Assembly (NCBI GenBank): GCA_038731975.1
Contig: JAVYQJ010000001.1
Location: 186,001 to 250,000, forward strand
Source of the DNA: Thermofilaceae archaeon
Lineage (GTDB): Archaea; Thermoproteota; Thermoprotei; Thermofilales; Thermofilaceae
Length of the DNA stretch: 64,000 nt
Reading direction: 5' to 3'
A program made the translations under genes and the position numbers. Positions 1 to 64,000 of this stretch are shown in pieces. Numbering within the stretch: position 1 is the first letter of the stretch; each line of letters opens with the position of its first letter. The notes under the pieces were generated by a model. That model saw nothing but the letters and a program-made list of their open reading frames with translations, did no database searches and was not told where the DNA came from.

Positions 1-87
1 TGAGCTACTGGAGTAGTACTCAAGGTCGGGTGCAAGGATTCTGACGAGCCCCTCATCGATTTCGATGAGCCTGATGTTGCCAGTCAT
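1..87 (-). CDS. 5' end of a probable tRNA (guanine-26) dimethyltransferase, truncated by window edge
   Basis: Only 29 codons are visible, starting at the ATG on the minus strand at 87 and running off the window. The start overlaps the stop of the next upstream gene as ATGA, which supports a real co-transcribed gene. The visible N-terminus (motif EGLVRILAPDLEYY) resembles the opening of archaeal Trm1, which dimethylates G26 of tRNA using SAM. The catalytic part lies outside the window, so the identification rests on this short match and on the RNA-modification neighbourhood (fibrillarin, Nop5). Confidence 0.5.
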   Translation of the reverse strand, partial: MTGNIRLIEIDEGLVRILAPDLEYYSSSS

Positions 88-989
88 AGAGAGAAAGGTT
101 CCCTTAAGCATTCCTCCAGTTCCTCAGCACGGGCTTCCACTACCTGTCTGCCGACCACTCTAACTTTATCCCCTGTGACGAACAGCGCGTAAGATTTGCA
201 AAGCTTTGCCACTTCCAGTGTGAACTGCTCTTCAAACTCTTCCTCTTCGTAGCTTTTCCTTATGACAAGCTTTGTGCTTGCAATCCCCTTTTCTCTTTTT
301 GCTGCTAGCTGAAACGGGGCTCTCTCGATTGCTAGCCCAACAAACCCTGCTGAAAGAAGCTTACCGTGGATCCTCCTTAACGTGGGATCGCGTATCCTGC
401 CAGTGGGGGTCTGCTCAGAAACTCTGCTCTTCTTGAAATGCTCCCTTATTCCGTTCAGCGATAATTGCTCGAAGGCTTCTTCACCAAACACGCGCAGCAT
501 CTTTTTTGCCACTTCGACTGTTACATCTGAGCGCCCCGTCTCGTATTCGTAGACCATCCTCCTTGTTACTCCCAGAAGGAGCGAAAGATCGCCTAGCGAC
601 ATTCCTTGTTCAAGCCTGCGCTTTCTGATGTACTCGCCCCTCACCTTTACGTACACCCCCCCTCGACTGATGTAGACGAATGGCGGCTTAGCATCGCTGG
701 TCAACTTAAGTAGGGTGGGAGCTGTTATCGAAGGAACCCCTTCAAATGTAACAAGTACATCATCGGGAGCCCCCTCCTCGCAAACAAACAGCGGTGTTAA
801 GTCGAGGGGTATCGATATTCTCTTCAAGTCTGTGACGTACTTCTTGATCTCCTCGATCCCCGGTCTCTCTAAAACTTTGATGGCGAAAGCGTTCTCGCCC
901 TTAACCGCGATCATGTCAAATGAGTATGTGCTACCCTCTTCCCCAACGACTTCGAACCCTGAAGCCTTCAGCTTCTCTTCCAGCCCCAC
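84..989 (-). CDS. Archaeal HTH transcriptional regulator, COG1395 family
   Basis: This 301-residue protein has an N-terminal region of about 110 residues resembling a nuclease-like fold and a central Cro/C1-type helix-turn-helix (about residues 118-170; IRKRRLEQGMSLGDLSLLLG followed by TRRMVYEYETGRSD). The rest is a conserved C-terminal domain. The architecture matches the archaeal COG1395 family of putative regulators, whose targets are unknown. It lies between fibrillarin and a Trm1-like gene on the same strand, so co-expression with RNA-modification genes is likely. The start is the only good ATG before the 38 bp gap to fibrillarin. Confidence 0.8.
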   Translation of the reverse strand: MGLEEKLKASGFEVVGEEGSTYSFDMIAVKGENAFAIKVLERPGIEEIKKYVTDLKRISIPLDLTPLFVCEEGAPDDVLVTFEGVPSITAPTLLKLTSDAKPPFVYISRGGVYVKVRGEYIRKRRLEQGMSLGDLSLLLGVTRRMVYEYETGRSDVTVEVAKKMLRVFGEEAFEQLSLNGIREHFKKSRVSEQTPTGRIRDPTLRRIHGKLLSAGFVGLAIERAPFQLAAKREKGIASTKLVIRKSYEEEEFEEQFTLEVAKLCKSYALFVTGDKVRVVGRQVVEARAEELEECLREPFSL

Positions 990-1027
990 AGCTCTGTGCC
1001 ACTATAATCTGAGGAGGGTTAATGTTT

Positions 1028-1732
1028 TTAGCGGTAACGTGCTACTACGAACGCGTGCGCAATATCGTAGGGCTCTAAGTGAACAACATCGACGATCTCG
1101 AACCCCCTCTCTTCGAGATGGTTGATTTCTCTCTTGTAAGTTTCAGAGGGTTCTTTAGTAACGTCTATGCTCATTGCCTTAATCGCCTGAATAACATAGC
1201 CGCCGGGCTTCAGGAAATACTCGGCGTTGTCTGCCACGATTTTACTCTGAAAGGGTTGGGCTATATCGGCATATATCACGTCAACCATCTCAGTCACTAT
1301 TGAAGCGTACCTGTGCGGGAATCGCGCGTCAGCTAGTATTGGGATTACGTTCCTCCTGTAGGCGGCTACCCGTTCGATGAACTCTCTCATGACTCTGGGG
1401 GCGAATTCTACCCCGTAGAGAATTCCCTCCTCTCCAATGATGTCAGAAACGTGGCTGGGGGTTGTACCTGCAGCCGTTCCGAGGTAGAGCACTTTAGTGC
1501 CAGCCCTAATCGGTACGAGCTTAATTCCTTTCAGGATCGCGCCGGCAAGCTTGCTCCTGTACGGGTTCCACACGCGGAATTCGCGTCCACCGATTTTCAC
1601 AAGCTGCTCACCGTATACTCTGACACCTGGCGCTAAGTTTACTGTCGCAAGCTTGCTTGAACCATCCTCAAACTCAACCCAGTAAACTTGCTCAACGCTT
1701 TCGTGAGCTCTGTAACCGACCGTAGCTACCAT
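1028..1732 (-). CDS. flpA: Fibrillarin-like rRNA/tRNA 2'-O-methyltransferase
   Basis: This 234-residue protein has archaeal fibrillarin length. The SAM-binding motif I is at about residues 81-94 ([14 protein letters not shown]), followed by the acidic [12 protein letters not shown] and ILADARFP motifs and the IYADIAQP segment. Fibrillarin is the catalytic subunit of the archaeal C/D-box sRNP: with Nop5, L7Ae and a guide RNA it methylates ribose 2'-OH groups on rRNA and tRNA. It lies 9 bp after nop5 in the same direction, the standard archaeal pairing. A candidate C/D guide RNA is also encoded in this window near 8.1 kb. Confidence 0.97.
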
Positions 1733-1741
1733 ATCACCACC

Positions 1742-2959
1742 TCACTTTCTCCTCCGTTCACCAGGCTTTTTCTCTTTTCGCGCCTCCTTCGGCGGTGCTA
1801 CTCGCTTAGGCGGTTTAGCGTAGAGTGTCTTTATCTCTTGTATCCTTTTTTCCAACTGATCCCTCAACTCGTCAGCTTTGTACTCACCAGTGAAAGCATC
1901 GATTCTCGCAGCTATAGCTAGCTTTGCGGCGAGCGCCCGCGCTATCTTACCCCTCTGCCACTTCGGGGATCTGTGGATTGACGGGTATTGGAAAATCACG
2001 CCGTGCTTCGGTGGTTTACCACCGGTCCTTAAAGCGCGGAAGAGGGCTTTTTCAGCACCCAGAACTTGGATCGTGCTGGCGGGTAACGTAGCTAACTTCT
2101 GTAGTCCACCCGCGAGCGCGATGAGGCGGGCCCCAAGCAACGAGCCCACCAACCCGCGGATGTTTGGTGCGACTTCCATCATGGCCTCATCAATGTATTT
2201 CTCGAGTTTCCTCCTTATTTCGAACAGCTCGAGAGTCACATCGGACAATAGCCTTATGGCGTTAAGATCGAAATCGGTTAGGTCGGCTCCCATGCTGGCC
2301 CTGGCCGAGTCAATCACCTTTTTAGCGACATCCTGCTTGAAACCTAGTTTTACTAGATCCTCGTATCTCATTCTCTCTCTGCTACCAATCCTCGATACGA
2401 GCTTCACGTAGTCTTCATGCTCCTCCAGCAGCTCATCAAGCTCGGGGAAGTGTAGACCGTACCACTCTCTTACTCGTGAGGCAAAGAGGTTTAGGGTCTT
2501 ATTGATGTCGTCGAGAGCCGAGATGGCCTGCGCTATGAAGAGGTCCCTCTTCTCTGCGGCCTTCTTAACCTTCCTTCGTGTTAAAGCGATAGAGACCTTA
2601 TACACCAGCTCGCTGTACGTAGCCTTGTCTAAACGAAACTCCGTAAGGTACTCTGTAAGACGTTCCCTAAATCTCCTGGTAACTGCATTGTTTGGTTCCA
2701 CTCTCACGGTGGCTTTCAACACCTCGCTCAGCCTTTGAGCTTGATCAGGGTCTTCTACAACAAGCTCGCTCACCCCCAGTTCACCAGTCCTCTTTAGCAG
2801 TGCCTCGAGCGTCGGTGGGATACCACCTTCTTCGATTGCGAGGAGCTCTTCTGCTGCAGCGTCAGGATCTTCCGGGAGCCTCTCGAAGGTTAGAACTTTT
2901 CCACTTTCATCCAGTAAAGCAAAGACAGCAGGGGTGCAAACGAGGTAGCCTCGCATCAC
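1742..2959 (-). CDS. nop5: C/D-box sRNP core protein Nop5 (Nop56/58 family)
   Basis: This 405-residue protein carries the Nop N-terminal domain, a coiled coil and the Nop RNP-binding domain. The Nop signature is at about residues 265-350, including LVGSLLGARLIALAGGLQKL, the GAEKALFRAL helix and the GVIFQYPSIHRSPKWQRGKI segment. A basic C-terminal tail (KKPGERRRK) follows, as is usual. Nop5 bridges L7Ae-bound guide RNA and fibrillarin. It is the first gene of the minus-strand run nop5-flpA-COG1395. Initiation could be at either of the first two Met codons. Confidence 0.97.
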   Translation of the reverse strand: MMRGYLVCTPAVFALLDESGKVLTFERLPEDPDAAAEELLAIEEGGIPPTLEALLKRTGELGVSELVVEDPDQAQRLSEVLKATVRVEPNNAVTRRFRERLTEYLTEFRLDKATYSELVYKVSIALTRRKVKKAAEKRDLFIAQAISALDDINKTLNLFASRVREWYGLHFPELDELLEEHEDYVKLVSRIGSRERMRYEDLVKLGFKQDVAKKVIDSARASMGADLTDFDLNAIRLLSDVTLELFEIRRKLEKYIDEAMMEVAPNIRGLVGSLLGARLIALAGGLQKLATLPASTIQVLGAEKALFRALRTGGKPPKHGVIFQYPSIHRSPKWQRGKIARALAAKLAIAARIDAFTGEYKADELRDQLEKRIQEIKTLYAKPPKRVAPPKEARKEKKPGERRRK

Positions 2960-3066
2960 CTATCGCCTGCGCTAGTGTGCCAGCCTATGTTTTTAAACTT
3001 GCTTTTTAGCCGATCTTCCCCAGCTGCTGAATCCTTAATAAGGTAGTATCGTGAAGCCACTTCGGT

Positions 3067-3756
3067 ATGTTCCGAAGCGCTGTGGTAAAACTGGGGGGTC
3101 ACGTCCTCTTCGATGGAGCGGAGCTTAACCTAGAGTACCTTCGCGGCCTTAAGGAAGCTCTGAATGGGGCTCTTCAGCTCTACGATTGTATAGCCGTTAC
3201 TGTTGGCGGCGGTGAAATCGCCCGCAAGTACATTGGCTGGGGTCGAAGCCTAGGGTTGAACGAGTCAACCCTCGATGTCATTGGACTCAGATTGGCAGCG
3301 GTCAATGCTGCGTTATTATGGGCCTACTTTCATAACGTCGCGCCCCCTCAAATACCCTCCTCCCTGCACGAAGCTGTGGCAGCGCTACCAGTTTGGAAGG
3401 TGATTTTTGTCGGTGGGCTCCAGCCAGCACAGTCAACAACGACAGTAGCTGCTCTCCTAGCTGAGGCTTTAAACGCGGAGAAGCTAGTTATTGCTACCGA
3501 CGTGGACGGTGTATACGACGATGACCCTAAGAGGAACCCCCATGCGAGAAGGTTCGACGAGGTTGCTGTGAGCGACATCGAGAGGATTTTTACCGGGAAT
3601 CTCGTGGCCGGCGGGTATCGTCTCCTAGACCCTATGACTCTCTCGATCATAAGGAGAAGCAAAGTTAACACTTTTGTTATATCAGGTAAACCTCCAAGCA
3701 ATATCTTACGTGCATTAAGGGGAGAACGTATTGGCACCAGAATAATTCCATATTGA
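3067..3756 (+). CDS. pyrH: Archaeal-type UMP kinase
   Basis: This 229-residue amino-acid-kinase-fold protein has an N-terminal KLGGHVLFDG nucleotide loop, VTVGGGEIARKYI, the FVGGLQPAQSTTTVAALLAE segment and ATDVDGVYDDDPKRNPHARR. It matches archaeal UMP kinases in length and motifs; these phosphorylate UMP to UDP in pyrimidine synthesis in the cytoplasm. It is divergently transcribed from nop5 with about 107 bp between them. A less specific amino acid kinase is the alternative, but the GGxQPxQST signature favours UMP kinase. Confidence 0.9.
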   Translation: MFRSAVVKLGGHVLFDGAELNLEYLRGLKEALNGALQLYDCIAVTVGGGEIARKYIGWGRSLGLNESTLDVIGLRLAAVNAALLWAYFHNVAPPQIPSSLHEAVAALPVWKVIFVGGLQPAQSTTTVAALLAEALNAEKLVIATDVDGVYDDDPKRNPHARRFDEVAVSDIERIFTGNLVAGGYRLLDPMTLSIIRRSKVNTFVISGKPPSNILRALRGERIGTRIIPY

Positions 3757-3901
3757 GGACTAGATTTAAAGGCGTCTTTACTCCGCCTTCTTACCGACAT
3801 TACGGCTCGCTTTCATGCTCCCGCGTTTCGACCATCATCCTACAAACATGGGTTAATCTTCAGCATTATTTTTCCTTGATTTGGAGACGGCTACGTGAGA
3901 A

Positions 3902-4001
3902 TGGTGCGGCCGCCGGGATTTGAACCCGGGTCGTCCGTGCGGCTGATGCCGCGCTCCGGCGCGGAGGGCCGGCGCCCTAGTCCAGACTAGGCGACGGCCG
4001 C
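3902..4001 (-). tRNA. tRNA-Gly(UCC) with 21-nt insertion in the variable region
   Basis: Read on the minus strand, a 7-bp acceptor stem (GCGGCCG/CGGCCGC), D arm, anticodon stem CCGGC/GCCGG, T arm CCGGG-TTCAAAT-CCCGG and encoded ACCA are all present. The anticodon loop CCTCCGC gives anticodon UCC, with C rather than U at position 33. After the anticodon stem an extra 21 nt (3935-3955, containing the hairpin GCGGC-ATCA-GCCGC) separates it from a normal 5-nt variable loop. I read this as a non-canonical archaeal intron. A near copy with anticodon CCC lies at 9365-9464 in opposite orientation. Confidence 0.88.
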
Positions 4002-4106
4002 TCATATCAGGGTACCGTCTAGAGCTTAAATGGGTTACTATGCAGGGGGCTCTCTATGGTTTCTATACACGCGAGCTTTTTAAAGAGCTGTGCAGGAGCA
4101 TTCCGA

Positions 4107-4514
4107 ATGCGGAGAGTTCACTTGTACAGACCCCCCACGGGAGTTGCGGTGCTTGAGGTTGGTAAAGATCGAGCTGTCACGATGATAGACCTATTTATAG
4201 CTGGCATAAAAGTCATCGATCATGCTAAAGCTTATAAGAAATATGAAAGGCAGTTTCAAGTTATAAGTAATACACTTAAAATGTTAGGTTTCAATCCTGA
4301 AAAATTCTATGAAGAAAGATTGCTCCTCAAATTTAAGGGAAGGACAATCCTATGTTCCTTGTACAGTAGTGGATCACCACAAATCGTAAAGTATGCAGCA
4401 TTAGCGACATTCTCGCCTGGCGCGTTATCAAGAGTGGTGCGGAGAATCGAGAGCTGTGGATGGAAAAGGAAAGTGATGCTCGAGCTTAAGTCAAGGAAAA
4501 CAGCCCGCACGTAG
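4107..4514 (+). CDS. Hypothetical protein, A+T-rich gene
   Basis: I do not recognise this family. The chosen ATG at 4107 gives 135 residues; an upstream ATG at 4056 would add 17 residues but runs through probable promoter sequence. The product is basic, with a central segment rich in Lys/Tyr (AKAYKKYERQF) and a C-terminal basic helix (CGWKRKVMLELKSRKTART). No membrane segment or zinc motif is visible. Base composition is clearly more A+T-rich than its neighbours, which may mean recent acquisition or weak constraint. It stands alone between a tRNA and a G+C-rich non-coding stretch. Confidence 0.55.
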   Translation: MRRVHLYRPPTGVAVLEVGKDRAVTMIDLFIAGIKVIDHAKAYKKYERQFQVISNTLKMLGFNPEKFYEERLLLKFKGRTILCSLYSSGSPQIVKYAALATFSPGALSRVVRRIESCGWKRKVMLELKSRKTART

Positions 4515-4771
4515 TTGGTCCCAACTTTTGTCCTTGGAAGATCATGGAGCCAACCGCGCTTTAGGGCGGCAGCTTACTCGCCCACTTCCCGACGCCTTTG
4601 GGGGGCTGCCTCACGATAGTACTTCAGTTGAAGGGAGGCTGGCCCGAAAGCCTGCATAGCCCCAGTCGTCGAGCGAGCCGGGATGCGGAGCACTTTACTA
4701 TTTCTTCACCTTTTATTCCCCTTTCCTAGATTGGCTCTTTAGCATGTGTGCAGCATTGATTCGCTCCGCCG
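4515..4771. other. G+C-rich non-coding stretch with several inverted repeats
   Basis: No convincing ORF lies here. The first bases hold a short palindrome (GTTGGTCCCAAC) followed by a T-run, a possible terminator of the preceding gene. Next is a structured-looking block of about 160 nt: GGCAGC near 4567 can pair with GCTGCC near 4606, and AGGCT pairs with AGCCT around a GGCCCGAA loop. I could not match it to RNase P RNA, SRP RNA or a C/D guide by conserved motifs. It could be an unrecognised ncRNA on either strand. Confidence 0.3.
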
Positions 4772-5644
4772 TTATACTGACTGAGCTACCACGCCGTATC
4801 CTTTCACAATTTCTATCGTTTCGAATCCGGCCGCTCTTAATCTACGTACAACACCCGCTTGTATGTTCAACCCCCGATGCTTTCCCGGCCAACCTGTGTA
4901 GTGGAAGACTCTAGCCCCTTTTTTCAGCACTCGGCGCAATCTTCTGTAGAATTCGAGGCTGTAAAGTTCTCCGGCGAGAGAGAACCGTGGTGGATCGTGG
5001 ACGGCGGCGTCGAAAAAGTTCTCAGGTAGCTCTTCAAGGACCTCGAAAGCGTCTCCGAGAATTATCGTTATGCTGGGGCTAGCAAGTAGGTGGCTCCAGG
5101 GGTTAAATTCTGCAATCTGAAGCACAGCAGGGTCCTTCTCAATCGTGACAACGGTTGCGCCGCGAAGCGCCGCGTGGGACGCGGTGTACCCTAAGCCCGT
5201 GCAAATATCGAGAACGACGCTTCCGCTTCGCACTCTCAACTTGTCGACCTTGCGCTTTGCATCACTCCACGGATCGGTATTCTCAATGTTATGCATGTGT
5301 ATCCCAGATATTTCGAGCGTGGGCGCTTTACCTTCACCCACATTTCTGAGTTTGTAGTAACGCCCCTCGTGGAAGAATGCGACCTTCTCAAGGCCCTCCT
5401 TCGACAGGAAGAACACGTGTGTTGCATCCCCCGCGGCGGCCGCTTTTTCCATCTCCTCGAGAGGTACCGAGAAAGAGCCCAGCCTCACTTCGTCCCCCTC
5501 GATCGCGGCTTCGATTAAACTTTTACCAAGGTTGACGCTCTGGGTGAGACGCCTCTCTCCTCTTCTAAGAAGTATCCCCTTGATCTCTTCTAAGCTTAAC
5601 GCGTATCCGAGCCTAGGACAGTAAACAAAGCAGTTCAGCGGCAT
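4772..5644 (-). CDS. SAM-dependent methyltransferase, archaeal COG2521 family
   Basis: This 290-residue protein has an N-terminal domain of about 125 residues and a Rossmann methyltransferase domain: motif I VLDICTGLGYTASHAALRGA (about residues 144-163), motif II VVTIEKDP, ILGDAFEVL, and the catalytic-type motif VHDPPRFSLAGELYS. The pattern matches archaeal COG2521, predicted methyltransferases whose substrate I cannot name. It starts directly after the KaiC-associated regulator with no gap, so kaiC, regulator and methyltransferase form one minus-strand operon. Confidence 0.8.
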   Translation of the reverse strand: MPLNCFVYCPRLGYALSLEEIKGILLRRGERRLTQSVNLGKSLIEAAIEGDEVRLGSFSVPLEEMEKAAAAGDATHVFFLSKEGLEKVAFFHEGRYYKLRNVGEGKAPTLEISGIHMHNIENTDPWSDAKRKVDKLRVRSGSVVLDICTGLGYTASHAALRGATVVTIEKDPAVLQIAEFNPWSHLLASPSITIILGDAFEVLEELPENFFDAAVHDPPRFSLAGELYSLEFYRRLRRVLKKGARVFHYTGWPGKHRGLNIQAGVVRRLRAAGFETIEIVKGYGVVAQSV

Positions 5645-6127
5645 TCAGGATAGCTCCCTTACTAGCTCTTCAGCAAGCTTTCGAGCTCTACTCAGCTTCT
5701 CCTCCAAAGCCTTCTTCGCAGCCTCTAAGCTTCTCACGGTAGATTCAAGCTCGGCTACTCGACGCTCGAGTTCTGGGCTAGTCTTTGATAGATGGCTGGG
5801 TATTTCGAGTTTTACACCGTCCCGCAGGAACTTCTGGTAGGTTTCCTCAATGAGCTTAGCAGCCTCCGTTTTCCCGGTTAGGTGCCTCCGAATCGTAGCT
5901 TCGCTTCGACCTAAATCCTCAGCGATCTGCTCCACAGTCATGCCAGCCCTAGATCTTGCCAGAGCTCCCGCGGCTACCGCGAGGCTATCGATCCAAGTCA
6001 ACCTCTCCGTGCTTTCCCTGATCTTTTGTAGCACATCCTCGCGAAGGAGCGTGGCCACGATCAGCGCAGTCTCTAGCTTGTGTATGTCCGTACGCGACAC
6101 CGGTTTAAGAGGGATTTCCTCGCTCAT
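5645..6127 (-). CDS. KaiC-associated HTH regulator (COG1318-like)
   Basis: From the ATG at 6127 the product is 160 residues. An HTH spans roughly residues 65-95 ([24 protein letters not shown]) and the last 45 residues form a heptad-rich coiled coil ([20 protein letters not shown]). The family is typically found next to KaiC-type ATPases in archaea. The start overlaps the stop of the KaiC gene by 4 bp (ATGA), so the longer upstream start is less likely. It probably regulates, or is translated with, the ATPase; the DNA target is unknown. Confidence 0.78.
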
Positions 6128-6915
6128 TCTCCCTCCACCTCGAAGGTGCGACCCCTCCATTTAAGCACTTTATTAGGATAGACTATGATGCCCTTATCGG
6201 TTATTTCGAACATATGGCGGCGCATGCTGTGCGAGGTGCCCCTCATCTTCCAAACAATCAAGCTCCTTTTCAATTCCCCGTCTACTTCGTCGAGATCGAG
6301 GCGTACGATACCGTCGGCGGCGTGCTCCACGCCGGGGCCACCGAACCCCCTCTCCCCAACGCTGACCTGAGACACTAAAATAGACGTACAACCGAGACCC
6401 GACAAGACCCTCTTCAAGGTCATTACGACAGAGCGTGCTACAGCGGGCTTCGTCAGGTAGAGTGTTGTGACGGAGTCTATGACTACCCGCTGCGCTTTGA
6501 GATCCTTGATAGCGTCTCTAACTACATCAATGAAGGAGGGGATGTCGTCTACGCTCTTCACTACATACTTCTCACGCTTGGCGTACTCGCCTACGCCCCC
6601 CGTGAACGCATCGACGATAGCGAAGAGCCCCTCCGCCTCGTACTTGCGCACGTCCCAGCCGAAATTCATCATGTTCGCGATTATCTGCGCAGGATGCTCT
6701 TCAAGCGCTACTAATACACCAGGCTCCCCCTTCGTTAAACCATAGTAGAGGAACTGCTGGCCGAAAATGCTTTTTCCCGTTCCCGGCCCCCCAGAGAGCA
6801 GAACAACATTGCGAAAGGGTATTCCGCCGTTTAGAATCTCGTCTAAGCCCGGGATACCCGATTCAACTCTCCGGATTCGCCTCTCCGGTTTAGGGGTCTC
6901 CTCCTCGAACGCCAT
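6124..6915 (-). CDS. KaiC/RecA-superfamily ATPase, single KaiC domain
   Basis: The product is 263 residues from the ATG at 6915; the upstream in-frame ATG at 7002 would overlap the divergent gene. Walker A is [13 protein letters not shown] (about residues 37-49), catalytic Glu pair in VALEEHP, Walker B-like [11 protein letters not shown], and sensor segment [17 protein letters not shown]. It belongs to COG0467, RadA/KaiC-like ATPases without the clock function of cyanobacterial KaiC. It heads an operon with a regulator and a methyltransferase. The role in archaea is unresolved; signalling or motility-linked scaffolding has been proposed for relatives. Confidence 0.85.
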
Positions 6916-7034
6916 CTGGTCAAAGAGAAGGATGCTCTTTTTATCCCTACCTTTAAGGTGAGATGAAGTGTGAGGTTTGGGCTCATGGGCAAGCAGGCAC
7001 AAGATATTTTAGAACGAATGCAACGAGCGTACGT

Positions 7035-8057
7035 ATGTCGCTGGGAACGAGCGAGTACCTCAATACGATTGAAGCTATGAGGAGGACGTTTAAGGTCGCG
7101 ACATCAACTAACGATTGGCTAGGATTACCGATCACGATATTTAAAGTGGGCGGTAAGGAGGAGCCGGCTGTACTGGTAACAGCGGGTGCCTCGGGTGTGG
7201 AAGTCGCTGGCGTTTATGCTGCTCTAGAGCTTCTAGTCCAGGTCGACATAGAGAGGACGACTTACATTCTACCTTCGCGGGATCCAACTGGTCTGCACGA
7301 AGCCTCTTTTATTTTAAGCAGAATGCTCGGAGACCAGGTTGAGGTTCGATCGCTTGACGACATCAGGAGGATTCTGAAAGACAGCGGAGTGGAAACATTG
7401 ATAGATGATGGCGAGCTCTTCCTGGCTCTTACAAAGGGGGTTGGAATCGCTGTGGGATCGCAAATGGATGCCTATGAGGTACTAAACTGCCTCCGGTCGA
7501 GGATTCGCAAGGAAGGATTAAGCGATGCGCTGGAGGGCTACAGGATACTCATAGCCTCGCAGCTGCCTCAGGTTGAGGGGGTTGGCAGCCTTAACCGCTT
7601 CTTGACTGTGGTAGTTCAGAACGGCGAAGTTTTGACGTACGATGACTTAGATCGTGCCGAAATCCCCGAAGTCGCTCTCCTTCGAGAGTTTATCGAGAAG
7701 CAGGAGCTGGGCTTGGTCATTGACCTTCACGAAACGAAATGCCCCGGCTTCTACGCAATTACGAGCGATCCCCCCTCAAGCGCTGAAAGCACAATCCTCT
7801 ACCTAGTCCTAGATCAGGTCGTCAGAAGAGGGGTGAGCGTCGCTGATCCGGAGCTAATCAAGAGGCAAGGGTTGAGCAGCGTTAGTGAGGGTGTCGGGTA
7901 CGGAAAGGGTGTGTGTGGCCTCGTGGATTTCGCAGCTCCGAAGTCGTACGCGCTTGCTCTTGCAGCCCCGTTCCACGCGCCGCTAGATGAACGAATTAGC
8001 GCACTCATGGTCGCAACACTTTCAGCGTTGAACGCATTCATCGTGACATCTCTGTGA
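7035..8057 (+). CDS. M14/succinylglutamate-desuccinylase-like protein with degenerate metal site
   Basis: The product is 340 residues from the ATG at 7035 (an earlier start at 6963 overlaps the KaiC upstream region). The segment VTAGASGVEVAGVYAALELL aligns by pattern with the carboxypeptidase-type motif AGxHGxExxG, but the first zinc ligand His is replaced by Ser while Glu remains. PSRDPTGL resembles the RNPDG substrate motif and VIDLHETK resembles the second His motif. I infer an M14-like fold that has lost at least one zinc ligand, so peptidase or deacylase activity is doubtful. It is divergent from kaiC. Confidence 0.5.
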   Translation: MSLGTSEYLNTIEAMRRTFKVATSTNDWLGLPITIFKVGGKEEPAVLVTAGASGVEVAGVYAALELLVQVDIERTTYILPSRDPTGLHEASFILSRMLGDQVEVRSLDDIRRILKDSGVETLIDDGELFLALTKGVGIAVGSQMDAYEVLNCLRSRIRKEGLSDALEGYRILIASQLPQVEGVGSLNRFLTVVVQNGEVLTYDDLDRAEIPEVALLREFIEKQELGLVIDLHETKCPGFYAITSDPPSSAESTILYLVLDQVVRRGVSVADPELIKRQGLSSVSEGVGYGKGVCGLVDFAAPKSYALALAAPFHAPLDERISALMVATLSALNAFIVTSL

Positions 8058-8104
8058 ACGATCCATGCGCTACGTTTTTATCCGCGCTGCAGATCCATTT
8101 CTAA

Positions 8105-8165
8105 GGAGCGATGAAGAAATCGCATTACGGCCTGATCCTGATGAAGCGAGCAGCCACGGAGCTCC
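8105..8165 (+). ncRNA. Candidate C/D-box sRNA, D guide complementary to 23S rRNA
   Basis: The order of elements is a terminal stem GGAGC (8105-8109) with GCTCC (8161-8165), box C GATGA (8110-8114), a 17-nt spacer, box D' CTGA (8132-8135), box C' TGATGA (8139-8144), a 12-nt guide and box D as CGGA (8157-8160) instead of CTGA. The 12-nt spacing before D is standard. Ten guide bases pair perfectly with GGCTGCTCGC at 31060-31069 in the 23S gene; the fifth base upstream of D selects the U at 31063. The imperfect D box is the main doubt. Confidence 0.55.
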
Positions 8166-8222
8166 GCATGTGTCCTTGCGCTCTTAGAACAAGTTTATGA
8201 ATGGAGGGCTGAAAGGCGCCCA

Positions 8223-8387
8223 ATGACTAAATGGGTTCTCCAGTGCACGGTATGCGGCGAGAAGAGAGTGCTTGACGTGGGGTTCGATCTGAGCGAGTTT
8301 AAACAGCTTCACGTGTATTGCAAAAACTGTAAAGCCACGAGGCCCCATCTTATACTCGGAGTGAGCGAGGAAACGATCAGTCTCTAA
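8223..8387 (+). CDS. Small zinc-ribbon protein (54 aa)
   Basis: An ATG at 8223 opens a 54-codon ORF with two CxxC knuckles: CTVC at residues 8-11 and CKNC at 33-36, spaced as in a zinc ribbon. The rest is short beta-strand-like sequence ending LGVSEETISL. Such stand-alone ribbons are common in archaea and often bind nucleic acid or join larger complexes; I cannot assign one. Its last 11 bases overlap the stop of the convergent PRC-barrel gene. Confidence 0.72.
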   Translation: MTKWVLQCTVCGEKRVLDVGFDLSEFKQLHVYCKNCKATRPHLILGVSEETISL

Positions 8388-9069
8388 GATAGCGATCAAT
8401 GAACTCTTCTAGTTCCATTTCGAATGAAAGTTCATGAACAGCATTATCTATAAGCTCGTTTACTCTTGCTAATAATTCACGTAGCTCCCTTAGTTTCTTT
8501 AGGATCTGTGTACTCTTTTCGCCCTCGGCCGAACTCATTTGGCTCAGCAGTTTTTTCCTCTCCTCTTCTAGTCTGTGCGTGTATGGTTCTAGCTCTTCTA
8601 CAAGTCTCTTAATTTCAGAAACGATCTTCTGCCTTCTTTGCTCGAGGGCGGCTCTAAAGCGCTGATAGGTTGCCTTAGTGAGTTCACCGGAGATGAAGGC
8701 TTCATCGAGCTCAAGCAGGCGTTCCCTCACGCTGCGTAGTTCGGATACCATTGTCTGAAGCTTGTCTAATTCTCTATCAATGACTTTAGCCTCCACCTTA
8801 ACGTCCGTCTTCAGCGTAATCCTGCCGTCAGGGCCTATCACGGCGATGCTTGGGTCAAGGACAAGCAGACCTCCGTTCAACAGTCTGACCACTATCTTCG
8901 TAGCTTTCCCCCTCTTCTTCTCAACATAGATCCTCTTAAGGTAGCCAATGTATTCTCCATTCAAGCTATAGACCTTCGCGCCTAGAAGCTTCCTGAAAGC
9001 TTCCTTGCTCGATACATCAGCGAGGCTTTTAAGCGGGAGCATACACTTCTGGAACCTCTTCCAAGGCAT
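8377..9069 (-). CDS. PRC-barrel domain protein with long coiled coil (CdvA-like architecture)
   Basis: This 230-residue protein has an N-terminal PRC-barrel (about residues 18-95; KLLGAKVYSLNGEYIGYLKR then VVRLLNGGLLVLDPS). From about residue 100 to 215 it is a heptad-rich, charged coiled coil (VSELRSVRERLLELDEAFIS, RRQKIVSEIKRLVEELEP), with an acidic C-terminus ELEEFIDRYLRD. The order PRC-barrel plus coiled coil resembles CdvA of the archaeal ESCRT division system, but generic archaeal PRC-barrel proteins look similar and no CdvB or CdvC gene is in the window. I therefore withhold the name. Confidence 0.65.
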   Translation of the reverse strand: MPWKRFQKCMLPLKSLADVSSKEAFRKLLGAKVYSLNGEYIGYLKRIYVEKKRGKATKIVVRLLNGGLLVLDPSIAVIGPDGRITLKTDVKVEAKVIDRELDKLQTMVSELRSVRERLLELDEAFISGELTKATYQRFRAALEQRRQKIVSEIKRLVEELEPYTHRLEEERKKLLSQMSSAEGEKSTQILKKLRELRELLARVNELIDNAVHELSFEMELEEFIDRYLRD

Positions 9070-9119
9070 AATAGGGTGAGCCGGTTGCCAACTAGAGAGT
9101 TCAGCAGCAAAATGCTAGT

Positions 9120-9248
9120 ATGACGCTGGTGATATCAGCCGCTGGAAGCTTATACTTGGGTATCGTTGACACATTACTGCTTCACCCCGAGCAAAAGTAC
9201 GATCTAAGCCTTGCACTGCTGCTTATGTTTCTCCTCTTCTTATTATAA
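9120..9248 (+). CDS. Possible small hydrophobic protein (42 aa)
   Basis: An ATG at 9120 opens 42 codons. The N-terminal half (MTLVISAAGSLYLGIVDTLL) is hydrophobic, a short polar turn HPEQKYD follows, and the end is a strongly hydrophobic stretch (LSLALLLMFLLFLL). It could be a two-helix membrane hairpin. No ribosome-binding site is obvious and I know no family. An in-frame stop lies nine codons upstream, so it is not the end of a longer gene. Translation is uncertain. Confidence 0.28.
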   Translation: MTLVISAAGSLYLGIVDTLLLHPEQKYDLSLALLLMFLLFLL

Positions 9249-9364
9249 AACAAGTATCTGCAACCCACTGGGTATATCCACTACCCTGATAAATACGAAT
9301 CGAGCTATCCAATGCAGTCCTAGCAGCGCAACCCATATAAGTTCTCAGATTCACCCTGATATGA

Positions 9365-9464
9365 GCGGCCGTCGCCTAGTCTGGTCCAGGGCGCCGGCCC
9401 CCCGCGCCGGAGCGCGGCATCAGCCGCACGGACGACCCGGGTTCAAATCCCGGCGGCCGCACCA
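9365..9464 (+). tRNA. tRNA-Gly(CCC) with 21-nt insertion in the variable region
   Basis: The structure is the same as the UCC isoacceptor: acceptor GCGGCCG/CGGCCGC, anticodon stem CCGGC/GCCGG, T arm CCGGG-TTCAAAT-CCCGG, and an encoded CCA. The loop CCCCCGC gives anticodon CCC with C at position 33. The same 21-nt insertion (9411-9431) sits between the anticodon stem and the variable loop; CGGA repeats at both ends leave the exact splice points ambiguous. It differs from the copy at 3902-4001 only in the D loop and anticodon. A TATA-like CATATAAG lies about 30 bp upstream. Confidence 0.88.
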
Positions 9465-9572
9465 AGCATTCACTAATAAGGGCCCGCTCCGATCCTAGTA
9501 CACTTCTATATGATGTGAAGGTTTCTAAGATATTCGTTAAATCTAACTAATGTATAAGAACTGAAATTAGAT

Positions 9573-10208
9573 TCAGCTTTTATTACTAAAGTTTTTCCTT
9601 AAGTAGTTGACAGCATCCCATATCCTCGAAGGAGATCTCCCGGTTATTTTGGCTAGCTTGTAATACGTAACTTGGCCTCTAGCCGCTAAGTAGATGGCTG
9701 CGATGGCTATCAAGTAGGGGTCCCTACCCCCTAGATACTTCGCCTTCAACAGCACTTCCTCTGCGTGTTTAACAAGGTTTTCATCGAGATTGAGTTTTCT
9801 AGCGTAAATTCTAACGCTTGATAGGGGGGACAGTCGATCGAGGTGGCGGCTAACTCTTAGGAGCCCCTTCACAGCTTGTTTATAACTCACGTTGATACCG
9901 TGGGCTACTAACCAACAGCAGATCCTCCTCAAAGGTACGTGCTCCCCCTTCCTCCTTAAAGCCGCGTATATGGCTATGGCTAGGGCTGCCCCCTCCACCA
10001 CTCTCTCGGACTTCACGATCCGGTACAGCTGCAGGCACTCGTCGAAGTCGACGCCGAACCGCTCGGCAGCCTCAACGAGAACCCACGTCGCATTGGGCCA
10101 GTAGCAGCCCTCCTCGATAAGCTGGCCTAGCACGAGCCCGCAGCTCCCGCAGACTAGAAACTCAGTCGTCTCAACCGCTCGCCCCCCGCACTCCGGGCAC
10201 GTAAACAT
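9573..10208 (-). CDS. Short TFB (TFIIB)-like transcription factor
   Basis: This 211-residue protein has an N-terminal zinc ribbon (CPEC at residues 4-7, CGSC at 20-23) followed almost at once by two cyclin-like repeats (about residues 55-125 and 135-208; VVEGAALAIAIYAALRRKGE and LIAIAAIYLAARGQVTYYKL). Full archaeal TFB is about 300 residues; here the B-reader/linker between ribbon and core is nearly missing. It may be a specialised TFB paralogue that recruits RNA polymerase differently, or a modulator of transcription. It is monocistronic. Confidence 0.72.
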   Translation of the reverse strand: MFTCPECGGRAVETTEFLVCGSCGLVLGQLIEEGCYWPNATWVLVEAAERFGVDFDECLQLYRIVKSERVVEGAALAIAIYAALRRKGEHVPLRRICCWLVAHGINVSYKQAVKGLLRVSRHLDRLSPLSSVRIYARKLNLDENLVKHAEEVLLKAKYLGGRDPYLIAIAAIYLAARGQVTYYKLAKITGRSPSRIWDAVNYLRKNFSNKS

Positions 10209-10308
10209 GGTGGTAGCAGACGGTCAAGCCCCTTAACGCATGCTGTCAATTTTGGGGGAGGGGGTACGAACGAAAAGCTCAAAACTTGGATGTCGAGAGA
10301 AGTGTGAA

Positions 10309-10413
10309 AGCGGGGCACGCTCAGACCGCCCGCTCAGAGAGCGCATGGAGGGCCGACGTTGTACCGTCGAAGCTGTGAACCTGCGTGTTAACGGGCGGCT
10401 ACAGTGCCCCGCT
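10309..10413. ncRNA. Candidate multibranched structured RNA of unknown class
   Basis: A perfect 10-bp stem AGCGGGGCAC (10309-10318) / GTGCCCCGCT (10404-10413) encloses a perfect 7-bp stem CCGCCCG (10326-10332) / CGGGCGG (10392-10398). Inside are a CGACG/CGTCG hairpin (10354-10358 with 10365-10369) and a possible CGCA/TGCG pairing. Nested coaxial G+C stems of this size in a stretch without genes suggest a folded RNA; strand is not fixed by pairing. I found no RNase P, SRP or C/D signature. It could also be a 5' regulatory element, as dnaG starts 130 bp downstream. Confidence 0.45.
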
Positions 10414-10496
10414 GCTCAGGTCTGTAAACCGTTTTCTCGATCTTCGGGATTGTTGCTAACAGAGATGATCAAATACTGGTTGCGGACGGCAGCAAA

Positions 10497-10508
10497 CCGT
10501 ATAAAAGC
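10497..10508 (+). promoter_or_regulatory. Promoter of dnaG (TATA box)
   Basis: CCGTATAAAAGC is a good archaeal TATA box, centred about 40 bp before the dnaG start at 10543. It predicts a start of transcription near 10529 and a short leader. Confidence 0.55.
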
Positions 10509-10542
10509 ATAGCAAAATCAGGCTTCAGTAGGGTGAATAGGT

Positions 10543-11745
10543 GTGGTTGGTGTGCCAGTCAACGCCAAGTACGTGATTCACGCGAAGATCGAGGTGGAGG
10601 GTCTAGTCGATAAATCAGACATCATAGGGGCTCTATTTGGACAGACGGAGGGTTTGCTAGGCTCGGACTTGGATTTGAGGGAATTGCAGAACAACGGTCG
10701 AATAGGTAGGATAGAAGTGATATCTAGCAAAGCCGATAACAAGATAAGAGGTGTAGTGAAGGTACCGTCTAACTTGAGCAAAATTGAGACTGCTCTTATA
10801 GCAGCTGCACTTGAAACTGTCGATCGAGTGGGACCCTATGCAGCTAAGGTTGAGGTTACTAGAATCGAGGATGTTCGTGCTGAGAAGCGCAAGCGCATAG
10901 TTGAGAGGGCGAAGGAGCTTTTACGGATGATGGAGGAAGAAGCCCCTGAAAGTAGGGAGCTTATCGAGGAGATTGCGGAATCGTTAAAAATCGCAGAGAT
11001 AGTGCACTACGGGCCGGAGGGGCTTCCCGCAGGCCCCGAAATTGATACTTCGGACACTGTCATAGTTGTAGAGGGTAGGGCTGATGTCATAAATCTACTC
11101 AAACACGGGTATAAAAACGTCATAGCTCTGGGCGGCGCCGCAGTACCTAAAACCATCGCGGAGCTCGCGAAAAAGAAGAAGCTGATCCTATTTGTGGATG
11201 GAGATAGAGGCGGTGAGCTGATCGCGCGCAACGTTATCAGCATGATAAATGTGGAAGCAATTGCCCGCGCGCCGCCAGGAAGAGAGGTGGAGGAATTAAC
11301 AGGAAAAGAGATAGCCAAAGCCTTAAAGAATAAGATGAGTGTTAAAGAGTTTCTCGAATCGATAAAGCCGGTTGAAAAAACGGAGGAGGTAAGCTCAGCT
11401 AAGGTTGAGCAAGCCTTTGTGCAGCCACGAGAAGTTGAGGGATTCCAACTTCCCGAACGCGTGGTAAGTGAAGCGAAAGAGCTTCGGGGTACACTTGAAG
11501 CCATACTTTACGATTCCGAATGGAGGTTCATTAAACGGGTCCCGGTCAGAGACCTAGTGAAGGAGATTGGAGAAACAGAAAATGCATCCTACGTTGTTTT
11601 CGACGGTATAATCACACAGCGCCTAGTGGATACGTCAGCGGCTAAGGGGGTAAAAGCTCTCATAGGTGCACGGATAGGGGATGTTCTAAGAATTCCGGAT
11701 GGGCTTATTCTAAAAACTTTAGATGATATCATTAAATCACAATAA
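10543..11745 (+). CDS. dnaG: Archaeal DnaG-like Toprim protein
   Basis: This 400-residue protein has archaeal DnaG length. The N-terminal domain is about 160 residues, then a Toprim domain: VIVVEGRADVINLLKHGYKN (catalytic-type Glu), ALGGAAVPKTI and LFVDGDRGGELIARN (DxD-like acidic motif), about residues 170-260. In archaea DnaG associates with the RNA exosome and influences poly(A)-rich RNA decay; primase activity has also been reported in vitro. The start codon is GTG at 10543. It is alone in its transcription unit. Confidence 0.93.
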   Translation: MVGVPVNAKYVIHAKIEVEGLVDKSDIIGALFGQTEGLLGSDLDLRELQNNGRIGRIEVISSKADNKIRGVVKVPSNLSKIETALIAAALETVDRVGPYAAKVEVTRIEDVRAEKRKRIVERAKELLRMMEEEAPESRELIEEIAESLKIAEIVHYGPEGLPAGPEIDTSDTVIVVEGRADVINLLKHGYKNVIALGGAAVPKTIAELAKKKKLILFVDGDRGGELIARNVISMINVEAIARAPPGREVEELTGKEIAKALKNKMSVKEFLESIKPVEKTEEVSSAKVEQAFVQPREVEGFQLPERVVSEAKELRGTLEAILYDSEWRFIKRVPVRDLVKEIGETENASYVVFDGIITQRLVDTSAAKGVKALIGARIGDVLRIPDGLILKTLDDIIKSQ

Positions 11746-12003
11746 CTATTATTTTACTTTAGCTCTAAAAATGTAATTTTAAAGGTTATGATTACGTCAC
11801 ATTCCTCAACTGGGATGCACACTTCTTCGGTCTTGAACTAGATGGAGTTCGGAACGCTGGGCATCAGATGAGGTGCATCTCTTCACCTTTCAGTGCAGGT
11901 CAGGTTCTTCATCTGCCGTACTTATGGGCGCAGCAACTGCTAAAAGCTTATCGTAATAGTTGTGAAGCAAACAATATAATGCCCCGCTTAGAGCCCTTCA
12001 GAG

Positions 12004-12097
12004 GGGCCCGTGGTCTAGCGGCTAGGATGCCCGCCTGACGAGCCCACGCGGCTTAGAGCGCGGGAGGTCCCGGGTTCAAATCCCGGCGGGCCCACCA
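12004..12097 (+). tRNA. tRNA-Val(GAC) with canonical 18-nt intron
   Basis: Acceptor GGGCCCG/CGGGCCC, D arm, anticodon stem CCCGC (12030-12034)/GCGGG (12060-12064), T arm CCGGG-TTCAAAT-CCCGG and encoded CCA are all present. The loop CTGACG gives anticodon GAC at 12037-12039. An 18-nt intron (12041-12058) interrupts positions 37/38, the canonical archaeal site. The flanks (11746-12003 and 12098-12339) hold no gene I can support; the first part is A+T-rich trailer sequence of dnaG, with a weak hairpin near 11865-11925. Confidence 0.93.
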
Positions 12098-12305
12098 TGT
12101 GGTACTTTATCGTTAGTGTATAAGCCGCGTAGGGGGTGCGCCCCGCTATTGTACGCTCGTAGCGCCTTTCTCGAAGGTAACTGGAATAGGAGAATCGGAC
12201 GGTGAAAAGGCATCAGAGCGTGTTGTACTTGGTGCAACTTAGATGCTGAGTATCGAATGAGAAATATGGATGTATGCTCCGGCTATACGCTCCGACTCTT
12301 GCGAA

Positions 12306-12317
12306 AAGCTAAAAAAG
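12306..12317 (+). promoter_or_regulatory. Promoter of rps7 (BRE/TATA)
   Basis: AGCTAAAAAAGT lies with its centre about 28 bp before the rps7 ATG at 12340, preceded by the A-rich GCGAAA typical of a BRE. The spacing predicts a leaderless mRNA. Confidence 0.5.
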
Positions 12318-12339
12318 TCTGCTTGCGTGCACTCGCTGC

Positions 12340-12936
12340 ATGTCAGCTAGTGCACTTAGAACGCTGGACGGGAAGAAGATACTGGTGTTTGGTAAGTGGG
12401 ACTTAGAGGAGGTGAAGGTCAGGGATAAAAGCCTAGAGCCCTATGTGTGCCTTAAGCCAGTACTTGCTCCTCATTCAGGTGGGTTGCATGCCAAGAAACG
12501 CTTCGCTAAGGCCAATGTATCAATAGTTGAACGCTTGATCAACATGGTCATGAGGCCGGGAAGGAACGCTGGAAAGAAGTTTCTGGCTACTAACATCGTT
12601 AAGAAGGCTCTGGAGATCGTAGAGGTGAAGACAGGCCAGAATCCGATCCAAGTTCTCGTATGGGCGATAGAGAACGCGGCCCCCAGGGAGGAGACGACTC
12701 GAGTCGTTTACGGCGGAATCCTATACCATGTATCCGTGGACGTTTCGCCCCAGAGGCGCGTAGATCTAGCACTCCGCCACATCTGCGAGGGAGCTAGGCT
12801 CGCAGCCTTTAACAACCCTAAGCCTATAGAGGAGTGTCTCGCCGATGAGATTATCGCGGCCGCCTACGGCGAGGCCGGCAGCTACGCATTAAGGAGGAAA
12901 GAGGAGATAGAAAGAATAGCTCTGGCGGCCAGGTAG
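12340..12936 (+). CDS. rps7: Small ribosomal subunit protein S7
   Basis: This 198-residue protein shows the S7 signature [20 protein letters not shown], then the [20 protein letters not shown] core and [21 protein letters not shown]7 binds 16S rRNA to nucleate the 30S head and lies near the mRNA exit and E site. In many archaea it sits with S12, EF-1A and S10; here it stands alone beside tRNA-Val, convergent with rtcB with 5 bp between the stops. Confidence 0.96.
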
Positions 12937-12941
12937 GAGAA

Positions 12942-14390
12942 CTACCCTTTCACTACAGCTATCGGTACCAGCCGAACAACTTTCTTCGCCATCCCAGCTC
13001 TATCAGCCACGTCAGCAACCCTGTCCACGTCTTTGTACGCGTCGGGCGCCTCCTCCGCTACGACGGCCATGCTGGCTGCGCGAACAACGATGCCCCTGTT
13101 CTCTAGACGATCCTTTATCTCGCTACCCCTATACCTTCGTTTAGCCTCCTCACGGCTGAGCACTCGTCCAGCTCCGTGGGGCGCCGACCCGAAGGTTATC
13201 TCCATTGCCTTCTGTGTGCCAACTAAGATGTAAGATGCCGTACCCATTGAGCCGGGTATTAGGACTGGTTGCCCAATGCTTTGATACTTGCGCGGGACCA
13301 GTGGGTGTCCAGGCGGGAAAGCTCTAGTAGCACCCTTCCTATGCACGTAAACCTTCCTTCTCGCACCATCTACAACGTGCTCCTCCAGCTTAGCGATGTT
13401 GTGCGCAACATCGTACACTATGTGGAGATCAAGCTCGTCTGCAGATTTCCTGAAAACTTGAGAGAAGACTTCTCTCACCCAGTGCGTGATTAACTGCCTG
13501 TTAGCCCAAGCGAAGTTGGCTGCCGCTTTCATAGCGGCAAAGTAATCCTCCGCCTCCCTACTGGTCGCGGGCACGGAAACGAGCTCACGATCGGGGAGAG
13601 GCATGTTGTACCTCCTGACGGCTACTTCCATCACTCTAAGGTAATCGCTGCAAACTTGGTGGCCGAGCCCCCTGGACCCTGTGTGAATCATGACTGTGAC
13701 CTGTCCGACTTCCTCGATACCCATCGTAGCCGCGGCTTTCGGGTCGTAGATCTTATCGACGACCTGGATCTCCAAGAAGTGGTTACCACTACCCAAAGTC
13801 CCAAGCTGCTCCCTACCCCTCTCTTTCGCAACGTCAGACACCTTTGAGGGGTCAGCCCCCTCCATAGCCCCCCTCTCTTCGATGTACTCCGGATCCTCAG
13901 ACCAGCCATACCCCTTACTCACAGCCCAGAGAACTCCGTCCGCGAGTACTCTATCCAGCTCCACCTTACTAAGGCTCACGCGGCCTCTACTACCTAGGCC
14001 TGAAGGGATATACCTGAAGAGCAAGTCGGAGAGCTCCCGAAGCTTGTCTTTCACATCTTCGTAGCGGAGGTTCGTCCTAAGGATCCTGACGCCGCAGTTA
14101 ATGTCGTATCCAACGCCGCCTGGGCTCAGTACCCCTTCGTTGTAATCAAAAGCGGCTACCCCTCCGATGGGGAAGCCGTACCCCTGGTGCCCGTCGGGCA
14201 GAACGATGGAGTACTTATAAATGCCAGGAAGGATGGCGACATTGGCAGCCTGCTCTAGTGTCAGATCCGTCTGCATCTTCTGCAGCAGGTACTCGTCGGC
14301 GAAGATGCGAGCTGGTACTCTCATCCCACGCTTGTAGGTTTGAGGTATCTCCCAGACAACATCCTCGATTTTCTTAAGGGTGACCATCAT
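12942..14390 (-). CDS. rtcB: RNA-splicing ligase RtcB
   Basis: This 482-residue protein has the full RtcB length and no intein. Signature segments are PGGVGYDINCGVRI (metal-binding Asp/Cys), GNHFLEIQVVDKIYD, MIHTGSRGLGHQVC and DVAHNIAKLEEH, followed by the C-terminal IPGSMGTASYILVGT guanylylation region. RtcB joins 2',3'-cyclic-phosphate and 5'-OH ends using GTP and Mn2+, sealing tRNA exons after intron excision. It shares a palindromic promoter with a divergent HTH gene and lies close to its cofactor, archease. The many intron-bearing tRNAs in this window are its expected substrates. Confidence 0.97.
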   Translation of the reverse strand: MMVTLKKIEDVVWEIPQTYKRGMRVPARIFADEYLLQKMQTDLTLEQAANVAILPGIYKYSIVLPDGHQGYGFPIGGVAAFDYNEGVLSPGGVGYDINCGVRILRTNLRYEDVKDKLRELSDLLFRYIPSGLGSRGRVSLSKVELDRVLADGVLWAVSKGYGWSEDPEYIEERGAMEGADPSKVSDVAKERGREQLGTLGSGNHFLEIQVVDKIYDPKAAATMGIEEVGQVTVMIHTGSRGLGHQVCSDYLRVMEVAVRRYNMPLPDRELVSVPATSREAEDYFAAMKAAANFAWANRQLITHWVREVFSQVFRKSADELDLHIVYDVAHNIAKLEEHVVDGARRKVYVHRKGATRAFPPGHPLVPRKYQSIGQPVLIPGSMGTASYILVGTQKAMEITFGSAPHGAGRVLSREEAKRRYRGSEIKDRLENRGIVVRAASMAVVAEEAPDAYKDVDRVADVADRAGMAKKVVRLVPIAVVKG

Positions 14391-14410
14391 TCCATTCTAT
14401 GGATCATACC

Positions 14411-14426
14411 ATAAAAAGCTTTTTAT
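14411..14426. promoter_or_regulatory. Shared palindromic TATA element between rtcB and an HTH gene
   Basis: ATAAAAAGCTTTTTAT is a perfect 16-bp palindrome. Its centre is about 28 bp from the rtcB start and about 30 bp from the GTG of the divergent regulator, so one symmetrical box can serve as TATA box in both directions with leaderless transcripts. The divergent regulator could bind here. Confidence 0.6.
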
Positions 14427-14447
14427 CCTTTTAACATATGTGTAATT

Positions 14448-14846
14448 GTGAAAGCATACATAATCAGGAGGGTAACCCCGGAGGAGCTCCTGAGTAGAGT
14501 GGTCGAGCTTGAAGTTCACGGCAAGCACGATGATCTAAAACGGCTGCTAGGCGAGCATTTGATGTACTACGAAGAAGAAGGCGAACTATGGTATACTGAG
14601 GAAGAGGAGGTTCCGGTCCAAGTTGCTCGTCGTATGCTTTCGGATCGGATGTGTGAGCTACTAGCCCTCTTGAGGCAGGGAAGGGAGTTAAGTGTAAGCG
14701 AGATAGCTAGAATGCTTGGGCGCTCACCCTCCAACGTCTACGCGGACCTGAAGTTCCTGCAGCGCTATGGGGCAGTGCGCTTCGAGAAGCACGGTAGGCA
14801 CACAATACCTCGCTTGCTGTTGGAGGAGATTCTCTTCGTGCTATAG
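14448..14846 (+). CDS. Winged-helix HTH transcriptional regulator
   Basis: This 132-residue protein starts at GTG 14448, as set by the TATA box. The C-terminal half is an HTH/winged helix (about residues 78-125; LSVSEIARMLGRSPSNVYAD then LKFLQRYGAVRFEKHGRHTI). The N-terminal half is acidic (YYEEEGELWYTEEEEVPV) and may bind a ligand or partner. Being divergent from rtcB and convergent with archease, it is a plausible regulator of the RNA-ligation genes, but this is inference from position only. Confidence 0.72.
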   Translation: MKAYIIRRVTPEELLSRVVELEVHGKHDDLKRLLGEHLMYYEEEGELWYTEEEEVPVQVARRMLSDRMCELLALLRQGRELSVSEIARMLGRSPSNVYADLKFLQRYGAVRFEKHGRHTIPRLLLEEILFVL

Positions 14847-14850
14847 ACCA

Positions 14851-15318
14851 CTAAATGTCAACTACGAAGCGCAGCGTGGTACGCTCAGGTGCTTGAATGA
14901 TCTCCATGGAGTGATACGTCATGGCCTTGACGAGCGTCCTGGATTCGTGTCGCTCTGGGTCGTACTCCTCCCCCCAAGCCTTCGCGCGTAACTGGAACGT
15001 CCCGTCCTGGTCTCTGCTGATCTCAAGGACTTTGAATTTAGATAGCAGCAGTTGTCTTGTATCGAAGACGATTATCAGCTGCTCGACCCAGTCGTAGAGA
15101 AGAGCCTCTAAGTCGACCCCTCTGGCTGTGATTGTTACTTCTACCTCTGGTTGGACTTTCGTGGTGTCTGTCATCACTTCGAATACGCCCAGGGCAGCGT
15201 ACTCAAAAGCCTCCTCTAGCGTGTCGCCCCAGGCTTCGATCAGCACGTCAGCTGTATGTGGTAAATGTGCGAAACCGCCTGCCACGGTAGCTGTTTTAGA
15301 GTATGGCTTAAAAGTCAT
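14851..15318 (-). CDS. Archease, RtcB cofactor
   Basis: This 155-residue protein has archease length. Typical segments are GGFAHLPHTADVLIEAWGDT near the N-terminus (the conserved HTAD acid site), EEAFEYAALGVFEVMTD, and the C-terminal ALVKAMTYHSMEI-like segment TLVKAMTYHSMEI, followed by a terminal Asp. Archease binds metal through acidic residues and speeds RtcB guanylylation, giving multiple-turnover tRNA ligation. One regulator gene separates it from rtcB. Confidence 0.95.
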   Translation of the reverse strand: MTFKPYSKTATVAGGFAHLPHTADVLIEAWGDTLEEAFEYAALGVFEVMTDTTKVQPEVEVTITARGVDLEALLYDWVEQLIIVFDTRQLLLSKFKVLEISRDQDGTFQLRAKAWGEEYDPERHESRTLVKAMTYHSMEIIQAPERTTLRFVVDI

Positions 15319-15332
15319 GCTAGGAGTCCTGG

Positions 15333-16448
15333 ATGATGAATGGCGGAAGCGCTGTCGACTTTATAACGTTCATAGCGGTGCTGATGCTCCTATCCTACAT
15401 CTCCAGAGAGCTTGAGGTTTACCGTATATCGAGCGAGATCGAGCTCCACTTGAGGCTTTTCAAGGCGTCTCGAGATAAGGCTGCCTCCTCCGTGGTCAGG
15501 AAGCTTGGGGAGCTGGTATCGAAGATGAAGTTGCGCGTAAACTTAAGCGAGCTGGAGTCAAAGGTGAACGAATTGATTGAGCTGGTCGTTATACCGGTTG
15601 AGAGCATGGACCCCTTCGCCGTGGTGAAGAAGGTCAAGTACATGATGCTAAACGTGGATAAGTCCCTCGAAGGTGAGATAAGGAGGATTGCGCCAAACGC
15701 CGAGAAGAGCGATGTAGACACTCTCGCTTCACTGGTGCACGTCGCCAGAAGCTTGAATTTCCTTTACAAGGCTCTCAACCACGACTATACATTAGCTAGG
15801 AGGTTCAAGAGCTACTGGCTGCTTCTTCAGCTCCAAGCCCTGCTGCCATTCATAGCCGAAACCGTGAAGTCTTACGAGGGTGCACTCGAAGCCCTGCTGA
15901 GGCAGGTTCCTATAGGCGATTCCGCCGGCCCTCTCGTCCTATCCACCTTAGCCAGAGAGCTTAAGGCCGAGTACGTTGACATAGGAGTCCCCGATACGAG
16001 GGTCTATCTAGCAGATCTTGAAGGTAGACGGATCATCTTGATCAAAGCGGAAGGTCCAGGCAGCAACGTGGGGAGGGTCGATGAGGCCCTCAGACGGGCG
16101 TTAATCATGTGGGGTGACAGTGTATCTTTTGTCGTGACGATCGACGCTATGGTGAAGCTGGAAGGTGAGGTTAGTGGATCCATAGTTGAAGGTTTCGGGG
16201 TCGCTGTCGGTGGTACGGGAGCTGAAAAGTACGAGATCGAGGAGGTTCTCGCGGAGTACGGGTTAAAGGCTTACGCGCTGCTGATCAAGATGTCGGCCGA
16301 AGAAGCCATGATGCCCATGAGCAAGGATCTATATGACGCATGCCTTAAGGCTAAAGATCGCGTCAAAGCGCTACTACTTGAGCATGTCCAGCCGAGGGAG
16401 ACCGCAGTTGTAGTGGGGGTCGGCAACACACTGGGGGTGGGTAACTGA
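15333..16448 (+). CDS. DUF1512 family protein
   Basis: This 371-residue protein begins with a single hydrophobic segment (FITFIAVLMLLSYIS, about residues 10-24), so it is probably anchored to the membrane by its N-terminus. A helical middle section (SFHVARSLNFLYKALNHDY-like) and a conserved C-terminal alpha/beta region (VYLADLEGRRIILIKAEGPG, GVAVGGTGAEKYEIEE) follow. This pattern matches archaeal DUF1512, commonly next to methionine aminopeptidase, as here. The function is unknown. The start could be either of the first two Met codons; it is divergent from archease. Confidence 0.75.
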   Translation: MMNGGSAVDFITFIAVLMLLSYISRELEVYRISSEIELHLRLFKASRDKAASSVVRKLGELVSKMKLRVNLSELESKVNELIELVVIPVESMDPFAVVKKVKYMMLNVDKSLEGEIRRIAPNAEKSDVDTLASLVHVARSLNFLYKALNHDYTLARRFKSYWLLLQLQALLPFIAETVKSYEGALEALLRQVPIGDSAGPLVLSTLARELKAEYVDIGVPDTRVYLADLEGRRIILIKAEGPGSNVGRVDEALRRALIMWGDSVSFVVTIDAMVKLEGEVSGSIVEGFGVAVGGTGAEKYEIEEVLAEYGLKAYALLIKMSAEEAMMPMSKDLYDACLKAKDRVKALLLEHVQPRETAVVVGVGNTLGVGN

Positions 16449-16457
16449 AAGAGGATG

Positions 16458-17363
16458 TTACGCGCGGAGCAGTTCTAGCACTCGTGTCGTATTGATGTTC
16501 CTCCCGTGCTGTACGATCACGGTGTCCTCGAACTGGGAGACCATTCCCCGCCTTGCCTCAACGAGTACGGGGTAACGGTAGACACGGCGTCGTTCGACGA
16601 GTCTTACCAGACCCTCAAGCCCCTGTTGACCATCTTCCGCGTACACCCATCTCTCAGAGAAAGGCAGATTCTTGTACTTGGACCACAATTTTCTCAATTG
16701 TTGGTCGAGCCAGGGTTCGCCGAGACTCTTGTTGCTCACCAGCCGATAGATCGTCCCTTGTTCCTCTTCCACAACAAAACCGGCTCCATCGGTTACGAAG
16801 GGTTCGATCGCGTAGATCTCCCCGATAGAGACCTTCCCGCACGGGTCGGAACGTACGTTTGGCACATGCTTCCCGGCGTGGAGCACGTACCGTTGCATTG
16901 AGTGTCCAGAGAGGTTTGAGATCGGCTTTAGGCCCCGCGCTTTGATAGTCGACTCAACGATGTACCCTATCTCGCATAGATCAGTGGATGGTTTCAAAGC
17001 GTTAAGCGCTGCCCGCAGCGCCTGGATTGCGGCGTCAACGAGAGGCTCGTACCGGTGGTCCAGCGCGATTGTTACTGCGGCATCGGCAATGCACCCGTCA
17101 ACGTGAGCGCCGAGATCGACCTTCACCACTCCTTTCTCCGGGATAACGGTCCTATCCCTCACGCCAGGAGAGTAGTGTGCTGCCACCTCATTGATCGAGA
17201 GGTTCGCCGGGAAGGCCGGCTGCGCCCCCCTTCGCACTATCTCAGCTTCAAGTCTCTCGGCTAGCTCCAGCAGACTGACACCTTCCTTAACCATGTCGAA
17301 AGCCTTTGAAAGAGCCTCTCTGACGGCTTCTCCAGCCGCGAGCCACTTCTCTAACTCCTCCAT
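16458..17363 (-). CDS. map: Methionine aminopeptidase, type II archaeal
   Basis: This 301-residue protein has archaeal Map length. Metal-ligand motifs are visible: NEVAAHYSPG, KVDLGAHVDGCIADAAVTI (Asp pair), GHSMQRYVLHAGKHVPN (His), AIEPFVTDGAG (Glu) and SQFEDTVIV (second Glu). It removes the initiator Met from nascent proteins in the cytoplasm. It is convergent with DUF1512 (9 bp between stops) and divergent from the translin-like gene. Confidence 0.96.
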   Translation of the reverse strand: MEELEKWLAAGEAVREALSKAFDMVKEGVSLLELAERLEAEIVRRGAQPAFPANLSINEVAAHYSPGVRDRTVIPEKGVVKVDLGAHVDGCIADAAVTIALDHRYEPLVDAAIQALRAALNALKPSTDLCEIGYIVESTIKARGLKPISNLSGHSMQRYVLHAGKHVPNVRSDPCGKVSIGEIYAIEPFVTDGAGFVVEEEQGTIYRLVSNKSLGEPWLDQQLRKLWSKYKNLPFSERWVYAEDGQQGLEGLVRLVERRRVYRYPVLVEARRGMVSQFEDTVIVQHGRNINTTRVLELLRA

Positions 17364-17441
17364 CTCTCCTTCTCCTGCTGGTGCTCTTTCACGTGCTGAT
17401 AAGAGCTTAACTTCGTGGAAAACGATTAAAACGAGTTTGAT

Positions 17442-18110
17442 ATGCGTTTGGTAATGGCAGAGCGTGGTGCAAGCGCGTTGCTAGACTCCGTAGAGCGGGC
17501 CCGAAGTGTGCTGGAAGCAGAGGATAAAGCTCGAGAGAAGCTGCTAACGCTTACGCGCGAAATCGTCAGGCTTTCGCGCCAGACTATATTCAAGCTTCAC
17601 GACGGGGATCTCGCTGCAGCCGAAAGCCTCCTGAAGCATCTACGCGCTATAGTGGAAGAGCTTCTAGCTTTTAAGGAGTTGAGTCCACGGCTGTACTACA
17701 GTGGGTCCGTAACGGCTGCTCTGGCTGAGTATGTGGAGGCCAACGCGCTTTACAGCTACCTTAAGGGGGAGGAATTGAAGGGGTATGAGGCTCTACGCGT
17801 TGAACCAGTTCACTTCCTACTGGGTTTGGCGGACTTCACAGGAGAGCTGAGGAGGCTGCTGTTGAGACATCTCAGCAGCGGCGACTACGCGTCCGCCGCG
17901 CGGGAGCTCAAACTCATGGAGGAAATCTACAGAGCGCTGGTTTCAATCGCCGTCCCCGAGGCCCTCGTCCCAGGGTTAAGGCGCAAGATAGACGTGCTCA
18001 GAGCGTTGATAGAGAGCTCGGTCCGGGACTTCCACTACTCCGTGACAAGCAACAACCTGGAGCGAGCCTTGAAAGCGCTCCTTGGCGAGCTGCATGAGCG
18101 TGATGTTTAG
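17442..18110 (+). CDS. Translin-family protein
   Basis: This 222-residue, almost wholly alpha-helical protein has translin length. The segments EKLLTLTREIVRLSRQTIFK, DGDLAAAESLLKHLRAIVEE and YVEANALYSYLKGEEL follow the translin/TRAX pattern, including the acidic EALYxYL-type helix. Eukaryotic translin-TRAX binds RNA and processes tRNA 5' fragments and siRNA passenger strands; archaeal members are predicted RNA-binding oligomers. It overlaps the start of endonuclease V by 8 bp, so the two are translationally coupled. Confidence 0.8.
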   Translation: MRLVMAERGASALLDSVERARSVLEAEDKAREKLLTLTREIVRLSRQTIFKLHDGDLAAAESLLKHLRAIVEELLAFKELSPRLYYSGSVTAALAEYVEANALYSYLKGEELKGYEALRVEPVHFLLGLADFTGELRRLLLRHLSSGDYASAARELKLMEEIYRALVSIAVPEALVPGLRRKIDVLRALIESSVRDFHYSVTSNNLERALKALLGELHERDV

Positions 18111-18738
18111 TGTAGAGAGGGCCAGGTTCGCGCAACGCGTGATAGCGTCTAGGGTGTTAGAAAGCGATGCGCTTCCCAGTGAGGTCAGGTACGTTGCTGG
18201 AGTCGATGTCACGTACTCCGGGCCACGAGCTATTGCGGCTGCTGCCGTAGTTGATGCACGCACGCTCGGGTTTGTCACCAGCAGCGTTGTCGAACTGGAG
18301 GTGCATGTACCCTACATCCCCACGCTTCTCGCTTTCAGGGAAGCGGGCCCTATGATAGCTGCACTGCGCAAGCTAGACCTGGAGCCCGACGTGTTGATAG
18401 TTGATGGGAATGGAAGGCTCCACCCCCTCGGCGCCGGTATAGCCTGCCAAGTAGGCCTCGCCGTAGACAAGCCGACGATAGGGGTGGCTAAAAAGCTGCT
18501 ATGCGGCGAGGTTGGCGAGTGGAGTGGGCGAGAAGCGCCCGTCCTTTTGGCAGGCAAGGTCGTAGGGGTCGCTTTGCGTACATCATCCAAACCCATATAC
18601 GTGAGCGTGGGTCACAAGATCTCCTTACCCACAGCCGTCGCCCTCGTCTCGAGGCTCACAAGGAAAGGGACTCGCCTCCCAGAGCCCCTCAGGCTGGCGC
18701 ACGAGACCGCTACTAAGTATGCTCGGAGAGTTTTCTGA
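18103..18738 (+). CDS. nfi: Endonuclease V
   Basis: From the ATG at 18103 the protein has 211 residues, the usual length. Motifs are AGVDVTYSG (first catalytic Asp), VLIVDGNGRLHPLGAGIACQ (second catalytic Asp and the EndoV signature), IGVAKKLLCG and the C-terminal PIYVSVGHKISL. The enzyme nicks DNA 3' to deaminated adenine (hypoxanthine), and may act on inosine-containing RNA. Deamination repair is important at high temperature. The starts upstream of 18103 lie inside the translin gene and lack family homology. Its end is convergent with the next gene, overlapping by 26 bp. Confidence 0.93.
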   Translation: MFSVERARFAQRVIASRVLESDALPSEVRYVAGVDVTYSGPRAIAAAAVVDARTLGFVTSSVVELEVHVPYIPTLLAFREAGPMIAALRKLDLEPDVLIVDGNGRLHPLGAGIACQVGLAVDKPTIGVAKKLLCGEVGEWSGREAPVLLAGKVVGVALRTSSKPIYVSVGHKISLPTAVALVSRLTRKGTRLPEPLRLAHETATKYARRVF

Positions 18739-19384
18739 AAATCGCGCTGCTAGAGAAACTCTCGGTGCCCACCCTATTCTCGAGCTTCACAACGCTTATG
18801 CCTAGGTTCAGTCGGGAGATCGCTTCTCTAACCAGCTCCTCCAGGTAATGCTGGTCAGGACCCAGTAGGACGATATCCGGCCTAAGTTTCAGCAGCACCC
18901 CTTCAACATCGAGGGGGTCGCTGCCTAGGTATGCCTCATCAACGTACCTAATGCTCTTGACGACCTCTAAGCGTTGCTGCTCAGGGACTATTGGTGGCCT
19001 CCCCTTCAGCTTCTGGATCGTGGAGTCCCGGGCCACGATCACAATGACCCTGCCCAGCTCCCTAGCCCGTCTAAGTAGGTGTAGATGGCCAGGATGCAGG
19101 ATCTCAAAGGCCCCCCCAACGATGACCCTCGGTCTGGGCTTGCGTGGCCACTCGATTCTAGCCACGCTAAGCAAGTTCAGCGCGTCAAGAAGCCCCTCAG
19201 CGTAGGACGAGCACGCTATGCTGGTAATTATATCCCCCTTCTCTAGGTAGAACTCCGCATCAGATAGGTAGCTCCGAGCCTGCTCAACGACCCGTGTGGC
19301 AGCCCCCAGATCCTTCCCCTCTAAGTCAACTAGAGCTGCGCGTAGGTTCTCGATGTACCGTCTAGCCCTTTCAAGGGATTCCAT
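18713..19384 (-). CDS. DUF357 domain fused to RibL-like nucleotidyltransferase (probable FAD synthetase)
   Basis: Of 223 residues, the first 80 are a helical DUF357 domain (YLSDAEFYLEKGDIITSIAC). From about residue 85 a cytidylyltransferase-like fold follows: IVGGAFEILHPGHLHLLRRA (the GxFDxxHxGH nucleotide-binding motif with Glu for Asp), IVARDSTIQKLKG and VLLGPDQHYLEE. The ending FSSSAIFRKL fits the SSTxIR-type motif. This arrangement is typical of archaeal RibL-like enzymes, which transfer AMP to FMN. The substrate is inferred; a pantetheine or glycerol-phosphate transferase is less likely. Confidence 0.78.
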   Translation of the reverse strand: MESLERARRYIENLRAALVDLEGKDLGAATRVVEQARSYLSDAEFYLEKGDIITSIACSSYAEGLLDALNLLSVARIEWPRKPRPRVIVGGAFEILHPGHLHLLRRARELGRVIVIVARDSTIQKLKGRPPIVPEQQRLEVVKSIRYVDEAYLGSDPLDVEGVLLKLRPDIVLLGPDQHYLEELVREAISRLNLGISVVKLENRVGTESFSSSAIFRKLSEHT

Positions 19385-19418
19385 AGCCTTAACCTCCTCA
19401 TAGGACTAGCTTATTGCG

Positions 19419-20261
19419 CTATTGCACGCAATAACTCGATTTTTCTTCCATCAACGCTTTCACCCTACTTTGCCACTTTTCGACATCGAGAGGGGAGGCT
19501 CCAGCTATCAGCTGCAGAGCTTCCTTCTCTACGGGATTCAGCAGACCGGGCACGATGAGGACATGCGGTGGAGGACCAAAGTCCGGCGTAGAGGTGAGTT
19601 TAAACGCCTTCACGATCTGACTGGGGCTTGAAGCTCGCGCAACCGATACGAAGAGGGTTTCTTCATAGTCGATAATCCCCCTTCCTACACGCTCCTCCAT
19701 GCTCCACAGTAGCTGAGCGGCTTCCTCCGCGCGCATCGCGTATCCCCGCTCCACATCAAGTTCTAAAAGGAAAAGGGTGTGTAGTCCCCTCTTAAGGTTC
19801 TCCATTAAGACGTAGTAAGGGGTCAGAGGGAAGTAGCTGGAGCGCGGGCTGACGATTGTTACAGGGCGACAGAACTTGTAGAAGTCGAGACCGGTAGCTG
19901 CGCTAATAGCGTTCACTATGGAGGGTGCCGGTAGGTACTGAACCTCAACCCCTCTCTTGATTGCTTCCAGCTTAACGACGATGTGTGTAGTCGCGATAAA
20001 GGGGTCTCCAGGGGCCAGTAGAACTACCAGCTTCTCCCTGGCCATCTCGATTATCTCATAGAGCTTTTCCCCCTCAATGACGTCGCGCCCAATAACTACC
20101 ACGTTCCTCCCCACCAAGCCTTCCAGATCTCGCACGTTGAAGTCTGGGATCAGGCTAGTGTACGTTTCTACGTAAACTGCATCGGCACGCCTTAAGCACT
20201 CGAGGGTGCCCAGCGTGAGGTCCCTTAAACCACATATCCCCAAGCCGGCTATGACGAGCAT
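19419..20261 (-). CDS. dphB: Diphthine synthase
   Basis: The product is 280 residues from the ATG at 20261, which gives the family's usual opening MLVIAGLGICGLRDLTLGTL. Further motifs are VYVETYTSLIPD, VVLLAPGDPFIATTHI, and LPAPSIVNAISAATGLDFYK. The enzyme is a SAM-dependent tetrapyrrole-methylase-fold protein that trimethylates the modified His of EF-2 during diphthamide synthesis. An ATG 9 bp upstream is possible but adds nothing conserved. Confidence 0.95.
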   Translation of the reverse strand: MLVIAGLGICGLRDLTLGTLECLRRADAVYVETYTSLIPDFNVRDLEGLVGRNVVVIGRDVIEGEKLYEIIEMAREKLVVLLAPGDPFIATTHIVVKLEAIKRGVEVQYLPAPSIVNAISAATGLDFYKFCRPVTIVSPRSSYFPLTPYYVLMENLKRGLHTLFLLELDVERGYAMRAEEAAQLLWSMEERVGRGIIDYEETLFVSVARASSPSQIVKAFKLTSTPDFGPPPHVLIVPGLLNPVEKEALQLIAGASPLDVEKWQSRVKALMEEKSSYCVQ

Positions 20262-20313
20262 CGCGTACACGTTAACGCGAGGCTTTTAAACCACCGTTGA
20301 GCCACTCATTTCA

Positions 20314-20439
20314 GCGGGGGTGCCCGAGCTAGGTCAAAGGGGGCGGTCGGTCTAAGGCCCAGACTCAGGATCAGCAGACTGCGGATGGGATCTCCGCTGG
20401 CGTAGGCCTGCCCGGGTTCGAATCCCGGCCCCCGCACCA
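20314..20439 (+). tRNA. tRNA-Leu(CAG) with two introns
   Basis: The acceptor GCGGGGG/CCCCCGC, long variable arm TGGCGTAGGCCTG, T arm CCGGG/CCCGG and encoded CCA identify a class II leucine tRNA. A normal anticodon arm (GCGGA-CTCAGG-C-TCCGC, anticodon CAG at 20366-20368) forms only if two segments are removed: about 16 nt at 20347-20362 between positions 30 and 31 (non-canonical) and 22 nt at 20370-20391 at 37/38 (canonical). Sequence repeats leave the ends of the second intron ambiguous by a few bases. Removal needs the broad-specificity heteromeric splicing endonuclease known in Thermoproteota. Confidence 0.85.
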
Positions 20440-20530
20440 TAGCTAAGCAAGCTTGGAGCTCTCAGCTGCTCGTAAAGCGGTGCGGCTCGAGGGAAAAGAC
20501 ATTAAACATTCCTCCAGGGGGTTACTTGCA

Positions 20531-20788
20531 ATGGCTCGAGAGGTCAAGGTGTTCAGGATTGCTGGCTACATGAACTTGTACAGAGTTGGCGAGAGAAGGA
20601 AGTTCGTAGTAGAAGTGCCTGCTATTAAGCTTGAGCACGCAATCGAGCGGGTGTTAAGCGAGCTCGGCTCCCGCCATAAACTGAAAAGATCTCATATAGA
20701 GATAATCGAAGCCCGCGAGATACAAGAGAGTGAGATCAGCAAGCCACATGTGGCAAGCCTGCTGAACCTTGATAGAGTTGTGGCTTAA
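20531..20788 (+). CDS. rplX: Ribosomal protein LX (L18a/L20a family)
   Basis: From the ATG at 20531 the product is 85 residues, the usual size of archaeal LX. Motifs are VKVFRIAGYMNLYRVGERRK, FVVEVPAIKLEHAIERVLSE and LGSRHKLKRSHIEIIEAREI. It is a small basic beta-alpha-beta protein of the large subunit, present in crenarchaeal ribosomes. The upstream in-frame ATG at 20453 would add 26 unconserved residues next to tRNA-Leu. It is followed within 10 bp by prefoldin alpha and then ftsY, the standard archaeal order. Confidence 0.92.
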   Translation: MAREVKVFRIAGYMNLYRVGERRKFVVEVPAIKLEHAIERVLSELGSRHKLKRSHIEIIEAREIQESEISKPHVASLLNLDRVVA

Positions 20789-20798
20789 GGTGTAAGTC

Positions 20799-21209
20799 AT
20801 GGCTGAAGCTGGTGCTCAAAGGGAGCAGCTGGTAGCCGAATACACGCTGGTGAGCCAACTTGCTGAGGAGATGAGGAAGAGGATTGAGCTTTTGAACGCG
20901 AGCATGAATGAGGTTGCGGCTGCTAGACGAGCGCTAGAGGAAACCCAGAATCTCAACGAGGGTGACGAGCTGCTAGTACCCCTCGGTGCTGGGGTTTTTG
21001 TGCGCGCGAGGCTCGCGAACAAGAGCAGTGTGGTGGTGACGATTGGAGCCAGCATAATGATAGAGAAGAATGTGGATGAAGCCCTGAGAATTATCGGGAG
21101 CAGGGAACAGCGGATTAGAGATGCCCTTCAGAGGAGCATGGCTGAGTACCAAGCGTTGCTCAATCGATTGCAAGAGCTTGAGCAGCAAATACGGAGCATG
21201 AACAGGTAG
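20799..21209 (+). CDS. pfdA: Prefoldin subunit alpha
   Basis: This 136-residue protein has two long coiled-coil helices at its ends (about residues 7-47 and 95-135) flanking a beta-hairpin segment with LLVPLGAGVFVRARLANKSS and VVVTIGASIMIEK, the family signature. Two alpha and four beta subunits form the jellyfish-like chaperone that passes unfolded proteins to the thermosome. It lies between LX and FtsY, where co-translational folding and targeting genes cluster in archaea. Confidence 0.95.
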   Translation: MAEAGAQREQLVAEYTLVSQLAEEMRKRIELLNASMNEVAAARRALEETQNLNEGDELLVPLGAGVFVRARLANKSSVVVTIGASIMIEKNVDEALRIIGSREQRIRDALQRSMAEYQALLNRLQELEQQIRSMNR

Positions 21210-21285
21210 CATCTGTTCTCTATGCTCAAGAGGGCGGAGGTAGCATCTTCCGCGAGAAAAACAAACGGTGAGAGGGTAATCACCT

Positions 21286-22194
21286 ATGCTTGAAGGGTTA
21301 AGAAGCGTCTTGCATCAGATCGCTACGAGGATTACCACTTCTAAGCTATCTGAAGAGGAATTGGAGGAGATCGAATCCATAACTGTGTTCAAGCTTTTAG
21401 AGTGCGACGTGGCCCTCGAGGCGGCGGAAGAAGTCGCCCGGTATGTGAGACGCGAAGCGAGTCAGCTGCGAGTGCCCAGAGCGGGGAATCGGGAGAAGCT
21501 TGTGAGAGAGCTGCTCCGCCGTGCACTACTGAAGATTTTTGAAAGAGCCGAGTGGTTCGATTTAGAGCAGGAGGTTGCAAGGCTGCGCTCCTCAGGTGAA
21601 GTTGTCAAGATACTGTTCCTGGGACCTAACGGACACGGGAAGACAACCACGCTGGCGAAACTCGGGTACAGGTTCAAGACGAAGGGGTACTCGGTGGTTT
21701 TCGCGGCGGCAGATACGTGGAGAGCTGGAGCAATCGAGCAGTTGAGAGCTCACGCTAGGGCTGTTGGAGCGGACATCGTGGAGCACGGCTACGGGTCTGA
21801 TCCCGCGGCGGTGGCCTACGATGCTGTAGCTTATGCTCGAAAGCGCGGCCTGGATCTGGTACTAATCGATACTGCAGGGCGTCTGCAGACCGACGTAAAC
21901 TTGATGGAAGAGATGGCAAAGATAGCGCGAGTCGTTAAGCCTCACTTCAAGATTTTTGTTGGTGATGCTTTGACGGGCAACGATGCACTTGATCAAGCGC
22001 TCAAGTTCAACCAGTACGTTGGTGTAGACGGGGGCATACTGACGAAGGCGGATGCCGATACGAAGGGCGGTGCCGCGCTGAGCTTTGTATACGCCACGGG
22101 GAAGCCGATACTGTACCTGGGGACCGGGCAGGCGTACGTCGATCTGACGCCTTTCTCAGTGGACTGGTTCCTAGAAAAAGTCTTGCAAGCGTAA
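21286..22194 (+). CDS. ftsY: Signal recognition particle receptor FtsY
   Basis: This 302-residue protein is a compact archaeal FtsY with little of the acidic A domain. An N domain is followed by the GTPase: G1 FLGPNGHGKTTTLAKLGYRF (about residues 107-126), G2 AAADTWRAGAIEQLRAHA, G3 DTAGRLQTDVNL, G4 LTKADADTKGG and the closing GTGQAYVDLTPF. It docks SRP54 and ribosomes to the Sec translocon. The G1 loop carries His (GHGKTT), as in other FtsY. SecE lies two genes downstream. Confidence 0.96.
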   Translation: MLEGLRSVLHQIATRITTSKLSEEELEEIESITVFKLLECDVALEAAEEVARYVRREASQLRVPRAGNREKLVRELLRRALLKIFERAEWFDLEQEVARLRSSGEVVKILFLGPNGHGKTTTLAKLGYRFKTKGYSVVFAAADTWRAGAIEQLRAHARAVGADIVEHGYGSDPAAVAYDAVAYARKRGLDLVLIDTAGRLQTDVNLMEEMAKIARVVKPHFKIFVGDALTGNDALDQALKFNQYVGVDGGILTKADADTKGGAALSFVYATGKPILYLGTGQAYVDLTPFSVDWFLEKVLQA

Positions 22195-22224
22195 CACCTA
22201 AAGAGCGGTTAGCATCCTCCCGCC

Positions 22225-23160
22225 GTGGCTCGGCACCTCATCAGCATTAGCGATCTCACGAGGGAGGAGATCCTTTTCATTATCGAGCTCTCCCTCGAGT
22301 ACAAGAGGCTCAGGGCAAGAGGGGTTAGGCTCACGGGGGAGCTGCAGGGGCGGAGTGTCGCCATGCTCTTCGAAAAACCTTCGACCCGGACTCGGGCTTC
22401 CTTCGCAGTGGCTGTCTACGAGATGGGTGGCTTACCGGTAGTGTACACCCGTGAGGAACTGCAGCTCGCTCGGGGGGAGCCGGTGAAGGATACTGCCAGA
22501 GTGTTGTCAAGGTATCACGACGCTATAGCCGCGCGCGTTTACAAGCACGAGGTGTTGGAAGAGTTTACTCGTTTCTCTAGCGTTCCGGTGATCAATCTGC
22601 TCAGCGATAAGGAGCACCCGCTGCAAGCGATAGCAGATTACGTGACGATCTACGAAAAGTTCGGTCGCGTAGACGACGTGAGAATAGCTTTCATCGGTGA
22701 TGGTCGTGATAACGTCTTCACCTCCTTGGCTGTAGCGGGCTTGAAGCTTGGCAGCGAGATTCGGGTAGCTAGCCCCCCTCAGTACCAGCCCGATGTTTCC
22801 GCGCTCATACGGGCTGCAAAGGAGGTTAGAGGCAGTATTGAAGTGTATGAAGACCCGTTCGAAGCCGTCAAGGGAGCCCACGTTGTGTACACTGACGTTT
22901 TCGTCTCCATGGGACAGGAAGCTGAACGGGAGGACCGATTGAAAGCATTCCTACCGGGGTACAGGGTCACCTCCGAATTGATGAAAAGCGCGAGGAGCGA
23001 TGCGGTCTTCATGCATTGCCTACCCGCCCGGAGAGGGGAGGAGGTAGAGGATGAAGTGATCGAAGGGCCTTACTCGATCGTCTTCGACCAGGCTGAAAAC
23101 AGGTTGCACTCCGCAAAAGCTGTACTCAGGTTCCTTCTAACCGAAAACTTGAAAGCTTAA
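22225..23160 (+). CDS. argF: Ornithine carbamoyltransferase
   Basis: This 311-residue protein has the carbamoyl-phosphate motif FEKPSTRTRASFAVAVYEMG (STRTR, about residues 53-72), the HPLQAIADYVTI motif, and the ornithine-binding VFMHCLPARRGEEVEDEV near the C-terminus. It makes citrulline from ornithine and carbamoyl phosphate, in arginine synthesis or in reverse in catabolism. It starts with GTG at 22225. It sits unusually between FtsY and SecE, and no other arginine-biosynthesis gene is visible; agmatinase is the only other arginine-related gene here. Confidence 0.95.
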   Translation: MARHLISISDLTREEILFIIELSLEYKRLRARGVRLTGELQGRSVAMLFEKPSTRTRASFAVAVYEMGGLPVVYTREELQLARGEPVKDTARVLSRYHDAIAARVYKHEVLEEFTRFSSVPVINLLSDKEHPLQAIADYVTIYEKFGRVDDVRIAFIGDGRDNVFTSLAVAGLKLGSEIRVASPPQYQPDVSALIRAAKEVRGSIEVYEDPFEAVKGAHVVYTDVFVSMGQEAEREDRLKAFLPGYRVTSELMKSARSDAVFMHCLPARRGEEVEDEVIEGPYSIVFDQAENRLHSAKAVLRFLLTENLKA

Positions 23161-23185
23161 AACACTCGCAGGCCTGAGCAGAGCT

Positions 23186-23443
23186 ATGAGCTTTGTAAAA
23201 AACTTCATGCGTACATTGAGGGTCACTAAACGACCCGATAAGAAAGCTTACCGTGCCTCGCTTAGAATCGTAGCGCTCGGCTTGTCCCTACTGGGAGCTG
23301 TAGGGTACGTGTTTCAGCTCGCAGGCTCTGCGCTCCGGATGGTGAGCGTATCCCCCATTTCTGGTGATGTACTAGTTGTAGTCTTAGCGGCGGTAGCCGC
23401 TATTACGCTCGCTGTTGTTCTGTATCTACGCCGTCGGTACTAG
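23186..23443 (+). CDS. secE: Preprotein translocase subunit SecE (Sec61-gamma) with extra C-terminal membrane segment
   Basis: This 85-residue protein has the conserved amphipathic and first membrane helix of archaeal SecE (TKRPDKKAYRASLRIVALGL, then SLLGAVGYVFQLAGSAL). Archaeal SecE usually ends soon after; here a second hydrophobic helix (VLVVVLAAVAAITLAVVLYL) and RRRY end follow. Identity is supported by position just before spt5, the classic secE-nusG/spt5 order. SecE clamps the SecY channel in the membrane. Confidence 0.85.
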   Translation: MSFVKNFMRTLRVTKRPDKKAYRASLRIVALGLSLLGAVGYVFQLAGSALRMVSVSPISGDVLVVVLAAVAAITLAVVLYLRRRY

Positions 23444-23478
23444 CGAATAATTTTTCATAGGGGGGCGATAGGAACTCC

Positions 23479-23946
23479 GTGAGCGCTAGGCGGGTTCGCT
23501 TCTACGGCATCCGAGTTACGCAGGGGCAAGAGGTGATGATGGCCCTTTTAATGGAAGAGCGTGTGAAACTGGCTCATCTGCCAGTGCTGTCGCTGTGCAT
23601 ACTACCCGGCCTGCGGGGAGTCATAGTGGCGGAAGCGGAAGGATCACATGTCGTTCAGAGAATGTCTGCAGGTCTGAAGCATGTGCGCGGGCTCATGAGG
23701 GGTAGCATGGAGTTCCAAGAGCTTGAGCGGCTCATAGCTCCGAGGCCCATGATCGAGGTTATTCAGGTCGGAGATCTAGTCGAAATCACGGGAGGCCCCT
23801 TCCTAGGCATGAGGGGGCGGGTGCTGGAGGTAGATAAGAGCCGGGGTGAAGTGAAAGTGGAAGTCGCCGAAGCTGCGTACCCGCTACCCATTACGATAAG
23901 CGCCGATTACGTTAGGCCGCTAAGGGAGGAAAGAGCTAGCCGGTAG
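23479..23946 (+). CDS. spt5: Transcription elongation factor Spt5
   Basis: This 155-residue protein has a NusG N-terminal (NGN) domain (about residues 5-85; FYGIRVTQGQEVMMALLMEE, SLCILPGLRGVIVAEAEG) and a KOW domain (about residues 95-150; VGDLVEITGGPFLGMRGRVL). Archaeal Spt5 pairs with Spt4 to clamp RNA polymerase and raise processivity. It begins with GTG and ends 0 bp from the next gene's GTG, so read-through translation coupling is likely. Confidence 0.93.
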   Translation: MSARRVRFYGIRVTQGQEVMMALLMEERVKLAHLPVLSLCILPGLRGVIVAEAEGSHVVQRMSAGLKHVRGLMRGSMEFQELERLIAPRPMIEVIQVGDLVEITGGPFLGMRGRVLEVDKSRGEVKVEVAEAAYPLPITISADYVRPLREERASR

Positions 23947-25257
23947 GTGTCGGAGTTGGTAAGGCTCAGGGGCTTCGTGGAACGGTTAGAAGCAGAGGGT
24001 TTGCTGCAACGCTTCTCTCAGCCGGTGTCAACGGATTACGAGTGCGCGTACTGGTTAAAGGTGTTTGACGGTTCTAAAGGCGTCCTTTTCGAGAAGCCTA
24101 AGGGTTACGAGATACCAATCGTCGGCAACGTCATCACCAATCGCAGCGTACTCTATAAGCTTCTGAACGCAACGGGAGATGAGCAGGCATTCTCCAAGCT
24201 CCTCAGAGCCGTTAACAACCCTTTACCGCTGAAGATTGAGGGAGCACCCGGGGAATTCAAGAGGTTCAGCGGCATCGAGCGATTGCCCGTGCTGCGCAGC
24301 TACGAAGGCGAAGCGGGCCCCTACATCACCTCTGCAGTAATCATCGCGAGGGAGCCAGGAGGGGAAGTGCTCAACGCCAGCATACATCGCATGCTAGTGA
24401 TTGATGGGAGTCACCTGGCCGTAAGAGTTGTTCCCCGCCACCTCTACTACATCCTTGAGAAAGCTCGGAAGGCTGGCGTAAACCTCCCTGTCGCTGTCGT
24501 TATCGGATCTCCGCCGGAAGTGTACGTGGCCGCGGCATCATCACCTCCCTACGGGGTATTCGAACTCGAGGTTGCGAACGCCCTGATGGAAGGTAAACTT
24601 AGGGCGTTCGAAACCGAAAACGGTATTCCCGTTCCGCTGGAATCCGAAATAATCATTATCGGCGAGCTCAGGATAGATGTGAGCGCTCCCGAGGGTCCTT
24701 TCGTCGATGTTCTAGGAACTCTTGATGTTGTGAGAGTGCAGCCGGTCCTCGAAGTGAAGGAAGTGCTGGTGAGAGAGGATGCTCTCTACTATGCGATACT
24801 CCAAGGGGGGTGCGAGCACGCGCTGCTAATGGGCTTTTACAGGGAGGCTTTGATTTGGGACAGCGTCAGAAGGGTGGTTCCCCGGGTCAAAGCTGTCAGA
24901 CTGCTAAAGGCTGGCGGGGGCTGGCTTACGGCAGCAGTATCAATATCGAAGAGCACCGATGGGGACGCCAAGAACGCTTTGCTGGCAGCGTTCGCTGCAC
25001 ATCCCTCCCTAAAGATCGCGATAGTGGTGGACGAGGATGTGAACATCGATGATCCGAACGAGCTCTTATGGGCCATAACGACGCGCATGCAGCCGGCTGA
25101 AGACTTAATCGTGCTTCAAGGATTCAGGGGTTCGAGCCTAGACCCTTCAGCAGATCCGGAGGGCTTGACCACTTCGAAGTTGGGTATCGACGCTACAATA
25201 CCTCTCACGAGGGACAAGAAAGCTTTCCTACGCGCTCGCATACCCTATCCTAGTTGA
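23947..25257 (+). CDS. UbiD-family decarboxylase, probable anhydromevalonate phosphate decarboxylase
   Basis: This 436-residue protein has archaeal UbiD length and starts at GTG directly after spt5. Family motifs include INxSIHRM-type LNASIHRMLVIDGSHLAVRV, VIGSPPEVYVAAASSPPYGV and the late catalytic ELEVANALMEG and GxxDPSADPEGLTTSKLGID segments. UbiD enzymes use prenylated FMN made by UbiX. In most archaea a member of this size catalyses the decarboxylation step of the modified mevalonate pathway to isopentenyl phosphate. The substrate is inferred from family and phylum, not from the motif. Confidence 0.75.
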   Translation: MSELVRLRGFVERLEAEGLLQRFSQPVSTDYECAYWLKVFDGSKGVLFEKPKGYEIPIVGNVITNRSVLYKLLNATGDEQAFSKLLRAVNNPLPLKIEGAPGEFKRFSGIERLPVLRSYEGEAGPYITSAVIIAREPGGEVLNASIHRMLVIDGSHLAVRVVPRHLYYILEKARKAGVNLPVAVVIGSPPEVYVAAASSPPYGVFELEVANALMEGKLRAFETENGIPVPLESEIIIIGELRIDVSAPEGPFVDVLGTLDVVRVQPVLEVKEVLVREDALYYAILQGGCEHALLMGFYREALIWDSVRRVVPRVKAVRLLKAGGGWLTAAVSISKSTDGDAKNALLAAFAAHPSLKIAIVVDEDVNIDDPNELLWAITTRMQPAEDLIVLQGFRGSSLDPSADPEGLTTSKLGIDATIPLTRDKKAFLRARIPYPS

Positions 25258-25603
25258 CGCCGGTATCGTCTACTGCTTGAAGAGCCAACCGCTTAGCTAG
25301 GCTGTCGACCAGGAAGTCGGGATCCGTGCGCCCAATTCCACTAATCCTATGAACCTCGAGAAACACCTCCAGTCCAACCTGCTGAGCCTCCAGCATGAAG
25401 AGGTCGCTCCATGCGCGGCGTGAACGGGCCTTATACGAGATCCTGACGAGTGCTTCAAGCATCCCCGGGGTCGTCCTGATGCGTTCGATCTTTACAACCC
25501 TAACCCCTCCTTCGGAGTCCGCTTGCACCCACGAGTCGAGGGCCTCTAGCGCCGCTTTCACAGCTTGCAGCCCTCCCGGGTTACTCAGCTTGTAGAAACG
25601 CAT
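25250..25603 (-). CDS. Conserved-looking protein of unknown function (117 aa)
   Basis: I do not recognise this family. It is a small alpha/beta protein with alternating helices (GGLQAVKAALEALDSWVQAD) and strands (VRVVKIERIRTTPGMLEALV, LEVFLEVHRISGIG). No cysteine pairs or membrane segments are present. Its stop overlaps the stop of the convergent UbiD gene by 8 bp. A clean ATG and typical codon use support a real gene. Confidence 0.6.
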   Translation of the reverse strand: MRFYKLSNPGGLQAVKAALEALDSWVQADSEGGVRVVKIERIRTTPGMLEALVRISYKARSRRAWSDLFMLEAQQVGLEVFLEVHRISGIGRTDPDFLVDSLAKRLALQAVDDTGVN

Positions 25604-25767
25604 CTAGGCCCTATGGTGAATGGCGAGTAATATGCTCTACGCCGGCGATGAACCCCACTCAATACCCGGTACCACTGTTTCCTCGCCCAAGAAGCTGCGA
25701 GCGGAGATCGATAAGTACGGAATAAGAGAGAAAGCTTTAGGGTACACTGTACAACCAGTCCTACACA

Positions 25768-26487
25768 ATGCTTGCAGCGAACAGGTTATGTGAACGCTGC
25801 GGTAAACGGGCGTGCTGCGTGGATATGTACGGCGCTGCGCTGTGCCAAGGCTGCTTGAAGAGATCGGTGGTGGGCAGGGTCCTCCGATGGATCAGGATGG
25901 CCTCCCCCCATCCCAGAGAAAACATCCTACTGGTGGGTAGAGGTGATGCGCAATCGCTAGCGGCACTAGAGCTCGTAACAAGTGTGGAGAAGGGTTACGA
26001 TGCGTCCATCCGGGTCATCGAAGTGGGCGCGCGTCCAGCTCTCCAAGGTAGATGTACGACTCTAAATCTGGATTACGAGTTCTATAAGGCGGACTACGAA
26101 ACCTACACTGGTTTCCGTTTATCAGCTCTACCCTACATCAGCGGCTACAAGGACGCTCTCGTGGTGCTCCCCGACACAGTGGAGGACTTGGCGGCCTACG
26201 CGTTAGGCGAAGTCTTCCTCGGGGATCGTAGGGGGACGAAGCTGGACTCTCAGTACAGGGTCGCCTACCCGCTCGGTGCAGTTAGCTTCAGGGAGCTTTT
26301 CCAGCTCTTCCCATCGGTTGCGCGAGAGGGGCGAACCCTGTTTGAGAGATCCCGAGCGAGGGAAGTGGTGGAATGGGCCCTGCTCTCCTCACCAACCTTA
26401 TGTAACGCCACTGTGAGAGCTCTACTCGAGCTAAACAAGGTTCTCAACGGGAGTAAAATATTTAAGCCCGCGTTACGCCAGGTATAA
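25768..26487 (+). CDS. Degenerate TtuA/Ncs6-like (PP-loop family) protein with zinc ribbon
   Basis: This 239-residue protein begins with CERCGKRACC...LCQGCLKR, the N-terminal zinc finger typical of TtuA/Ncs6 tRNA 2-thiouridine synthetases. It is followed at the right distance by NILLVGRGDAQSLAALELV, which occupies the place of the PP-loop SGGxDS but lacks the consensus. The C-terminal half has LVVLPDTVEDLAAYALGEVF, resembling the end of that family, and I see no catalytic Cys pair. I infer a paralogue that has lost ATP pyrophosphatase activity. Its last codons contain the rRNA promoter. Confidence 0.5.
   Translation: MLAANRLCERCGKRACCVDMYGAALCQGCLKRSVVGRVLRWIRMASPHPRENILLVGRGDAQSLAALELVTSVEKGYDASIRVIEVGARPALQGRCTTLNLDYEFYKADYETYTGFRLSALPYISGYKDALVVLPDTVEDLAAYALGEVFLGDRRGTKLDSQYRVAYPLGAVSFRELFQLFPSVAREGRTLFERSRAREVVEWALLSSPTLCNATVRALLELNKVLNGSKIFKPALRQV
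26453..26467 (+). promoter_or_regulatory. Promoter of the rRNA operon
   Basis: AGTAAAATATTTAAG contains a strong TATA box preceded by an A-rich BRE-like segment, predicting a transcription start near 26487. It lies inside the last codons of the upstream TtuA-like gene, so that gene's 3' end is constrained by rRNA expression. Confidence 0.65.
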
Positions 26488-26682
26488 TGCGCCGCGGCTC
26501 CGGCGGCTCACCCGGATAATGGGAGAGGAGTGCCCTCTCCCAGTGAAGGCGTGGCCTCCAGCCGCGGTGACAACGTGCGGGCCCGAACAAACCAAGCTCC
26601 CGGCGAGGGGGGCTTGGAGGTTCGGGTCTAAGAGAGGTTCGGCGCGGCACCTAAGGTTGATAAGGCTCCCCCGCCTTGCGGC
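26488..26682 (+). other. rRNA leader with hairpins and 5' strand of the 16S processing stem
   Basis: About 195 nt of leader. It holds a GGGAGAGG/CCTCTCCC hairpin near 26520-26541 and a nested hairpin CCCGAAC (26582-26588) / GTTCGGG (26620-26626) enclosing CCAAGC/GCTTGG. Bases 26634-26660 pair with 28200-28226 over 27 bp with a single G-U, forming the stem recognised by the splicing endonuclease for pre-16S release. Confidence 0.85.
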
Positions 26683-28193
<1,511 letters not shown>

Positions 28194-28357
28194 CCAACCT
28201 CAACCTTGGGTGCCGCGCCGAACCTCACTCTCTCACATGCAACCCGGGAGACTGGAGTCTCTCGGGTGAAGGGCTGAGCGGCCAAGCTGGACGAGCTTGG
28301 CCGCTGTGAGCGCCGTCCATAGTTCGGCGGTGACGCTAACCGAGCGGGTACGGGCAA
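28194..28357 (+). other. 16S-23S spacer without tRNA
   Basis: The 164-nt spacer contains the 3' strand of the 16S stem (28200-28226), a CCCGGGAGACT/AGTCTCTCGGG hairpin near 28243-28266, a perfect 11-bp hairpin GCGGCCAAGCT/AGCTTGGCCGC (28278-28304), and the 5' strand of the 23S stem (28310-28332). There is no tRNA-Ala, which agrees with most Thermoproteota and differs from euryarchaeal operons. Confidence 0.88.
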
Positions 28358-31446
<3,089 letters not shown>

Positions 31447-31566
31447 GAGTTCGTACCCGCTCGGGCGTAAACACCGCCGAACTATGGGCGGCGCCCTTCC
31501 TCTTTACGCTCAATCCTCACACCTACGCTCAGCATACACAGTTCTAACTAACTTTCTTTAGAGATG
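31447..31566 (+). terminator. 23S trailer: 3' processing strand and probable terminator
   Basis: Bases 31472-31494 pair with 28310-28332 over 23 bp (one G-U), the bulge-helix-bulge stem for pre-23S. Pyrimidine- and T-rich runs follow (CCCTTCCTCTTTACG at 31493-31507 and CTAACTTTCTTT near 31550), the kind of signal where archaeal RNA polymerase terminates. Confidence 0.6.
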
Positions 31567-31578
31567 AAGTTTAAATAA
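31567..31578 (+). promoter_or_regulatory. Promoter of the ABC/MtmB-like/UxaA-like gene cluster
   Basis: AGTTTAAATAAC is a good archaeal TATA box centred about 27 bp before the GTG at 31599, which predicts a leaderless mRNA. No comparable box precedes the following three genes, consistent with one transcript. Confidence 0.55.
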
Positions 31579-31598
31579 CCGGTTAACGCACAACCGTT

Positions 31599-33863
31599 GT
31601 GCCTAGTTTCAAGCTTTTGAAGCGCTACAGGTTCATTAACCTCTACTACCTCCTATTCCAGCATCGCTGGCTGCTCGTAGCAGTTCTTCTCCTCTCCCTC
31701 GTTTCTATGAGCTTGGGCATCGTTAGTCCGCTGGTTACGAGGGCTATCATAGACCAGGGCGTCATGAGGGGGGATTTCGGAGTTATCGCGGTCTACTCGG
31801 GGGTCCTCGTTCTGATCCTGGCGGCAGCCACGGCGCTGGGCGCGTTGAGGGGCTACTACCAGCAGGTCCTGAGCGGGCGCTTCGCGCTCGACCTGCGCTC
31901 GATGGTGTTCTCCAAGGCTATGGAGCTCGGCATGGAGCTGTACCAGTCCACCCAGGTGGGAGACCTCGTTACGCGCCTGTACGGTTACGTGGACAGGGTG
32001 CAGAGGTTCGTGCTCGACAGCTTCTCCACAATCCTGCTCAACTCGATCCAGTTAGCCGCCATGCTCGTCGTGGTTTTCGCGCTCAGCTGGAAGCTCGCGC
32101 TCATCATGCTGCTGCCCCTCCCCCTCTACATCTACGGCCTCGTCCACTACCAACCCAAGATGCGGACGCTCTTCACGAAGAGGTGGAGCAGGGTGAGCAG
32201 GATGTCCGCCTACGTATCCTCGCTTTTCAACGCGGTCCTCCTGGTCAAGCTGACGGGGAGGGAGAGGGAGGAGGCCCGCCGCTTCGGGAGCATGGCCGGC
32301 GACGTCTACGAGGCCGAAGTTGAGGTGGCCAGGCTTACGAGTAGAGTCTTCCCATGGCTCGGCTTCCTTCTTCAGCTGGCTTCCGTCGGGGTGACGTTCG
32401 TGGGCGGGGTCTTGATTACGCGGGGCGAGCTCACCTTCGGCACCCTGACCGCCTTCCTGGCCTACGTGTGGCAGGTTTACGGCCCGGTCCAGGCGATCGC
32501 CGGCCTCATCCCCCAGCTGGCCGAGGCTGAAGCAGCGTACGAGAAGCTGGCTGAGATCCTCGAGGCAAAGCCGAAGGTCTCCGAAGCTCCAGACGCCGTG
32601 GAGCTGAAGGTTAGGGGCGAGATTGAGATCGAGGACGTTTGGTTCGAGTACACGCCCGGAAGGCCCGTGCTAAAGGGCGTCAATCTCGTGATCAAGCCGG
32701 GTGACGTCGTCGGGATCGTCGGCCCCAACGGGTCGGGTAAGACGACACTGGTCAGGCTGCTCGTGAGGCTCTTCGACCCGACGAGCGGCCGAGTGCTCTA
32801 CGACGGGGTCGACCTCCGCAAGGTGAAGCTGTCGAGCTTGAGGGGGCAGATCATTCTCGTCCCCCAGGAGCCGCAGCTCCTGCCGGGCAGCGTAGCCTAC
32901 AACATCGTCTACGGCGTCGACGACCCAGACCCCATCTCGATGATCTACGCGGCCTGGCTGTGCGGTGCGCACCGGTTCATCATCGAGCTGCCCCTGGCTT
33001 ACGATAGCGACGTGGGCGAGCAGGGCAAGTACCTCTCCGGAGGCCAGCGGCAGCTCATCTGCCTGGCGAGAGCTGCTATGCTGAAGCCGAAGGTTCTGAT
33101 CCTCGACGAAGCGACGAGCAACGTCCACGTGGAGCTGGAGGAGGTCATCTTGACACGGCTCCTCGGCTACCTGAGGGACACGACCGTCATAGCGATATCG
33201 CACAGACCAACGCTGAACAAGTTCGTGAACCGGACAATCCTGATGAGCGACGGCCGCGTGCTGGGCGAGGATAAAGGGGGTCTCGGGGAGCGACCCGATC
33301 CTCCCCCTCCCCTGAGAGTGATCGATGCCAGCGAAATCCGCGTGATCGATAGGGGCGCGTGGCTGGAGGCGGAGCTGGACGGCGCGAGGTTGAAGGAGCT
33401 TAGAGCCAGGCTGCCCTTCCCCCTCAGCAACCCGCGTGTGCTCCTGCTCTACAGGAACCCCGACGAGCCGCTCATCATCAGGGACTGGACTCTGCTCGAC
33501 AAGGCCTCCAAGCTCGCCGTAGCTAAGCACCTAATTAAGGAGCACAAGATAGCCATTGCCCGACTAATCGACGTGATCCCTGTGGGAGGGAGGGGAGCGC
33601 GCATGGGGGCTACAGTGAAGCTGGAGAGCGACGAGGGTCTCATCGAGCTGGACGTTGCTCCCACAGCCGTGCTCTCGCTCGACGGGGCGCTCGTCGTCAC
33701 CACGTACGAGCGCACCTACATAATCGATCCCGAGAGGTCGAGTAAGGAGGCCCTCTGGAAAGCCTCCGCGCTCGCGTTCGAACCCCCTAGTCCATTCCGC
33801 AGCCACGGTGTACGCGTGCTGATGGATGTGCTAGCCGAAGCTCTAATAACTGGAGGAGCGTAG
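31599..33863 (+). CDS. ABC exporter (membrane domain + ATPase) fused to a DUF1854-like C-terminal domain
   Basis: This 754-residue protein has a type IV ABC exporter membrane domain with about six helices (residues about 25-300; LLVAVLLLSLVSMSLGIVSP). The ATPase domain has Walker A GPNGSGKTTLV (about 376), signature LSGGQRQLICLARAA (about 490) and Walker B VLILDEATSN (about 510), with H-switch AISHRP. The last ~190 residues (LPFPLSNPRVLLLYRN, VAKHLIKEHKIAIARLIDVI, VKLESDEGLIELDV, TYERTYIIDPE) follow the pattern of DUF1854, a domain linked in bacteria to ABC proteins. Substrate unknown. It leads the cluster with the MtmB-like gene, which starts 7 bp after its stop. Confidence 0.88.
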   Translation: MPSFKLLKRYRFINLYYLLFQHRWLLVAVLLLSLVSMSLGIVSPLVTRAIIDQGVMRGDFGVIAVYSGVLVLILAAATALGALRGYYQQVLSGRFALDLRSMVFSKAMELGMELYQSTQVGDLVTRLYGYVDRVQRFVLDSFSTILLNSIQLAAMLVVVFALSWKLALIMLLPLPLYIYGLVHYQPKMRTLFTKRWSRVSRMSAYVSSLFNAVLLVKLTGREREEARRFGSMAGDVYEAEVEVARLTSRVFPWLGFLLQLASVGVTFVGGVLITRGELTFGTLTAFLAYVWQVYGPVQAIAGLIPQLAEAEAAYEKLAEILEAKPKVSEAPDAVELKVRGEIEIEDVWFEYTPGRPVLKGVNLVIKPGDVVGIVGPNGSGKTTLVRLLVRLFDPTSGRVLYDGVDLRKVKLSSLRGQIILVPQEPQLLPGSVAYNIVYGVDDPDPISMIYAAWLCGAHRFIIELPLAYDSDVGEQGKYLSGGQRQLICLARAAMLKPKVLILDEATSNVHVELEEVILTRLLGYLRDTTVIAISHRPTLNKFVNRTILMSDGRVLGEDKGGLGERPDPPPPLRVIDASEIRVIDRGAWLEAELDGARLKELRARLPFPLSNPRVLLLYRNPDEPLIIRDWTLLDKASKLAVAKHLIKEHKIAIARLIDVIPVGGRGARMGATVKLESDEGLIELDVAPTAVLSLDGALVVTTYERTYIIDPERSSKEALWKASALAFEPPSPFRSHGVRVLMDVLAEALITGGA

Positions 33864-33870
33864 GCGGGGC

Positions 33871-35226
33871 GTGATACCACCCCTCGAGCTTGAGAGGAGG
33901 GCGCGTCAAGCCCCCCGCCTCGAGCAGCGCGCCTTCGACCTATCCCTCTCCCGGGCAATCGCCAACCTCGAAAGGGAGCACCAGATAGTCTACCACCCCG
34001 GTGAGATAGTGCCTGGCGACCCCTCGATGGTTAAGGACGTCTTTGAGGCTGGCTTGCAGCTCCTCCTCGAGTTAGGTGTCTACATCGTTGAGCTGGGCAG
34101 CGCAGCTAAGGTGAGCGAGGAGGAAGTCCGGGACGCTTTGAGCTCAGCCAAGGGCGAGGTGCAGCTAGGGGTTGGCGCCGATTCGAGGGTTCTCAGCGTT
34201 AGGAAGCCGGCCTCAAGGAGTAAGCCCTTCGTCTTCGGCGGCTACGCCGGCACTCCGACACCGGAGGAAATCTTCAAGCCGAGCGCGCTCAGCTACGCGC
34301 TCGAGCCCCTCGTCGACGCTCTCGACCACGGCAGCTTGACGAGCGTGGCCGGCTTAAGCCTTGCTCGCTCGGCCCCCAGCGAGGTTGAAGCGACGCTCCT
34401 CGAGATCCGGCTACTGAGGGAAGCCATCGAGGAGGCTGGCAGGCCTGGCCTGCACCTGCTCGCCTGCGAGAGCAGCGCGAGCGCGGTGGCCAACGCCGCC
34501 GCCATGGCTTCCGGTCTGCTGCGCAGGAGCGATGCGCAGCTGATCCCGATCCTCAATGAGATGAAGGTGGGCTACGACCAGCTGCTGAAGGCGCGCACCG
34601 GCCGCCTGTACGGTGTTCACAACGCGGCTCTGGTGGATCCGATAGTCGGCGGCTTCGCCAGGGGCGCGGCCGGCACAGCGATCTGCGCGGTAGCTGAGGC
34701 GCTAGCGTCGATGGTTGCCTACGGGGCCTCATACGTGCTGGTGCACCCCTACCACATCCACCTCAAGGCCACGAGCGCGAGGGAGTGCCTCTGGGTTGAG
34801 GCGGTTCTGGGCTTAGCTGGTGAGAGGCTCGGTGTACCCCTCGTCGGCGACGTGTGGCCGGCGAACGGGGGCGGCTGCGCGGAGATGCTGTACGAGATCG
34901 CCGCCAACTCCATCGTCGCGGCCTCCTGCGGCCTCAACCTGCTGGGACCCGCACCAGCCAACGGTGAGAAGCCGCACGGCTCTGGCCTGGAAGCGAGGTT
35001 CATGGCTGAGGTGGGCGCAGCGGCAGCAGCGCTCAAGCCCAGCAACGCAGCAGAGCTGGCGGGCGAGCTCCTCCGCTTCTACGAGAGCAGCCTCCGCAAC
35101 CCTAACCCGGGAGTCCCCTTCGGCGAGCTCTACGACTTGGAGAGGAGGGAGCCGGCCCCCTGGTGGGCCAGCGTATACAGGAGGGTGCGAGAGCACGTCG
35201 CGGATCTCGGCCTCGAGCTGGAGTGA
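33871..35226 (+). CDS. MtmB-family (monomethylamine methyltransferase) homologue lacking pyrrolysine
   Basis: This 451-residue protein aligns along its whole length with methanogen MtmB (458 residues): GEIVPGDPSMVKDVFEAGLQ, VEEVRDAL-type helix, QLGVGADSRVLSVRKPASRS, the GGYAGTPTPEEIFKPSALSY block, and C-terminal GCAEMLYEIAANSI and GLEARFMAEVGAAAAA. At the GRPG segment (190-193), where MtmB has pyrrolysine, this protein has Leu197; the nearby Glu (200) is kept. No in-frame TAG occurs. MtmB moves methyl groups from methylamine to a corrinoid protein through the Pyl ring, so this enzyme must use different chemistry. GTG start. Neighbours are an ABC exporter and a UxaA-type hydro-lyase. Confidence 0.85.
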   Translation: MIPPLELERRARQAPRLEQRAFDLSLSRAIANLEREHQIVYHPGEIVPGDPSMVKDVFEAGLQLLLELGVYIVELGSAAKVSEEEVRDALSSAKGEVQLGVGADSRVLSVRKPASRSKPFVFGGYAGTPTPEEIFKPSALSYALEPLVDALDHGSLTSVAGLSLARSAPSEVEATLLEIRLLREAIEEAGRPGLHLLACESSASAVANAAAMASGLLRRSDAQLIPILNEMKVGYDQLLKARTGRLYGVHNAALVDPIVGGFARGAAGTAICAVAEALASMVAYGASYVLVHPYHIHLKATSARECLWVEAVLGLAGERLGVPLVGDVWPANGGGCAEMLYEIAANSIVAASCGLNLLGPAPANGEKPHGSGLEARFMAEVGAAAAALKPSNAAELAGELLRFYESSLRNPNPGVPFGELYDLERREPAPWWASVYRRVREHVADLGLELE

Positions 35227-35257
35227 ACAGTTATTACCCGTAGCTCAGCTTACACAC

Positions 35258-35851
35258 GTGGCTCTACCGCAGGTGGTGTACAAGGCTGATGCCCGCGACA
35301 ACGTGGGAACGGCTCTAGCCCCGCTCGCTGAGGGGGTCGAGTACCCAGTTTACGAGGAGGGCAGAGGCATCGTTGGAAGCGTTAGGCCGATCGTGCCGAT
35401 CCCGCAGTGGCACAAGGTTGCGCTGGAAAAGCTGGAGGAAGGGAGCGAGGTTCGAAAGTTCGGCCACGTAATAGGGATCTGCGCCTGCAACATCGATGAG
35501 GGCTTCGTTGTCCACGTCACGAACGTCCTGCTCGACCCTGCCTTCGATCTCCCGAAGGCTCTCAGGGGCGGCTTCGTGCTTGGGACTGCTACTTCGCGGC
35601 TCGAAAGGGGGGATTTCGTGCGCGTCGGAGTGAACTTCCGACCCACACACCCACTCTTCAGGCAGCTCCCCTCACGCACGAAGGTGGGGGTCGCTGTGGC
35701 GCCCGTTCGAGAGGGGGGCACCCTAAGGCTGGGCAACATCGTTGAGCCGCCACCGGGCGTCCGGCTCAACGAGCGATACGTTAGGCTCGTGAAGGACTTC
35801 TACAGGTTCCTCCGCTCGAGCTTCATCGAGTTCGCCAGGGTGCAGGTGTGA
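35258..35851 (+). CDS. SAF-domain small subunit of a UxaA/SuyAB-type hydro-lyase
   Basis: The GTG at 35258 gives 197 residues; the open frame continues upstream only inside the MtmB-like gene. The first ~95 residues are a SAF domain of the altronate dehydratase/sulfolactate sulfo-lyase alpha type (DARDNVGTALAPLAEGVEYP, PIPQWHKVALEKLEEGSEVR, KFGHVIGICACNIDEGFVVH). A ~100-residue extension not usual in SuyA follows (LRGGFVLGTATSRLERGDFV). Its stop overlaps the next gene's ATG as TGATG, so the two subunits are translated together. SAF domains cap the active site of the large subunit. Confidence 0.75.
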   Translation: MALPQVVYKADARDNVGTALAPLAEGVEYPVYEEGRGIVGSVRPIVPIPQWHKVALEKLEEGSEVRKFGHVIGICACNIDEGFVVHVTNVLLDPAFDLPKALRGGFVLGTATSRLERGDFVRVGVNFRPTHPLFRQLPSRTKVGVAVAPVREGGTLRLGNIVEPPPGVRLNERYVRLVKDFYRFLRSSFIEFARVQV

Positions 35852-37131
35852 TGGCCGAAACGGTGCAGGCCTACTACAGGGAGTCGAGGAAGGTGTTCGG
35901 AGTCAGGAACCACGTCCTAATCCTGCCGACTACGCCCTGCGTGAACAGGTTGGCGGAGCTCATATACGAGGAGTTCAAGGGTGAGAGGTGGGGGGAGCAC
36001 GGGGAGAACAGGGTTGTCCTGGCGCGTCACAACGTGGGCTGCTGCCACGTTGGCTTCGATCTGGACGTAGCATTCGAAACCCTGCTCGGCATAGCTTCGC
36101 ACCCAAACGTTTACGGAGTACTGCTCGTCAGCCTGGGCTGCGGGCAGCTTTGTAAAAGACCCCTCGGATCCGGTGAAAGTAGGCTGGAGAACCTCCTCTC
36201 GTTTAAGCTCTACGAGAGGCTTGTGAAGAGGGGTGTTGAGGTACGCTGGGTGAACCTACAGGAGCCGTGGCCCGAGTCGGTGGACGGTTTCGAAAGAGTC
36301 GTCGAACTCGGCAGGAAGTTCGTGAGGGGGATGCTGGAGAGGGCCAGCTCGTTGAGGAGGACAGAGGCCCCGCTCAAACGCGTAGTGATAGGGGTCGGTA
36401 ACGGGGCATCTGACCCAACTTCGGGCCTTTTCGCCAACCCGGCTGTAGGGTATGTCGTTGAGAAGCTGGTTAGAGAGGGGGTCAGCGTGGTTTTCTGTCA
36501 GACAACTGAGGTTCTTGGCAGCGAGGGCCTACTATTGAGCAGGGTAGCTGACGAGACCGTTGCCAGGAAGCTGAGGAGGCTGCTCGAGGCGGCCTACGCT
36601 GTGAAGGAGGCTCTATCGGAGTACACGTATGAGACGGACCCGACCCCCGGCAACATCGCGAGCGGCATTTCAACTCTCGCTGAGAAATCTCTCGGTAGCG
36701 TGCTGAAGATCGGTAGAGACGCAAACGTGAAGATCCTCGACGTCCTTCCGTACGCTCGTCAAATCCCGCGGGGGAGAGGCGGCCTCTTCCTGATGGACTC
36801 TCCGGGCGAGGACATCCCAGCGATAACGGGGATGGTAGCAGGTGGGGCTCACGCGGTTATTTTCACGACGGGTTTAGGAACACCGGCGGGGTCCGTCGTG
36901 AGCCCTGTCCTGAAGGTGACCGCAAACAGGGATACCTACGCTAGGCTGGCCAGCATCATAGACGTCTACATCCCGGTAGAGGAGGTCTTCAATGGAAGGA
37001 GCCTCCGCGAGCTCGCTGTCGAAACGATCTACCCAGCGCTGCTAGACGTTTTGTCGGGAGAGCGGTTAGCGAAGAGCGAGGTCAACGGGCAGGCGGATCT
37101 GGATGTGAGGGGTTACTGGCTGCGGGCGTAG
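35851..37131 (+). CDS. UxaA-family (altronate dehydratase/galactarate dehydratase type) large subunit
   Basis: The product is 426 residues from the ATG at 35851 (a GTG at 35848 is also possible). It has the family opening VFGVRNHVLILPTTPCVNRL, then RHNVGCCHVGFDLD, HPNVYGVLLVSLGCGQLCKR and DSPGEDIPAITGMVAGGAHA and IFTTGLGTPAGSVVSPVLKV. Members are iron-dependent lyases that remove water from sugar acids, or sulfite from sulfolactate (SuyB). The conserved Cys residues could hold the metal centre. The substrate cannot be read from sequence; the partner genes suggest something other than plain sugar-acid breakdown. Confidence 0.82.
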   Translation: MAETVQAYYRESRKVFGVRNHVLILPTTPCVNRLAELIYEEFKGERWGEHGENRVVLARHNVGCCHVGFDLDVAFETLLGIASHPNVYGVLLVSLGCGQLCKRPLGSGESRLENLLSFKLYERLVKRGVEVRWVNLQEPWPESVDGFERVVELGRKFVRGMLERASSLRRTEAPLKRVVIGVGNGASDPTSGLFANPAVGYVVEKLVREGVSVVFCQTTEVLGSEGLLLSRVADETVARKLRRLLEAAYAVKEALSEYTYETDPTPGNIASGISTLAEKSLGSVLKIGRDANVKILDVLPYARQIPRGRGGLFLMDSPGEDIPAITGMVAGGAHAVIFTTGLGTPAGSVVSPVLKVTANRDTYARLASIIDVYIPVEEVFNGRSLRELAVETIYPALLDVLSGERLAKSEVNGQADLDVRGYWLRA

Positions 37132-37132
37132 G

Positions 37133-38032
37133 CTAGGGGTGCGCCACCCCCTTCAGCTCAACAACAGGTGGTAAGCGGCGCTTATGGGCTGAGCTTTCCA
37201 CCCTGGACAGGATGCTCCTCACTTTCTCATAAGGAATTCCCGTCTCCTCAACAACGCGCTCAGGAGCGTATCCGAGGTCGAAAACGGCGTACAACACCAC
37301 GTCCGCCACGTCGTAAGTGAACCCCAACTCACTCTCCGCCATTTGCCCAGGCCACAGCCTCGGACTACTCGGCTTCAGGGCGATTCGATCGGGCAGCCCC
37401 AAGTGCTTAGCGAGCCCCCGGACCTGGCTCTTGTAGAGGTCTCCAATGGGTAGAAGGTCGGCAGCCCCATCGCCGTACTTAGTGAAGTAGCCGAGCAGGA
37501 GCTCGCTGCGGTCGCCGCTGCCGAGCACGATCCCCCCCAGCCTGTTAGCAACGTAGTACAGCATCAGCATGCGGATCCTAGCCTTCAGATTACCCAGCGC
37601 CTTCAAATCGGTCTGGTCGAAGAGAGGCACGCTCGTAGATGCAGCCGCTACGAGAGTGTCGATTGGAGCCTCGTGGAACCTGATGTTCAAGTGGCGGACC
37701 AGCCACCTGGCGTCTTCCAGATCCTCACCGGGAGTGGAGGTTGAATCGGGCATTATCAGCGCGACGACCCGCTCCGGCCCTACAGCTCGCGCCGCGAGGG
37801 TGGTCACAACTGACGAGTCTATGCCGCCGCTGAGCCCTAGGACGTAACAGCCAGCTCCGGCCTCTTCAAGGTACTCCCGCAAGTAGCCGGAAATTCTCCT
37901 CTCTACGGATGCGTAATCAATGGAGGTTATCCTTTCGTAGAATCTACGCCAACCAGAACCCCTGTCCCTATCGCCCTCGAGCGGGGTACTCAGAGATTTT
38001 TCACGAGACTGGGCGTTCATATCGCCGTGCAA
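37133..38032 (-). CDS. nadE: NH3-dependent NAD+ synthetase
   Basis: This 299-residue protein has the PP-loop VLGLSGGIDSSVVTTLAARA (about residues 63-82), ALIMPDSTSTPGEDLEDARW, GSGDRSELLLGYFTKYGDGA and the PSPRLWPGQMAESELGFTYD segment. It adenylates nicotinic-acid adenine dinucleotide and aminates it with ammonia; no glutaminase domain is present, as usual in archaea. It is convergent with the UxaA-like gene, with a 1-bp gap between stops. The first ~35 residues are not conserved, so initiation may be further in. Confidence 0.94.
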   Translation of the reverse strand: MHGDMNAQSREKSLSTPLEGDRDRGSGWRRFYERITSIDYASVERRISGYLREYLEEAGAGCYVLGLSGGIDSSVVTTLAARAVGPERVVALIMPDSTSTPGEDLEDARWLVRHLNIRFHEAPIDTLVAAASTSVPLFDQTDLKALGNLKARIRMLMLYYVANRLGGIVLGSGDRSELLLGYFTKYGDGAADLLPIGDLYKSQVRGLAKHLGLPDRIALKPSSPRLWPGQMAESELGFTYDVADVVLYAVFDLGYAPERVVEETGIPYEKVRSILSRVESSAHKRRLPPVVELKGVAHP

Positions 38033-38105
38033 AGCTGAGTCGGAGTATTTCTACCTTCCGTTGCGGCTCGGTTGGTGGACCATTAAATCTAGAGTGGGCA
38101 TTTGT

Positions 38106-38504
38106 TCACCCGAACTTCTTCTTGGAGCGGAGGTAGGTGAGAGCCGTTATGCCTTTGGCTTCAGCTGTTTTACGCAGCTCCCTGTCAATGGTGATTAGGA
38201 AGGCGTTCAACTCCATGGACAGTTTTAGGAGGGCTTCGTCAGTGCTCTTCGCGTCCACGTCAATCACACGAATGACTATGTCATCTGAGCCTCTTTGTAG
38301 GAGCTGTAGCGCTAATCGAGCCGCTAGCTTCTTGCGCCCACCCTGCGCAGCCAGCTTCTTCAGTTCTTCCAACACGGCGTTAGGCACGACGACTTCGACG
38401 CTCCCTTCGAAAGAGTCTCTCAGTGCTTCGAAGAGGTCCCTCCTGTCCTCTAAGCACGCGATTATCGCGCTCGAATCAATCACGACCACCGTTTTCCCGG
38501 GCAT
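38106..38504 (-). CDS. PIN-domain protein
   Basis: This 132-residue single PIN domain has VVVIDSSAIIACLEDRRDLF (first Asp), VVVPNAVLEELKKLAAQGGR (Glu), AKSTDEALLKLSMELNAFLI (Asp) and TIDRELRKTAEAKGI (Asp), so the acidic active-site residues are in place. It resembles COG1412-type archaeal PIN proteins (Fcf1/Utp23-like or VapC9-like), which act in rRNA processing or as toxins. No antitoxin-like gene is adjacent, so an RNA-processing role seems likelier. Confidence 0.83.
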   Translation of the reverse strand: MPGKTVVVIDSSAIIACLEDRRDLFEALRDSFEGSVEVVVPNAVLEELKKLAAQGGRKKLAARLALQLLQRGSDDIVIRVIDVDAKSTDEALLKLSMELNAFLITIDRELRKTAEAKGITALTYLRSKKKFG

Positions 38505-38651
38505 TGCGAGTCTTCAACTGAAGGCCTGCCTGCGCTAAAAACTTCCGTTCAAACCCTCAGCTCAGGTTAACCATTGCTACGCTCTCCCGCTGGAGTGCGT
38601 GGAACCTCATTTGGTGGCGAAGTTTATAGTGATTGGCGTAAGAGGGTCAAG

Positions 38652-39995
38652 ATGTCGGGGGGTAACCGGAGAAGAGTCATCATCATGGGGGCGGGGGGTC
38701 GCGATTTTCACAACTTTAACATCTTCTTCCGTGGGAACCCCGATTACGAGGTTGTGGCTTTCACGGCCGCTCAGATCCCAAACATCGAGGGACGAGTCTA
38801 CCCCCCAGGGCTGGCGGGTCCGCTGTACCCGAAGGGGATACCCATTTACAGCGAGGATGACCTTCCAAGGCTAATCCAGGAGTTGCGCGTGGACGAGGTT
38901 GTCTTGGCGTACAGCGATCTCACTTGCGAGGATGTCCTCGTGAAGCTAAGCAGGGTGCTAGCTGCCGGAGCCAGCTTCAGAGTGCTCGGACCCAGAGAAA
39001 CGATGCTGAAGGCTTCGAAGCCCGTCATCGCAGTCACGGCTACGCGGACAGGAGCCGGGAAGAGCACTACCTCCCGCTACATCGTGAGTGTGCTAAAGCG
39101 GGCGAACCTCAAACCTGTTGTGGTGAGGCACCCAATGGCGTACGGCGACTTAGAAGCGATGAGAGTCCAGAAGTTCAGCCGGTTAGAGGATCTGGACGCT
39201 CACACGTTTACCATCGAGGAGAGGGAGGAGTACGAGCAGCACGTTGTGGAGGGTACGACGGTTTACGCGGGGGTCGATTACGCAGAGATCCTGAAGGAGA
39301 TTGAGGAGGGACCCTACGACATCATAGTTTGGGATGGTGGGAACAACGACTGGCCTTTCATCAAGCCGGACCTCTATGTGACGGTTGCCGATCCTACGCG
39401 GCAAGGCCACGAACTCTCCTTCCCCGGCCTAGTGAATGTGCTCCTAGCGGACGTGATCGTCGTGAACAAGGTTAACATGGTTGACCGAGAGGCGGTCGAA
39501 GCAACTATCAGGAGGATCAGGAAGCTCAATCCCTCCGCCGAGATTGTTCAGGCTTCTTCTGAGGTCTACCTCAGTAACCCTGAGCTCGTGAAGGGCAGAA
39601 GGGTCCTAGTGGTAGAGGATGGGCCTTCGGTTACGCACGGGCATATGCCCTATGCTGCTGGATACGTGGCAGCGGTGAAGTTCGGGGGGATCCCCGTTGA
39701 TCCGCGGCCCTACGCCGTAGGAAGCTTGAAGAAGGTGTACGAGGAGTACGCGCACATGGGCCCCGTGCTCCCTGCTATGGGGTATGGGCCCACACAGATG
39801 AAAGAGCTGGAAACGGTGATTAACAGCGTGCCAGCGGACGCTGTGGTTCTTGGAACCCCCAGCGATCTTTCCAGGTATATGAAGCTCAACAAGCCGGTTG
39901 TTAAGGTCCGATTCGAAATAAACGAGCCTGGGAGGCTCGCGGAGATCATCCTCTCTTTTGTCAAAAGGATGAGGGCCGATGGTAGATTACCTTAG
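38652..39995 (+). CDS. Cyclic 2,3-diphosphoglycerate synthetase-like GTPase (COG2403)
   Basis: From the ATG at 38652 there are 447 residues. The N-terminal Rossmann-like domain starts RVIIMGAGGRDFHNFNIFFR. A P-loop follows: VIAVTATRTGAGKSTTSRYI (about residues 126-145), then WDGGNNDWPFIKPDLYVTVA and DVIVVNKVNM (NKxN GTP-binding variant). The family includes the enzyme that cyclises 2,3-diphosphoglycerate, a thermoprotectant of some methanogens, but many members lie in organisms not known to make it. The upstream start at 38574 is not conserved. It overlaps the agmatinase start by 17 bp. Confidence 0.75.
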   Translation: MSGGNRRRVIIMGAGGRDFHNFNIFFRGNPDYEVVAFTAAQIPNIEGRVYPPGLAGPLYPKGIPIYSEDDLPRLIQELRVDEVVLAYSDLTCEDVLVKLSRVLAAGASFRVLGPRETMLKASKPVIAVTATRTGAGKSTTSRYIVSVLKRANLKPVVVRHPMAYGDLEAMRVQKFSRLEDLDAHTFTIEEREEYEQHVVEGTTVYAGVDYAEILKEIEEGPYDIIVWDGGNNDWPFIKPDLYVTVADPTRQGHELSFPGLVNVLLADVIVVNKVNMVDREAVEATIRRIRKLNPSAEIVQASSEVYLSNPELVKGRRVLVVEDGPSVTHGHMPYAAGYVAAVKFGGIPVDPRPYAVGSLKKVYEEYAHMGPVLPAMGYGPTQMKELETVINSVPADAVVLGTPSDLSRYMKLNKPVVKVRFEINEPGRLAEIILSFVKRMRADGRLP

Positions 39996-40851
39996 TTTCC
40001 TGGTTGAGCCGAGAAGACCAACTTTCCTCGGCTTCTCGAGCGACCCAGCGAGCGCCAGGGCGGTTATACTGGGCGTACCCTACGACAGTAGCTCAACCTG
40101 CGCACCTGGCTGCCGCTACGCTCCAGCCCGAGTGAGGGAAACGTCTCACGCGCTTGAAGCTTTTGATCCCCAATTGAGGGTTAACGCGGAGGAGCTTCCA
40201 GTAGCCGACGTGGGGGACGTTGTGACATCCCTGAACCCCGAAGTAATGATCAAGGATGTATCGAAGGTTGTTAAAGAGCTGCGCGAGAGAGGAAAGTTGA
40301 TTGCGTGCCTCGGCGGTGACCACACCGTAACGCTGGGGGCGCTCAGCGGCATGGGGCATCCCATCTCGATGGTGGTGTTCGATGCGCACTTAGACTACCG
40401 TAACGAGTACCCACGTGGGGATAGGCTCAGCCACGCAACTGTGCTGAGGCGGGCTAGAGAGGCACTGGTGAAGGAGGCGGTAGTCATAGGCGCACGCGCT
40501 CTTTCAAAGGAAGAGGTCGAAGCGCTATCCCTGGACGACAGAGTCACTGTTCTGCACCCCTGGGCCGGGAGAAGCGAGATCGAAGCCGCGCTGAGCACGT
40601 TGAGCGGGCCACTCTACGTGAGCATCGATATCGACGTCCTTGACCCATCAGTAGCTCCAGGCGTCGGGTGTCCAGAACCAGGCGGCTTAAACTACTACCA
40701 GGTATTGGACATCCTCTCGCTGGTATTCGAGGGGGAAGTGGTGGGCCTCGATATAGTCGAAGTTAACCCTCTAGTCGATGTAAACGACTTGACCAGCCGT
40801 ATTGCAGCGAAGCTCCTAATGAGATGCCTAATCCTCTTGACCCGGAGCTAA
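39979..40851 (+). CDS. speB: Agmatinase/arginase family ureohydrolase
   Basis: This 290-residue protein has the Mn-ligand motifs LACLGGDHTVTLGALSG, MVVFDAHLDYRNEYP (DAHxD) and YVSIDIDVLDPSVAPGVGCP (DxDxxDP), typical of agmatinase. It probably converts agmatine to putrescine and urea in polyamine synthesis, which is important in thermophiles. It overlaps the preceding GTPase gene by 17 bp, indicating one operon. Arginase or formiminoglutamase activity cannot be excluded by motif alone. Confidence 0.9.
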   Translation: MVDYLSFLVEPRRPTFLGFSSDPASARAVILGVPYDSSSTCAPGCRYAPARVRETSHALEAFDPQLRVNAEELPVADVGDVVTSLNPEVMIKDVSKVVKELRERGKLIACLGGDHTVTLGALSGMGHPISMVVFDAHLDYRNEYPRGDRLSHATVLRRAREALVKEAVVIGARALSKEEVEALSLDDRVTVLHPWAGRSEIEAALSTLSGPLYVSIDIDVLDPSVAPGVGCPEPGGLNYYQVLDILSLVFEGEVVGLDIVEVNPLVDVNDLTSRIAAKLLMRCLILLTRS

Positions 40852-40988
40852 ACTGCTTTAACCTTCCTAATCGTGGGTGCACGAAGCTTTATCACTATCC
40901 GCCAGCCGCAGAAGGGGCACTTGACGCCCGGCAGTATCTCCATTTCGGACTTGGAGAACTCCTTGCCGCACTTAGCGCACTTGTACAT
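40848..40988 (-). CDS. rpo12: DNA-directed RNA polymerase subunit Rpo12 (RpoP)
   Basis: From the ATG at 40988 the product is 46 residues: CAKCGKEF with a CxxC pair at residues 4-7, GVKCPFCGWRIVIKLR with the second pair, and a basic end. Size and zinc-ribbon pattern fit archaeal subunit P, which joins Rpo3 and Rpo10 in polymerase assembly. The longer frame to 41090 adds unconserved residues. The stop overlaps the agmatinase stop by 4 bp on the opposite strand. Confidence 0.93.
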   Translation of the reverse strand: MYKCAKCGKEFSKSEMEILPGVKCPFCGWRIVIKLRAPTIRKVKAV

Positions 40989-41038
40989 TCTCTCCTCTGT
41001 TGACACAGAAGCCCAAGCCCGTTGACGTATAAGAACTT

Positions 41039-41491
41039 TTACTCCGCTGGGACGAGCTCGACAAGGGTTAGATGAAGCCCGCGCAGGCACTCAACGCGGT
41101 TAAGCACCCCGACCACCCTTACGTCCTCTCCGTCGAGAAGCGGTGCCTGGGCGCAGTGACTCCGGATAGTGCACTTTCTCTCGTCGCAAGCAACTCGCTT
41201 GTATCGAAGCTTCAAACCTGCTATCGCCACCTTACTATCGACAACCACTCGAAGTGGAGCTTCCTCCACTTCAACAACGTACATTTTTTCGCCCAGTATG
41301 GGGCAAACGTGCGCCACTCTCCTGACTGAAAGCACCCTATAACGCCATCCTTGCCTCAAGTTCTTCGAGCAAACCGAAAAGTAGCCGCACCCGAAGCATC
41401 TGGGATCGATTACCGCTCTGAAAATGAAGCCGCGGGACGCTTGGGGCTCTGGAACCATCGCCAGCTTAGGCACGAGGTCTAGTGGCGACAT
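41039..41491 (-). CDS. UPF0179 family protein
   Basis: From the ATG at 41491 the product is 150 residues, the size of the family. It is rich in conserved Cys: [14 protein letters not shown] near the N-terminus, [20 protein letters not shown], and [14 protein letters not shown] in the middle, suggesting a metal or iron-sulfur site. The function is unknown. It is divergent from the proteasome gene 38 bp away and upstream of rpo12 on the same strand. Confidence 0.8.
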
Positions 41492-41529
41492 GTTTTTTAA
41501 GCTGTGACGCGCTAGTACGCTGGAAGACC

Positions 41530-42168
41530 ATGCAACCTGCCTTTTCAAGTGGTAAACCCTACCTGGGCGTGGAACCGCTCAAGGGTACGACAACCGTAGG
41601 CATGGCCTTTAAGGACTTCATAGTTCTAGCGGCGGATAGGAGGGCTACCAGCGGCTCCTTTATCGCGCACAAAAGGGCTGAAAAAATACACAAGATCGAT
41701 GAGCACATCGCTGCCACAATAGCCGGCTACGTAGGCGACGCTCAATGGCTCGTCGAAAGGTTGAGGGCAGAAGCGAAGCTCTACCGGAGTAACGTGGGAG
41801 AGCCGATTAGCGTCCAAGCGATCGCCACCCTGGCTTCGACGATACTCTTCAGGAGCAGACCGATGATAGTGGTTCAGATGCTAATCGGAGGAGTCGACTA
41901 CGAGGGTGGTGCGTTATTCAGCCTCGACTGGCTCGGCACTGTCACGCGGGAAAGGTACACTGCAACGGGCTCGGGCACCCCCTACGCCATCAGTCTCATA
42001 GAGAGCGAGTACAGAGAAAGCATGAACCCCGAAGAAGCGGTAAAGCTCGCTATACGAGCTGTTAGAGCTGCGACTTTAAGGGATCCTGGGAGCGGCGAGG
42101 GAGTGGACGTGGCGGTGGTAACGGCGAAGGACGGTGTACGAGTAATTCGAGGCGAGGAAATCCTGTAA
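41530..42168 (+). CDS. psmB: Proteasome subunit beta
   Basis: From the ATG at 41530 the protein has 212 residues. A 19-residue propeptide ends in Gly before the triple-Thr sequence, so the mature enzyme starts at Thr20 ([20 protein letters not shown]), with catalytic Thr, Asp (AADRR) and Lys ([10 protein letters not shown]) in place. [14 protein letters not shown] and the [13 protein letters not shown] region fit active beta subunits. It forms the two inner rings of the 20S proteasome. The following gene aCPSF1 starts 19 bp later, the usual archaeal linkage. Confidence 0.96.
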
Positions 42169-42187
42169 AGGAGGGTAGATAGGTGCT

Positions 42188-44098
42188 ATGGAGGCTCTTA
42201 AAGGCACTGTATTGGACCTTAGGAGGAAAATATTAGAATTGATACCGCCTGAAGCAGAGGTCACAAATATAAAATTCGAGGGACCGCGCATAGCGATTTA
42301 CACAAGAAGACCCGATATATTCATAAGCGAAGAAGAAAAGTTGATAAAAGAGATAGTAAAAACTATAAAGAAAAGGATAGTTGTTAGAGCTGACCAGGCT
42401 GTTAGGCTAAAGGCGCAAGAGGCTGAAAGGGAGATTAGGAGCATTGTACCTCCGGAAGCCGGGATTCGCAGGATATACTTCAACGAGGAGTTAGGCGAGG
42501 TTGAGATCGAAGCCGAGAAACCTGGGTACGTGATCGGTAAGAGCGGAGAGACGAGAAGGGAGATATTCAGAAGGACAGGCTGGCACCCGCGCATTCTGCG
42601 AGCTCCGGCGCTCAGCTCGCCCAGCATTACGGAGATTAGGGAGCTATTCAGGGTTCATGCGGAGGATCGCGCTAGCCTTCTGGAGCAGACGGGAGGAAGG
42701 ATCTTCCGCGTGAAGCTCTTCGAAAACAACTATGTAAGGATTATCGGGTTGGGTGGCTTCCAGGAGGTCGGGCGGAGTGCAATCCTAATACAAACTCCCG
42801 AGAGCCAGATACTCCTCGATGCCGGCATAAAGCCCACCTCGAACGCGGATGAGTACCCGTTCTTCGAGGTTCCCGAATTCAACGTCGACAAGCTGGATGC
42901 GGTTGTGATAACGCACTCCCACTTAGACCACTGCGGAGCACTACCATACCTCTTCAAGTACGGATACCGCGGCCTAGTCTACGCGACGGAGCCTACCTTC
43001 TACCTGATGAAGCTCGTGCAGGAAGACTACCTTAGGGTGGCTCGTAGAGAGGGTAGGCCGCTACCCTACAGCGAAAAAGATATTGCGACGGCGGTTCTTC
43101 ACACATACCCTCTCGCTTACGGGGAAGTGACGGACATCGCCCCCGATGTGAAGCTAACCCTATACAAGTCCGGCCACATCCTGGGCGGTGCTATGGTCCA
43201 CCTCCACATCGGCGAGGGCCTCATCAACATAGTCTACACGGGAGACTTCAAGTTCGAGCATACGCTGATGCTCGACGCGGCCGACTTCAAGTTCCCCAGG
43301 CTTGAAGTCCTAATACTAGAGGCCACCTACAGCGGGAAGGACGATATCCTACCAAGTAGAGACGAAGCGACGAAGCAGCTGATAGACGTTGTAGCAGAAA
43401 CGATAGGAAGAAACGGAGTAGTACTAATTCCGGTACTCGCAGTTGGTAGGGCCCAGGAAGTCCTACTGGCGCTCAGGCTAGCTATGGAGGCTGGCCAGCT
43501 ACCGACCGTCCCGATATTCATCGAGGGGATGATAGATGAGGTTAATGCTATCCACACCGTCTTCCCTGAGTACTTGAACGCCACGGTCAGCGAAATGATA
43601 TACCGGAAAGTTAATCCGTTCACCGCGCCCAACGTACATGTCTTGAAAGGTGAGGAGAGGGAGGAGGTCATCGAAGCTCGACCCTGCGTCATACTCGCCA
43701 CTTCAGGAATGCTGACAGGAGGCCCCGTGATGGAGTACTTGAAGCTCCTAGCCGAGGATGAGCGGAGCTCGCTCGTCTTCGTGAGCTACCAGGTGGAAGG
43801 CACGCTGGGCAGGAAGATACTGCAAGGCTTGAGAGAACTCACGTTCGTGGACAGCCGTGGGAGGGTAGAGCTGAGGGAGTTGAAAATGCACGTGTACAGG
43901 GTTGAGGGGTTCTCCGGGCATAGCGACAGGAGGCAGCTTGTATCTTACCTGAAGAGGGTAACACCGACGCCAAGGAAGGTAATCCTGAACCACGGCGAGA
44001 GGAACAAAATGAAGACGTTCGCTAAAAGTCTTGAGAGGCTCTTCCCCAACGTGGAGATATACGCTCCTGAAAACCTTGAATCGATCAGAGCTGTTTAG
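42188..44098 (+). CDS. Archaeal CPSF1 beta-CASP ribonuclease
   Basis: This 636-residue protein has two N-terminal KH domains (about residues 1-140; EKPGYVIGKSGETRREIFRR is the GxxG loop), then a metallo-beta-lactamase domain with VVITHSHLDHCGALPYLFKY, and a beta-CASP domain ending SGHSDRRQLVSYLKRVTP and ILNHGERNKMK. aCPSF1 is the main archaeal transcription-termination endoribonuclease, cutting at U-rich sites. The first 150 codons are more A+T-rich than the rest. It is co-directional with psmB. Confidence 0.97.
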   Translation: MEALKGTVLDLRRKILELIPPEAEVTNIKFEGPRIAIYTRRPDIFISEEEKLIKEIVKTIKKRIVVRADQAVRLKAQEAEREIRSIVPPEAGIRRIYFNEELGEVEIEAEKPGYVIGKSGETRREIFRRTGWHPRILRAPALSSPSITEIRELFRVHAEDRASLLEQTGGRIFRVKLFENNYVRIIGLGGFQEVGRSAILIQTPESQILLDAGIKPTSNADEYPFFEVPEFNVDKLDAVVITHSHLDHCGALPYLFKYGYRGLVYATEPTFYLMKLVQEDYLRVARREGRPLPYSEKDIATAVLHTYPLAYGEVTDIAPDVKLTLYKSGHILGGAMVHLHIGEGLINIVYTGDFKFEHTLMLDAADFKFPRLEVLILEATYSGKDDILPSRDEATKQLIDVVAETIGRNGVVLIPVLAVGRAQEVLLALRLAMEAGQLPTVPIFIEGMIDEVNAIHTVFPEYLNATVSEMIYRKVNPFTAPNVHVLKGEEREEVIEARPCVILATSGMLTGGPVMEYLKLLAEDERSSLVFVSYQVEGTLGRKILQGLRELTFVDSRGRVELRELKMHVYRVEGFSGHSDRRQLVSYLKRVTPTPRKVILNHGERNKMKTFAKSLERLFPNVEIYAPENLESIRAV

Positions 44099-44169
44099 AT
44101 AGAATCGAATGATTATTCAACAGTTTATTGAAGAGAAAAATTAAAATACTGCAGCCTCTAAGCACTTAC

Positions 44170-44607
44170 ATGATGAGCTCGGTAATAGATGAAAAGGACT
44201 TGGAGATAATAAAGATGCTGGAAAATAACGCCCGAATGCCGTTAACTAGGATAGCAGAGAAGGTCGGCATGAGCGACGTTGCCATTAGGAAGAGGTTGAA
44301 AAGGTTAGAGGACGAGGGCATAATAAAGGGTTACAGGCTCCGACTGGACCACTCGAAGCTGGGCTACAGGGCTAGAGCTATCATAGGCTTCAACGTTGAA
44401 GCTGCTAGGCTCCTTGAAGTGATTAAGGCTCTCACGGAACTGCCGGAGGTCAAGTTCCTGGCCGTTACATCCGGCGATCACATGGTAATCGTGGACTACT
44501 GGGCCAAAGACAACATTGAGCTAGAAAAGTTCGTAAACGAGATCAAGAACAAGTACGGCGCACGCGACGTAATGCCGTCACTAGTTCTGGAAATGATTAA
44601 AGAATAA
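44170..44607 (+). CDS. Lrp/AsnC family transcriptional regulator
   Basis: From the ATG at 44170 the protein has 145 residues. N-terminal winged HTH: IDEKDLEIIKMLENNARMPL and RIAEKVGMSDVAIRKRLKRL; C-terminal RAM ligand-binding domain: LRLDHSKLGYRARAIIGFNV and LPEVKFLAVTSGDHMVIVDY. It binds DNA as dimers or octamers and usually senses amino acids. It is convergent with a second Lrp-type regulator about 95 bp away; the gap is A+T-rich with T-runs suited to two-way termination. Confidence 0.9.
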   Translation: MMSSVIDEKDLEIIKMLENNARMPLTRIAEKVGMSDVAIRKRLKRLEDEGIIKGYRLRLDHSKLGYRARAIIGFNVEAARLLEVIKALTELPEVKFLAVTSGDHMVIVDYWAKDNIELEKFVNEIKNKYGARDVMPSLVLEMIKE

Positions 44608-44702
44608 AGTAATAAATTAAAGTAATAAATTGAAAAGGTAAATTTAATATTTTTATTTTAGTCTTTCTTGGTAATCCAACAGGGAACCTGGGATTTTAGC
44701 TG

Positions 44703-45197
44703 CTAGATGGGAGGACGCTTATCGTCTTGTATCGTCTTCAACACTAGCATTGTGTGAGTTTGCACTACGTCACTGTGCTCCGGCATGTACCTTATCAGAA
44801 ACGAGGTCAGCTCATCCCACTCTCGTGCCCACACCTTGAGAAGGAGATCGTACTCGCCAGTAATTATGTGAGCCTCCTCAACCCAGGGGAGGCCCTTCCG
44901 AGTGTAGCAATCTTCAACGATTTTTTCTGCCAGTAGCTCCTGATTCGACTTATCGCCTCGAAGACCCCCCGTCCTTCTGACCTTAACGAGTACAAAAGCG
45001 ACGTACTTGTAACCGAGTTTCCGCAAATCTACGTCTGCCCTATACCCCTTTACGACCCCCTCCCGCTCTAGCCTATCAAGCCTCTCACTCAGCGTTGTTC
45101 TAGCCGCCCCAATGCTCTTCGCTACCTCGGATAGAGGAACTCTCGCGTTAGCTAGCAGCGAGCGAAGCAAAACTTTATCCAGCTCATCCAACTGCAT
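44703..45197 (-). CDS. Lrp/AsnC family transcriptional regulator
   Basis: This 164-residue protein has an HTH at about residues 5-50 (LDELDKVLLRSLLANARVPL; SIGAARTTLSERLDRLEREG) and a RAM domain (VDLRKLGYKYVAFVLVKVRR, EEAHIITGEYDLLLKVWARE). An insertion rich in charged residues (GGLRGDKSNQELLAEKIVED) lies inside the RAM domain. The two convergent Lrp genes are different in sequence, so not a recent duplication. Ligand unknown. Confidence 0.9.
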   Translation of the reverse strand: MQLDELDKVLLRSLLANARVPLSEVAKSIGAARTTLSERLDRLEREGVVKGYRADVDLRKLGYKYVAFVLVKVRRTGGLRGDKSNQELLAEKIVEDCYTRKGLPWVEEAHIITGEYDLLLKVWAREWDELTSFLIRYMPEHSDVVQTHTMLVLKTIQDDKRPPI

Positions 45198-45269
45198 ACG
45201 CTAATCGGCTCCGGCGGCCACTTTAGATTTTCCCCGGTACGTGCCTTTTCAGAAGATCTGAAGACCCTG

Positions 45270-45381
45270 TGGTGGGGCCGCCGGGACTTGAACCCGGGTC
45301 CCTCCGCGGCGCTCAACCTACGCGGGATCCCGAGGCTAAGCCTCCCGAGCCGCGCATCCTACCAAGCTGGACTACGGCCCC
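45270..45381 (-). tRNA. tRNA-Pro(CGG) with ~33-nt intron
   Basis: On the minus strand: acceptor GGGGCCG/CGGCCCC, D arm GTCC/GGAT, anticodon stem CGCGG/CCGCG, loop CTCGGG with anticodon CGG, T arm CCGGG-TTCAAGT-CCCGG and encoded CCA. About 33 nt (45311-45343) separate position 37 from the 3' half of the anticodon stem, fitting a canonical-site intron. The variable loop as parsed has 7 nt, longer than the usual 5, so a second small insertion or a shifted stem is possible. Confidence 0.8.
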
Positions 45382-45573
45382 TTTGCTGCTCTAATGTTGC
45401 AAGCTTAAGAATTTTCTGCACCAGTGTAAGCTGAAGAGATTTCTGCCCCGACATCAGAGTGTCTAACAGGAAAGAGCCTGACCGTCAACTTTCGCTGAAG
45501 CCTTTCAGAACCATCGAAACTCGCGTGCTCGAGCGAATAACCGCGGGCGGATGGGTAGCCACCTTGTAGCAAA

Positions 45574-45584
45574 CAGTTTAAAAC
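45574..45584 (+). promoter_or_regulatory. Promoter of rio1 (TATA box)
   Basis: AGTTTAAAACA is centred about 27 bp before the rio1 ATG at 45606, predicting a leaderless transcript. The stretch between tRNA-Pro and this box (45382-45573) holds no gene I can support. Confidence 0.5.
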
Positions 45585-45605
45585 AGCCGGTTCTTTTCCG
45601 TTTGG

Positions 45606-46394
45606 ATGCGATGGAGCGAGGATGAGATAACTGATAAGCTCGTTAAGAAAATGAAAAGTGAAAAAAAGGTGAAGGATAGTAGGATTCTGGAAGTTGTGGA
45701 AGAGGTTTTTGATCACAGAACCTTGATGGCGCTCTACAAGCTATTGAATGATGGAGTCATAAAGAGGGTTTACGGGGCAGTTGCGGCCGGGAAGGAGGCG
45801 AGGATATACTGGGCTCAAGGTTCGCAAGACGAGGATCTTGCTCTGAAGATCTACCTCGTAACAGCTTCGGAATTTCGAAGGGGTAGGCTAGCCTACCTAG
45901 AGGGTGATCCCAGGTTCAGGAGGCTTAGGGGCGACGTAAGGAAAATCGTTGAAGCGTGGTGCTCGAAGGAGTACAGGAATCTGATCAGGGCTTGGGAAGC
46001 TGGGGTGAGAGTTCCCCGCCCGATCGCTAGGAACGGCAACATACTGGTCATGGAGTTCATCGGAGATCCGGAAGCTCGCGGTAGACCGGCGCCGCTGCTG
46101 AAGGACGTAGAGCTCGACGACCCCGCCCCTGCTTTTGAAACCCTGAAACAGTACATTATTGCTTTATACAGAAAGGCCAAGCTCGTGCACGCGGATCTAT
46201 CCGAGTATAACGTTATGGTAAGAGGAGATGAGCTAGTGCTCATCGACTTCGGCTCAGCAGTTGACACGCGGCATCCGAGAGCTCTGGAGTTCCTAGAGCG
46301 GGATATTCGTAACATATTCCTCTACTTCGCTAGACTCGGCGTTGAAACGGGTGATCCCAGGAATTTCCTGCAACAGTGCTTGCAAGAGCGGTAG
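45606..46394 (+). CDS. rio1: RIO1-type serine protein kinase
   Basis: This 262-residue protein has the RIO1 signature: VYGAVAAGKEARIYWAQGSQ with STGKEAxVY-like loop, DLALKIYLVTASEFRRGRLA (catalytic Lys), VLVMEF-like NILVMEFIGDPEARG, LVHADLSEYNVMV (HxDLSEYN) and LIDFGSAVDTRHP (DFG-type metal Asp). Rio1 acts in late 40S/30S maturation and rRNA processing. Translation factor aIF1A and the Nmd3-like gene lie next on the opposite strand. Confidence 0.95.
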   Translation: MRWSEDEITDKLVKKMKSEKKVKDSRILEVVEEVFDHRTLMALYKLLNDGVIKRVYGAVAAGKEARIYWAQGSQDEDLALKIYLVTASEFRRGRLAYLEGDPRFRRLRGDVRKIVEAWCSKEYRNLIRAWEAGVRVPRPIARNGNILVMEFIGDPEARGRPAPLLKDVELDDPAPAFETLKQYIIALYRKAKLVHADLSEYNVMVRGDELVLIDFGSAVDTRHPRALEFLERDIRNIFLYFARLGVETGDPRNFLQQCLQER

Positions 46395-46518
46395 CTGCAG
46401 GCACAGGCCTAAAACGGTGGTGTAATCCCGCCAGGCAAGTCCGGCTCAGATCCCCGATTACCTAACCGTCTCCTGAAGCCCCTCCCTGCCGGTATTAAGG
46501 GGCGCTACGAGCGTTGCG

Positions 46519-46854
46519 TCACATGGATGTGCCTTCCAGCACCTTCTTGAGCCCCTCTGTGAGTCTCATGCTATCCAGTTTCTGGACTTCGCCGCCGGAG
46601 TACCTGTATATGATGTCCCCCTTCTCGTCACGCTGGAACTCCCAGGGGGCTACGAGTACGACGTCTCCCACCTTCATCCAAACCCTCTTCTTATACCTCC
46701 CAGGGATCCTGCATAGCCTGACCTTTCCATCCTCGCAGAGGACTCTCGCTCGATCGTAGCCTAGGAACTGCTGGATAACGCCCAGTAGCATGTCCTTACC
46801 GTTGGGCAGCGGCATACTGTCCTTCCTTTCTTCCTCTCCCTTTCTTTTAGGCAC
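46519..46854 (-). CDS. eif1A: Translation initiation factor aIF1A
   Basis: This 111-residue OB-fold protein shows RARVLCEDGKVRLCRIPGRY (IPGK-type motif), KKRVWMKVGDVVLVAPWEFQ and DEKGDIIYRYSGGEVQKL, the eIF1A pattern, with a basic N-terminal tail. It occupies the A site of the small subunit during start-site selection. It is monocistronic and convergent with rio1. Confidence 0.95.
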   Translation of the reverse strand: MPKRKGEEERKDSMPLPNGKDMLLGVIQQFLGYDRARVLCEDGKVRLCRIPGRYKKRVWMKVGDVVLVAPWEFQRDEKGDIIYRYSGGEVQKLDSMRLTEGLKKVLEGTSM

Positions 46855-46891
46855 GAACGTTCGCGCGTTTTCGTTGTCTTTATATCTTGCG

Positions 46892-47980
46892 CTACCTGGC
46901 TGGTCGGACGAGCGGAACTGGATACGCCCGGCCGTTAATGAAGGCCAGCATCACTTGCCCCCCCTCGATCAGCCAGCTCGGTTTCTTAGCGAGCGCGAAG
47001 GAGATGGCGTTGCGAGAGCGTGTGAGTACCACATCGACGTTCTCGCCTGTTACAGAAGCTACAATAGCGGGTTCCAGCTCCTCCCTTCTGAGTATAACGC
47101 GGCTCCTCTCGATCAGTTGCCTCACGTTGCTTAACGTGCGCTCGTCGTACGTCTGTAAGCAGAGCGCTCTCACGCCTTGCCGCGCGACTTCAAGGACGTA
47201 GTATACTCGTTGCTCAAACTCAATGATGTCACCCGGCCTGAAACCCGGTAGAAGGACTCTTAGAGTAATCCTGGCGACAGGCTTACCCGATACGCTGCCA
47301 GCAGATTTACGAGTCTCCAGAATGGAAGCGAAGAGCTCGCGCTTTAGCGCGCTCACAGCTAGTCGAGCGCTGGGTTGAGAGGAGAATACGAAGTCGACAC
47401 CTCCCTCCCTCTCCTCCACCTCGAACAGATCGAGGCTCCCACGCCATCTAGCGCTTAAGCCTCGTTCCACGATCCTCTTGACTTCCTCCACCTCACTGGC
47501 TGTTAAGGGCCTCCCCCTAGCCCGCACCTGGATGCGTGCGGCTTCTCTCCTCGACTTTGCCATGATGCAATCTGAGCACAGAGCCCACTGCACGTGCAGT
47601 GCAGCCTCGTGCAACTCCTCTTGAGGCGCCACGCTCTCCTCAGGGGTGCTCACCACTCTGATTGTCACGCGATCCCCCTCCACGAGGCTCACATCCAAAG
47701 AGCGGATCCTACCCCTGGTCTTTCCTCTCCTCTTCACTTCGGCCTTCACAGCCTCGACGATAGGGTCGCCCCCAGTCGCTTTCCTCCACTTACCCCCCAG
47801 CTTGTAAGCCCCGCACACCTTGCACACTGTCACCTCGATTGTGTGGGGCACCTCAACGGAGCTCCACCTTGCTTTGAAACATTCTTCGCAAACCCCGTTG
47901 TAGAGCTCTCTAACCTCTTTACCGCAGACGGGGCATAACCTGGACAGGAGGTCATTTTTCCCCGGCGCCAAGCCCGTCAC
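46892..47980 (-). CDS. Nmd3-related protein
   Basis: This 362-residue protein has an N-terminal zinc region with CPVCGKEVRELYNGVCEECF and a second VCKVCGAYKLGGKW, then CSDCIMAKS. This is the multiple CxxC arrangement of the archaeal/eukaryotic Nmd3 family, whose eukaryotic members carry 60S subunits out of the nucleus. In archaea the role is presumably in large-subunit maturation. The start ATG overlaps the DUF424 stop as ATGA, so the two are coupled. Confidence 0.88.
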   Translation of the reverse strand: MTGLAPGKNDLLSRLCPVCGKEVRELYNGVCEECFKARWSSVEVPHTIEVTVCKVCGAYKLGGKWRKATGGDPIVEAVKAEVKRRGKTRGRIRSLDVSLVEGDRVTIRVVSTPEESVAPQEELHEAALHVQWALCSDCIMAKSRREAARIQVRARGRPLTASEVEEVKRIVERGLSARWRGSLDLFEVEEREGGVDFVFSSQPSARLAVSALKRELFASILETRKSAGSVSGKPVARITLRVLLPGFRPGDIIEFEQRVYYVLEVARQGVRALCLQTYDERTLSNVRQLIERSRVILRREELEPAIVASVTGENVDVVLTRSRNAISFALAKKPSWLIEGGQVMLAFINGRAYPVPLVRPAR

Positions 47981-48279
47981 CTCAGTATCAACTGTACGTG
48001 CAGCACCCCGCCAATTCTTACCGCTGCTAAGTTGATGATCGGTATGCGCTTCGCGAGCTCAGAGACAACCCTATCGCCAAACGCGTTAATCATTGTCGCC
48101 CCCTCAAGGTACTCCCAGAGGCGATCAAGAGGCACCCTTTCACCTGCGTAGAACTCCGGGCGTATCGGAAGCTTGAAACTACCGGTATCGAGCTCTCTCC
48201 CGAGAAGCTCTTCATCGCACACAGCCACCAGCATATCTCCGCCTTGCCTGTGCACTTTCACGTAGCACCATGCATTCAT
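47977..48279 (-). CDS. DUF424 family protein
   Basis: From the ATG at 48279 the product is 100 residues. Characteristic segments are YVKVHRQGGDMLVAVCDEEL, ATMINAFGDRVVSELAKRIP and the closing VRIGGVLHVQLILR. This matches archaeal DUF424, usually next to Nmd3-like or aIF2-beta genes, with a probable but unproven role in translation. It overlaps the Nmd3-like gene by 4 bp. Confidence 0.85.
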   Translation of the reverse strand: MNAWCYVKVHRQGGDMLVAVCDEELLGRELDTGSFKLPIRPEFYAGERVPLDRLWEYLEGATMINAFGDRVVSELAKRIPIINLAAVRIGGVLHVQLILR

Positions 48280-48422
48280 TCGCGACAAACATCGAGCGTG
48301 TCAAGGTTAAAAATGTTCTTTCGGTAGCGCAAAGTTGATCTTACCCGGGGGGACATGAAAACGGGCCTATGAAGAAGGCTGGTATAGCTGCCCCCTGATG
48401 AGCGACACCAGAGCCGAGGCCC

Positions 48423-49163
48423 CTATGCTAGCCTCCTATCCTTCAAAACAACGATGCCCTTCCCGGGCTTTATCTGAAACTCGTAGACTGCAGGATCAGC
48501 CGGCCTCCACCGCATCTTTCTCACCCAGATCGTCCTCGTGTACCTGTTACCCACGTAACGGAGGCCTAGCACTAAGATTCCTGCCGCCAGGAACTCCTCA
48601 ACTCCGAAGCGGCTGAGCTGAGTTGAACCCGTTGGGATCTCCGAGGTGATTAAAGTAGTGGCCCCTATCTTCCGCTCGATGCTCACTAGCAAGCTCCTGA
48701 CGTAGTCCCGCATCTTCACAACGCTCTCCTCCTCCACCACCAGAGGGGCGATAGGGTCGATCACTAGCCTCTCGGCACCCACTTCCTCAACAGCCTCTTT
48801 CAAGTTGCTCACAATGGAGTCGACCACCGATTCCACAGGCTTACTTCGCACACGCTCGATGAAATCGGGTAGCAGAGTAACGACGTAGAGCTGCCCGGTC
48901 TTTATCAGCGGCTCGATGTCCCAGCCGAAGGATTTCGCGCCCTCCACGAAGCTCTCGTACTCCTCGTCCACCAGGAGATAGACACCGCTCTCCCCCTTCG
49001 CAATGCCATGCAGCAGGAAGTTGAGCGAGAAGAGGGTCTTCCCGGTACCAGTCTCGCCGGCAACAAGGTACGTCCTCCCCTTTATGAAGCCCCCACCTAT
49101 GACATCGTCTAAGCCCTCGATGCCCGTCTCCACGAGCTCCAAGCTCCCTCCCTTACACCTCAA
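48423..49163 (-). CDS. KaiC/RadA-like single-domain ATPase
   Basis: This 246-residue protein has Walker A LVAGETGTGKTLFSLNFLLH (about residues 32-51), acidic LLVDEEYESFVEGAK, Walker B-like RLVIDPIAPLVVEEE, and TTLITSEIPTGSTQLSRFGV. It belongs to COG0467 like the ATPase at 6124-6915 but is a distinct paralogue. It overlaps the end of the DUF2192 gene as ATGA and so is co-expressed with it. Function unknown. Confidence 0.85.
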   Translation of the reverse strand: MRCKGGSLELVETGIEGLDDVIGGGFIKGRTYLVAGETGTGKTLFSLNFLLHGIAKGESGVYLLVDEEYESFVEGAKSFGWDIEPLIKTGQLYVVTLLPDFIERVRSKPVESVVDSIVSNLKEAVEEVGAERLVIDPIAPLVVEEESVVKMRDYVRSLLVSIERKIGATTLITSEIPTGSTQLSRFGVEEFLAAGILVLGLRYVGNRYTRTIWVRKMRWRPADPAVYEFQIKPGKGIVVLKDRRLA

Positions 49164-49891
49164 TAGGGTTGGTGTTTTAAGGAGAGCGCATTGTAGACAA
49201 GTCTCTCGCTAGCACCTAAAACGTTGATGGCGATGTCCCCGATCAAATCGTCTGAGGGGGCCGCCTTTGATGCGTTGAGCTTGATGCAGAGCGCGTGCTT
49301 CAACGTCTCCTTCTCAAACCTCGTTGTCACTTTGCCGACGGCTATGGCCTGTGCCACGGCGAATGCGATGAAGAACCTTTTGAAGCCCTGGATCTTCTGC
49401 GCAAGCTGGGGGAAAGCCTCCTCGAGTCTAGCAAGAAGGGTGGAAAGCCGCTCTTCGGACTTGAACCCCATCAGGACGGCCGTCGCCTCCAGCCTCGCGA
49501 TTCGGAACACCGCGTTTTCATCCACAACCCCCATCTCCTCTGCGACTGCCCTCTCACCCTCACCGGCGAGTAAGCGCTCAGCAGCTCGCTCAGCCCTCAG
49601 CTCTACGTTGAGGAACTTCTCGTAGAAGTCCTTGTACTCATTAGGGTCGAGACCCAGGCCGTACCTCGCGACTACGTAGACGGTGCAAACCTCCTTATCG
49701 AAGATGTTGATCTTGGTGCGACCCCTTATCGGCTCGATGCCCCTCTGACTGTAGATTCTCTCGAGCTCGAGGACTAGATCCTCCCTCGAGCGGAGTTCGC
49801 CCCGGAGGGCTTTAGAGATGAGGTCGAGGCAGGCGTTGATTCGTTCAGAGTGCAGCGCCTTCACTCGTGCGCCCCCTGGCTTCGATCTCAA
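49160..49891 (-). CDS. DUF2192 family protein
   Basis: This 243-residue, mostly helical protein has segments RGRTKINIFDKEVCTVYVVA, YGLGLDPNEYKDFYEKFLNV, FRIARLEATAVLMGFKSEER and FEKETLKHALCIKLNASKAA. These fit DUF2192, which I know from Thermoproteota. The function is unknown. As annotated it overlaps the L10e gene by 47 bp; a GTG at 49864 would reduce this to 20 bp and may be the true start. It is coupled to the downstream KaiC-like ATPase. Confidence 0.72.
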   Translation of the reverse strand: MRSKPGGARVKALHSERINACLDLISKALRGELRSREDLVLELERIYSQRGIEPIRGRTKINIFDKEVCTVYVVARYGLGLDPNEYKDFYEKFLNVELRAERAAERLLAGEGERAVAEEMGVVDENAVFRIARLEATAVLMGFKSEERLSTLLARLEEAFPQLAQKIQGFKRFFIAFAVAQAIAVGKVTTRFEKETLKHALCIKLNASKAAPSDDLIGDIAINVLGASERLVYNALSLKHQPY

Positions 49892-50375
49892 CTCTGCAGG
49901 GCAGCGAGATCTTGGACGATGCTCTGCGTAGGGCTTCTTTCGCGTGCTCGAGGCCGCTCTTGTTGACCTTCACCAGCAGTACGGCTTGTCCCGCCTCCAC
50001 TCTCGCCGCTCTACCGATCGGCGTGCCGAAGGAGAGGCGCATGCCGTCCTGGAGACGGTCGGCTCCGGCCATGGCCATCATCTTGTTCTCCCGAATTATG
50101 TGGTGGGGGAACACCGTTATCTTCATGAAGTAATTCTGCTCGCCCAGCTTCGTGGACAGGTATTTGTTGGCTATCTGCCTCGCAGCCTCCAGAGCGTTCT
50201 GCCTGATCTGCCCGGGCTTCATGGTCACCAGCTTCAACGTGTACTCGAACTCGCCCTTCGGGTTGCCCAGCTCGAACTTCGGTATTGTGACGGGCGGTAT
50301 GCTCTTGATGTACTCCAGCCTAGTGTAGGGTGGAGTATCGAACCTCCTGTAGCACCTTCCGGGTCTAAGCGGCAT
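49845..50375 (-). CDS. rpl10e: Large ribosomal subunit protein L10e (uL16)
   Basis: This 176-residue protein shows the L10e pattern: MPLRPGRCYRRFDTPPYTRL at the start, FPHHIIRENKMMAMAGADRL and QDGMRLSFGTPIGRAARVEA, AVLLVKVNKSGLEHAKEALR. It sits near the peptidyl-transferase and A-site tRNA elbow; in eukaryotes the cognate protein is loaded with help from Nmd3, whose relative is encoded about 2 kb away on the same strand. Confidence 0.96.
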   Translation of the reverse strand: MPLRPGRCYRRFDTPPYTRLEYIKSIPPVTIPKFELGNPKGEFEYTLKLVTMKPGQIRQNALEAARQIANKYLSTKLGEQNYFMKITVFPHHIIRENKMMAMAGADRLQDGMRLSFGTPIGRAARVEAGQAVLLVKVNKSGLEHAKEALRRASSKISLPCRVEIEARGRTSEGAAL

Positions 50376-50405
50376 GGCTGCTCTCCCTGCTCAAGCTTTC
50401 ATCGG

Positions 50406-51152
50406 TTATATGCGTTGTGGTCGCTCCGAGGCCTTGAGAGCTTGTATGCGCTCGTACGCTCCTCTCAATGCACCGAGTAGCATCCTAACGTCGGCGTCAG
50501 TGGGGGTCGCGCCGCCGAGAAGCCTCTTCATCATGAGGCACGCTCTCTCAGCTCGATCCTCCCTTTCCCCCAGCTCCAGGAGGAGCAGCTTGAGGTACCG
50601 CAGGAGTACCTCCAGCTCCTCCCTTCTAGGCATCCTTTCCCGCTGCCACGCCGGGGCTGTCTGGACCGTCTGCTTGTAGATCTCGTAGAAGAAGACTGCG
50701 GCCGCGTGGGAAACGTTCATTATCGGGTACTCGGGGTTTGCCGGGATGATCGAAACGATGTCGCAGAGGGAGAGTTCCTCGTTCGTAAGACCTATGTCCT
50801 CTCTACCCAGCACGAGCAGGACCTTCCCCTCCTGCTCGGCTATCCTTCTGGCGAGCTGGTCCGGAGGGATCCAGCGGCGCACGAGGTCGAAATCCCTCGT
50901 GGCGACACCGGTGGTGCCTACGATAAGGTCGAACTCCCTCCTTAGCTGAGCAAGGTCATCGACGATGCGCGCGTTCGCGAGAACATCTTGAGCGTGAGCG
51001 GAGAAACGGTAGGCTTCATCGCCGATGCGGCATCTGGGTTTCACAAGGATCAGCCTTGTTAACCCAAAGTTCTTCATGCAACGCGCTACGTAACCCACGT
51101 TGATCTCGTAGAGGGGTTCGACGAACGCTACCGAAACGTTGTTGAGGCGCAC
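50406..51152 (-). CDS. TrmJ-like SPOUT RNA 2'-O-methyltransferase
   Basis: This 248-residue protein has the SpoU/TrmH-type knot: VGYVARCMKNFGLTRLILVK (about residues 20-39), FDLIVGTTGVATRDFD, KVLLVLGREDIGLTNEELSL and IPANPEYPIMNVSHAAAVFF (motif 3). This pattern fits archaeal TrmJ, which methylates C32 of tRNA, with a helical C-terminal extension. It uses SAM as donor. It starts a minus-strand run leading to L10e and DUF2192. Confidence 0.87.
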   Translation of the reverse strand: MRLNNVSVAFVEPLYEINVGYVARCMKNFGLTRLILVKPRCRIGDEAYRFSAHAQDVLANARIVDDLAQLRREFDLIVGTTGVATRDFDLVRRWIPPDQLARRIAEQEGKVLLVLGREDIGLTNEELSLCDIVSIIPANPEYPIMNVSHAAAVFFYEIYKQTVQTAPAWQRERMPRREELEVLLRYLKLLLLELGEREDRAERACLMMKRLLGGATPTDADVRMLLGALRGAYERIQALKASERPQRI

Positions 51153-51522
51153 GTAGCCACTGAGCGACTGAGCTCAAAACGTTGACTCTAGCTGGAAGTT
51201 TAACTCGGCGCGAACGATAGTTCGTAGGAGCAAACTGTTTTTGTGAGAGCCTCTTAGTGGCCACTAAGCTCGAGGTAGGATAAAAGAAAAGGCAGAGGTG
51301 GTGATCGAGCTTAATCGACAGTTCAACTCGCTGGTCGGTGAATCTCAAGCGGCGATGGGGGCGGTACTACGCGGAAAGGTGGATGGAAGGTGAAGGTGGC
51401 TGGTCAGCCGAGACAGATCATATCACCGGTCCAATCGTCTCTTCGTCATCACTCGTAGAACGGTGGCCTGCGGCCCCCATATAAATATTAAGCTGCTGGG
51501 GACTCGTGAAACCGGTGGTCAT
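51153..51522. other. Intergenic region upstream of aIF5B
   Basis: About 370 bp between divergent genes. I see a GAGGTAGGATAAAAGAAAAG stretch (about 51271-51290) that could be a promoter for aIF5B, an AGTGGCCACT palindrome just before it, and only short ORFs of 20-30 codons with no recognisable product. Nothing else is supported. Confidence 0.4.
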
Positions 51523-53316
51523 GTGCAGCCGGCAGCACACTTGCGGTCTCCAATCCTAGTAGTACTGGGCCACGTAGATGTTGGGAAGACGACACTGTTG
51601 GACAAGATAAGGGGAACGGCTGTTGCGAGGAGGGAGCCGGGGACCATGACGCAGCACATCGGAGCATCGTACCTACCGTGGAGCGCGCTCGAGAGCATGT
51701 GTGCTCCGCTAACCAAGCAGCTCCGCACAACGGTTAAGATACCGGGCTTCCTCGTGATAGACACGCCCGGCCATGAGGCCTTCTCGAACCTCCGGCGGCG
51801 GGGTGGTAGCGTAGCTGACCTTGCGATTCTCGTCGTGGACGTAAACAGAGGGTTCGAGAAGCAGACCTACGAGGCGATTGAGCTGCTGAAGTCGAGGCGA
51901 GTGCCATTCATCGTCGCGGCAAACAAGATTGATAGGATCCCCGGCTGGGAGCCCCACCCTGGAGCCCCGTTCGTTCAGAGTTTCGCGCTGCAGGATCCCG
52001 ACGTGCAGATGAAGCTTGAAGAGCTCCTCGCGAGTGTTATCGTTGATCTAAACAAGGAGGGCTTCATGGCGGATAGGTACGACAGGATCAGGGATTTCAC
52101 GAAGACTGTCGCGATAGTCCCTATCAGCGCGCTTACGGGCGAGGGCATAGCAGACTTGATGCTGGTTCTGGCAGGGCTTGCCCAGAGGTACTTGATCAAC
52201 CGGCTCCACGTAGCAGAAGGCCCGGCAAAGGGGGTAGTGCTCGAAGTGAAGGAGACGCCCGGTCTGGGGACTACCGTGGCTGTGATCCTGTACGATGGTG
52301 TTCTAAGGAAGGGGGATACCGTTGTCGTAGGGGGCCTGGAGAAGACGATTGTGACGCGAGTTAGAGCGATTCTCATGCCCAAGCCGCTCGACGAGATGAG
52401 GTCGCCAGAGGACCGCTTCTACCTGATGGATGAGGTGAGAGCGGCCGCGGGAGTTCTTGTAGCCGCCCCAGACCTTGACGGAGCAATCCCCGGTGCCCCA
52501 TTTCTAGCCGCCCCTACAGATGAGGAAGTGAAAAGATTGATCGGTGAAGTCGAGGAGGAGGTAAAGTCCGTCAGAGTCGCGCGAGACACTGTGGGCGTCG
52601 TCGTTAAGGCGGATACGTTGGGGACGCTAGAAGCTCTCGTCGGTTACCTACGCAGGTTCAACGTGCCGGTGAGGTATGCGGACGTGGGGCCGGTCGTGAA
52701 GCGTGACGTGGTAGAGGCTGAAATCGTCAAGAACGCTGATAGATTTAGAGCGGTCATCTTGGCCTTCAACGTAAAGGTCACAGAGGAGGGCGAAGTTGAA
52801 GCGAAGGCTCGCGGTATACGGATCTTCCAAAGCAACATAATCTACCAGTTGGTCGAGGAGTACTTGAAGTGGTACGAGAGCGAGAGGGAGAGCGAGAAGA
52901 GGGCAGAGCTCGGTAGGCTGATTCTTCCCGGGAAGATCCAGCTCCTCCCCGGCTACGTGTTCAGGAGGAGTGACCCAGCGATCGTGGGAGTGAAAGTCCT
53001 TGCAGGTAGAGTGCGCCGAGGCTCCCCTCTCATAACGAGGGAGGGTCGGGAGGTGGGTGAGGTCATGCAGATACAGGTGCAGAGAAAGCCGGTCGATGAA
53101 GCGGTCAAAGGACAGGAAGTTGCGGTCTCGATCCGGGGGAAAGTTATCATCGGAAGGCAGGTTAAGGAGGGTGATATCCTCTACGTGGACGTTCCCCTCG
53201 AGCACATCAACAAGCTGCTTGAGAAGTTCGCAGGGGATTTGAGCGAAGAGGAGGTAGCTCTCCTGAAGAGCCTCCGGGCCTTCAAACTAGGCTTCCTGGA
53301 TACGCTGCCCCCATAG
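51523..53316 (+). CDS. infB: Translation initiation factor aIF5B (IF2-like GTPase)
   Basis: From the GTG at 51523 the protein has 597 residues, the usual archaeal size; a GTG at 51463 would add 20 unconserved residues. GTPase motifs: LGHVDVGKTTLLDKIRG (G1, about residues 14-30; Val replaces the usual His), DTPGHEAFSNLRRRGGSVAD (G3), AANKIDRIPGW (G4). Domains II-IV follow, ending KLGFLDTLPP. It joins ribosomal subunits during initiation. S6e and aIF2-gamma follow on the same strand. Confidence 0.95.
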   Translation: MQPAAHLRSPILVVLGHVDVGKTTLLDKIRGTAVARREPGTMTQHIGASYLPWSALESMCAPLTKQLRTTVKIPGFLVIDTPGHEAFSNLRRRGGSVADLAILVVDVNRGFEKQTYEAIELLKSRRVPFIVAANKIDRIPGWEPHPGAPFVQSFALQDPDVQMKLEELLASVIVDLNKEGFMADRYDRIRDFTKTVAIVPISALTGEGIADLMLVLAGLAQRYLINRLHVAEGPAKGVVLEVKETPGLGTTVAVILYDGVLRKGDTVVVGGLEKTIVTRVRAILMPKPLDEMRSPEDRFYLMDEVRAAAGVLVAAPDLDGAIPGAPFLAAPTDEEVKRLIGEVEEEVKSVRVARDTVGVVVKADTLGTLEALVGYLRRFNVPVRYADVGPVVKRDVVEAEIVKNADRFRAVILAFNVKVTEEGEVEAKARGIRIFQSNIIYQLVEEYLKWYESERESEKRAELGRLILPGKIQLLPGYVFRRSDPAIVGVKVLAGRVRRGSPLITREGREVGEVMQIQVQRKPVDEAVKGQEVAVSIRGKVIIGRQVKEGDILYVDVPLEHINKLLEKFAGDLSEEEVALLKSLRAFKLGFLDTLPP

Positions 53317-53364
53317 CCCAATCGCCAGCAAAATTTCAAATACCATTAAAGGGGCAGTCTGCCG

Positions 53365-53757
53365 ATGGTCTCGTTCAAGGTCGTTATAGCGAATCCGAAA
53401 ACTGGGCGCTCGGAGCAGGTAGAGGTTACGGGGCAGAACGCGGCCAGGCTGATAGGCCTTCGCATCGGCGATGTCTTCGACGGAAGTATAGTGGGAAAAC
53501 CCGGTTTGAAGCTAAAGATCACCGGCGGTTCGGGGAAAGCGGGAGAGCCGATGCTACCCTTCCTGCCGGGCGGAGTGAAGCGCTACCTTCTGCTTTCACG
53601 TCCGCCGGGCTACCACCCGAAGGATAGGGGCGAGAGAAGGCGTAAATTCGTTCGCGGCAACATGATTACGGAGGACATAGTCCAGATAAACACGATAATC
53701 GTCGAAGGCGGTGATGAAGTTGGAGAAGGGAGTGGAGCTTCGTCAACCCCTGGTTAA
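53365..53757 (+). CDS. rps6e: Small ribosomal subunit protein S6e
   Basis: This 130-residue protein has archaeal S6e length without the eukaryotic phosphorylated tail: VVIANPKTGRSEQVEVTGQN, LIGLRIGDVFDGSIVGKPGL, KLKITGGSGKAGEPMLPFLP and RGERRRKFVRGNMITEDIVQ. It lies just before aIF2-gamma, a conserved archaeal pairing. The last 44 bp overlap the aIF2-gamma reading frame, tight even for this genome. Confidence 0.95.
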   Translation: MVSFKVVIANPKTGRSEQVEVTGQNAARLIGLRIGDVFDGSIVGKPGLKLKITGGSGKAGEPMLPFLPGGVKRYLLLSRPPGYHPKDRGERRRKFVRGNMITEDIVQINTIIVEGGDEVGEGSGASSTPG

Positions 53758-54985
53758 CATAGGGACAGCTGGCCATGTGGATCACGGTAAAACGACGCTA
53801 GTTGAAGCCCTAACGGGAATTTGGACCTCCAGGTACTCGGAGGAGTTGAAGAGAGGTATAACGATAAAGCTAGGCTACGCTGACACCACCATCCTGAAGT
53901 GCCCCTCCTGCCCGCCGCCACAGGCGTACTACACTTCTGCGACAGCTCCGCGGGACGGTAAGTGCAAGTACTGCGGGAGCGAGCTTGTTCCAGTCAGGAA
54001 GATCTCATTCGTCGATGTCCCGGGCCACGAAATGCTCATGGCAATTATGCTAGCTGGTACGGCGCTGATGGATGGCGTCCTACTGTTAGTCGACGCGTCG
54101 CAACCCTGTCCCAGGCCACAGACGAAGGAGCACTTCATGGCCCTATCGATTGCGGGCGTTCGGAACTTGATTGTTGTGCAAAACAAGGTAGACATCGTGC
54201 CGAAGGAGAGAGCCAAGGAGAACTACGAGGAGATCAAGGAGTTTCTCTCCGGTACGTGGGCTGAGAAGGCACCGATAATCCCTGTCTCGGCACTGCACCG
54301 GGTCAATATTGACGCTCTGATATGGGCTATCGAGAGGTACATCCCCACCCCCTCCAGGGACCTGAGTAAGCCGCCGCTCATGCTCGTTGCAAGGAGCTTC
54401 GACGTGAACAAGCCCGGGACATCCGTGGAGGAGATCAAAGGGGGTGTGATCGGTGGGATGGTAATCCAAGGCAAGTTCGAAGTGGGCGACGAGATTGAGA
54501 TCAAGCCCGGCATCAAGGTTCAGGTGCGTAGGGGGGAGGTGAGGTACGAGCCGGTTATCACTGAGATAACCAGCTTAAGGTCTGGTGAGGAGGAGTTGGA
54601 CGTAGCCTACCCTGGAGGGTTGATAGGCGTAGGGACGAAGCTGGACCCCAGCATGACGAAAGGGGATAATCTCATGGGATGCGTAGTTGGGCGCCCGGGA
54701 GAGACCCCACCAGTGTACAACCAGCTGGAGGTTGAGTACCAGCTCATGGAACGCATCGTGGGTTTCGAGAGAGAGATTCGCGTGGAGCAGCTCAGGAGGG
54801 GTGAACCCCTCATGCTCAACGTGGGGACGGCGGTCACAGTTGGCATCGTAACCTCAACCAAGGGTGATACAGCATCCCTCTCGTTGAGGTCACCTGTCTC
54901 AGCGTTCCCCGGGGCAACGGTTGCTATAAGCCGCCAGATCGAGGGACGGTGGAGGCTCATAGGGTACGGTAGAATACTCGGCTAG
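53714..54985 (+). CDS. eif2g: Translation initiation factor aIF2 subunit gamma
   Basis: The product is 423 residues from the ATG at 53714 (the alternatives GTG 53711 and GTG 53735 are close). It has G1 NIGTAGHVDHGKTTLVEALT, a zinc knuckle CPSCPPP...CKYCG, G3 DVPGHEMLMAIMLAGTALMD and G4 NKVDIVPKERAKENYEEIKE. It binds initiator Met-tRNA as GTP complex with the alpha and beta subunits, not encoded in the window. Overlap with S6e suggests translational coupling. Confidence 0.95.
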   Translation: MKLEKGVELRQPLVNIGTAGHVDHGKTTLVEALTGIWTSRYSEELKRGITIKLGYADTTILKCPSCPPPQAYYTSATAPRDGKCKYCGSELVPVRKISFVDVPGHEMLMAIMLAGTALMDGVLLLVDASQPCPRPQTKEHFMALSIAGVRNLIVVQNKVDIVPKERAKENYEEIKEFLSGTWAEKAPIIPVSALHRVNIDALIWAIERYIPTPSRDLSKPPLMLVARSFDVNKPGTSVEEIKGGVIGGMVIQGKFEVGDEIEIKPGIKVQVRRGEVRYEPVITEITSLRSGEEELDVAYPGGLIGVGTKLDPSMTKGDNLMGCVVGRPGETPPVYNQLEVEYQLMERIVGFEREIRVEQLRRGEPLMLNVGTAVTVGIVTSTKGDTASLSLRSPVSAFPGATVAISRQIEGRWRLIGYGRILG

Positions 54986-55061
54986 CAACCTTGATCTATT
55001 AAGCCGGGTGTTCTCGCTTATCACCCCGAGCCGGTGCTCGCTGAATTGCGCTACGCGAATC

Positions 55062-55820
55062 CTAGAGCATTCCCGCTGCTCTGAATAAGCTGGCGAGAAG
55101 CCAGGATACTGCCATTGCAGCTGCCATACCAGCAATCGATTTCTTCCAGCTTAGATCGCCAATCACCTTGAAGGTTAGGAGCGTGAGAATCATGTTCCAT
55201 ATCGTTCCGAAGTAGCTCATTGCATCGAGAAGGTACCGAAGGGGGATGCCGATGTGCGAGGAGGTAAGGTCAAGCCTGTACAGGTAGGCCGTTAAAGCGA
55301 GAAGTCTCGGGTAAGCGCCGGGCTGGCTTACGAGTTCTATAGCGGGAACGATTCGTGATGCGATCACGTAGGACACTAAGAAGACAGAGAATGCTAGAAG
55401 CTGAGAAGAGAGGATGTAGCCTGTCGCGGAGAATACAGTAAATCCCTCGATCCTTGAGCCGAAGATGTACATTATGAACCAGTAGATGACGAAGAGTATG
55501 AACCAGAAGACGAAAAGGGTGGCGGCTCTCATCGAGACGTAGCCTGCGATGTTCGAGTAAAACATGTCGAGCAGTGATTCTCTCTTGCCATCCGCGACAA
55601 TCGTGACACCAGTCACCAGTTGAGCAGCGATCAGGGTCTGAATCGCGAAGGTGATAGAGAGCAGGATGGCTGGTGCGGAAGCGTCCGGCGAGAACTTCAC
55701 TTCCTCAACAAGCTTAAAAGGCTCGAGGTACATCTGGACCGTCCTTCTTCCAGCTCTCGCGAGGGCTTTTGTGAAGGCGCGTGCTAAGCGCCCGAGAGCC
55801 TTCACCCTTTGTACGTTCAA
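55062..55820 (-). CDS. Yip1-like multispanning membrane protein
   Basis: This 252-residue protein has about 45 N-terminal soluble residues (EPFKLVEEVKFSPDASAPAI, a Yip1-type lead-in) followed by about five hydrophobic segments: ILLSITFAIQTLIAAQLVTG, AATLFVFWFILFVIYWFIMY, GYILSSQLLAFSVFLVSYVI, YFGTIWNMILTLLTFKVIG and AAMAVSWLLASLF. The arrangement fits archaeal Yip1-domain proteins, of unknown function, located in the membrane. It is overlapped at its start (ATGA) by the RAM-domain gene upstream. Confidence 0.68.
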   Translation of the reverse strand: MNVQRVKALGRLARAFTKALARAGRRTVQMYLEPFKLVEEVKFSPDASAPAILLSITFAIQTLIAAQLVTGVTIVADGKRESLLDMFYSNIAGYVSMRAATLFVFWFILFVIYWFIMYIFGSRIEGFTVFSATGYILSSQLLAFSVFLVSYVIASRIVPAIELVSQPGAYPRLLALTAYLYRLDLTSSHIGIPLRYLLDAMSYFGTIWNMILTLLTFKVIGDLSWKKSIAGMAAAMAVSWLLASLFRAAGML

Positions 55821-56059
55821 ACTCCCACCAACGTCGTTGTATACTCGATACCCGGGATACCGCGGATCATTGTTACAACCTTATCGAGCTCGCTGAGCGA
55901 ATCAACCTCCACTATTATCACGGCATCCCAAGCACCGTATGTGATGTAAGCCTCCTTAACGCCCTTGATTTCCTTGGCTTTGAACACTACGTCGTACTCC
56001 ATGCCCGTCCTTATCGTCGCCAACACGAACGCTAGCACCGGCCTCTTCAAGAGTCTCAA
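55817..56059 (-). CDS. Stand-alone RAM (Lrp/AsnC effector) domain protein
   Basis: This 80-residue protein consists of just the ligand-binding domain of Lrp/AsnC regulators, without HTH: VLAFVLATIRTGMEYDVVFK, KGVKEAYITYGAWDAVIIVE and LSELDKVVTMIRGIPGIEYT. Such stand-alone domains bind amino acids and can modify full-length Lrp proteins by co-assembly. Two full-length Lrp genes occur about 11 kb away. It is translationally coupled to the Yip1-like membrane protein. Confidence 0.88.
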   Translation of the reverse strand: MRLLKRPVLAFVLATIRTGMEYDVVFKAKEIKGVKEAYITYGAWDAVIIVEVDSLSELDKVVTMIRGIPGIEYTTTLVGV

Positions 56060-56113
56060 CCCTAGATAGCGGCCTAATTTTTAAGTTTCCTTGCTCGGGG
56101 CAGTCTGCTCCAA

Positions 56114-56126
56114 AGCTACTTATATA
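56114..56126 (+). promoter_or_regulatory. Promoter of the RFC operon
   Basis: GCTACTTATATATTC includes the TATA box CTTATATATT, centred about 38 bp before the rfcS ATG at 56159. It predicts a start of transcription near 56147 and a leader of roughly 12 nt. Confidence 0.6.
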
Positions 56127-56158
56127 TTCTCCAGCCAGTAGGTTGGTGCGAGTAGGCT

Positions 56159-57154
56159 ATGAGCATTGATCAAGCTCCCGAGCTTTGGGTGGAGAAGTAC
56201 AGGCCACGCAGATTGGATGAGATGGTAGATCAGAGGGAGATCGTTGCGAGGTTGAAGGAGTTCGTGAAGGACAAGAACATACCGCACCTTCTCTTCGTCG
56301 GGCCCCCTGGCACGGGTAAAACGACTGCAGCACTCTGCGTGGCGTACGAGCTGTACGGAGAGCACTGGCGCGATAACACCCTGGAGCTGAACGCTTCAGA
56401 CGAGAGGGGCATTGATGTGATTAGGACGCGCATTAAGGATTACGCGAGAACGATGCCGATCGGCGAGGTCCCGTACAAGCTGATAATCCTCGACGAAGCG
56501 GACAACATGACCGGCGACGCTCAGCAGGCGTTGAGGCGCACGATGGAGCTTTTCTCTAGGACGGCCCGCTTCATCCTCATCGCCAACTACGCCTCGAAGA
56601 TCATTGAGCCGATACAGTCAAGATGCGCGATCTTCAGGTTCCAGCCGATACCTAAGGAGGACTTCATCGGCCGGCTCAGCTACATTGCTGAAAGAGAGGG
56701 GGTGAAGGTGACGCGGGACGGCCTCGAAGCGATCTGGGAGGAAAGCGCCGGCGATATGAGGAAAGCCATCAATACGCTGCAAGCGGCGGCAGCCATAGCC
56801 AGCGTGGTTGACGCGGACACCGTCTACAAGGCTATCGGGAAGGTGACGCCCACTGAGGTGCGGGAAATGCTCAAGCTGGCGCTCTCCGGGGACTTCCTCG
56901 GGGCGCGGGAGAGGCTGAGGACTCTGCTGTACTCCTACGGCTTGTCGGGCGTCGACGTTGTCAAGCTAATCTACAGGGAGGTGACCTCCGCCAGGGGGGG
57001 CTTGGATTTGGACGATAAATCGCGCCTCGAAGTAATGGAGCTTATAGGGGAGGTCAACTACAGGCTTGTTGAGGGCGCGGACGACGAGATCCAGCTAAAC
57101 GCCCTTCTGGCTAAGCTAGCGCTGGTAGGGAAGGGAGCCCATAATGTCCGCTAG
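56159..57154 (+). CDS. rfcS: Replication factor C small subunit
   Basis: This 331-residue AAA+ protein has Walker A FVGPPGTGKTTAALCVAYEL (about residues 45-64), Walker B LIILDEADNMTGDAQQALRR, the SRC motif IQSRCAIFRFQP and RFC boxes VEKYRPRRLDEMV and LNASDERGIDVIR. It has no intein. With the large subunit it loads the PCNA clamp at primer ends. It overlaps rfcL by 11 bp. Confidence 0.97.
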   Translation: MSIDQAPELWVEKYRPRRLDEMVDQREIVARLKEFVKDKNIPHLLFVGPPGTGKTTAALCVAYELYGEHWRDNTLELNASDERGIDVIRTRIKDYARTMPIGEVPYKLIILDEADNMTGDAQQALRRTMELFSRTARFILIANYASKIIEPIQSRCAIFRFQPIPKEDFIGRLSYIAEREGVKVTRDGLEAIWEESAGDMRKAINTLQAAAAIASVVDADTVYKAIGKVTPTEVREMLKLALSGDFLGARERLRTLLYSYGLSGVDVVKLIYREVTSARGGLDLDDKSRLEVMELIGEVNYRLVEGADDEIQLNALLAKLALVGKGAHNVR

Positions 57155-58433
57155 AGTCGGCATCTGGGTTGAGAAGTACAGGCCGAGGAAGATCGACGAC
57201 GTCGTCGGTAACCCTGAGGCTAAGAAGGCTTTCGTCGCCTGGCTTAATAGGTGGTTGGCGGGAAACCCTCCCGATAAGAAGGCGATCCTCCTCTACGGCC
57301 CGCCTGGCTGCGGCAAGACCAGCCTCGTCCAAGCGGCCGCCAACCAGCTGGGGTTGGAACTGGTCGAGGTGAACGCCAGCGACGTGAGAACTTCAGAAGC
57401 GCTGCGGAGGAAGGTCCTCAGAGCTGCCACGGAGGGGGTTTTAGCCGGCGCTAGGGGTAAGATAATCCTCCTCGACGAGGTGGACGGTATCGACCCGCGA
57501 GCGGATAGAGGAGGGCTTGAAACGATCTTTGAGATCATCCAGAAGTCGCGTTACCCCGTGGTGCTGACGGCTAACGACCCTTGGGATCCAAAGCTCCGAG
57601 AGCTTAGGAACTACTGCGAAATGGTGGAGTTCAGGAAGCTCGGCAAGCGGGACGTGATGAAGGTTCTCAGCGAGATCTGCAAGAAGGAGGCTGTAGAGTG
57701 CGACCCGGCCGTTCTCGACGCTATCGCTGAGAACAGCGAGGGCGATTTGAGGGCCGCTATTAATGACCTCCAGTCGATTGCTGAGGGGCGGAGGAGCGTG
57801 AAGCTGGAGGACCTTGAAATCCTCGGCTACCGCGCTAAGCAGCTGAACATGTTCGAGGTCGTGCGCGCCGTCTTGACCGCTAAGCGTCCTGAGGCAGCCC
57901 GCTCCGTTCTTAGCATGCCATCCCTCGATTACGAGATGCTGATGCTCTGGCTCAACGAGAACATCCCGCACCAGTACTCACCCAGCCTTACAGCGATCTC
58001 CGACGCCTACGACGCGCTTTCGAAGGCGGACGTCATGCTGGCCCGGATAAAGAGGAGGCAGGCTTGGACCCTCCTCCCCTACGCGCTGGATCTAATGACG
58101 GTCGGTGTAGCATCAGCGCGGGATAAGCCCCCCTTCAAGTTCGTCAAGTACGAGTTCCCCAAGAAGCTGAGGCTGCTCGCATCGACGAAGGAGGAGAGGG
58201 AGGAGAAGCTAAGAGTTTTTCGGGCGATTGCTCGCGCCTGCCACACGTCGCTCCGCACAGTCATGCTCGAGGTCGCCCCGTTTCTGAAGCTGATCTGCGA
58301 GAACGATCCTGAGCGGGGCTCTAGGATAGCTGAGAGCCTCGGGATACCCCCCGACACCCTATTCAAAGCGCTCGGAGTTGAGCGCCGCCCAGCTAAACCG
58401 GCCGCCCCCTCTAGGCCGAGGCGCCGCGCTTAA
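57144..58433 (+). CDS. rfcL: Replication factor C large subunit
   Basis: This 429-residue AAA+ protein has VEKYRPRKIDDVVGNPEAKK, Walker A LYGPPGCGKTSLVQAAANQL, Walker B IILLDEVDGIDPRADRGGLE and a C-terminal RFC-specific region. The basic proline/alanine-rich tail (RRPAKPAAPSRPRRRA) could include a PCNA-interaction tail. The sensor Arg of the SRC motif is absent, as expected for RFC-L. Its end overlaps the convergent orc1/cdc6 gene by 23 bp. Confidence 0.96.
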   Translation: MSARVGIWVEKYRPRKIDDVVGNPEAKKAFVAWLNRWLAGNPPDKKAILLYGPPGCGKTSLVQAAANQLGLELVEVNASDVRTSEALRRKVLRAATEGVLAGARGKIILLDEVDGIDPRADRGGLETIFEIIQKSRYPVVLTANDPWDPKLRELRNYCEMVEFRKLGKRDVMKVLSEICKKEAVECDPAVLDAIAENSEGDLRAAINDLQSIAEGRRSVKLEDLEILGYRAKQLNMFEVVRAVLTAKRPEAARSVLSMPSLDYEMLMLWLNENIPHQYSPSLTAISDAYDALSKADVMLARIKRRQAWTLLPYALDLMTVGVASARDKPPFKFVKYEFPKKLRLLASTKEEREEKLRVFRAIARACHTSLRTVMLEVAPFLKLICENDPERGSRIAESLGIPPDTLFKALGVERRPAKPAAPSRPRRRA

Positions 58434-59637
58434 TCTCCTCCCTCACCATCGCTATGAGCTCCCGCTCCAGCGTTTGCAGGGGGATTGCGGACAAGCCCAC
58501 GAGGGTCGTCCTCCCCCTCTGCCCCTTGCCCGAGCGCTCCGCTGACACTATGCCCATCCTCTTAAGGTTCTGCACGTACTCCCACACGGTCGTGTGCCGC
58601 CTCGGCGGCACCCCGTACTCCTCGCACACCTCCTGGTACTCCATCTCTAGCAGCCCCATCGGGATCTTGCTTACGAACCTCTTGCGCTGTAGCAGCCGAG
58701 CGAGAGCGAGTAGTAGCAGCTTCTCCTCCAGCTTTAAGTTCCGGAGAACCTCCCTGGGGATCGGCATGATGTCGCTGTACGCCCTCCTCACGTCCTCCGG
58801 CTCGATAACGCTCCTCCCCTCACTCTCAGCGTACTTCCCCGCCCTGTAGAGCAGCTCGATTGCCAGCCTCGCATCCCCCCTGCCACCCTTATCGTAACCC
58901 ACGAGCTCCGCGATCATCCCTATCACCTCGTCGCTGGCCGCCGACTCGTACAGTGCTCCTTCCTCGAGAATCCTCCGCCACAGGATGTCCATGAGCTGCT
59001 GCGAGGTGTAGGGGTAGAAGCGGATGAGGTTATGCTGCAGCGTGCTCTGTATCGAGGGGTCGAGGATCAGGAACTGGAGGTCACGGAAGACAAACATTAT
59101 ACCAGCCCTGTGGACGGTATCGCCGACTACCTCGCTCAGCCGCGTCAAGTTGTACAAGGTATCCTCCCTACCCCCGGCGATGTAGTCCGCCTCATCGATC
59201 GTGACTACGAGGTACTTGTTGGCGTTCTTAAGGTGGTTCCAGATCATGTACAGCAGCTCCTCCCTGGAGTAACCGCGCCGAGGCACGTTCAAACCCAGAT
59301 CCCTCCCGATCTTCTGGAGCACCGAGAAGAATGAGCGGTTTGCGTGGCAGTTGACGTAGGAGTACCTGATTACTGCGCCCCCGCGGGTCTTCAAACCATC
59401 AATGCTTTCACCGAACTTCTTGGCCACAGCCGTCTTACCCGTACCCACATCGCCCACGAGTATGACTCGCACGAACACTGAGCCAGGGTTCGCCAGGAAG
59501 GGCTTGAAGTACTCCCTCAGCTGCCTCAACTGCTCCTCCCTGTGCGGGAGGTTTTTCGGGATGTAGTCTACCTGCAGCTTGCTCTCGTCCCGGAAGATCC
59601 TACTTCCAACCCATAGACCGTCGTAGGACATTCCCAC
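58411..59637 (-). CDS. cdc6: Orc1/Cdc6 replication initiator
   Basis: This 408-residue protein has an AAA+ domain (Walker A ILVGDVGTGKTAVAKKFGES, about residues 59-78; Walker B LVVTIDEADYIAG; sensor YNLTRLSEVV), a lid, and a C-terminal winged helix (about residues 330-400; VCEEYGVPPRRHTTVWEYVQ). It binds origin repeats and recruits MCM. Archaeal orc1/cdc6 genes often lie next to an origin of replication, so the 228-bp upstream region was examined. RFC genes are convergent neighbours. Confidence 0.94.
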   Translation of the reverse strand: MGMSYDGLWVGSRIFRDESKLQVDYIPKNLPHREEQLRQLREYFKPFLANPGSVFVRVILVGDVGTGKTAVAKKFGESIDGLKTRGGAVIRYSYVNCHANRSFFSVLQKIGRDLGLNVPRRGYSREELLYMIWNHLKNANKYLVVTIDEADYIAGGREDTLYNLTRLSEVVGDTVHRAGIMFVFRDLQFLILDPSIQSTLQHNLIRFYPYTSQQLMDILWRRILEEGALYESAASDEVIGMIAELVGYDKGGRGDARLAIELLYRAGKYAESEGRSVIEPEDVRRAYSDIMPIPREVLRNLKLEEKLLLLALARLLQRKRFVSKIPMGLLEMEYQEVCEEYGVPPRRHTTVWEYVQNLKRMGIVSAERSGKGQRGRTTLVGLSAIPLQTLERELIAMVREEIKRGASA

Positions 59638-59865
59638 TACCTTAACCTTCAGCTCTAGTAAGAGAGAATCAAACAGAGCTGCTTAAAGACTTTACCGCAG
59701 CCGGTGTGGAACACGAGTGAGGCATCGGTAGGTAAAAACCCCTTTTTAAAACGTAAAAGGATGCCTGTACCAATGCTGAGGGTCCCGTGCCTGTAACCGC
59801 GTCGAATATGTATCTGTCCCCCGGATCGAAAAGCGCGGCTACTACTTACGAGCGCGCTTTCTAGA
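59638..59865. other. Upstream region of orc1/cdc6, possible but unproven origin
   Basis: This 228-bp non-coding stretch includes an A+T-rich part (CCCCTTTTTAAAACGTAAAA, near 59739-59758) and one ORB-like GTGTGGAACACGAGTGAGG (near 59703-59721). I see only one loose copy and no inverted pair, so evidence for an origin is weak. Confidence 0.25.
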
Positions 59866-60327
59866 CTAGACGGCGAGCAGGAGCAACCAGTTCCCTTCAT
59901 CTCTTCGTAGCAACACGGTTCGTGCTCTGACCCCGTTTCGATCGGTCAGGTTCAGCTGCCTCGCTCGCAGCGCTATGAGCTCCTCCAACTTGCGCCTATC
60001 TAAGAGCCCGCCCGTTCGGGCCTCGACATTTCTCAGCTTTACGCCCAGGCGTGCGGCTTGAGCTAGCAGCTCATCCACAGCTGCTTCGAGGCTACCCTCG
60101 GCTGAGGCTAAAACCCTGCGGACGCGCAAAAGCCCCCGCACTGGGTACTGCTGGAGCAGGTCGATGAGGTGGTCGTGGCCAAGGCTGCTGTACACGACAA
60201 TGCCCCCCTCGATGAGTTCCAGCTTGACGCCCCTATCGTGGGGGTAGAGGGCGTCCATGAGATCCCTCGCTACGCGCTTCTCCTTGCCCCGCTCCGTGCT
60301 AACCAGGAGCTTCGGCCCTCCGGTCAC
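59866..60327 (-). CDS. THUMP-domain protein
   Basis: This 153-residue protein resembles a stand-alone THUMP domain: LLVSTERGKEKRVARDLMDA at the N-terminus, VVYSSLGHDHLIDLLQQYPV, VLASAEGSLEAAVDELLAQA and NGVRARTVLLRRDEGNWLLL at the end. THUMP domains hold tRNA 3' ends for modifying enzymes; stand-alone archaeal members are thought to act as RNA-binding partners (like Tan1 for tRNA acetylation). No partner gene is adjacent. Confidence 0.65.
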   Translation of the reverse strand: MTGGPKLLVSTERGKEKRVARDLMDALYPHDRGVKLELIEGGIVVYSSLGHDHLIDLLQQYPVRGLLRVRRVLASAEGSLEAAVDELLAQAARLGVKLRNVEARTGGLLDRRKLEELIALRARQLNLTDRNGVRARTVLLRRDEGNWLLLLAV

Positions 60328-60370
60328 GGTGGACGCCCTTCAGGAATCTTGTTAAACCCCCCGCTCCCTC

Positions 60371-61192
60371 ATGTGTCGAGGCGTCTTGAGGCTGAGGATC
60401 CCGCTCGGAGCCGGAGTCTTCGAGCTGGAGATCGCTTTGTGCAGCGTGCCCGATCTACTTCCACACGAGGAAGTGATTCCAGAGCACCTGAAGGGTCTGG
60501 TCAGCGCGTTTGCGCGCAGCCGCTACCAGAGGAACCCGGTGATCGTGGACGCGAGCAGTAACCTGATCCTGGACGGCACCCACCGGTGGGCTGCGATGAG
60601 GGAGCTCGGGTTCCCACTGATCGCGGCCTGCAAGGTCGACTACATGAGCCCCCTCGTGGAGCTGGACACGTGGGCCCGGGTGTACGACTGGGCGGGCGCA
60701 GACGTGGAGAAGGCGCTGGAGGGTTTCGAGGTGGAGCGGGTGGACCTCGAATCGGTGAGGGAGTCCGACCTCGCCGTCATCCACCGTAGACAGGCTTACG
60801 TGGTTCGGCACGAGGGGGTGAGAGACGCTTTCGAGAAGCTGCGAAGCCTGGAGCGGATGCTCGAGAAGCTGGCAAAGCGCCCCTCCGCTTACGTCCCCCG
60901 CTCAAGCTGGCCACTGTACACGCACAAGCCCCTCCTCATCCTCCCTCCATCACCCTCCAAAACCGACGTGCTAAAGGCGGCCCGCGAGGGCTACCTGATG
61001 CCCCCGAAATCCACGCGGCACGTCATCCCCGCCAGGCCCGTGGGAGTGAACGTGCCCCTGAGACTGCTGAGGAAGCGATCGCTCGACCCAGAGCTCTTCG
61101 AGGAGGTCCTCAGGCAAAGGCAGCTCCTCCTGCTTCAACCTCCCGTGATGCTGGATCGAGAGTACCAGGAAGTCCTGCTCATGTTCGCCTGA
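60371..61192 (+). CDS. ParB/sulfiredoxin-fold protein, probable free-serine kinase (SerK-like)
   Basis: This 273-residue protein has a ParB/Srx-type core: LLPHEEVIPEHLKGLVSAFA (catalytic-type Glu), NPVIVDASSNLILDGTHRWA (DGTHR phosphate-binding motif) and AACKVDYMSPLVELDTW. This order and the HEExxP/DGTHRW pair fit archaeal SerK, which phosphorylates free L-serine for cysteine or serine metabolism. It lacks ParB's DNA-binding HTH, so chromosome segregation is unlikely. It is followed 10 bp later by an ATP-cone protein. Nucleotide preference (ADP or ATP) is not predictable here. Confidence 0.68.
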   Translation: MCRGVLRLRIPLGAGVFELEIALCSVPDLLPHEEVIPEHLKGLVSAFARSRYQRNPVIVDASSNLILDGTHRWAAMRELGFPLIAACKVDYMSPLVELDTWARVYDWAGADVEKALEGFEVERVDLESVRESDLAVIHRRQAYVVRHEGVRDAFEKLRSLERMLEKLAKRPSAYVPRSSWPLYTHKPLLILPPSPSKTDVLKAAREGYLMPPKSTRHVIPARPVGVNVPLRLLRKRSLDPELFEEVLRQRQLLLLQPPVMLDREYQEVLLMFA

Positions 61193-61202
61193 GGCGACAA
61201 CC

Positions 61203-62684
61203 ATGAGGGGCCGTTTCCTGGTGGGCTTCAGGTTCCCGGCGGAGCTGGAGAGCATCGAAGCGGTTGAACCGACCCTAAGCAGGGTTAAGGAGCTGCTGGA
61301 GCAGCGGGGCGCGATCCTGGACGGGTGGGAGTACGACCAGCCCGAGAACCTCCTCCTCATACACCTCCACTGCGAGCCCGAAGCGCTGCCGGAGGCGAAG
61401 AGGGTTGTGTCGGAAGCGCTGTGGAGGAGCCTGGGGTTGAGGAGCGAGCCGGTGATGCTGGGCCCCCGCGGCTTCGTTGACGTTGAGGAGGCCCTACCAA
61501 GCCCAAGCACACTCGGTTTCCTGATCAGGGTCGCCGCCGAGGGCGTTGAGCACAACGGGCTGGGGAAAGGTGTGCTGCCCCTCTTGATCCACTACCTGTG
61601 CGGCTTCAGCAGGGCGAGGACGTTACTGGCAGCTTCCTACCTAGGCCTCGACCCAGCGGAGGTCGACGCGGAGCTCTCGCGCCTAGCGGAGCAAGGCTAC
61701 TTGAGCAGCGACTTGCGCGAACTGACGAGGGAGGGTGAGAAACTGCTGAACTCCCTTCTGCCGGAGCTCAGGATCCGGCCGCGAACACGATCGAGCGGAG
61801 GGATCGGTGTCGTCGACGAGGAGGGTTCGCTGGAACCCTTCAACCTCGATAAGCTGGCCGCGTCGCTGTACGGCTGCGGAGTGCCCTACGCTGCGGTTCC
61901 CACGGTTCTGGAGCACATCGAGAGGGCGCTGAGGGGCAGGAGGTACGTGTCAAGGAGGGTTCTCGCGCTGCTCATCCGCAGCCTGCTCGATGAGGTTCTC
62001 CCAGCCACGGGCTCTGCAGAGAGGTTTTACCACTACGTCTACGCGCTCGACAGGCTCTACGTGGAGGTGGATGGAGTTATCAGGAGGCTCTCCTGGAGGC
62101 TCCTACGGGAAGCTTCCCTCGAAGTGCTCAGCGAGCGAGGCTTGAAGCCGCCTCGGCGCCTAGTTCAGCTGCACGCTGAGCGGGTGGCGCAGGAGCTCCG
62201 GGAGCTGGTAGCGTCGGCCCCACTGCTCTACGAGGGGCGCGTGCTTAGGCTCGACGAGCTGAGGAGCATCGCCAGGTACACAGCCCCCAAGGTCTCATTT
62301 GCGTGGCTGGACTTGGCAGCCTCAGCTCCCGCCGAAGTGGCCGAGCGGTACAAGTCGCTGGCGCTGAACTACCTCGAGGCAGCGAGCGGCTGGGACCCGG
62401 GTGAGCGGAAGGAGCTCACTTCAAGGGCTCTACAGCTACTATCGTCGAGCATCGCGCTCAAACTTGGCCTACTCCCCTCGAACAGCACAGAGCTTAATCT
62501 GGGGGCTCTCCGCTCGGAGGTTGTAAAGCTTGGAACAGCCGACGTTAGGGCATCGCTGCTGAGGATCTGCAAGCTCGCCGCCCGTCTGATCCGCACCCCA
62601 GCCGTCCCGAGCCCCAGGGAGCAGCGGGGCTTCGAGCGCGCGCTGTCCGAGCTGCGCAAGGAGCTGGTAAAACTGCCTTTGTAG
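61203..62684 (+). CDS. Uncharacterised protein with central ATP-cone domain
   Basis: I do not recognise the full-length family. Of 493 residues, about 1-105 are an alpha/beta domain (FLVGFRFPAELESIEAVEPT), about 130-185 resemble a winged helix (LSRLAEQGYLSSDLRELTRE), and about 198-285 match an ATP-cone: VVDEEGSLEPFNLDKLAASL, CGVPYAAVPTVLEHIERALR and SRRVLALLIRSLLDEV. The C-terminal 200 residues are helical. ATP-cones sense ATP/dATP in ribonucleotide reductase and NrdR, so a nucleotide-responsive regulator is possible. It sits between the SerK-like and apgM genes in one probable operon. Confidence 0.55.
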   Translation: MRGRFLVGFRFPAELESIEAVEPTLSRVKELLEQRGAILDGWEYDQPENLLLIHLHCEPEALPEAKRVVSEALWRSLGLRSEPVMLGPRGFVDVEEALPSPSTLGFLIRVAAEGVEHNGLGKGVLPLLIHYLCGFSRARTLLAASYLGLDPAEVDAELSRLAEQGYLSSDLRELTREGEKLLNSLLPELRIRPRTRSSGGIGVVDEEGSLEPFNLDKLAASLYGCGVPYAAVPTVLEHIERALRGRRYVSRRVLALLIRSLLDEVLPATGSAERFYHYVYALDRLYVEVDGVIRRLSWRLLREASLEVLSERGLKPPRRLVQLHAERVAQELRELVASAPLLYEGRVLRLDELRSIARYTAPKVSFAWLDLAASAPAEVAERYKSLALNYLEAASGWDPGERKELTSRALQLLSSSIALKLGLLPSNSTELNLGALRSEVVKLGTADVRASLLRICKLAARLIRTPAVPSPREQRGFERALSELRKELVKLPL

Positions 62685-62719
62685 CGCAGGCTTATTAACG
62701 CTCCAGAGAGGGGTGGCCG

Positions 62720-64000
62720 ATGGTGAAGCTGATCTACCTAGTCATTGACGGGGCTGCAGACTCCCCCACCGATCCTAAGACGAGCCTCGAGCTAGCGAAG
62801 ACCGAAGCTCTCGACCGGATCGCCCGGCTCTCCCTCTGCGGTCTGATGTACCCCATAGCGAGGGGGGTTGCCCCGGAGAGCGACGCTGCTGTCATGGCCC
62901 TCCTCGGCTACGACCCGCACGTGTACTACACGGGTAGGGGGCCGCTAGAGGCCCTCGGGGCTGACATCGAGATTAGGGAGGGCTATGAGGTGGCCTTCAG
63001 AGCGAACTTCGCCACTATAGACGAGAGGACTCTCGAGATCCTTGATCGAAGGGTGGGGCGGAGCCTGCACTCCGAGGAGGCGCGCGAGCTGGCGAACGCC
63101 CTCGACGGGATGGAGCTAGGGGCTTACGACGGCTACGTGAGGGTCAAGGCCACGGTCGGGCACAGAGGAGTCGTAGTCGTCGGCAGCAGGAGCCACAGGC
63201 TCTCAGACGAAGTTGAGAACACCGACCCCGCCTACGCGAGGGTCGGCAAGATATCGGTCGCGAGGCCAACCTTCGAGAAGCGCGTAGCAGAGTGCAAACC
63301 CCTCGTCGACACGCCGGAGGCCCGGGCTACGGCGGAGCTCGTCAACATTTTCACGAGGAGGGCGATAGAGGTGCTGAGCAACCACCCGGTGAACAAGAAG
63401 AGGGAGGCGAAAGGCCAGCCGAAGGCCAACGTCATCCTCGTCAGGGATGCGGGTGGAGCGCTACCGAAGGTAGAGCCGATCGAAGCGCGCTTCGGCTTGA
63501 GGTTCGGCGCGGTTGTGGAGATGCCGGTCGAGAGGGGCATCGCGAAGCTGCTGGGAATGGAGGTCGCCGAAGTGGGGGAGCCCACCAGCGACAAAGCCGG
63601 TGACTACTTAACGAGGCTTCGAGCAACGCTCGATCTTCTACGCCGAGTGGATGCCGTCTACGTGCACCTGAAGGGCCCCGACGAGCCCGGCCACGACGGC
63701 TTAGCCGACGCGAAGGCCGGCGCCATAGAGGCCATCGACACCTACTTCGTCGCCCCCCTCCTCGAGAGAATCGACCTGAGCGAGACGGCTATCATCGTCA
63801 CTGCGGACCACGCGACACCCCCACGGGCGAAAGCCCACACCGGCGACCCGGTTCCCGTCGCCGTCTACCTGCCCGGCGTCAAACCCGACGGCGTCCTACG
63901 CTTCACAGAGAAGGAGTGCGCCAGGGGTAGCTTAGGAGTAGTGGAGCACGGCTGGGAGCTCCTGCCCAAGTTCGTCGAGATCGCCCGAAAGCACGGCCTA
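62720..64000 (+). CDS. apgM: 2,3-bisphosphoglycerate-independent phosphoglycerate mutase, archaeal type (C-terminus beyond window)
   Basis: An ATG at 62720 opens a frame that runs off the window after 427 codons. Motifs of the ApgM alkaline-phosphatase superfamily are visible: YLVIDGAADSPT (metal Asp), GVAPESDAAVMALLGYDPHV with catalytic Ser region, YTGRGPLEALGADIEI, VYVHLKGPDEPGHDG, and IIVTADHATPPRAKAHTGDP (metal DH and H). It interconverts 3- and 2-phosphoglycerate in glycolysis/gluconeogenesis. Only the last few residues should be missing. Confidence 0.93.
   Translation, partial: MVKLIYLVIDGAADSPTDPKTSLELAKTEALDRIARLSLCGLMYPIARGVAPESDAAVMALLGYDPHVYYTGRGPLEALGADIEIREGYEVAFRANFATIDERTLEILDRRVGRSLHSEEARELANALDGMELGAYDGYVRVKATVGHRGVVVVGSRSHRLSDEVENTDPAYARVGKISVARPTFEKRVAECKPLVDTPEARATAELVNIFTRRAIEVLSNHPVNKKREAKGQPKANVILVRDAGGALPKVEPIEARFGLRFGAVVEMPVERGIAKLLGMEVAEVGEPTSDKAGDYLTRLRATLDLLRRVDAVYVHLKGPDEPGHDGLADAKAGAIEAIDTYFVAPLLERIDLSETAIIVTADHATPPRAKAHTGDPVPVAVYLPGVKPDGVLRFTEKECARGSLGVVEHGWELLPKFVEIARKHGL

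Follow-up and report, generated by a model that had tools for sequence, protein, structure and literature searches.

What is the strongly folded segment that lies between a gene for a TFB-like protein and dnaG in the genome of a Thermofilaceae archaeon? The segment occupies positions 10309..10413 of the plus strand in the stretch of 64,000 nucleotides that we analysed (the window). The RNA that it specifies is conserved and covarying, and it has the anatomy of an H/ACA RNA plus an additional outer stem, P1. We consider it very probable that the segment encodes a small H/ACA guide RNA with a single hairpin. On one side of it, the short and diverged TFB-like gene (9573-10208, minus strand; hits to PF08271 and to TFIIB repeat that narrowly miss the Pfam cut-offs) is oriented divergently from the RNA. 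Only genomes closely related to that of the window have a relative of this gene next to the RNA. On the other side, dnaG (10543..11745, plus strand; NF003108, E 4.9e-145) is a neighbour that lies outside the proposed function of the RNA.

The first-pass annotation had described here a strong multibranched fold, beyond chance and built on two nested perfect stems of 10 and 7 bp with a further hairpin inside. Both the strength and the stems are confirmed by our analysis. The minimum free energy is -54.8 kcal/mol, compared with -40.9 +/- 3.3 kcal/mol in 200 dinucleotide shuffles (z -4.2), none of which was as stable. The outer stem P1 (10 bp, 10309-10318 with 10404-10413) and the lower stem P2 (7 bp, 10326-10332 with 10392-10398) are free of mismatches; P2 lies inside P1, and the two enclose more helices, among them the upper stem P3 (10341..10347 with 10380..10386, with one mismatch in the window) and the apical hairpin P5 (10355..10368, loop UUGUAC). 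What has to be given up is the multibranched form: helices P1 to P5 stack as a single unbranched rod and thus make one hairpin. The minus strand folds nearly equally well (z -4.0), so the strand cannot be deduced from energy alone. The plus strand is assigned from conserved loop motifs of the homologs, the orientation of dnaG and an AT-rich element upstream.

A BLASTN search of 61 relatives returned 13 related loci (L001, which is the window itself, to L013), and they have the loop motifs AGAGAGC, UGUACC, UGA and GUGUUA in common. Further BLASTN matches (L014-L030) were rejected as short chance similarities, some of them within 23S or genes. A covariance model built from three sequences (R1) matches the RNA at 26 loci in 25 of the 27 genomes of the order Thermofilales; the same search found none in G021 (52% complete) or G022 (93% complete). 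In a pattern search, the matching named records were Thermofilum, Thermofilaceae and Thermoprotei MAGs.

The proposal of an ncRNA is borne out by these homologs, which carry many compensatory changes. The alignment of the 26 loci of the order (25 distinct rows) has 93.4% of its cells paired, and the covariation check in relatives gives two-sided changes in 24 of 31 pairs. For P1 this holds in all ten pairs; for P2, where 98.5% of cells are paired, it holds in six of the eight modelled pairs. The covariation score is 0.596; shuffles give 0.168 +/- 0.014, and slid structures do not exceed 0.149. Fitting of the alignment to the model biases it toward the structure, and the slid controls still lie far below. 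The RNA as a whole is supported by fold, covariance-model matches and covariation, its stems P2 and P3 by covariation, P5 by fold and covariation, and P1 by fold, covariation and a comparison of own with cross-pair energies.

Beyond the order, we searched with a core model (R2) built from 18 of the 26 loci, omitting L048, L054, L055, L056, L057, L062, L065 and L067 for redundancy or misalignment. Of 398 genomes of the phylum, 55 contain a match, and 30 of these lie outside the class. Of the 31 loci that were retrieved from outside the class, 30 show the motif GAGAGC / UGA / GUG with an ACA or AGA box. Within the class, the RNA is also present in family f10 (L125, L126) and in family f12 (L192, L204), the latter two loci being found by reading upstream of dnaG. 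The RNA is most likely common to many archaea of one phylum.

An Rfam search of positions 10200-10560 at E <= 10 matched no family to the window RNA. The first-pass annotation had likewise recognised no known RNA by motif, and for RNase P and 5S this stands: archaeal RNase P RNA (RF00373) and 5S rRNA (RF00001) were considered and give no match at the RNA, and the genome has both of them elsewhere (G000:C23 and G000:C3, respectively). For H/ACA RNA it does not stand, since the RNA has a pocket, a k-turn and an ANA box. Elsewhere in the window, Rfam finds tRNA genes of 91-109 bases at 3905-4001, 9365-9461, 12004-12094 and 45273-45381; of these, ARAGORN reports all but the one at 45273-45381. Among the loci of relatives, L237 weakly matches Pyrobac-1 (E 0.07).

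According to sections of PMC4652768, an archaeal H/ACA RNA has a lower stem of 7-9 bp, a two-sided internal loop and an upper stem with a k-turn or k-loop, and its ANA box lies 14-16 nt from the closing pair of the pocket. The canonical productive fold given there has a GA stem of 10, a pocket of 5 and a spacer of 9. We compared the parts of the window RNA with these rules and with those in sections of PMC7991803. P2 represents the lower stem (7-8 bp) and P3 the upper stem; between them is a two-sided pocket with the strands CUCAGAGA(G) and GUUAA. The 5´ side of the pocket, CTCAGAGAG in DNA (10333..10341), is the proposed 5´ guide and is near-invariant in homologs. The 3´ side, GTTAA (10387..10391), is the proposed 3´ guide; here GUGUUA is common to the RNA and the HgcG consensus. 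The ACA box (10401..10403) lies 14 nt past the closing pair of the pocket.

The k-turn of the upper stem was located from the homolog alignment and a rule-based H/ACA scan. Its unbulged strand consists of GA and the first base of the C stem (10348..10350), its bulged strand of the C-stem C, the bulge UGU, GA and an extra A (10373..10379). A 5´-GA before a G-C pair thus stands opposite a 3-nt bulge and GA (GA / NRU-GA). Apart from the extra A, the window k-turn is peculiar in having only one good C-stem pair, the second not being formed. The GA stem of the window RNA (7 pairs, 1 bulge and 2 G-A) counts to 10 if its bulge is included, with a pocket of 5 and a spacer of 9, and three homologs (L061, L062, L063) have a bulge-free canonical 10/5/9 fold with a GA stem of exactly 8 + 2. 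In 56 of 60 homologs, the aligned core ends in an ANA box. In relatives the box reads ACA, AUA, AAA or AGA, with both outer A's retained; L192 has no clear ANA box. The scan, which was written after the structure was known and therefore not blind, and which allowed U or G as last base of the bulge, found one site on both strands of the 64-kb window, namely the window RNA, and four sites in total in 20 shuffled windows. Of the 30 homolog rows, 19 pass the scan (one of these, L055, is a duplicate) and 11 fail.

If established H/ACA biology applies, L7Ae would bind the k-turn, and Cbf5, the gene for which we found in the genome, would bind the lower stem and the ANA box together with Nop10 and Gar1. 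The pocket would then hold 23S rRNA in such a way that one U is converted to pseudouridine.

We infer from homology to hairpin III of HgcG/Pab40, together with weak complementarity, that this U is the equivalent of E. coli U1915 in helix 69 of 23S rRNA (U 30432 in the proposed target 30428..30442, plus strand). In Euryarchaea, Pab40 and Afu-4 introduced the corresponding pseudouridine in vitro, according to parts of PMC2584109, and sections of PMC2584109 and PMC4652768 propose HP2 of Haloferax as the guide for both U1915 and U1917. Helix 69 of the window's genome reads UAAC-U-CUGA-CUCUCU. The 3´ guide GUUA is complementary to UAAC before U1915, and the 5´ guide AGAGAG to CUCUCU. In archaeal H/ACA RNAs, the guides pair on both sides of the U and leave about two target bases unpaired. 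A strict canonical target of this kind was sought, and no convincing site with two unpaired bases was found in that search. Across all guide sets, U1915 takes first place among 606 U's, but for this five target bases must be allowed to stay unpaired, and it is unranked with two, three or four; because the pairing needs this five-base loop, we speak of a predicted target. In an earlier target scan, shuffled rRNA reached or beat the score in one of 12 trials.

Some relatives count against this target. The 3´-guide match is absent from L056, L064 and L066, and the genome that carries L064 (G017) has an unchanged 23S helix 69. In families f9 and f13, all 23S matches listed read CCCUCU instead of CUCUCU (U1921 to C), for which a compensatory guide AGAGGG would be predicted; neither a search with this pattern nor reading upstream of dnaG revealed an ortholog of the RNA in these families. 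A separate observation concerns the 23S rRNA of G017 (L084): immediately behind helix 69 (CTCTCTTAA) it has an interruption, which is probably an intron of about 600 bases.

Two other readings have to be weighed here. The RNA could be a genuine H/ACA guide directed at another site in rRNA, tRNA or mRNA. Two-base canonical spacing indeed favors 23S sites such as 966, and three-base spacing favors 2661. Their scores are, however, 16.0 and 17.9 compared with 21.3, and homology indicates U1915, so that another target seems to us unlikely, if still worth serious consideration. To our knowledge, neither 966 nor 2661 is a modified site. It has also to be asked whether the RNA guides modification at all. 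A structured k-turn RNA that binds L7Ae, or a degenerate guide that has taken on a new function, would agree with the imperfect target pairing and with the invariance of the G-U and C-G pocket pairs beside the guides, which is more than a guide needs. The behavior of the ANA box speaks against such an RNA: its middle base varies between C, U, A and G and both A's stay, which is a signature of H/ACA RNAs. Homology to HgcG points the same way, and we give this reading little credence.

The position of the RNA raises another question, that of a cis-acting 5´ leader whose fold, perhaps bound by L7Ae, controls expression of dnaG; a regulatory leader was also the alternative left by the first-pass annotation. 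In 26 of 28 loci examined, and likewise in the two f12 loci, the RNA is located just 5´ of dnaG and on its strand, and in some genomes the spacer of 29-34 nt is too short for a separate promoter. Other arrangements speak against a leader. In G018, one copy begins about 10 bases after a 5S rRNA gene, without a TATA-like element, another precedes the gene for eS26, and dnaG is divergent. The order is pheT, RNA, tyrS, dnaG in the f18 locus L210 and pheT, RNA, dnaG in the f10 locus L126, and the f15 locus L220 has no dnaG. Further, among 29 dnaG loci from other class members and from RNA-less genomes of the order, the RNA was seen in leader position in the two f12 loci only. Given the arrangements in L210, L126 and G018, we regard the linkage as inherited gene order with no sign of cis-control, and a dnaG leader as very improbable. 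The copy by 5S rRNA in G018 (L068, 1112-1345), a second one in this genome, is apparently co-transcribed with it; since G018 is a draft with about 3% contamination, one of its copies might come from another species. Upstream of the RNA, AT content in 25 loci peaks at 24-34 nt (0.82-0.83, compared with 0.45-0.64 farther up), and the window's own promoter-like element, AT-rich and weak (10276..10288, plus strand; match 4/6), lies about 30 nt 5´ of the RNA. This peak suggests that the RNA has its own promoter.

To return to the probable H/ACA guide, what is unusual in it is the outer stem that comes immediately behind the ANA box. By the archaeal H/ACA rule, the ANA box lies three nt from the mature 3´ end; in the window DNA, the 3´ strand of P1 follows the box immediately, and before any trimming the box would lie within the fold and not near a free 3´ end. 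In the order, P1 starts directly after the box; in f15 and f24 a few nt separate the two. A looser test with flanks of 24/26 nt was uninformative at a cut-off of -10 kcal/mol, because 68.5% of cross-pairs also fell below it, and a tighter energy test was used instead. In the order, own pairs of P1 strands have a mean energy of -20.4, as opposed to -10.2 for cross-pairs, and in 23 of 25 cases the own pair ranks within the top six of 60. It ranks first in both f12 loci, and several phylum families likewise have own pairs that beat cross-pairs. P1 is short and no better than cross-pairs in most f15 loci, and by the same test L236 has no P1 that can be told from cross-pairs.

Within our knowledge and a limited literature search, no H/ACA RNA with a box clamped between helices has been described. 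P1 would, at a guess, protect the ends, mark the precursor for trimming or gate binding to the ANA box. A broader scheme, which we put forward tentatively and regard as somewhat doubtful, is that of a phylum-wide H/ACA form with the ANA box between two helices. Here Cbf5 might bind the clamped box, or the clamp might be a processing signal or assembly gate, and the GAGAGAG guide might slip by two bases so as to serve both U1915 and U1917. The outer stem bears directly on how the ANA box must be presented to Cbf5.

One of the closest known RNAs is HgcG / Pab40 / Pf7 (RF00064). Its hairpin III is like the window RNA in hairpin form, k-turn, 3´ pocket GUGUUA and ANA box. We searched 25 relatives with Rfam at a permissive cut-off, part of them at E <= 0.01 only, and obtained HgcG matches for L211 (E 2.9e-6), L210 (0.001), L126 (0.0018), L214 (0.0029) and L216 (0.015); the best score is 34.7 bits, and all are well short of 77, the gathering cut-off. 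The three alignments that were shown, those of L210, L211 and L126, place the hairpin on hairpin III of HgcG with GAUGA, GUGUUA and ACA in register. There are also clear differences. HgcG has three hairpins and the window RNA one, the 5´ pocket is GAGAGAG in the window RNA and GGGUUA in the HgcG consensus, and the consensus structure as shown lacks an outer stem such as P1. Because both the score and the three-hairpin form fall short, we do not class the window RNA as Rfam HgcG. No second hairpin is present in the 100 bases between the start of the TFB-like gene (10208) and P1. Several f15 and f24 loci have another ACA-ended hairpin directly upstream, and these tandem hairpins resemble the tandem of Pab40. 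In L220, L221, L224, L218 and L237, a second H/ACA-like hairpin ending in GGGACAC is seen about 30-150 bases upstream of the core, and its own stem closes on both sides of the ACA.

The Haloferax guide Hvo2 / HP2 can be compared by description only. As presented in parts of PMC4652768 and PMC2584109, its target is the same helix 69 loop (L1956, L1958), and there, too, additional target residues have to stay unpaired; an outer stem, unlike P1 of the window RNA, is not mentioned in those parts. Short single-hairpin archaeal guides with a k-turn, covered in sections of PMC4652768, are like the window RNA in size and k-turn. They mostly lack a lower stem, whereas the window RNA has a full lower stem and the outer stem in addition. 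If our assignment is right, a guide for a near-universal ribosomal modification has been missed by Rfam in these Thermoproteota genomes, and a helix 69 guide would be traceable from Thermococcales to Thermofilales, with an outer stem gained.

Follow-up and report, generated by a model that had tools for sequence, protein, structure and literature searches.

Layout of the locus and its exporter

The 1.85 Mb metagenome-assembled genome (MAG; G000) of a hot-spring archaeon of the Thermofilaceae, the closest named relatives of which are MAGs assigned to Thermofilum, Thermofilaceae or Thermofilales, carries four closely spaced genes between its 23S rRNA gene and nadE. The 64,000-nucleotide stretch of DNA that was analysed is termed the window here, and the features that matter, in its coordinates, are the following.

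28357..31447, + strand: 23S rRNA (Rfam RF02540), the upstream boundary, outside the unit
31570..31578, + strand: TATA-like box TTTAAATAA, about 25 nt 5′ of the first GTG, a putative promoter
31599..33863, + strand: ABC half-transporter of exporter type with a fused C-terminal DUF1854-like domain, 754 aa (PF00664, PF00005; orthologues)
33279..33860, + strand: DUF1854-like C-terminal domain of the ABC protein (direct match weak; assigned by transitivity)
33871..35226, + strand: non-pyrrolysine MtmB homologue, 451 aa (PF05369, E 1.3e-83; PDB 1l2q, E 2.9e-58; tree)
34459..34461, + strand: Leu197 codon of the MtmB homologue, where MtmB has pyrrolysine 202
34849..34857, + strand: codons for Asp327-Val-Trp329 of the MtmB homologue, aligned to Gln333 and Tyr335 of the pyrrolysine pocket
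35258..35851, + strand: UxN, UxaA/GarD-type SAF N-domain subunit with about 100 extra aa, 197 aa (fold match 3k3s)
35851..37131, + strand: UxC, UxaA/GarD-type catalytic subunit, 426 aa (PF04295, PF20629; 6u7l)
36151..36153, + strand: Cys101 codon of UxC, in the subfamily-specific insertion LGCGQ[LFM]CK
36400..36402, + strand: Asn184 codon of UxC, in place of the Cys of the CGxSD motif
36499..36501, + strand: Gln217 codon of UxC, in place of an otherwise invariant Glu
37133..38032, - strand: nadE (PF02540), convergent neighbour, outside the transcript

These coordinates bear out the four same-strand ORFs of a first-pass annotation of this DNA, with gaps of 7 bp and 31 bp and, between the last two, an overlap of 1 bp, as well as its boundaries, the 23S rRNA end at 31447 upstream and the convergent nadE downstream. 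The identities it gave to the genes (an ABC exporter with DUF1854, here by transitivity, MtmB and a split UxaA-type lyase) were also correct. The position of the TATA-like box would fit a leaderless transcript, and homologues of all four genes in other MAGs are about 41-79% identical.

The first protein matches ABC_membrane (PF00664) and ABC_tran (PF00005) and is a half-transporter of the DUF1854-associated kind that presumably works as a homodimeric exporter, its family pointing to export as the direction of transport. The match of its C-terminal 190 or so residues to DUF1854 is weak (E 0.11; 12.7 bits against a cut-off of 26.8), and the best value among its relatives is E 0.005; a profile built on this domain nevertheless picks up, in the same genome, a stand-alone paralogue (E 5.7e-13) that itself matches DUF1854 at E 2.1e-31, and in an orthologue of the window protein (L166) the C-terminus matches DUF1854 at E 2e-10. 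DUF1854-like domains are present in 29 of 300 genomes of the phylum, and at a second ABC locus of the host (L170) the DUF1854 domain is encoded by a gene of its own, downstream of the ABC gene. That pair shares with the window protein the ABC exporter core and the DUF1854-like domain, which in the window is fused and has diverged below the Pfam cut-off. With the NCBIfam model for a cyanophycin-associated ABC transporter, NF052233, the window protein scores 325.8 against a cut-off of 880. ABC-DUF1854 exporters are widespread, occurring in many Thermoproteota, and are not specific to the four-gene unit.

The UxN-UxC lyase pair

UxN has no Pfam match, and it is its AlphaFold model (pLDDT 87) that is informative: the first half matches the N-domain of altronate hydrolase, 3k3s (E 1.1e-5; TM-score 0.81-0.82 by target length), and about 100 residues beyond this SAF-type half are kept in all nine loci at which the pair was found. 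UxC matches GD_AH_second (PF04295, E 5.5e-23) and GD_AH_C (PF20629, E 1.4e-60), and its best PDB match, by sequence and by fold, is GarD (6u7l), though the fold model is poor, its pLDDT of 55 being too low for the placing of metal ligands. On sequence and modelled fold, UxN-UxC is a predicted heteromeric lyase of the UxaA/GarD superfamily. With the dehydratases of that superfamily (PDB 6u7l, 3k3s; PMC6336799) it has in common the SAF-type N domain and both GarD-type C-terminal domains; it differs in its division into two polypeptides, its N subunit longer by about 100 aa, C184N, E217Q and the new Cys101.

All nine subfamily members have Asn for Cys at position 184 and Gln for Glu at 217, in contrast to none of 29 other PF20629 proteins of the phylum, in which the Cys and the Glu are invariant, and all nine share the insertion with Cys101-Lys102. 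Together they make up a single clade (support 100/100), the branch to which is 1.07 changes per site long. Four cysteines, proposed to be iron ligands, are conserved across the superfamily except in sulfolactate sulfo-lyase (PMC6336799); if our mapping onto those residues is right, UxC has Cys30, Cys64 and Cys97, has Asn in place of Cys184 and has gained Cys101. Because of that gain, and of the loss of an otherwise invariant Cys and Glu, the substrate or chemistry of UxC should differ from those of the known subfamilies. The UxN-UxC clade is a new branch of a known superfamily, and it is this branch that is the new part; it is, in effect, a natural experiment that bears on which residues are required in UxaA/GarD lyases.

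SuyAB, the sulfolactate sulfo-lyase, belongs to the same superfamily and is likewise made of two subunits, a small N and a large C one. The sulfonated substrate considered in the first-pass annotation found no specific support: heteromeric fuconate dehydratase is split in the same way (PMC6336799), and UxC, on the same mapping, retains three cysteines reported to be missing from SuyAB (PMC6336799).

The MtmB homologue and its corrinoid partner

The homology of the second protein to pyrrolysine MtmB (PDB 1l2q) is whole-length, residues 9-448 aligning to positions 8-450 of the PF05369 profile with 281.8 bits (cut-off 25). As had been noted at first, it is pyrrolysine-less: Leu197 stands at position 202, and there is no in-frame stop. 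Glu229, Glu259, Gln333 and Tyr335 surround pyrrolysine in the MtmB structure, and in the alignment all five positions are changed, pyrrolysine and these four being replaced by Leu, Leu, Leu, Asp and Trp, respectively. The entire pyrrolysine pocket is, as far as the alignment goes, absent. Because it is missing, the window protein is most likely a non-pyrrolysine corrinoid N-methyltransferase that acts in trans, and the Asp and Trp of the pocket would be well matched to a methylated nitrogen with a positive charge.

PF05369 proteins were found in 43 of 300 genomes of the phylum and in 14 of 17 of the family. In their tree the window protein groups with the other copies that adjoin UxN-UxC (support 100/99), and these are nested within a Thermofilaceae clade (100/100), the nearest group to which comprises the corrinoid-adjacent copies of families f13 and f11. 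Only one position shows a fixed difference between the UxN-UxC-linked copies and other Thermofilaceae copies, and MtmB is therefore not visibly changed by adjoining the lyase pair. Non-pyrrolysine MtmB proteins are common in archaea, with function demonstrated for only one (PMC13044021): MtqB of Methanococcoides methylutens Q3c, which demethylates tetramethylammonium and choline. Like the window protein, MtqB is of the MtmB family without pyrrolysine; it has a corrinoid partner and acts on quaternary amines (PMC13044021). The likeness is by the description of MtqB, and there are differences: MtqB has a cognate corrinoid protein, MtqC, with a neighbouring locus tag, and functions in a methanogen with CoM as acceptor, whereas the corrinoid gene of the window's host is on another contig.

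That gene, for the sole corrinoid protein of the host (PF02607, motif DLHDIG), and its neighbour are:

G000:C2:54481-55131: corrinoid protein (PF02607), on another contig than the four-gene locus
G000:C2:55159-56874: RACo activator, adjoining the corrinoid gene

The earlier statement that a corrinoid protein and its activating protein are lacking holds for the vicinity of the locus but not for the genome, and a corrinoid-free MtmB, which had been considered, is not needed. We infer a partnership of MtmB and this corrinoid protein in trans, and likewise the types of reaction: MtmB would take a methyl group off a cationic N-methyl compound, probably a quaternary one, and load it onto Co(I) of the genome's only corrinoid protein, which the adjacent RACo would keep reduced.

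In the sister genus g2, the genomes of which have no UxaA-type gene, a corrinoid-protein gene is immediately upstream of MtmB. The corrinoid protein of the window's host, however, groups not with these MtmB-adjacent proteins but with that of AUK141 (G284; support 93/89), a MAG without MtmB in which the orthologous gene is flanked by URO-D-type genes. From this context the protein may serve URO-D-type proteins rather than MtmB, or it may serve MtmB, or both. As to the methyl acceptor, MtrH is absent from all 17 family genomes, and a MetE-type acceptor (PF01717) has no match in the host, with weak matches in some relatives. The Mto methoxydotrophy system of Archaeoglobus fulgidus (PMC8359953) similarly brings together a corrinoid protein, an activator of RACo type and several proteins of the URO-D family, but Mto is without MtmB, and the Thermofilaceae lack an MtrH-family protein and have their URO-D genes scattered.

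Neighbourhood across genomes and the readings it allows

A UxC-alignment scan of 84,980 species genomes, using two conserved peptides such that more distant members may escape, gave eight loci beyond that of the window, in seven Thermoprotei MAGs and the Asgard archaeon Candidatus Baldrarchaeum yapensis. UxN and UxC are adjacent in every one of the nine. MtmB adjoins them in five loci of three genera (the window, SKYB99 (G275), RSNS8 (G200), S1_Bin_224 (G236) and B17_G15 (G300)) and the ABC gene in six, these five and KUA_Bin21 (G230); nadE is convergent in all six. The order ABC-MtmB-UxN-UxC recurs in G200 and G275, which are of the same genus, and in G236 of genus g3, where the ABC gene is cut by the contig end; in G300 the ABC gene is on the opposite strand. 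G230 has ABC-UxN-UxC-nadE with MtmB elsewhere, at the end of an operon for an ECF importer (S, T and a double ATPase), the ATPase gene of which overlaps the MtmB start by 4 bp. An apparent frame break in that MtmB is a scaffold gap, filled with N, that falls within the gene, and the idea of a pseudogene was rejected. AUK141, B15_G2 and Baldrarchaeum have UxN-UxC with neither ABC nor MtmB alongside.

The first-pass annotation had read the four genes as a single system, to be checked by looking for the same neighbourhood in related genomes. That reading stands in part, in that the order recurs in three further genomes; it is weakened by the strand in G300, by G230, by the three loci with UxN-UxC only and by g2, the genes being usually but not always together. 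Since these contexts split the genes, the neighbourhood is one of a particular lineage, with separable parts. We consider it probable that in the Thermofilaceae it consists of separable modules (MtmB acting in trans, the UxN-UxC lyase and a generic exporter) rather than of an obligate four-gene machine. UxN-UxC would then act on a small hydroxy acid, eliminating water or a different beta leaving group, with UxN supplying the SAF-type domain and UxC retaining three presumed iron-binding cysteines. The superfamilies are known ones, and the novelty lies in the UxN-UxC branch and in the Thermofilaceae clade of MtmB, both directly testable with purified proteins. The fixed pocket Asp and Trp of that MtmB clade, and its occurrence beside a corrinoid gene, the lyase pair or an importer operon, narrow the search for its substrate.

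The adjacency of MtmB and UxN-UxC in five loci could mean a functional tie. A single pathway, in which MtmB demethylates a methylated small compound, the acid so formed is the substrate of UxN-UxC and a product leaves the cell through the ABC protein, has in its favour the close spacing on one strand and the recurrence of MtmB (five loci, three genera) and ABC (six) beside the pair; against it are the separations just described, the opposite strand in G300 and a tree in which the arrangement goes back to one lineage. Such a joint pathway is possible, though rather unlikely, and is not needed to explain the data. The proposal that UxN-UxC is a further subfamily with its metal site rebuilt for a substrate new to the superfamily, coupled in the Thermofilaceae to MtmB demethylation of an N-methylated precursor, is also unlikely. 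In a plant-polysaccharide setting, UxN-UxC would dehydrate a sugar acid, and MtmB and the many URO-D proteins would demethylate material of the same feedstock, all by way of the single corrinoid protein: the seven family genomes with UxN-UxC have 8-13 URO-D proteins and the ten without have 0-1, and several of the host's URO-D genes have glycoside hydrolase genes (families 2, 4 and 38) in their vicinity. The correlation follows genera, however, and may reflect common descent, the methyltransferase role of the URO-D proteins is putative, UxC has its active-site changes, and UxaC, of the classical uronate isomerase route, is absent from all 17 family genomes; we regard this setting as improbable.

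Salvage of heterocycles, with MtmB demethylating imported N-methylnicotinate or a methylated nucleobase and so feeding NAD or purine salvage, seems more doubtful still. It could draw on the convergent nadE at all six loci with ABC beside UxN-UxC, on the G230 ECF operon, which is divergent from an adenine-phosphoribosyltransferase-like gene, and on G015, where an ABC-DUF1854 orthologue is beside nicotinate phosphoribosyltransferase and nicotinamidase-like genes. Of the 17 family genomes, moreover, the 14 that have MtmB all have an ECF S component and the three that lack MtmB do not, though two of these three are less than 80% complete and of the same genus; the ECF S pattern, like that of the URO-D proteins, follows genera, and each alone is weak evidence. 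Every link was drawn post hoc and from one lineage, nadE is not co-transcribed, and the isochorismatase-family neighbour of MtmB in G230 is not clearly a nicotinamidase, an assignment that was downgraded because models for biuret amidohydrolase and RutB give this protein higher scores. In that same genome MtmB stands between the ECF ATPase and 2-hydroxyacid dehydrogenase genes, which adjoin each other in G000, G236, G275 and G200.

MtmB and an ECF importer

All 14 Thermofilaceae genomes with MtmB share a divergent arrangement of an APRT-like gene and an ECF importer (S-T-double ATPase), and the ECF S component was not found in the 3 genomes of the family that are without MtmB. In G230, a relative in which ABC, UxN and UxC stand together and MtmB lies elsewhere, MtmB is the last gene of the importer operon itself.

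L033 1620-6212, and L186-L196: ECF importer, divergent from APRT-like gene
L034 8649-8960: gene for a 103-aa protein in G072, followed directly by the corrinoid-MtmB pair

The 103-aa protein has no match in Pfam or NCBIfam. Tandem MtmB pairs are common in another family, f13, and a single open frame of 961 aa in G193 (contig C78, L023) contains two MtmB domains, appearing as if tandem non-pyrrolysine MtmB genes had fused.

URO-D-family proteins

Thermofilaceae genomes with UxN-UxC encode 8-13 URO-D-family proteins each, while those without the pair have 0-1.

L132-L141 (contigs C4, C8, C10, C14, C18, C41, C43, C58): URO-D-family genes of the window's genome

The window's genome has 10 such proteins as against one corrinoid protein, and glycoside hydrolase genes (GH2, GH4, GH38) are near several of them.

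Other ABC-DUF1854 loci and tRNA genes

L170 5053-7738 (C1 252053-254738 of the window's genome): second ABC exporter gene, then a separate, overlapping DUF1854 gene
L166 4396-8788, and L169: ABC-DUF1854 orthologue with nicotinate phosphoribosyltransferase and nicotinamidase-like neighbours
Window 3902-4001 and 9365-9464: tRNA-Gly genes, ~100 nt each
Window 45273-45381 (-): tRNA, ~109 nt, Rfam

The second exporter pair is just beyond the window edge. In G015 the nicotinate phosphoribosyltransferase and nicotinamidase-like genes adjoin the orthologue, and its surroundings in G055 look alike. The ~109-nt tRNA found by Rfam was not detected by ARAGORN; it and the two tRNA-Gly genes may each have an intron inside.

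Follow-up and report, generated by a model that had tools for sequence, protein, structure and literature searches.

A pyrrolysine-free MtmB-family protein of Thermofilaceae archaea and its probable role in corrinoid-dependent demethylation

Why should methylamine demethylation in nature call for pyrrolysine (Pyl)? Homologues of the monomethylamine (MMA) methyltransferase MtmB that do without this residue bear on the question. Amber-less MMA methyltransferase homologues were noted in 2010, with a small or bulky hydrophobic residue at the Pyl site, in a review that also names a Thermofilum for the TMA-type homologue (PMC2933860). A first function for a Pyl-free MtmB homologue followed in March 2026 with MtqB, which acts on tetramethylammonium and choline; the tree in that study holds 1,061 Pyl and non-Pyl MtmBs, and the remaining non-Pyl MtmBs are without an assigned function (PMC13044021). 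The window analysed here, a 64,000-nucleotide stretch of a Thermofilaceae archaeon genome, encodes a further candidate at 33871..35226 (+ strand). Its initial annotation described the non-Pyl MtmB branch as much less known, which is fair; given the two papers above, 'unknown' would have been wrong. Pyl-free MtmB homologues are not new; the novelty lies in the present clade, with its signature of pocket residues and the genes that surround it. Is the protein truly an MtmB relative that functions without Pyl, and if so, what might it do?

The gene reads uninterrupted from a GTG start to a TGA stop, with zero in-frame TAG codons, and encodes a 451-residue protein in which residues 9–448 match positions 8–450 of the 450-position Pfam MtmB profile (PF05369; 1.3e-83; 281.8 bits, with the cut-off at 25). 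In the same Pfam search no match to PF06253 (MTTB) was found, PF05369 being the only family matched. Searching the PDB with phmmer yielded structures of Methanosarcina barkeri MtmB1 as the sole significant solved relatives (2.9e-58 for 1L2Q). An AF2 model was built on 18 aligned sequences taken from genomes (pLDDT 94.9), and the three best Foldseek matches to this model were 1TV2, 1NTH and 1L2Q (TM 0.94–0.95, 1.6–1.7 Å). Compared with MtmB1, the protein is of similar length and 31% identical in the structural alignment, with a TM score of 0.95. The MttB superfamily (MttB, MtgB; PF06253) also combines a TIM barrel with a corrinoid partner and has a large Pyl-free branch acting on other substrates; however, the likeness of the window protein to MttB and MtgB is one of distant fold only (TM 0.54–0.57, 12–14% identity by Foldseek). 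The protein thus matches the MtmB profile over its full length, well within the curated threshold, and has the MtmB TIM-barrel fold. This confirms the full-length similarity to MtmB claimed at first reading, and the C-terminal EAR.M.EV block highlighted there is indeed kept between the window protein and MtmB1.

At the Pyl position itself the protein has leucine. The phmmer alignment to 1L2Q, which is gap-free nearby (AGRPGLHLLACESS over AGRPGMGVXGPETS), places Leu197 on X, which is Pyl202, and a 56-sequence MAFFT alignment gives the same register. The codon is CTC (34459..34461, + strand), and in the AF2 model the residue sits in barrel strand E195–198. Both alignments therefore bear out the earlier proposal that Leu197 stands where MtmB has Pyl: comparison with the sequences of the MtmB structures put no other residue at this position, and the frame is free of TAG, as had been stated. 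Other pocket positions, all on the + strand, differ as well. Leu254 (34630..34632) is found where MtmB1 has Glu259, and Asp327 (34849..34851) where it has Gln333; in the segment His292-Pro-Tyr-His295 (34744..34755), His292 replaces Gly297, while His295 is the equivalent of His300, present in Pyl enzymes as well. Leu also takes the place of Glu229. The initial annotation had asked which pocket residues remain, and the answer, with pocket geometry derived from alignment, is mixed: Glu205, Asn234, Glu235 and His300 are kept along with the barrel, but Glu259 and Gln333 are lost. Since the latter two are residues that contact Pyl in MtmB structures, their replacement argues that the pocket has been rebuilt, more than merely stripped, as far as can be judged from the sequence. 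The window protein is accordingly a member of the MtmB family but no MtmB in the strict, Pyl-dependent sense, having neither an amber codon or Pyl202, nor PylS in its genome, nor Glu259 and Gln333.

A Pyl system concealed elsewhere in the genome can be ruled out. The assembly (1.85 Mb, 95.1% complete) contains no PylS above the cut-off of 178 bits, the best match being a class-II synthetase-like stretch at 19 bits, whereas real PylS matches in two other genomes (G210 and G264) scored 243–254 bits. It has a single MtmB-family gene, which is stop-free; the pylS or second, TAG-containing MtmB whose presence would have told against the first reading did not appear. Neither MCR alpha nor MtrH was found in the Thermofilaceae searched, which rules out a methanogenic methyl sink in the host. 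With PylS, MCR alpha and MtrH all missing from its host, the gene can be taken as a true homologue of MtmB that lacks Pyl and is carried by a non-methanogen, and in these host features it differs from MtmB1.

Homologues were found in 14 Thermofilaceae genomes including that of the window, the others being 50–80% identical to the window protein, and conservation over these 14 genomes puts a Leu-bearing homologue far beyond chance. Relatives at 52–81% identity come from MAGs of the Thermofilaceae/Thermofilales type, and the window's genome groups with these. All 13 intact copies, some from single-contig genomes, have Leu at the Pyl position. Together with the missing PylS, this refutes the notion that errors in sequencing or annotation hide a normal Pyl enzyme, or that the gene is frameshifted or a pseudogene, to which we attach a negligible probability. 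The remaining copy (G003, L053:4924-6218), on a low-coverage MAG contig, is split over two frames, probably through an assembly error. No relatives on plasmids were detected by tblastn. In a maximum-likelihood tree of 56 sequences (IQ-TREE; midpoint root for drawing only; a set without MtqB), the window protein falls in a clade with members from Thermofilaceae, Desulfurococcales, Methanomethylicia and Anaerolineae (support 100/99), and the Methanomethylicia members are the first copy of a tandem pair. Pyl enzymes form a separate group (100/99), and other Pyl-free lineages also lie apart from the window clade. The family tree suggested as a check on the first reading thus does show these Pyl-less members as a clade of their own. 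PylS and an MtmB gene interrupted by TAG are present in two Methanomethylicia genomes of family f18, genus g85 (G210, L066; G264, L021), which sets them apart from the other members of that family.

We counted the pocket signature over 41 clade sequences. The Pyl site is occupied by Leu or Ile in 41/41, and the substitutions Glu229 to Leu, Glu259 to Leu, Gln333 to Asp and Gly297 to His relative to MtmB1 are equally universal; Asn234 and His300 are kept in every one, and Glu205 is retained in archaeal members and is Gln in Anaerolineae. Invariance of Leu254, Asp327, His292 and His295, alongside Leu or Ile at the Pyl site, indicates that purifying selection acts strongly on a pocket that has been altered. 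The clade, which spans two domains of life and consists partly of thermophiles, retains the fold and a good part of the scaffold of MtmB, with Pyl and its contact residues swapped for fixed ordinary residues. Finding its substrate would reveal the use to which this fold is put when Pyl is absent, and proteins from thermophiles are often easy to handle.

The likely function is best approached through the operons of relatives. In six genomes of a sister genus (95–99% complete), mtxC, which encodes a corrinoid protein, lies directly upstream of the methyltransferase gene, and the same holds for relatives in Methanomethylicia, Desulfurococcales and Anaerolineae. For many clade members the operon further includes genes for an importer, either BMP or ECF, for a RACo-type activator and for a URO-D methyltransferase resembling MtaA/MtbA. 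The order in Anaerolineae (L132:7041-17141, L134, L136 and L137) is mtxC, mtxB, ECF S/A/T, RACo, homocysteine S-methyltransferase and MtaA/MtbA-like URO-D, where the ECF parts are a PF09819 (YkoE-like) S component, EcfA and a CbiQ-like T component. In Methanomethylicia and Desulfurococcales, mtxC is followed by mtxB1 and, as a rule, mtxB2; a BMP-type importer lies next to these genes, and several cases also have RACo and URO-D. These operons are the best evidence for a corrinoid methyltransferase role on an imported small molecule, and those of the Anaerolineae and the hot archaea predict an uncharacterised demethylation pathway. On the strength of fold and family, the conserved pocket of the clade and these operons, we consider it probable that the window protein is the substrate-binding methyltransferase (the MtxB role) of a corrinoid-dependent, Pyl-free demethylation. 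Several observations count against this role: the methyltransferase gene is not beside mtxC in the window's own genus, one genome (G008) has a RACo-linked MtxC and no MtmB, and another (G004, 79% complete) has MtmB with no MtxC found. Related gene combinations were seen elsewhere. In G083 (L067:7634-11094), a BMP-type importer adjoins a run of three genes, mtxC, a divergent Pyl-free MtmB and MtaB (PF12176, 1e-165), and the sister genus has a second operon that pairs mtxC with a Pyl-free MttB homologue (L160:9263-11341; G011, G012 and G014), the G013 copy of which matches PF06253 at 6.4e-73.

Importer families of the kinds found beside the relatives serve vitamins, vitamin precursors and nucleosides. 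The YkoE-like ECF components in Anaerolineae and the BMP importers in Methanomethylicia and Desulfurococcales suggest that the substrate is a small N-methyl compound resembling a heterocycle or an amine. The nearest NCBIfam model for the BMP protein is a putative B6 transporter, far below cut-off, and for the S components of the ECF systems in G003 and G135 no informative family assignment was obtained.

A corrinoid-dependent MtxB of this sort would resemble MtmB in fold and partner, minus pyrrolysine. The small methylated compound would bind at the mouth of the TIM barrel, in the place taken by Pyl in MtmB. Pyl-free enzymes of the MtgB type pass the methyl group from the substrate straight to Co(I). 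By analogy with MtgB- and MtqB-type reactions (PMC13044021), the methyl group would move directly (SN2) onto Co(I) in a corrinoid protein of the MtxC type, and a covalent substrate–Pyl adduct would not form. The leaving group might be held or protonated by Asp327 and His292, with His295, plus Glu200 and Asp256 in the archaea. The corrinoid would be re-reduced by a RACo-type protein, and the methyl group would then pass to an acceptor, most likely via a URO-D-family methyltransferase, the purpose in the host being nutrient salvage and not methanogenesis. We infer the catalytic activity, the substrate, the identity of the partner and the acceptor alike.

Candidates for several of these parts are present in the window genome. 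It has one TIGR02370 corrinoid protein (MtxC, 208 bits), on another contig and directly upstream of a RACo-type corrinoid reductive activator (L050:10160-11872; RACo_C_ter 1.1e-68, Raco_middle 5.6e-49, Fer2). This MtxC was rejected as a direct orthologue of the mtmB-linked MtxC of the sister genus, as the tree assigns it to a different lineage, and for that reason it is no more than a putative partner of the window methyltransferase. Of ten URO-D genes in the genome, 0/10 are linked to the methyltransferase gene. Allied genera with the UxaA block described below have 9–13 such genes and three sister-genus genomes searched have 0–1; in two sister-genus genomes with the mtxC-mtxB operon both URO-D and MtrH are missing, a point against the scheme above. 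A search of the window genome for core MetE (methionine synthase) as an alternative acceptor found nothing at threshold. Several of the URO-D genes, on other contigs of the genome (L172:7293-8456, L173:8369-9451 and L196:7675-8865), are surrounded by genes for glycoside hydrolases (GH2 beta-galactosidase, GH38, GH4 and arabinofuranosidase), a setting that suggests demethylation tied to glycan use.

The immediate neighbours in the window are of another kind. An ABC-exporter-type transporter of 754 residues (31599..33863, + strand; Pfam ABC_membrane and ABC_tran) ends 7 bases before the methyltransferase gene and is a possible operon partner; the corresponding gene is divergent in G007 and is not beside the methyltransferase gene in the sister genus. 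Downstream lie the small SAF-type subunit (35258..35851, + strand, start codon inferred; weak galactarate dehydratase match, 7.7e-09) and the large subunit (35848..37131, + strand; Pfam GD_AH_C 1.4e-60, GD_AH_second 5.5e-23) of a UxaA/galactarate-dehydratase-like enzyme. The order exporter, methyltransferase, SAF/UxaA is seen in G001 and G002 and partially in G006 and G007, and in all four the UxaA-like large subunit adjoins the methyltransferase gene. Might methyl transfer have been lost, leaving a structural, regulatory or other TIM-barrel role, possibly together with the UxaA-like dehydratase next door? The protein has lost the residues that bind Pyl, and it is the SAF/UxaA-like pair, not mtxC, that accompanies the gene in the window's genus, G006 and G007. 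Yet polar residues at the Pyl-pocket positions are invariant in 41/41 sequences, mtxC remains a direct neighbour in the sister genus as well as elsewhere in the clade, and the SAF/UxaA pair is part of a longer syntenic block of unrelated genes (NAD synthase, agmatinase), on which ground these genes were set aside as functional partners. We regard a loss of methyl transfer as very improbable. Further along the window, Rfam matched a 109-base tRNA that ARAGORN missed (45273-45381, − strand), probably an intron-containing tRNA gene.

Against this background, two more specific substrates can be considered for the corrinoid-dependent reading. MtqB of Methanococcoides methylutens Q3c resembles the window protein in being a Pyl-free member of the MtmB family and is reported to work with a corrinoid protein (PMC13044021). 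As the only Pyl-free MtmB homologue with shown activity, on quaternary methylated amines (QMA) and choline (PMC13044021), it raises the prospect that clade members are likewise choline or tetramethylammonium methyltransferases. MtqB, compared here by its published description, differs in coming from a methanogen that has its own Pyl system and in being encoded beside its corrinoid gene; its pocket is described as having many sulfur-containing and aromatic residues and a conserved Met and Cys (PMC13044021), whereas that of the clade has invariant Asp and His. This contrast argues, weakly, against a quaternary-amine substrate, as a neutral amine leaving group would need no Asp/His. In addition, Methanosuratincola petrocarbonis, from a genus with clade members, does not use betaine (PMC12244365). 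An MtqB-like specificity therefore appears rather improbable to us.

The second substrate is MMA itself, with Asp327 and His292 activating the leaving amine in place of Pyl. The isolate M. petrocarbonis LWZ-6 grows on MMA; it can form methane with methanol or MMA as the substrate, and DMA, TMA and betaine do not serve (PMC12244365). PylS is absent from all nine Methanosuratincola (genus g34) genomes searched, and the MtmB genes found there have no stops and usually number two per genome, the first copy belonging to the window clade. They are arranged mtxC-mtxB1-mtxB2 (e.g. L064/L123) next to a BMP-type importer, and the mtxB1 product has the same pocket signature and is 38–39% identical to the window protein. 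If LWZ-6 matches its congeners, its use of MMA must be Pyl-free, and the clade member or its paralogue would be the first candidates for the enzyme. Such a reaction is made less far-fetched by the low MMA activity of the Pyl-free MtqB, 11 nmol/min/mg (PMC13044021). On the other hand, the case of LWZ-6 is drawn from the genomes of congeners, MMA might instead be the substrate of the second MtmB copy, which is the more divergent, and relatives adjoin vitamin- or nucleoside-type importers and not amine permeases. The Thermofilaceae, moreover, are non-methanogens, and the window gene differs in setting from the pair of Methanosuratincola, a methyl-reducing methanogen with a second MtmB paralogue in an operon with mtxC and a BMP-type importer. 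That the Methanosuratincola clade member demethylates MMA via Asp327/His292, with the Thermofilaceae enzyme as its non-methanogenic relative, is in our judgement unlikely, and the same holds for Pyl-independent MMA demethylation by the window protein. If true, it would put an end to the view that MMA demethylation needs Pyl, a requirement that Methanosuratincola makes directly testable. Two further MtxC neighbourhoods examined in M. subterraneus contain MtaB (for methanol) and a URO-D.
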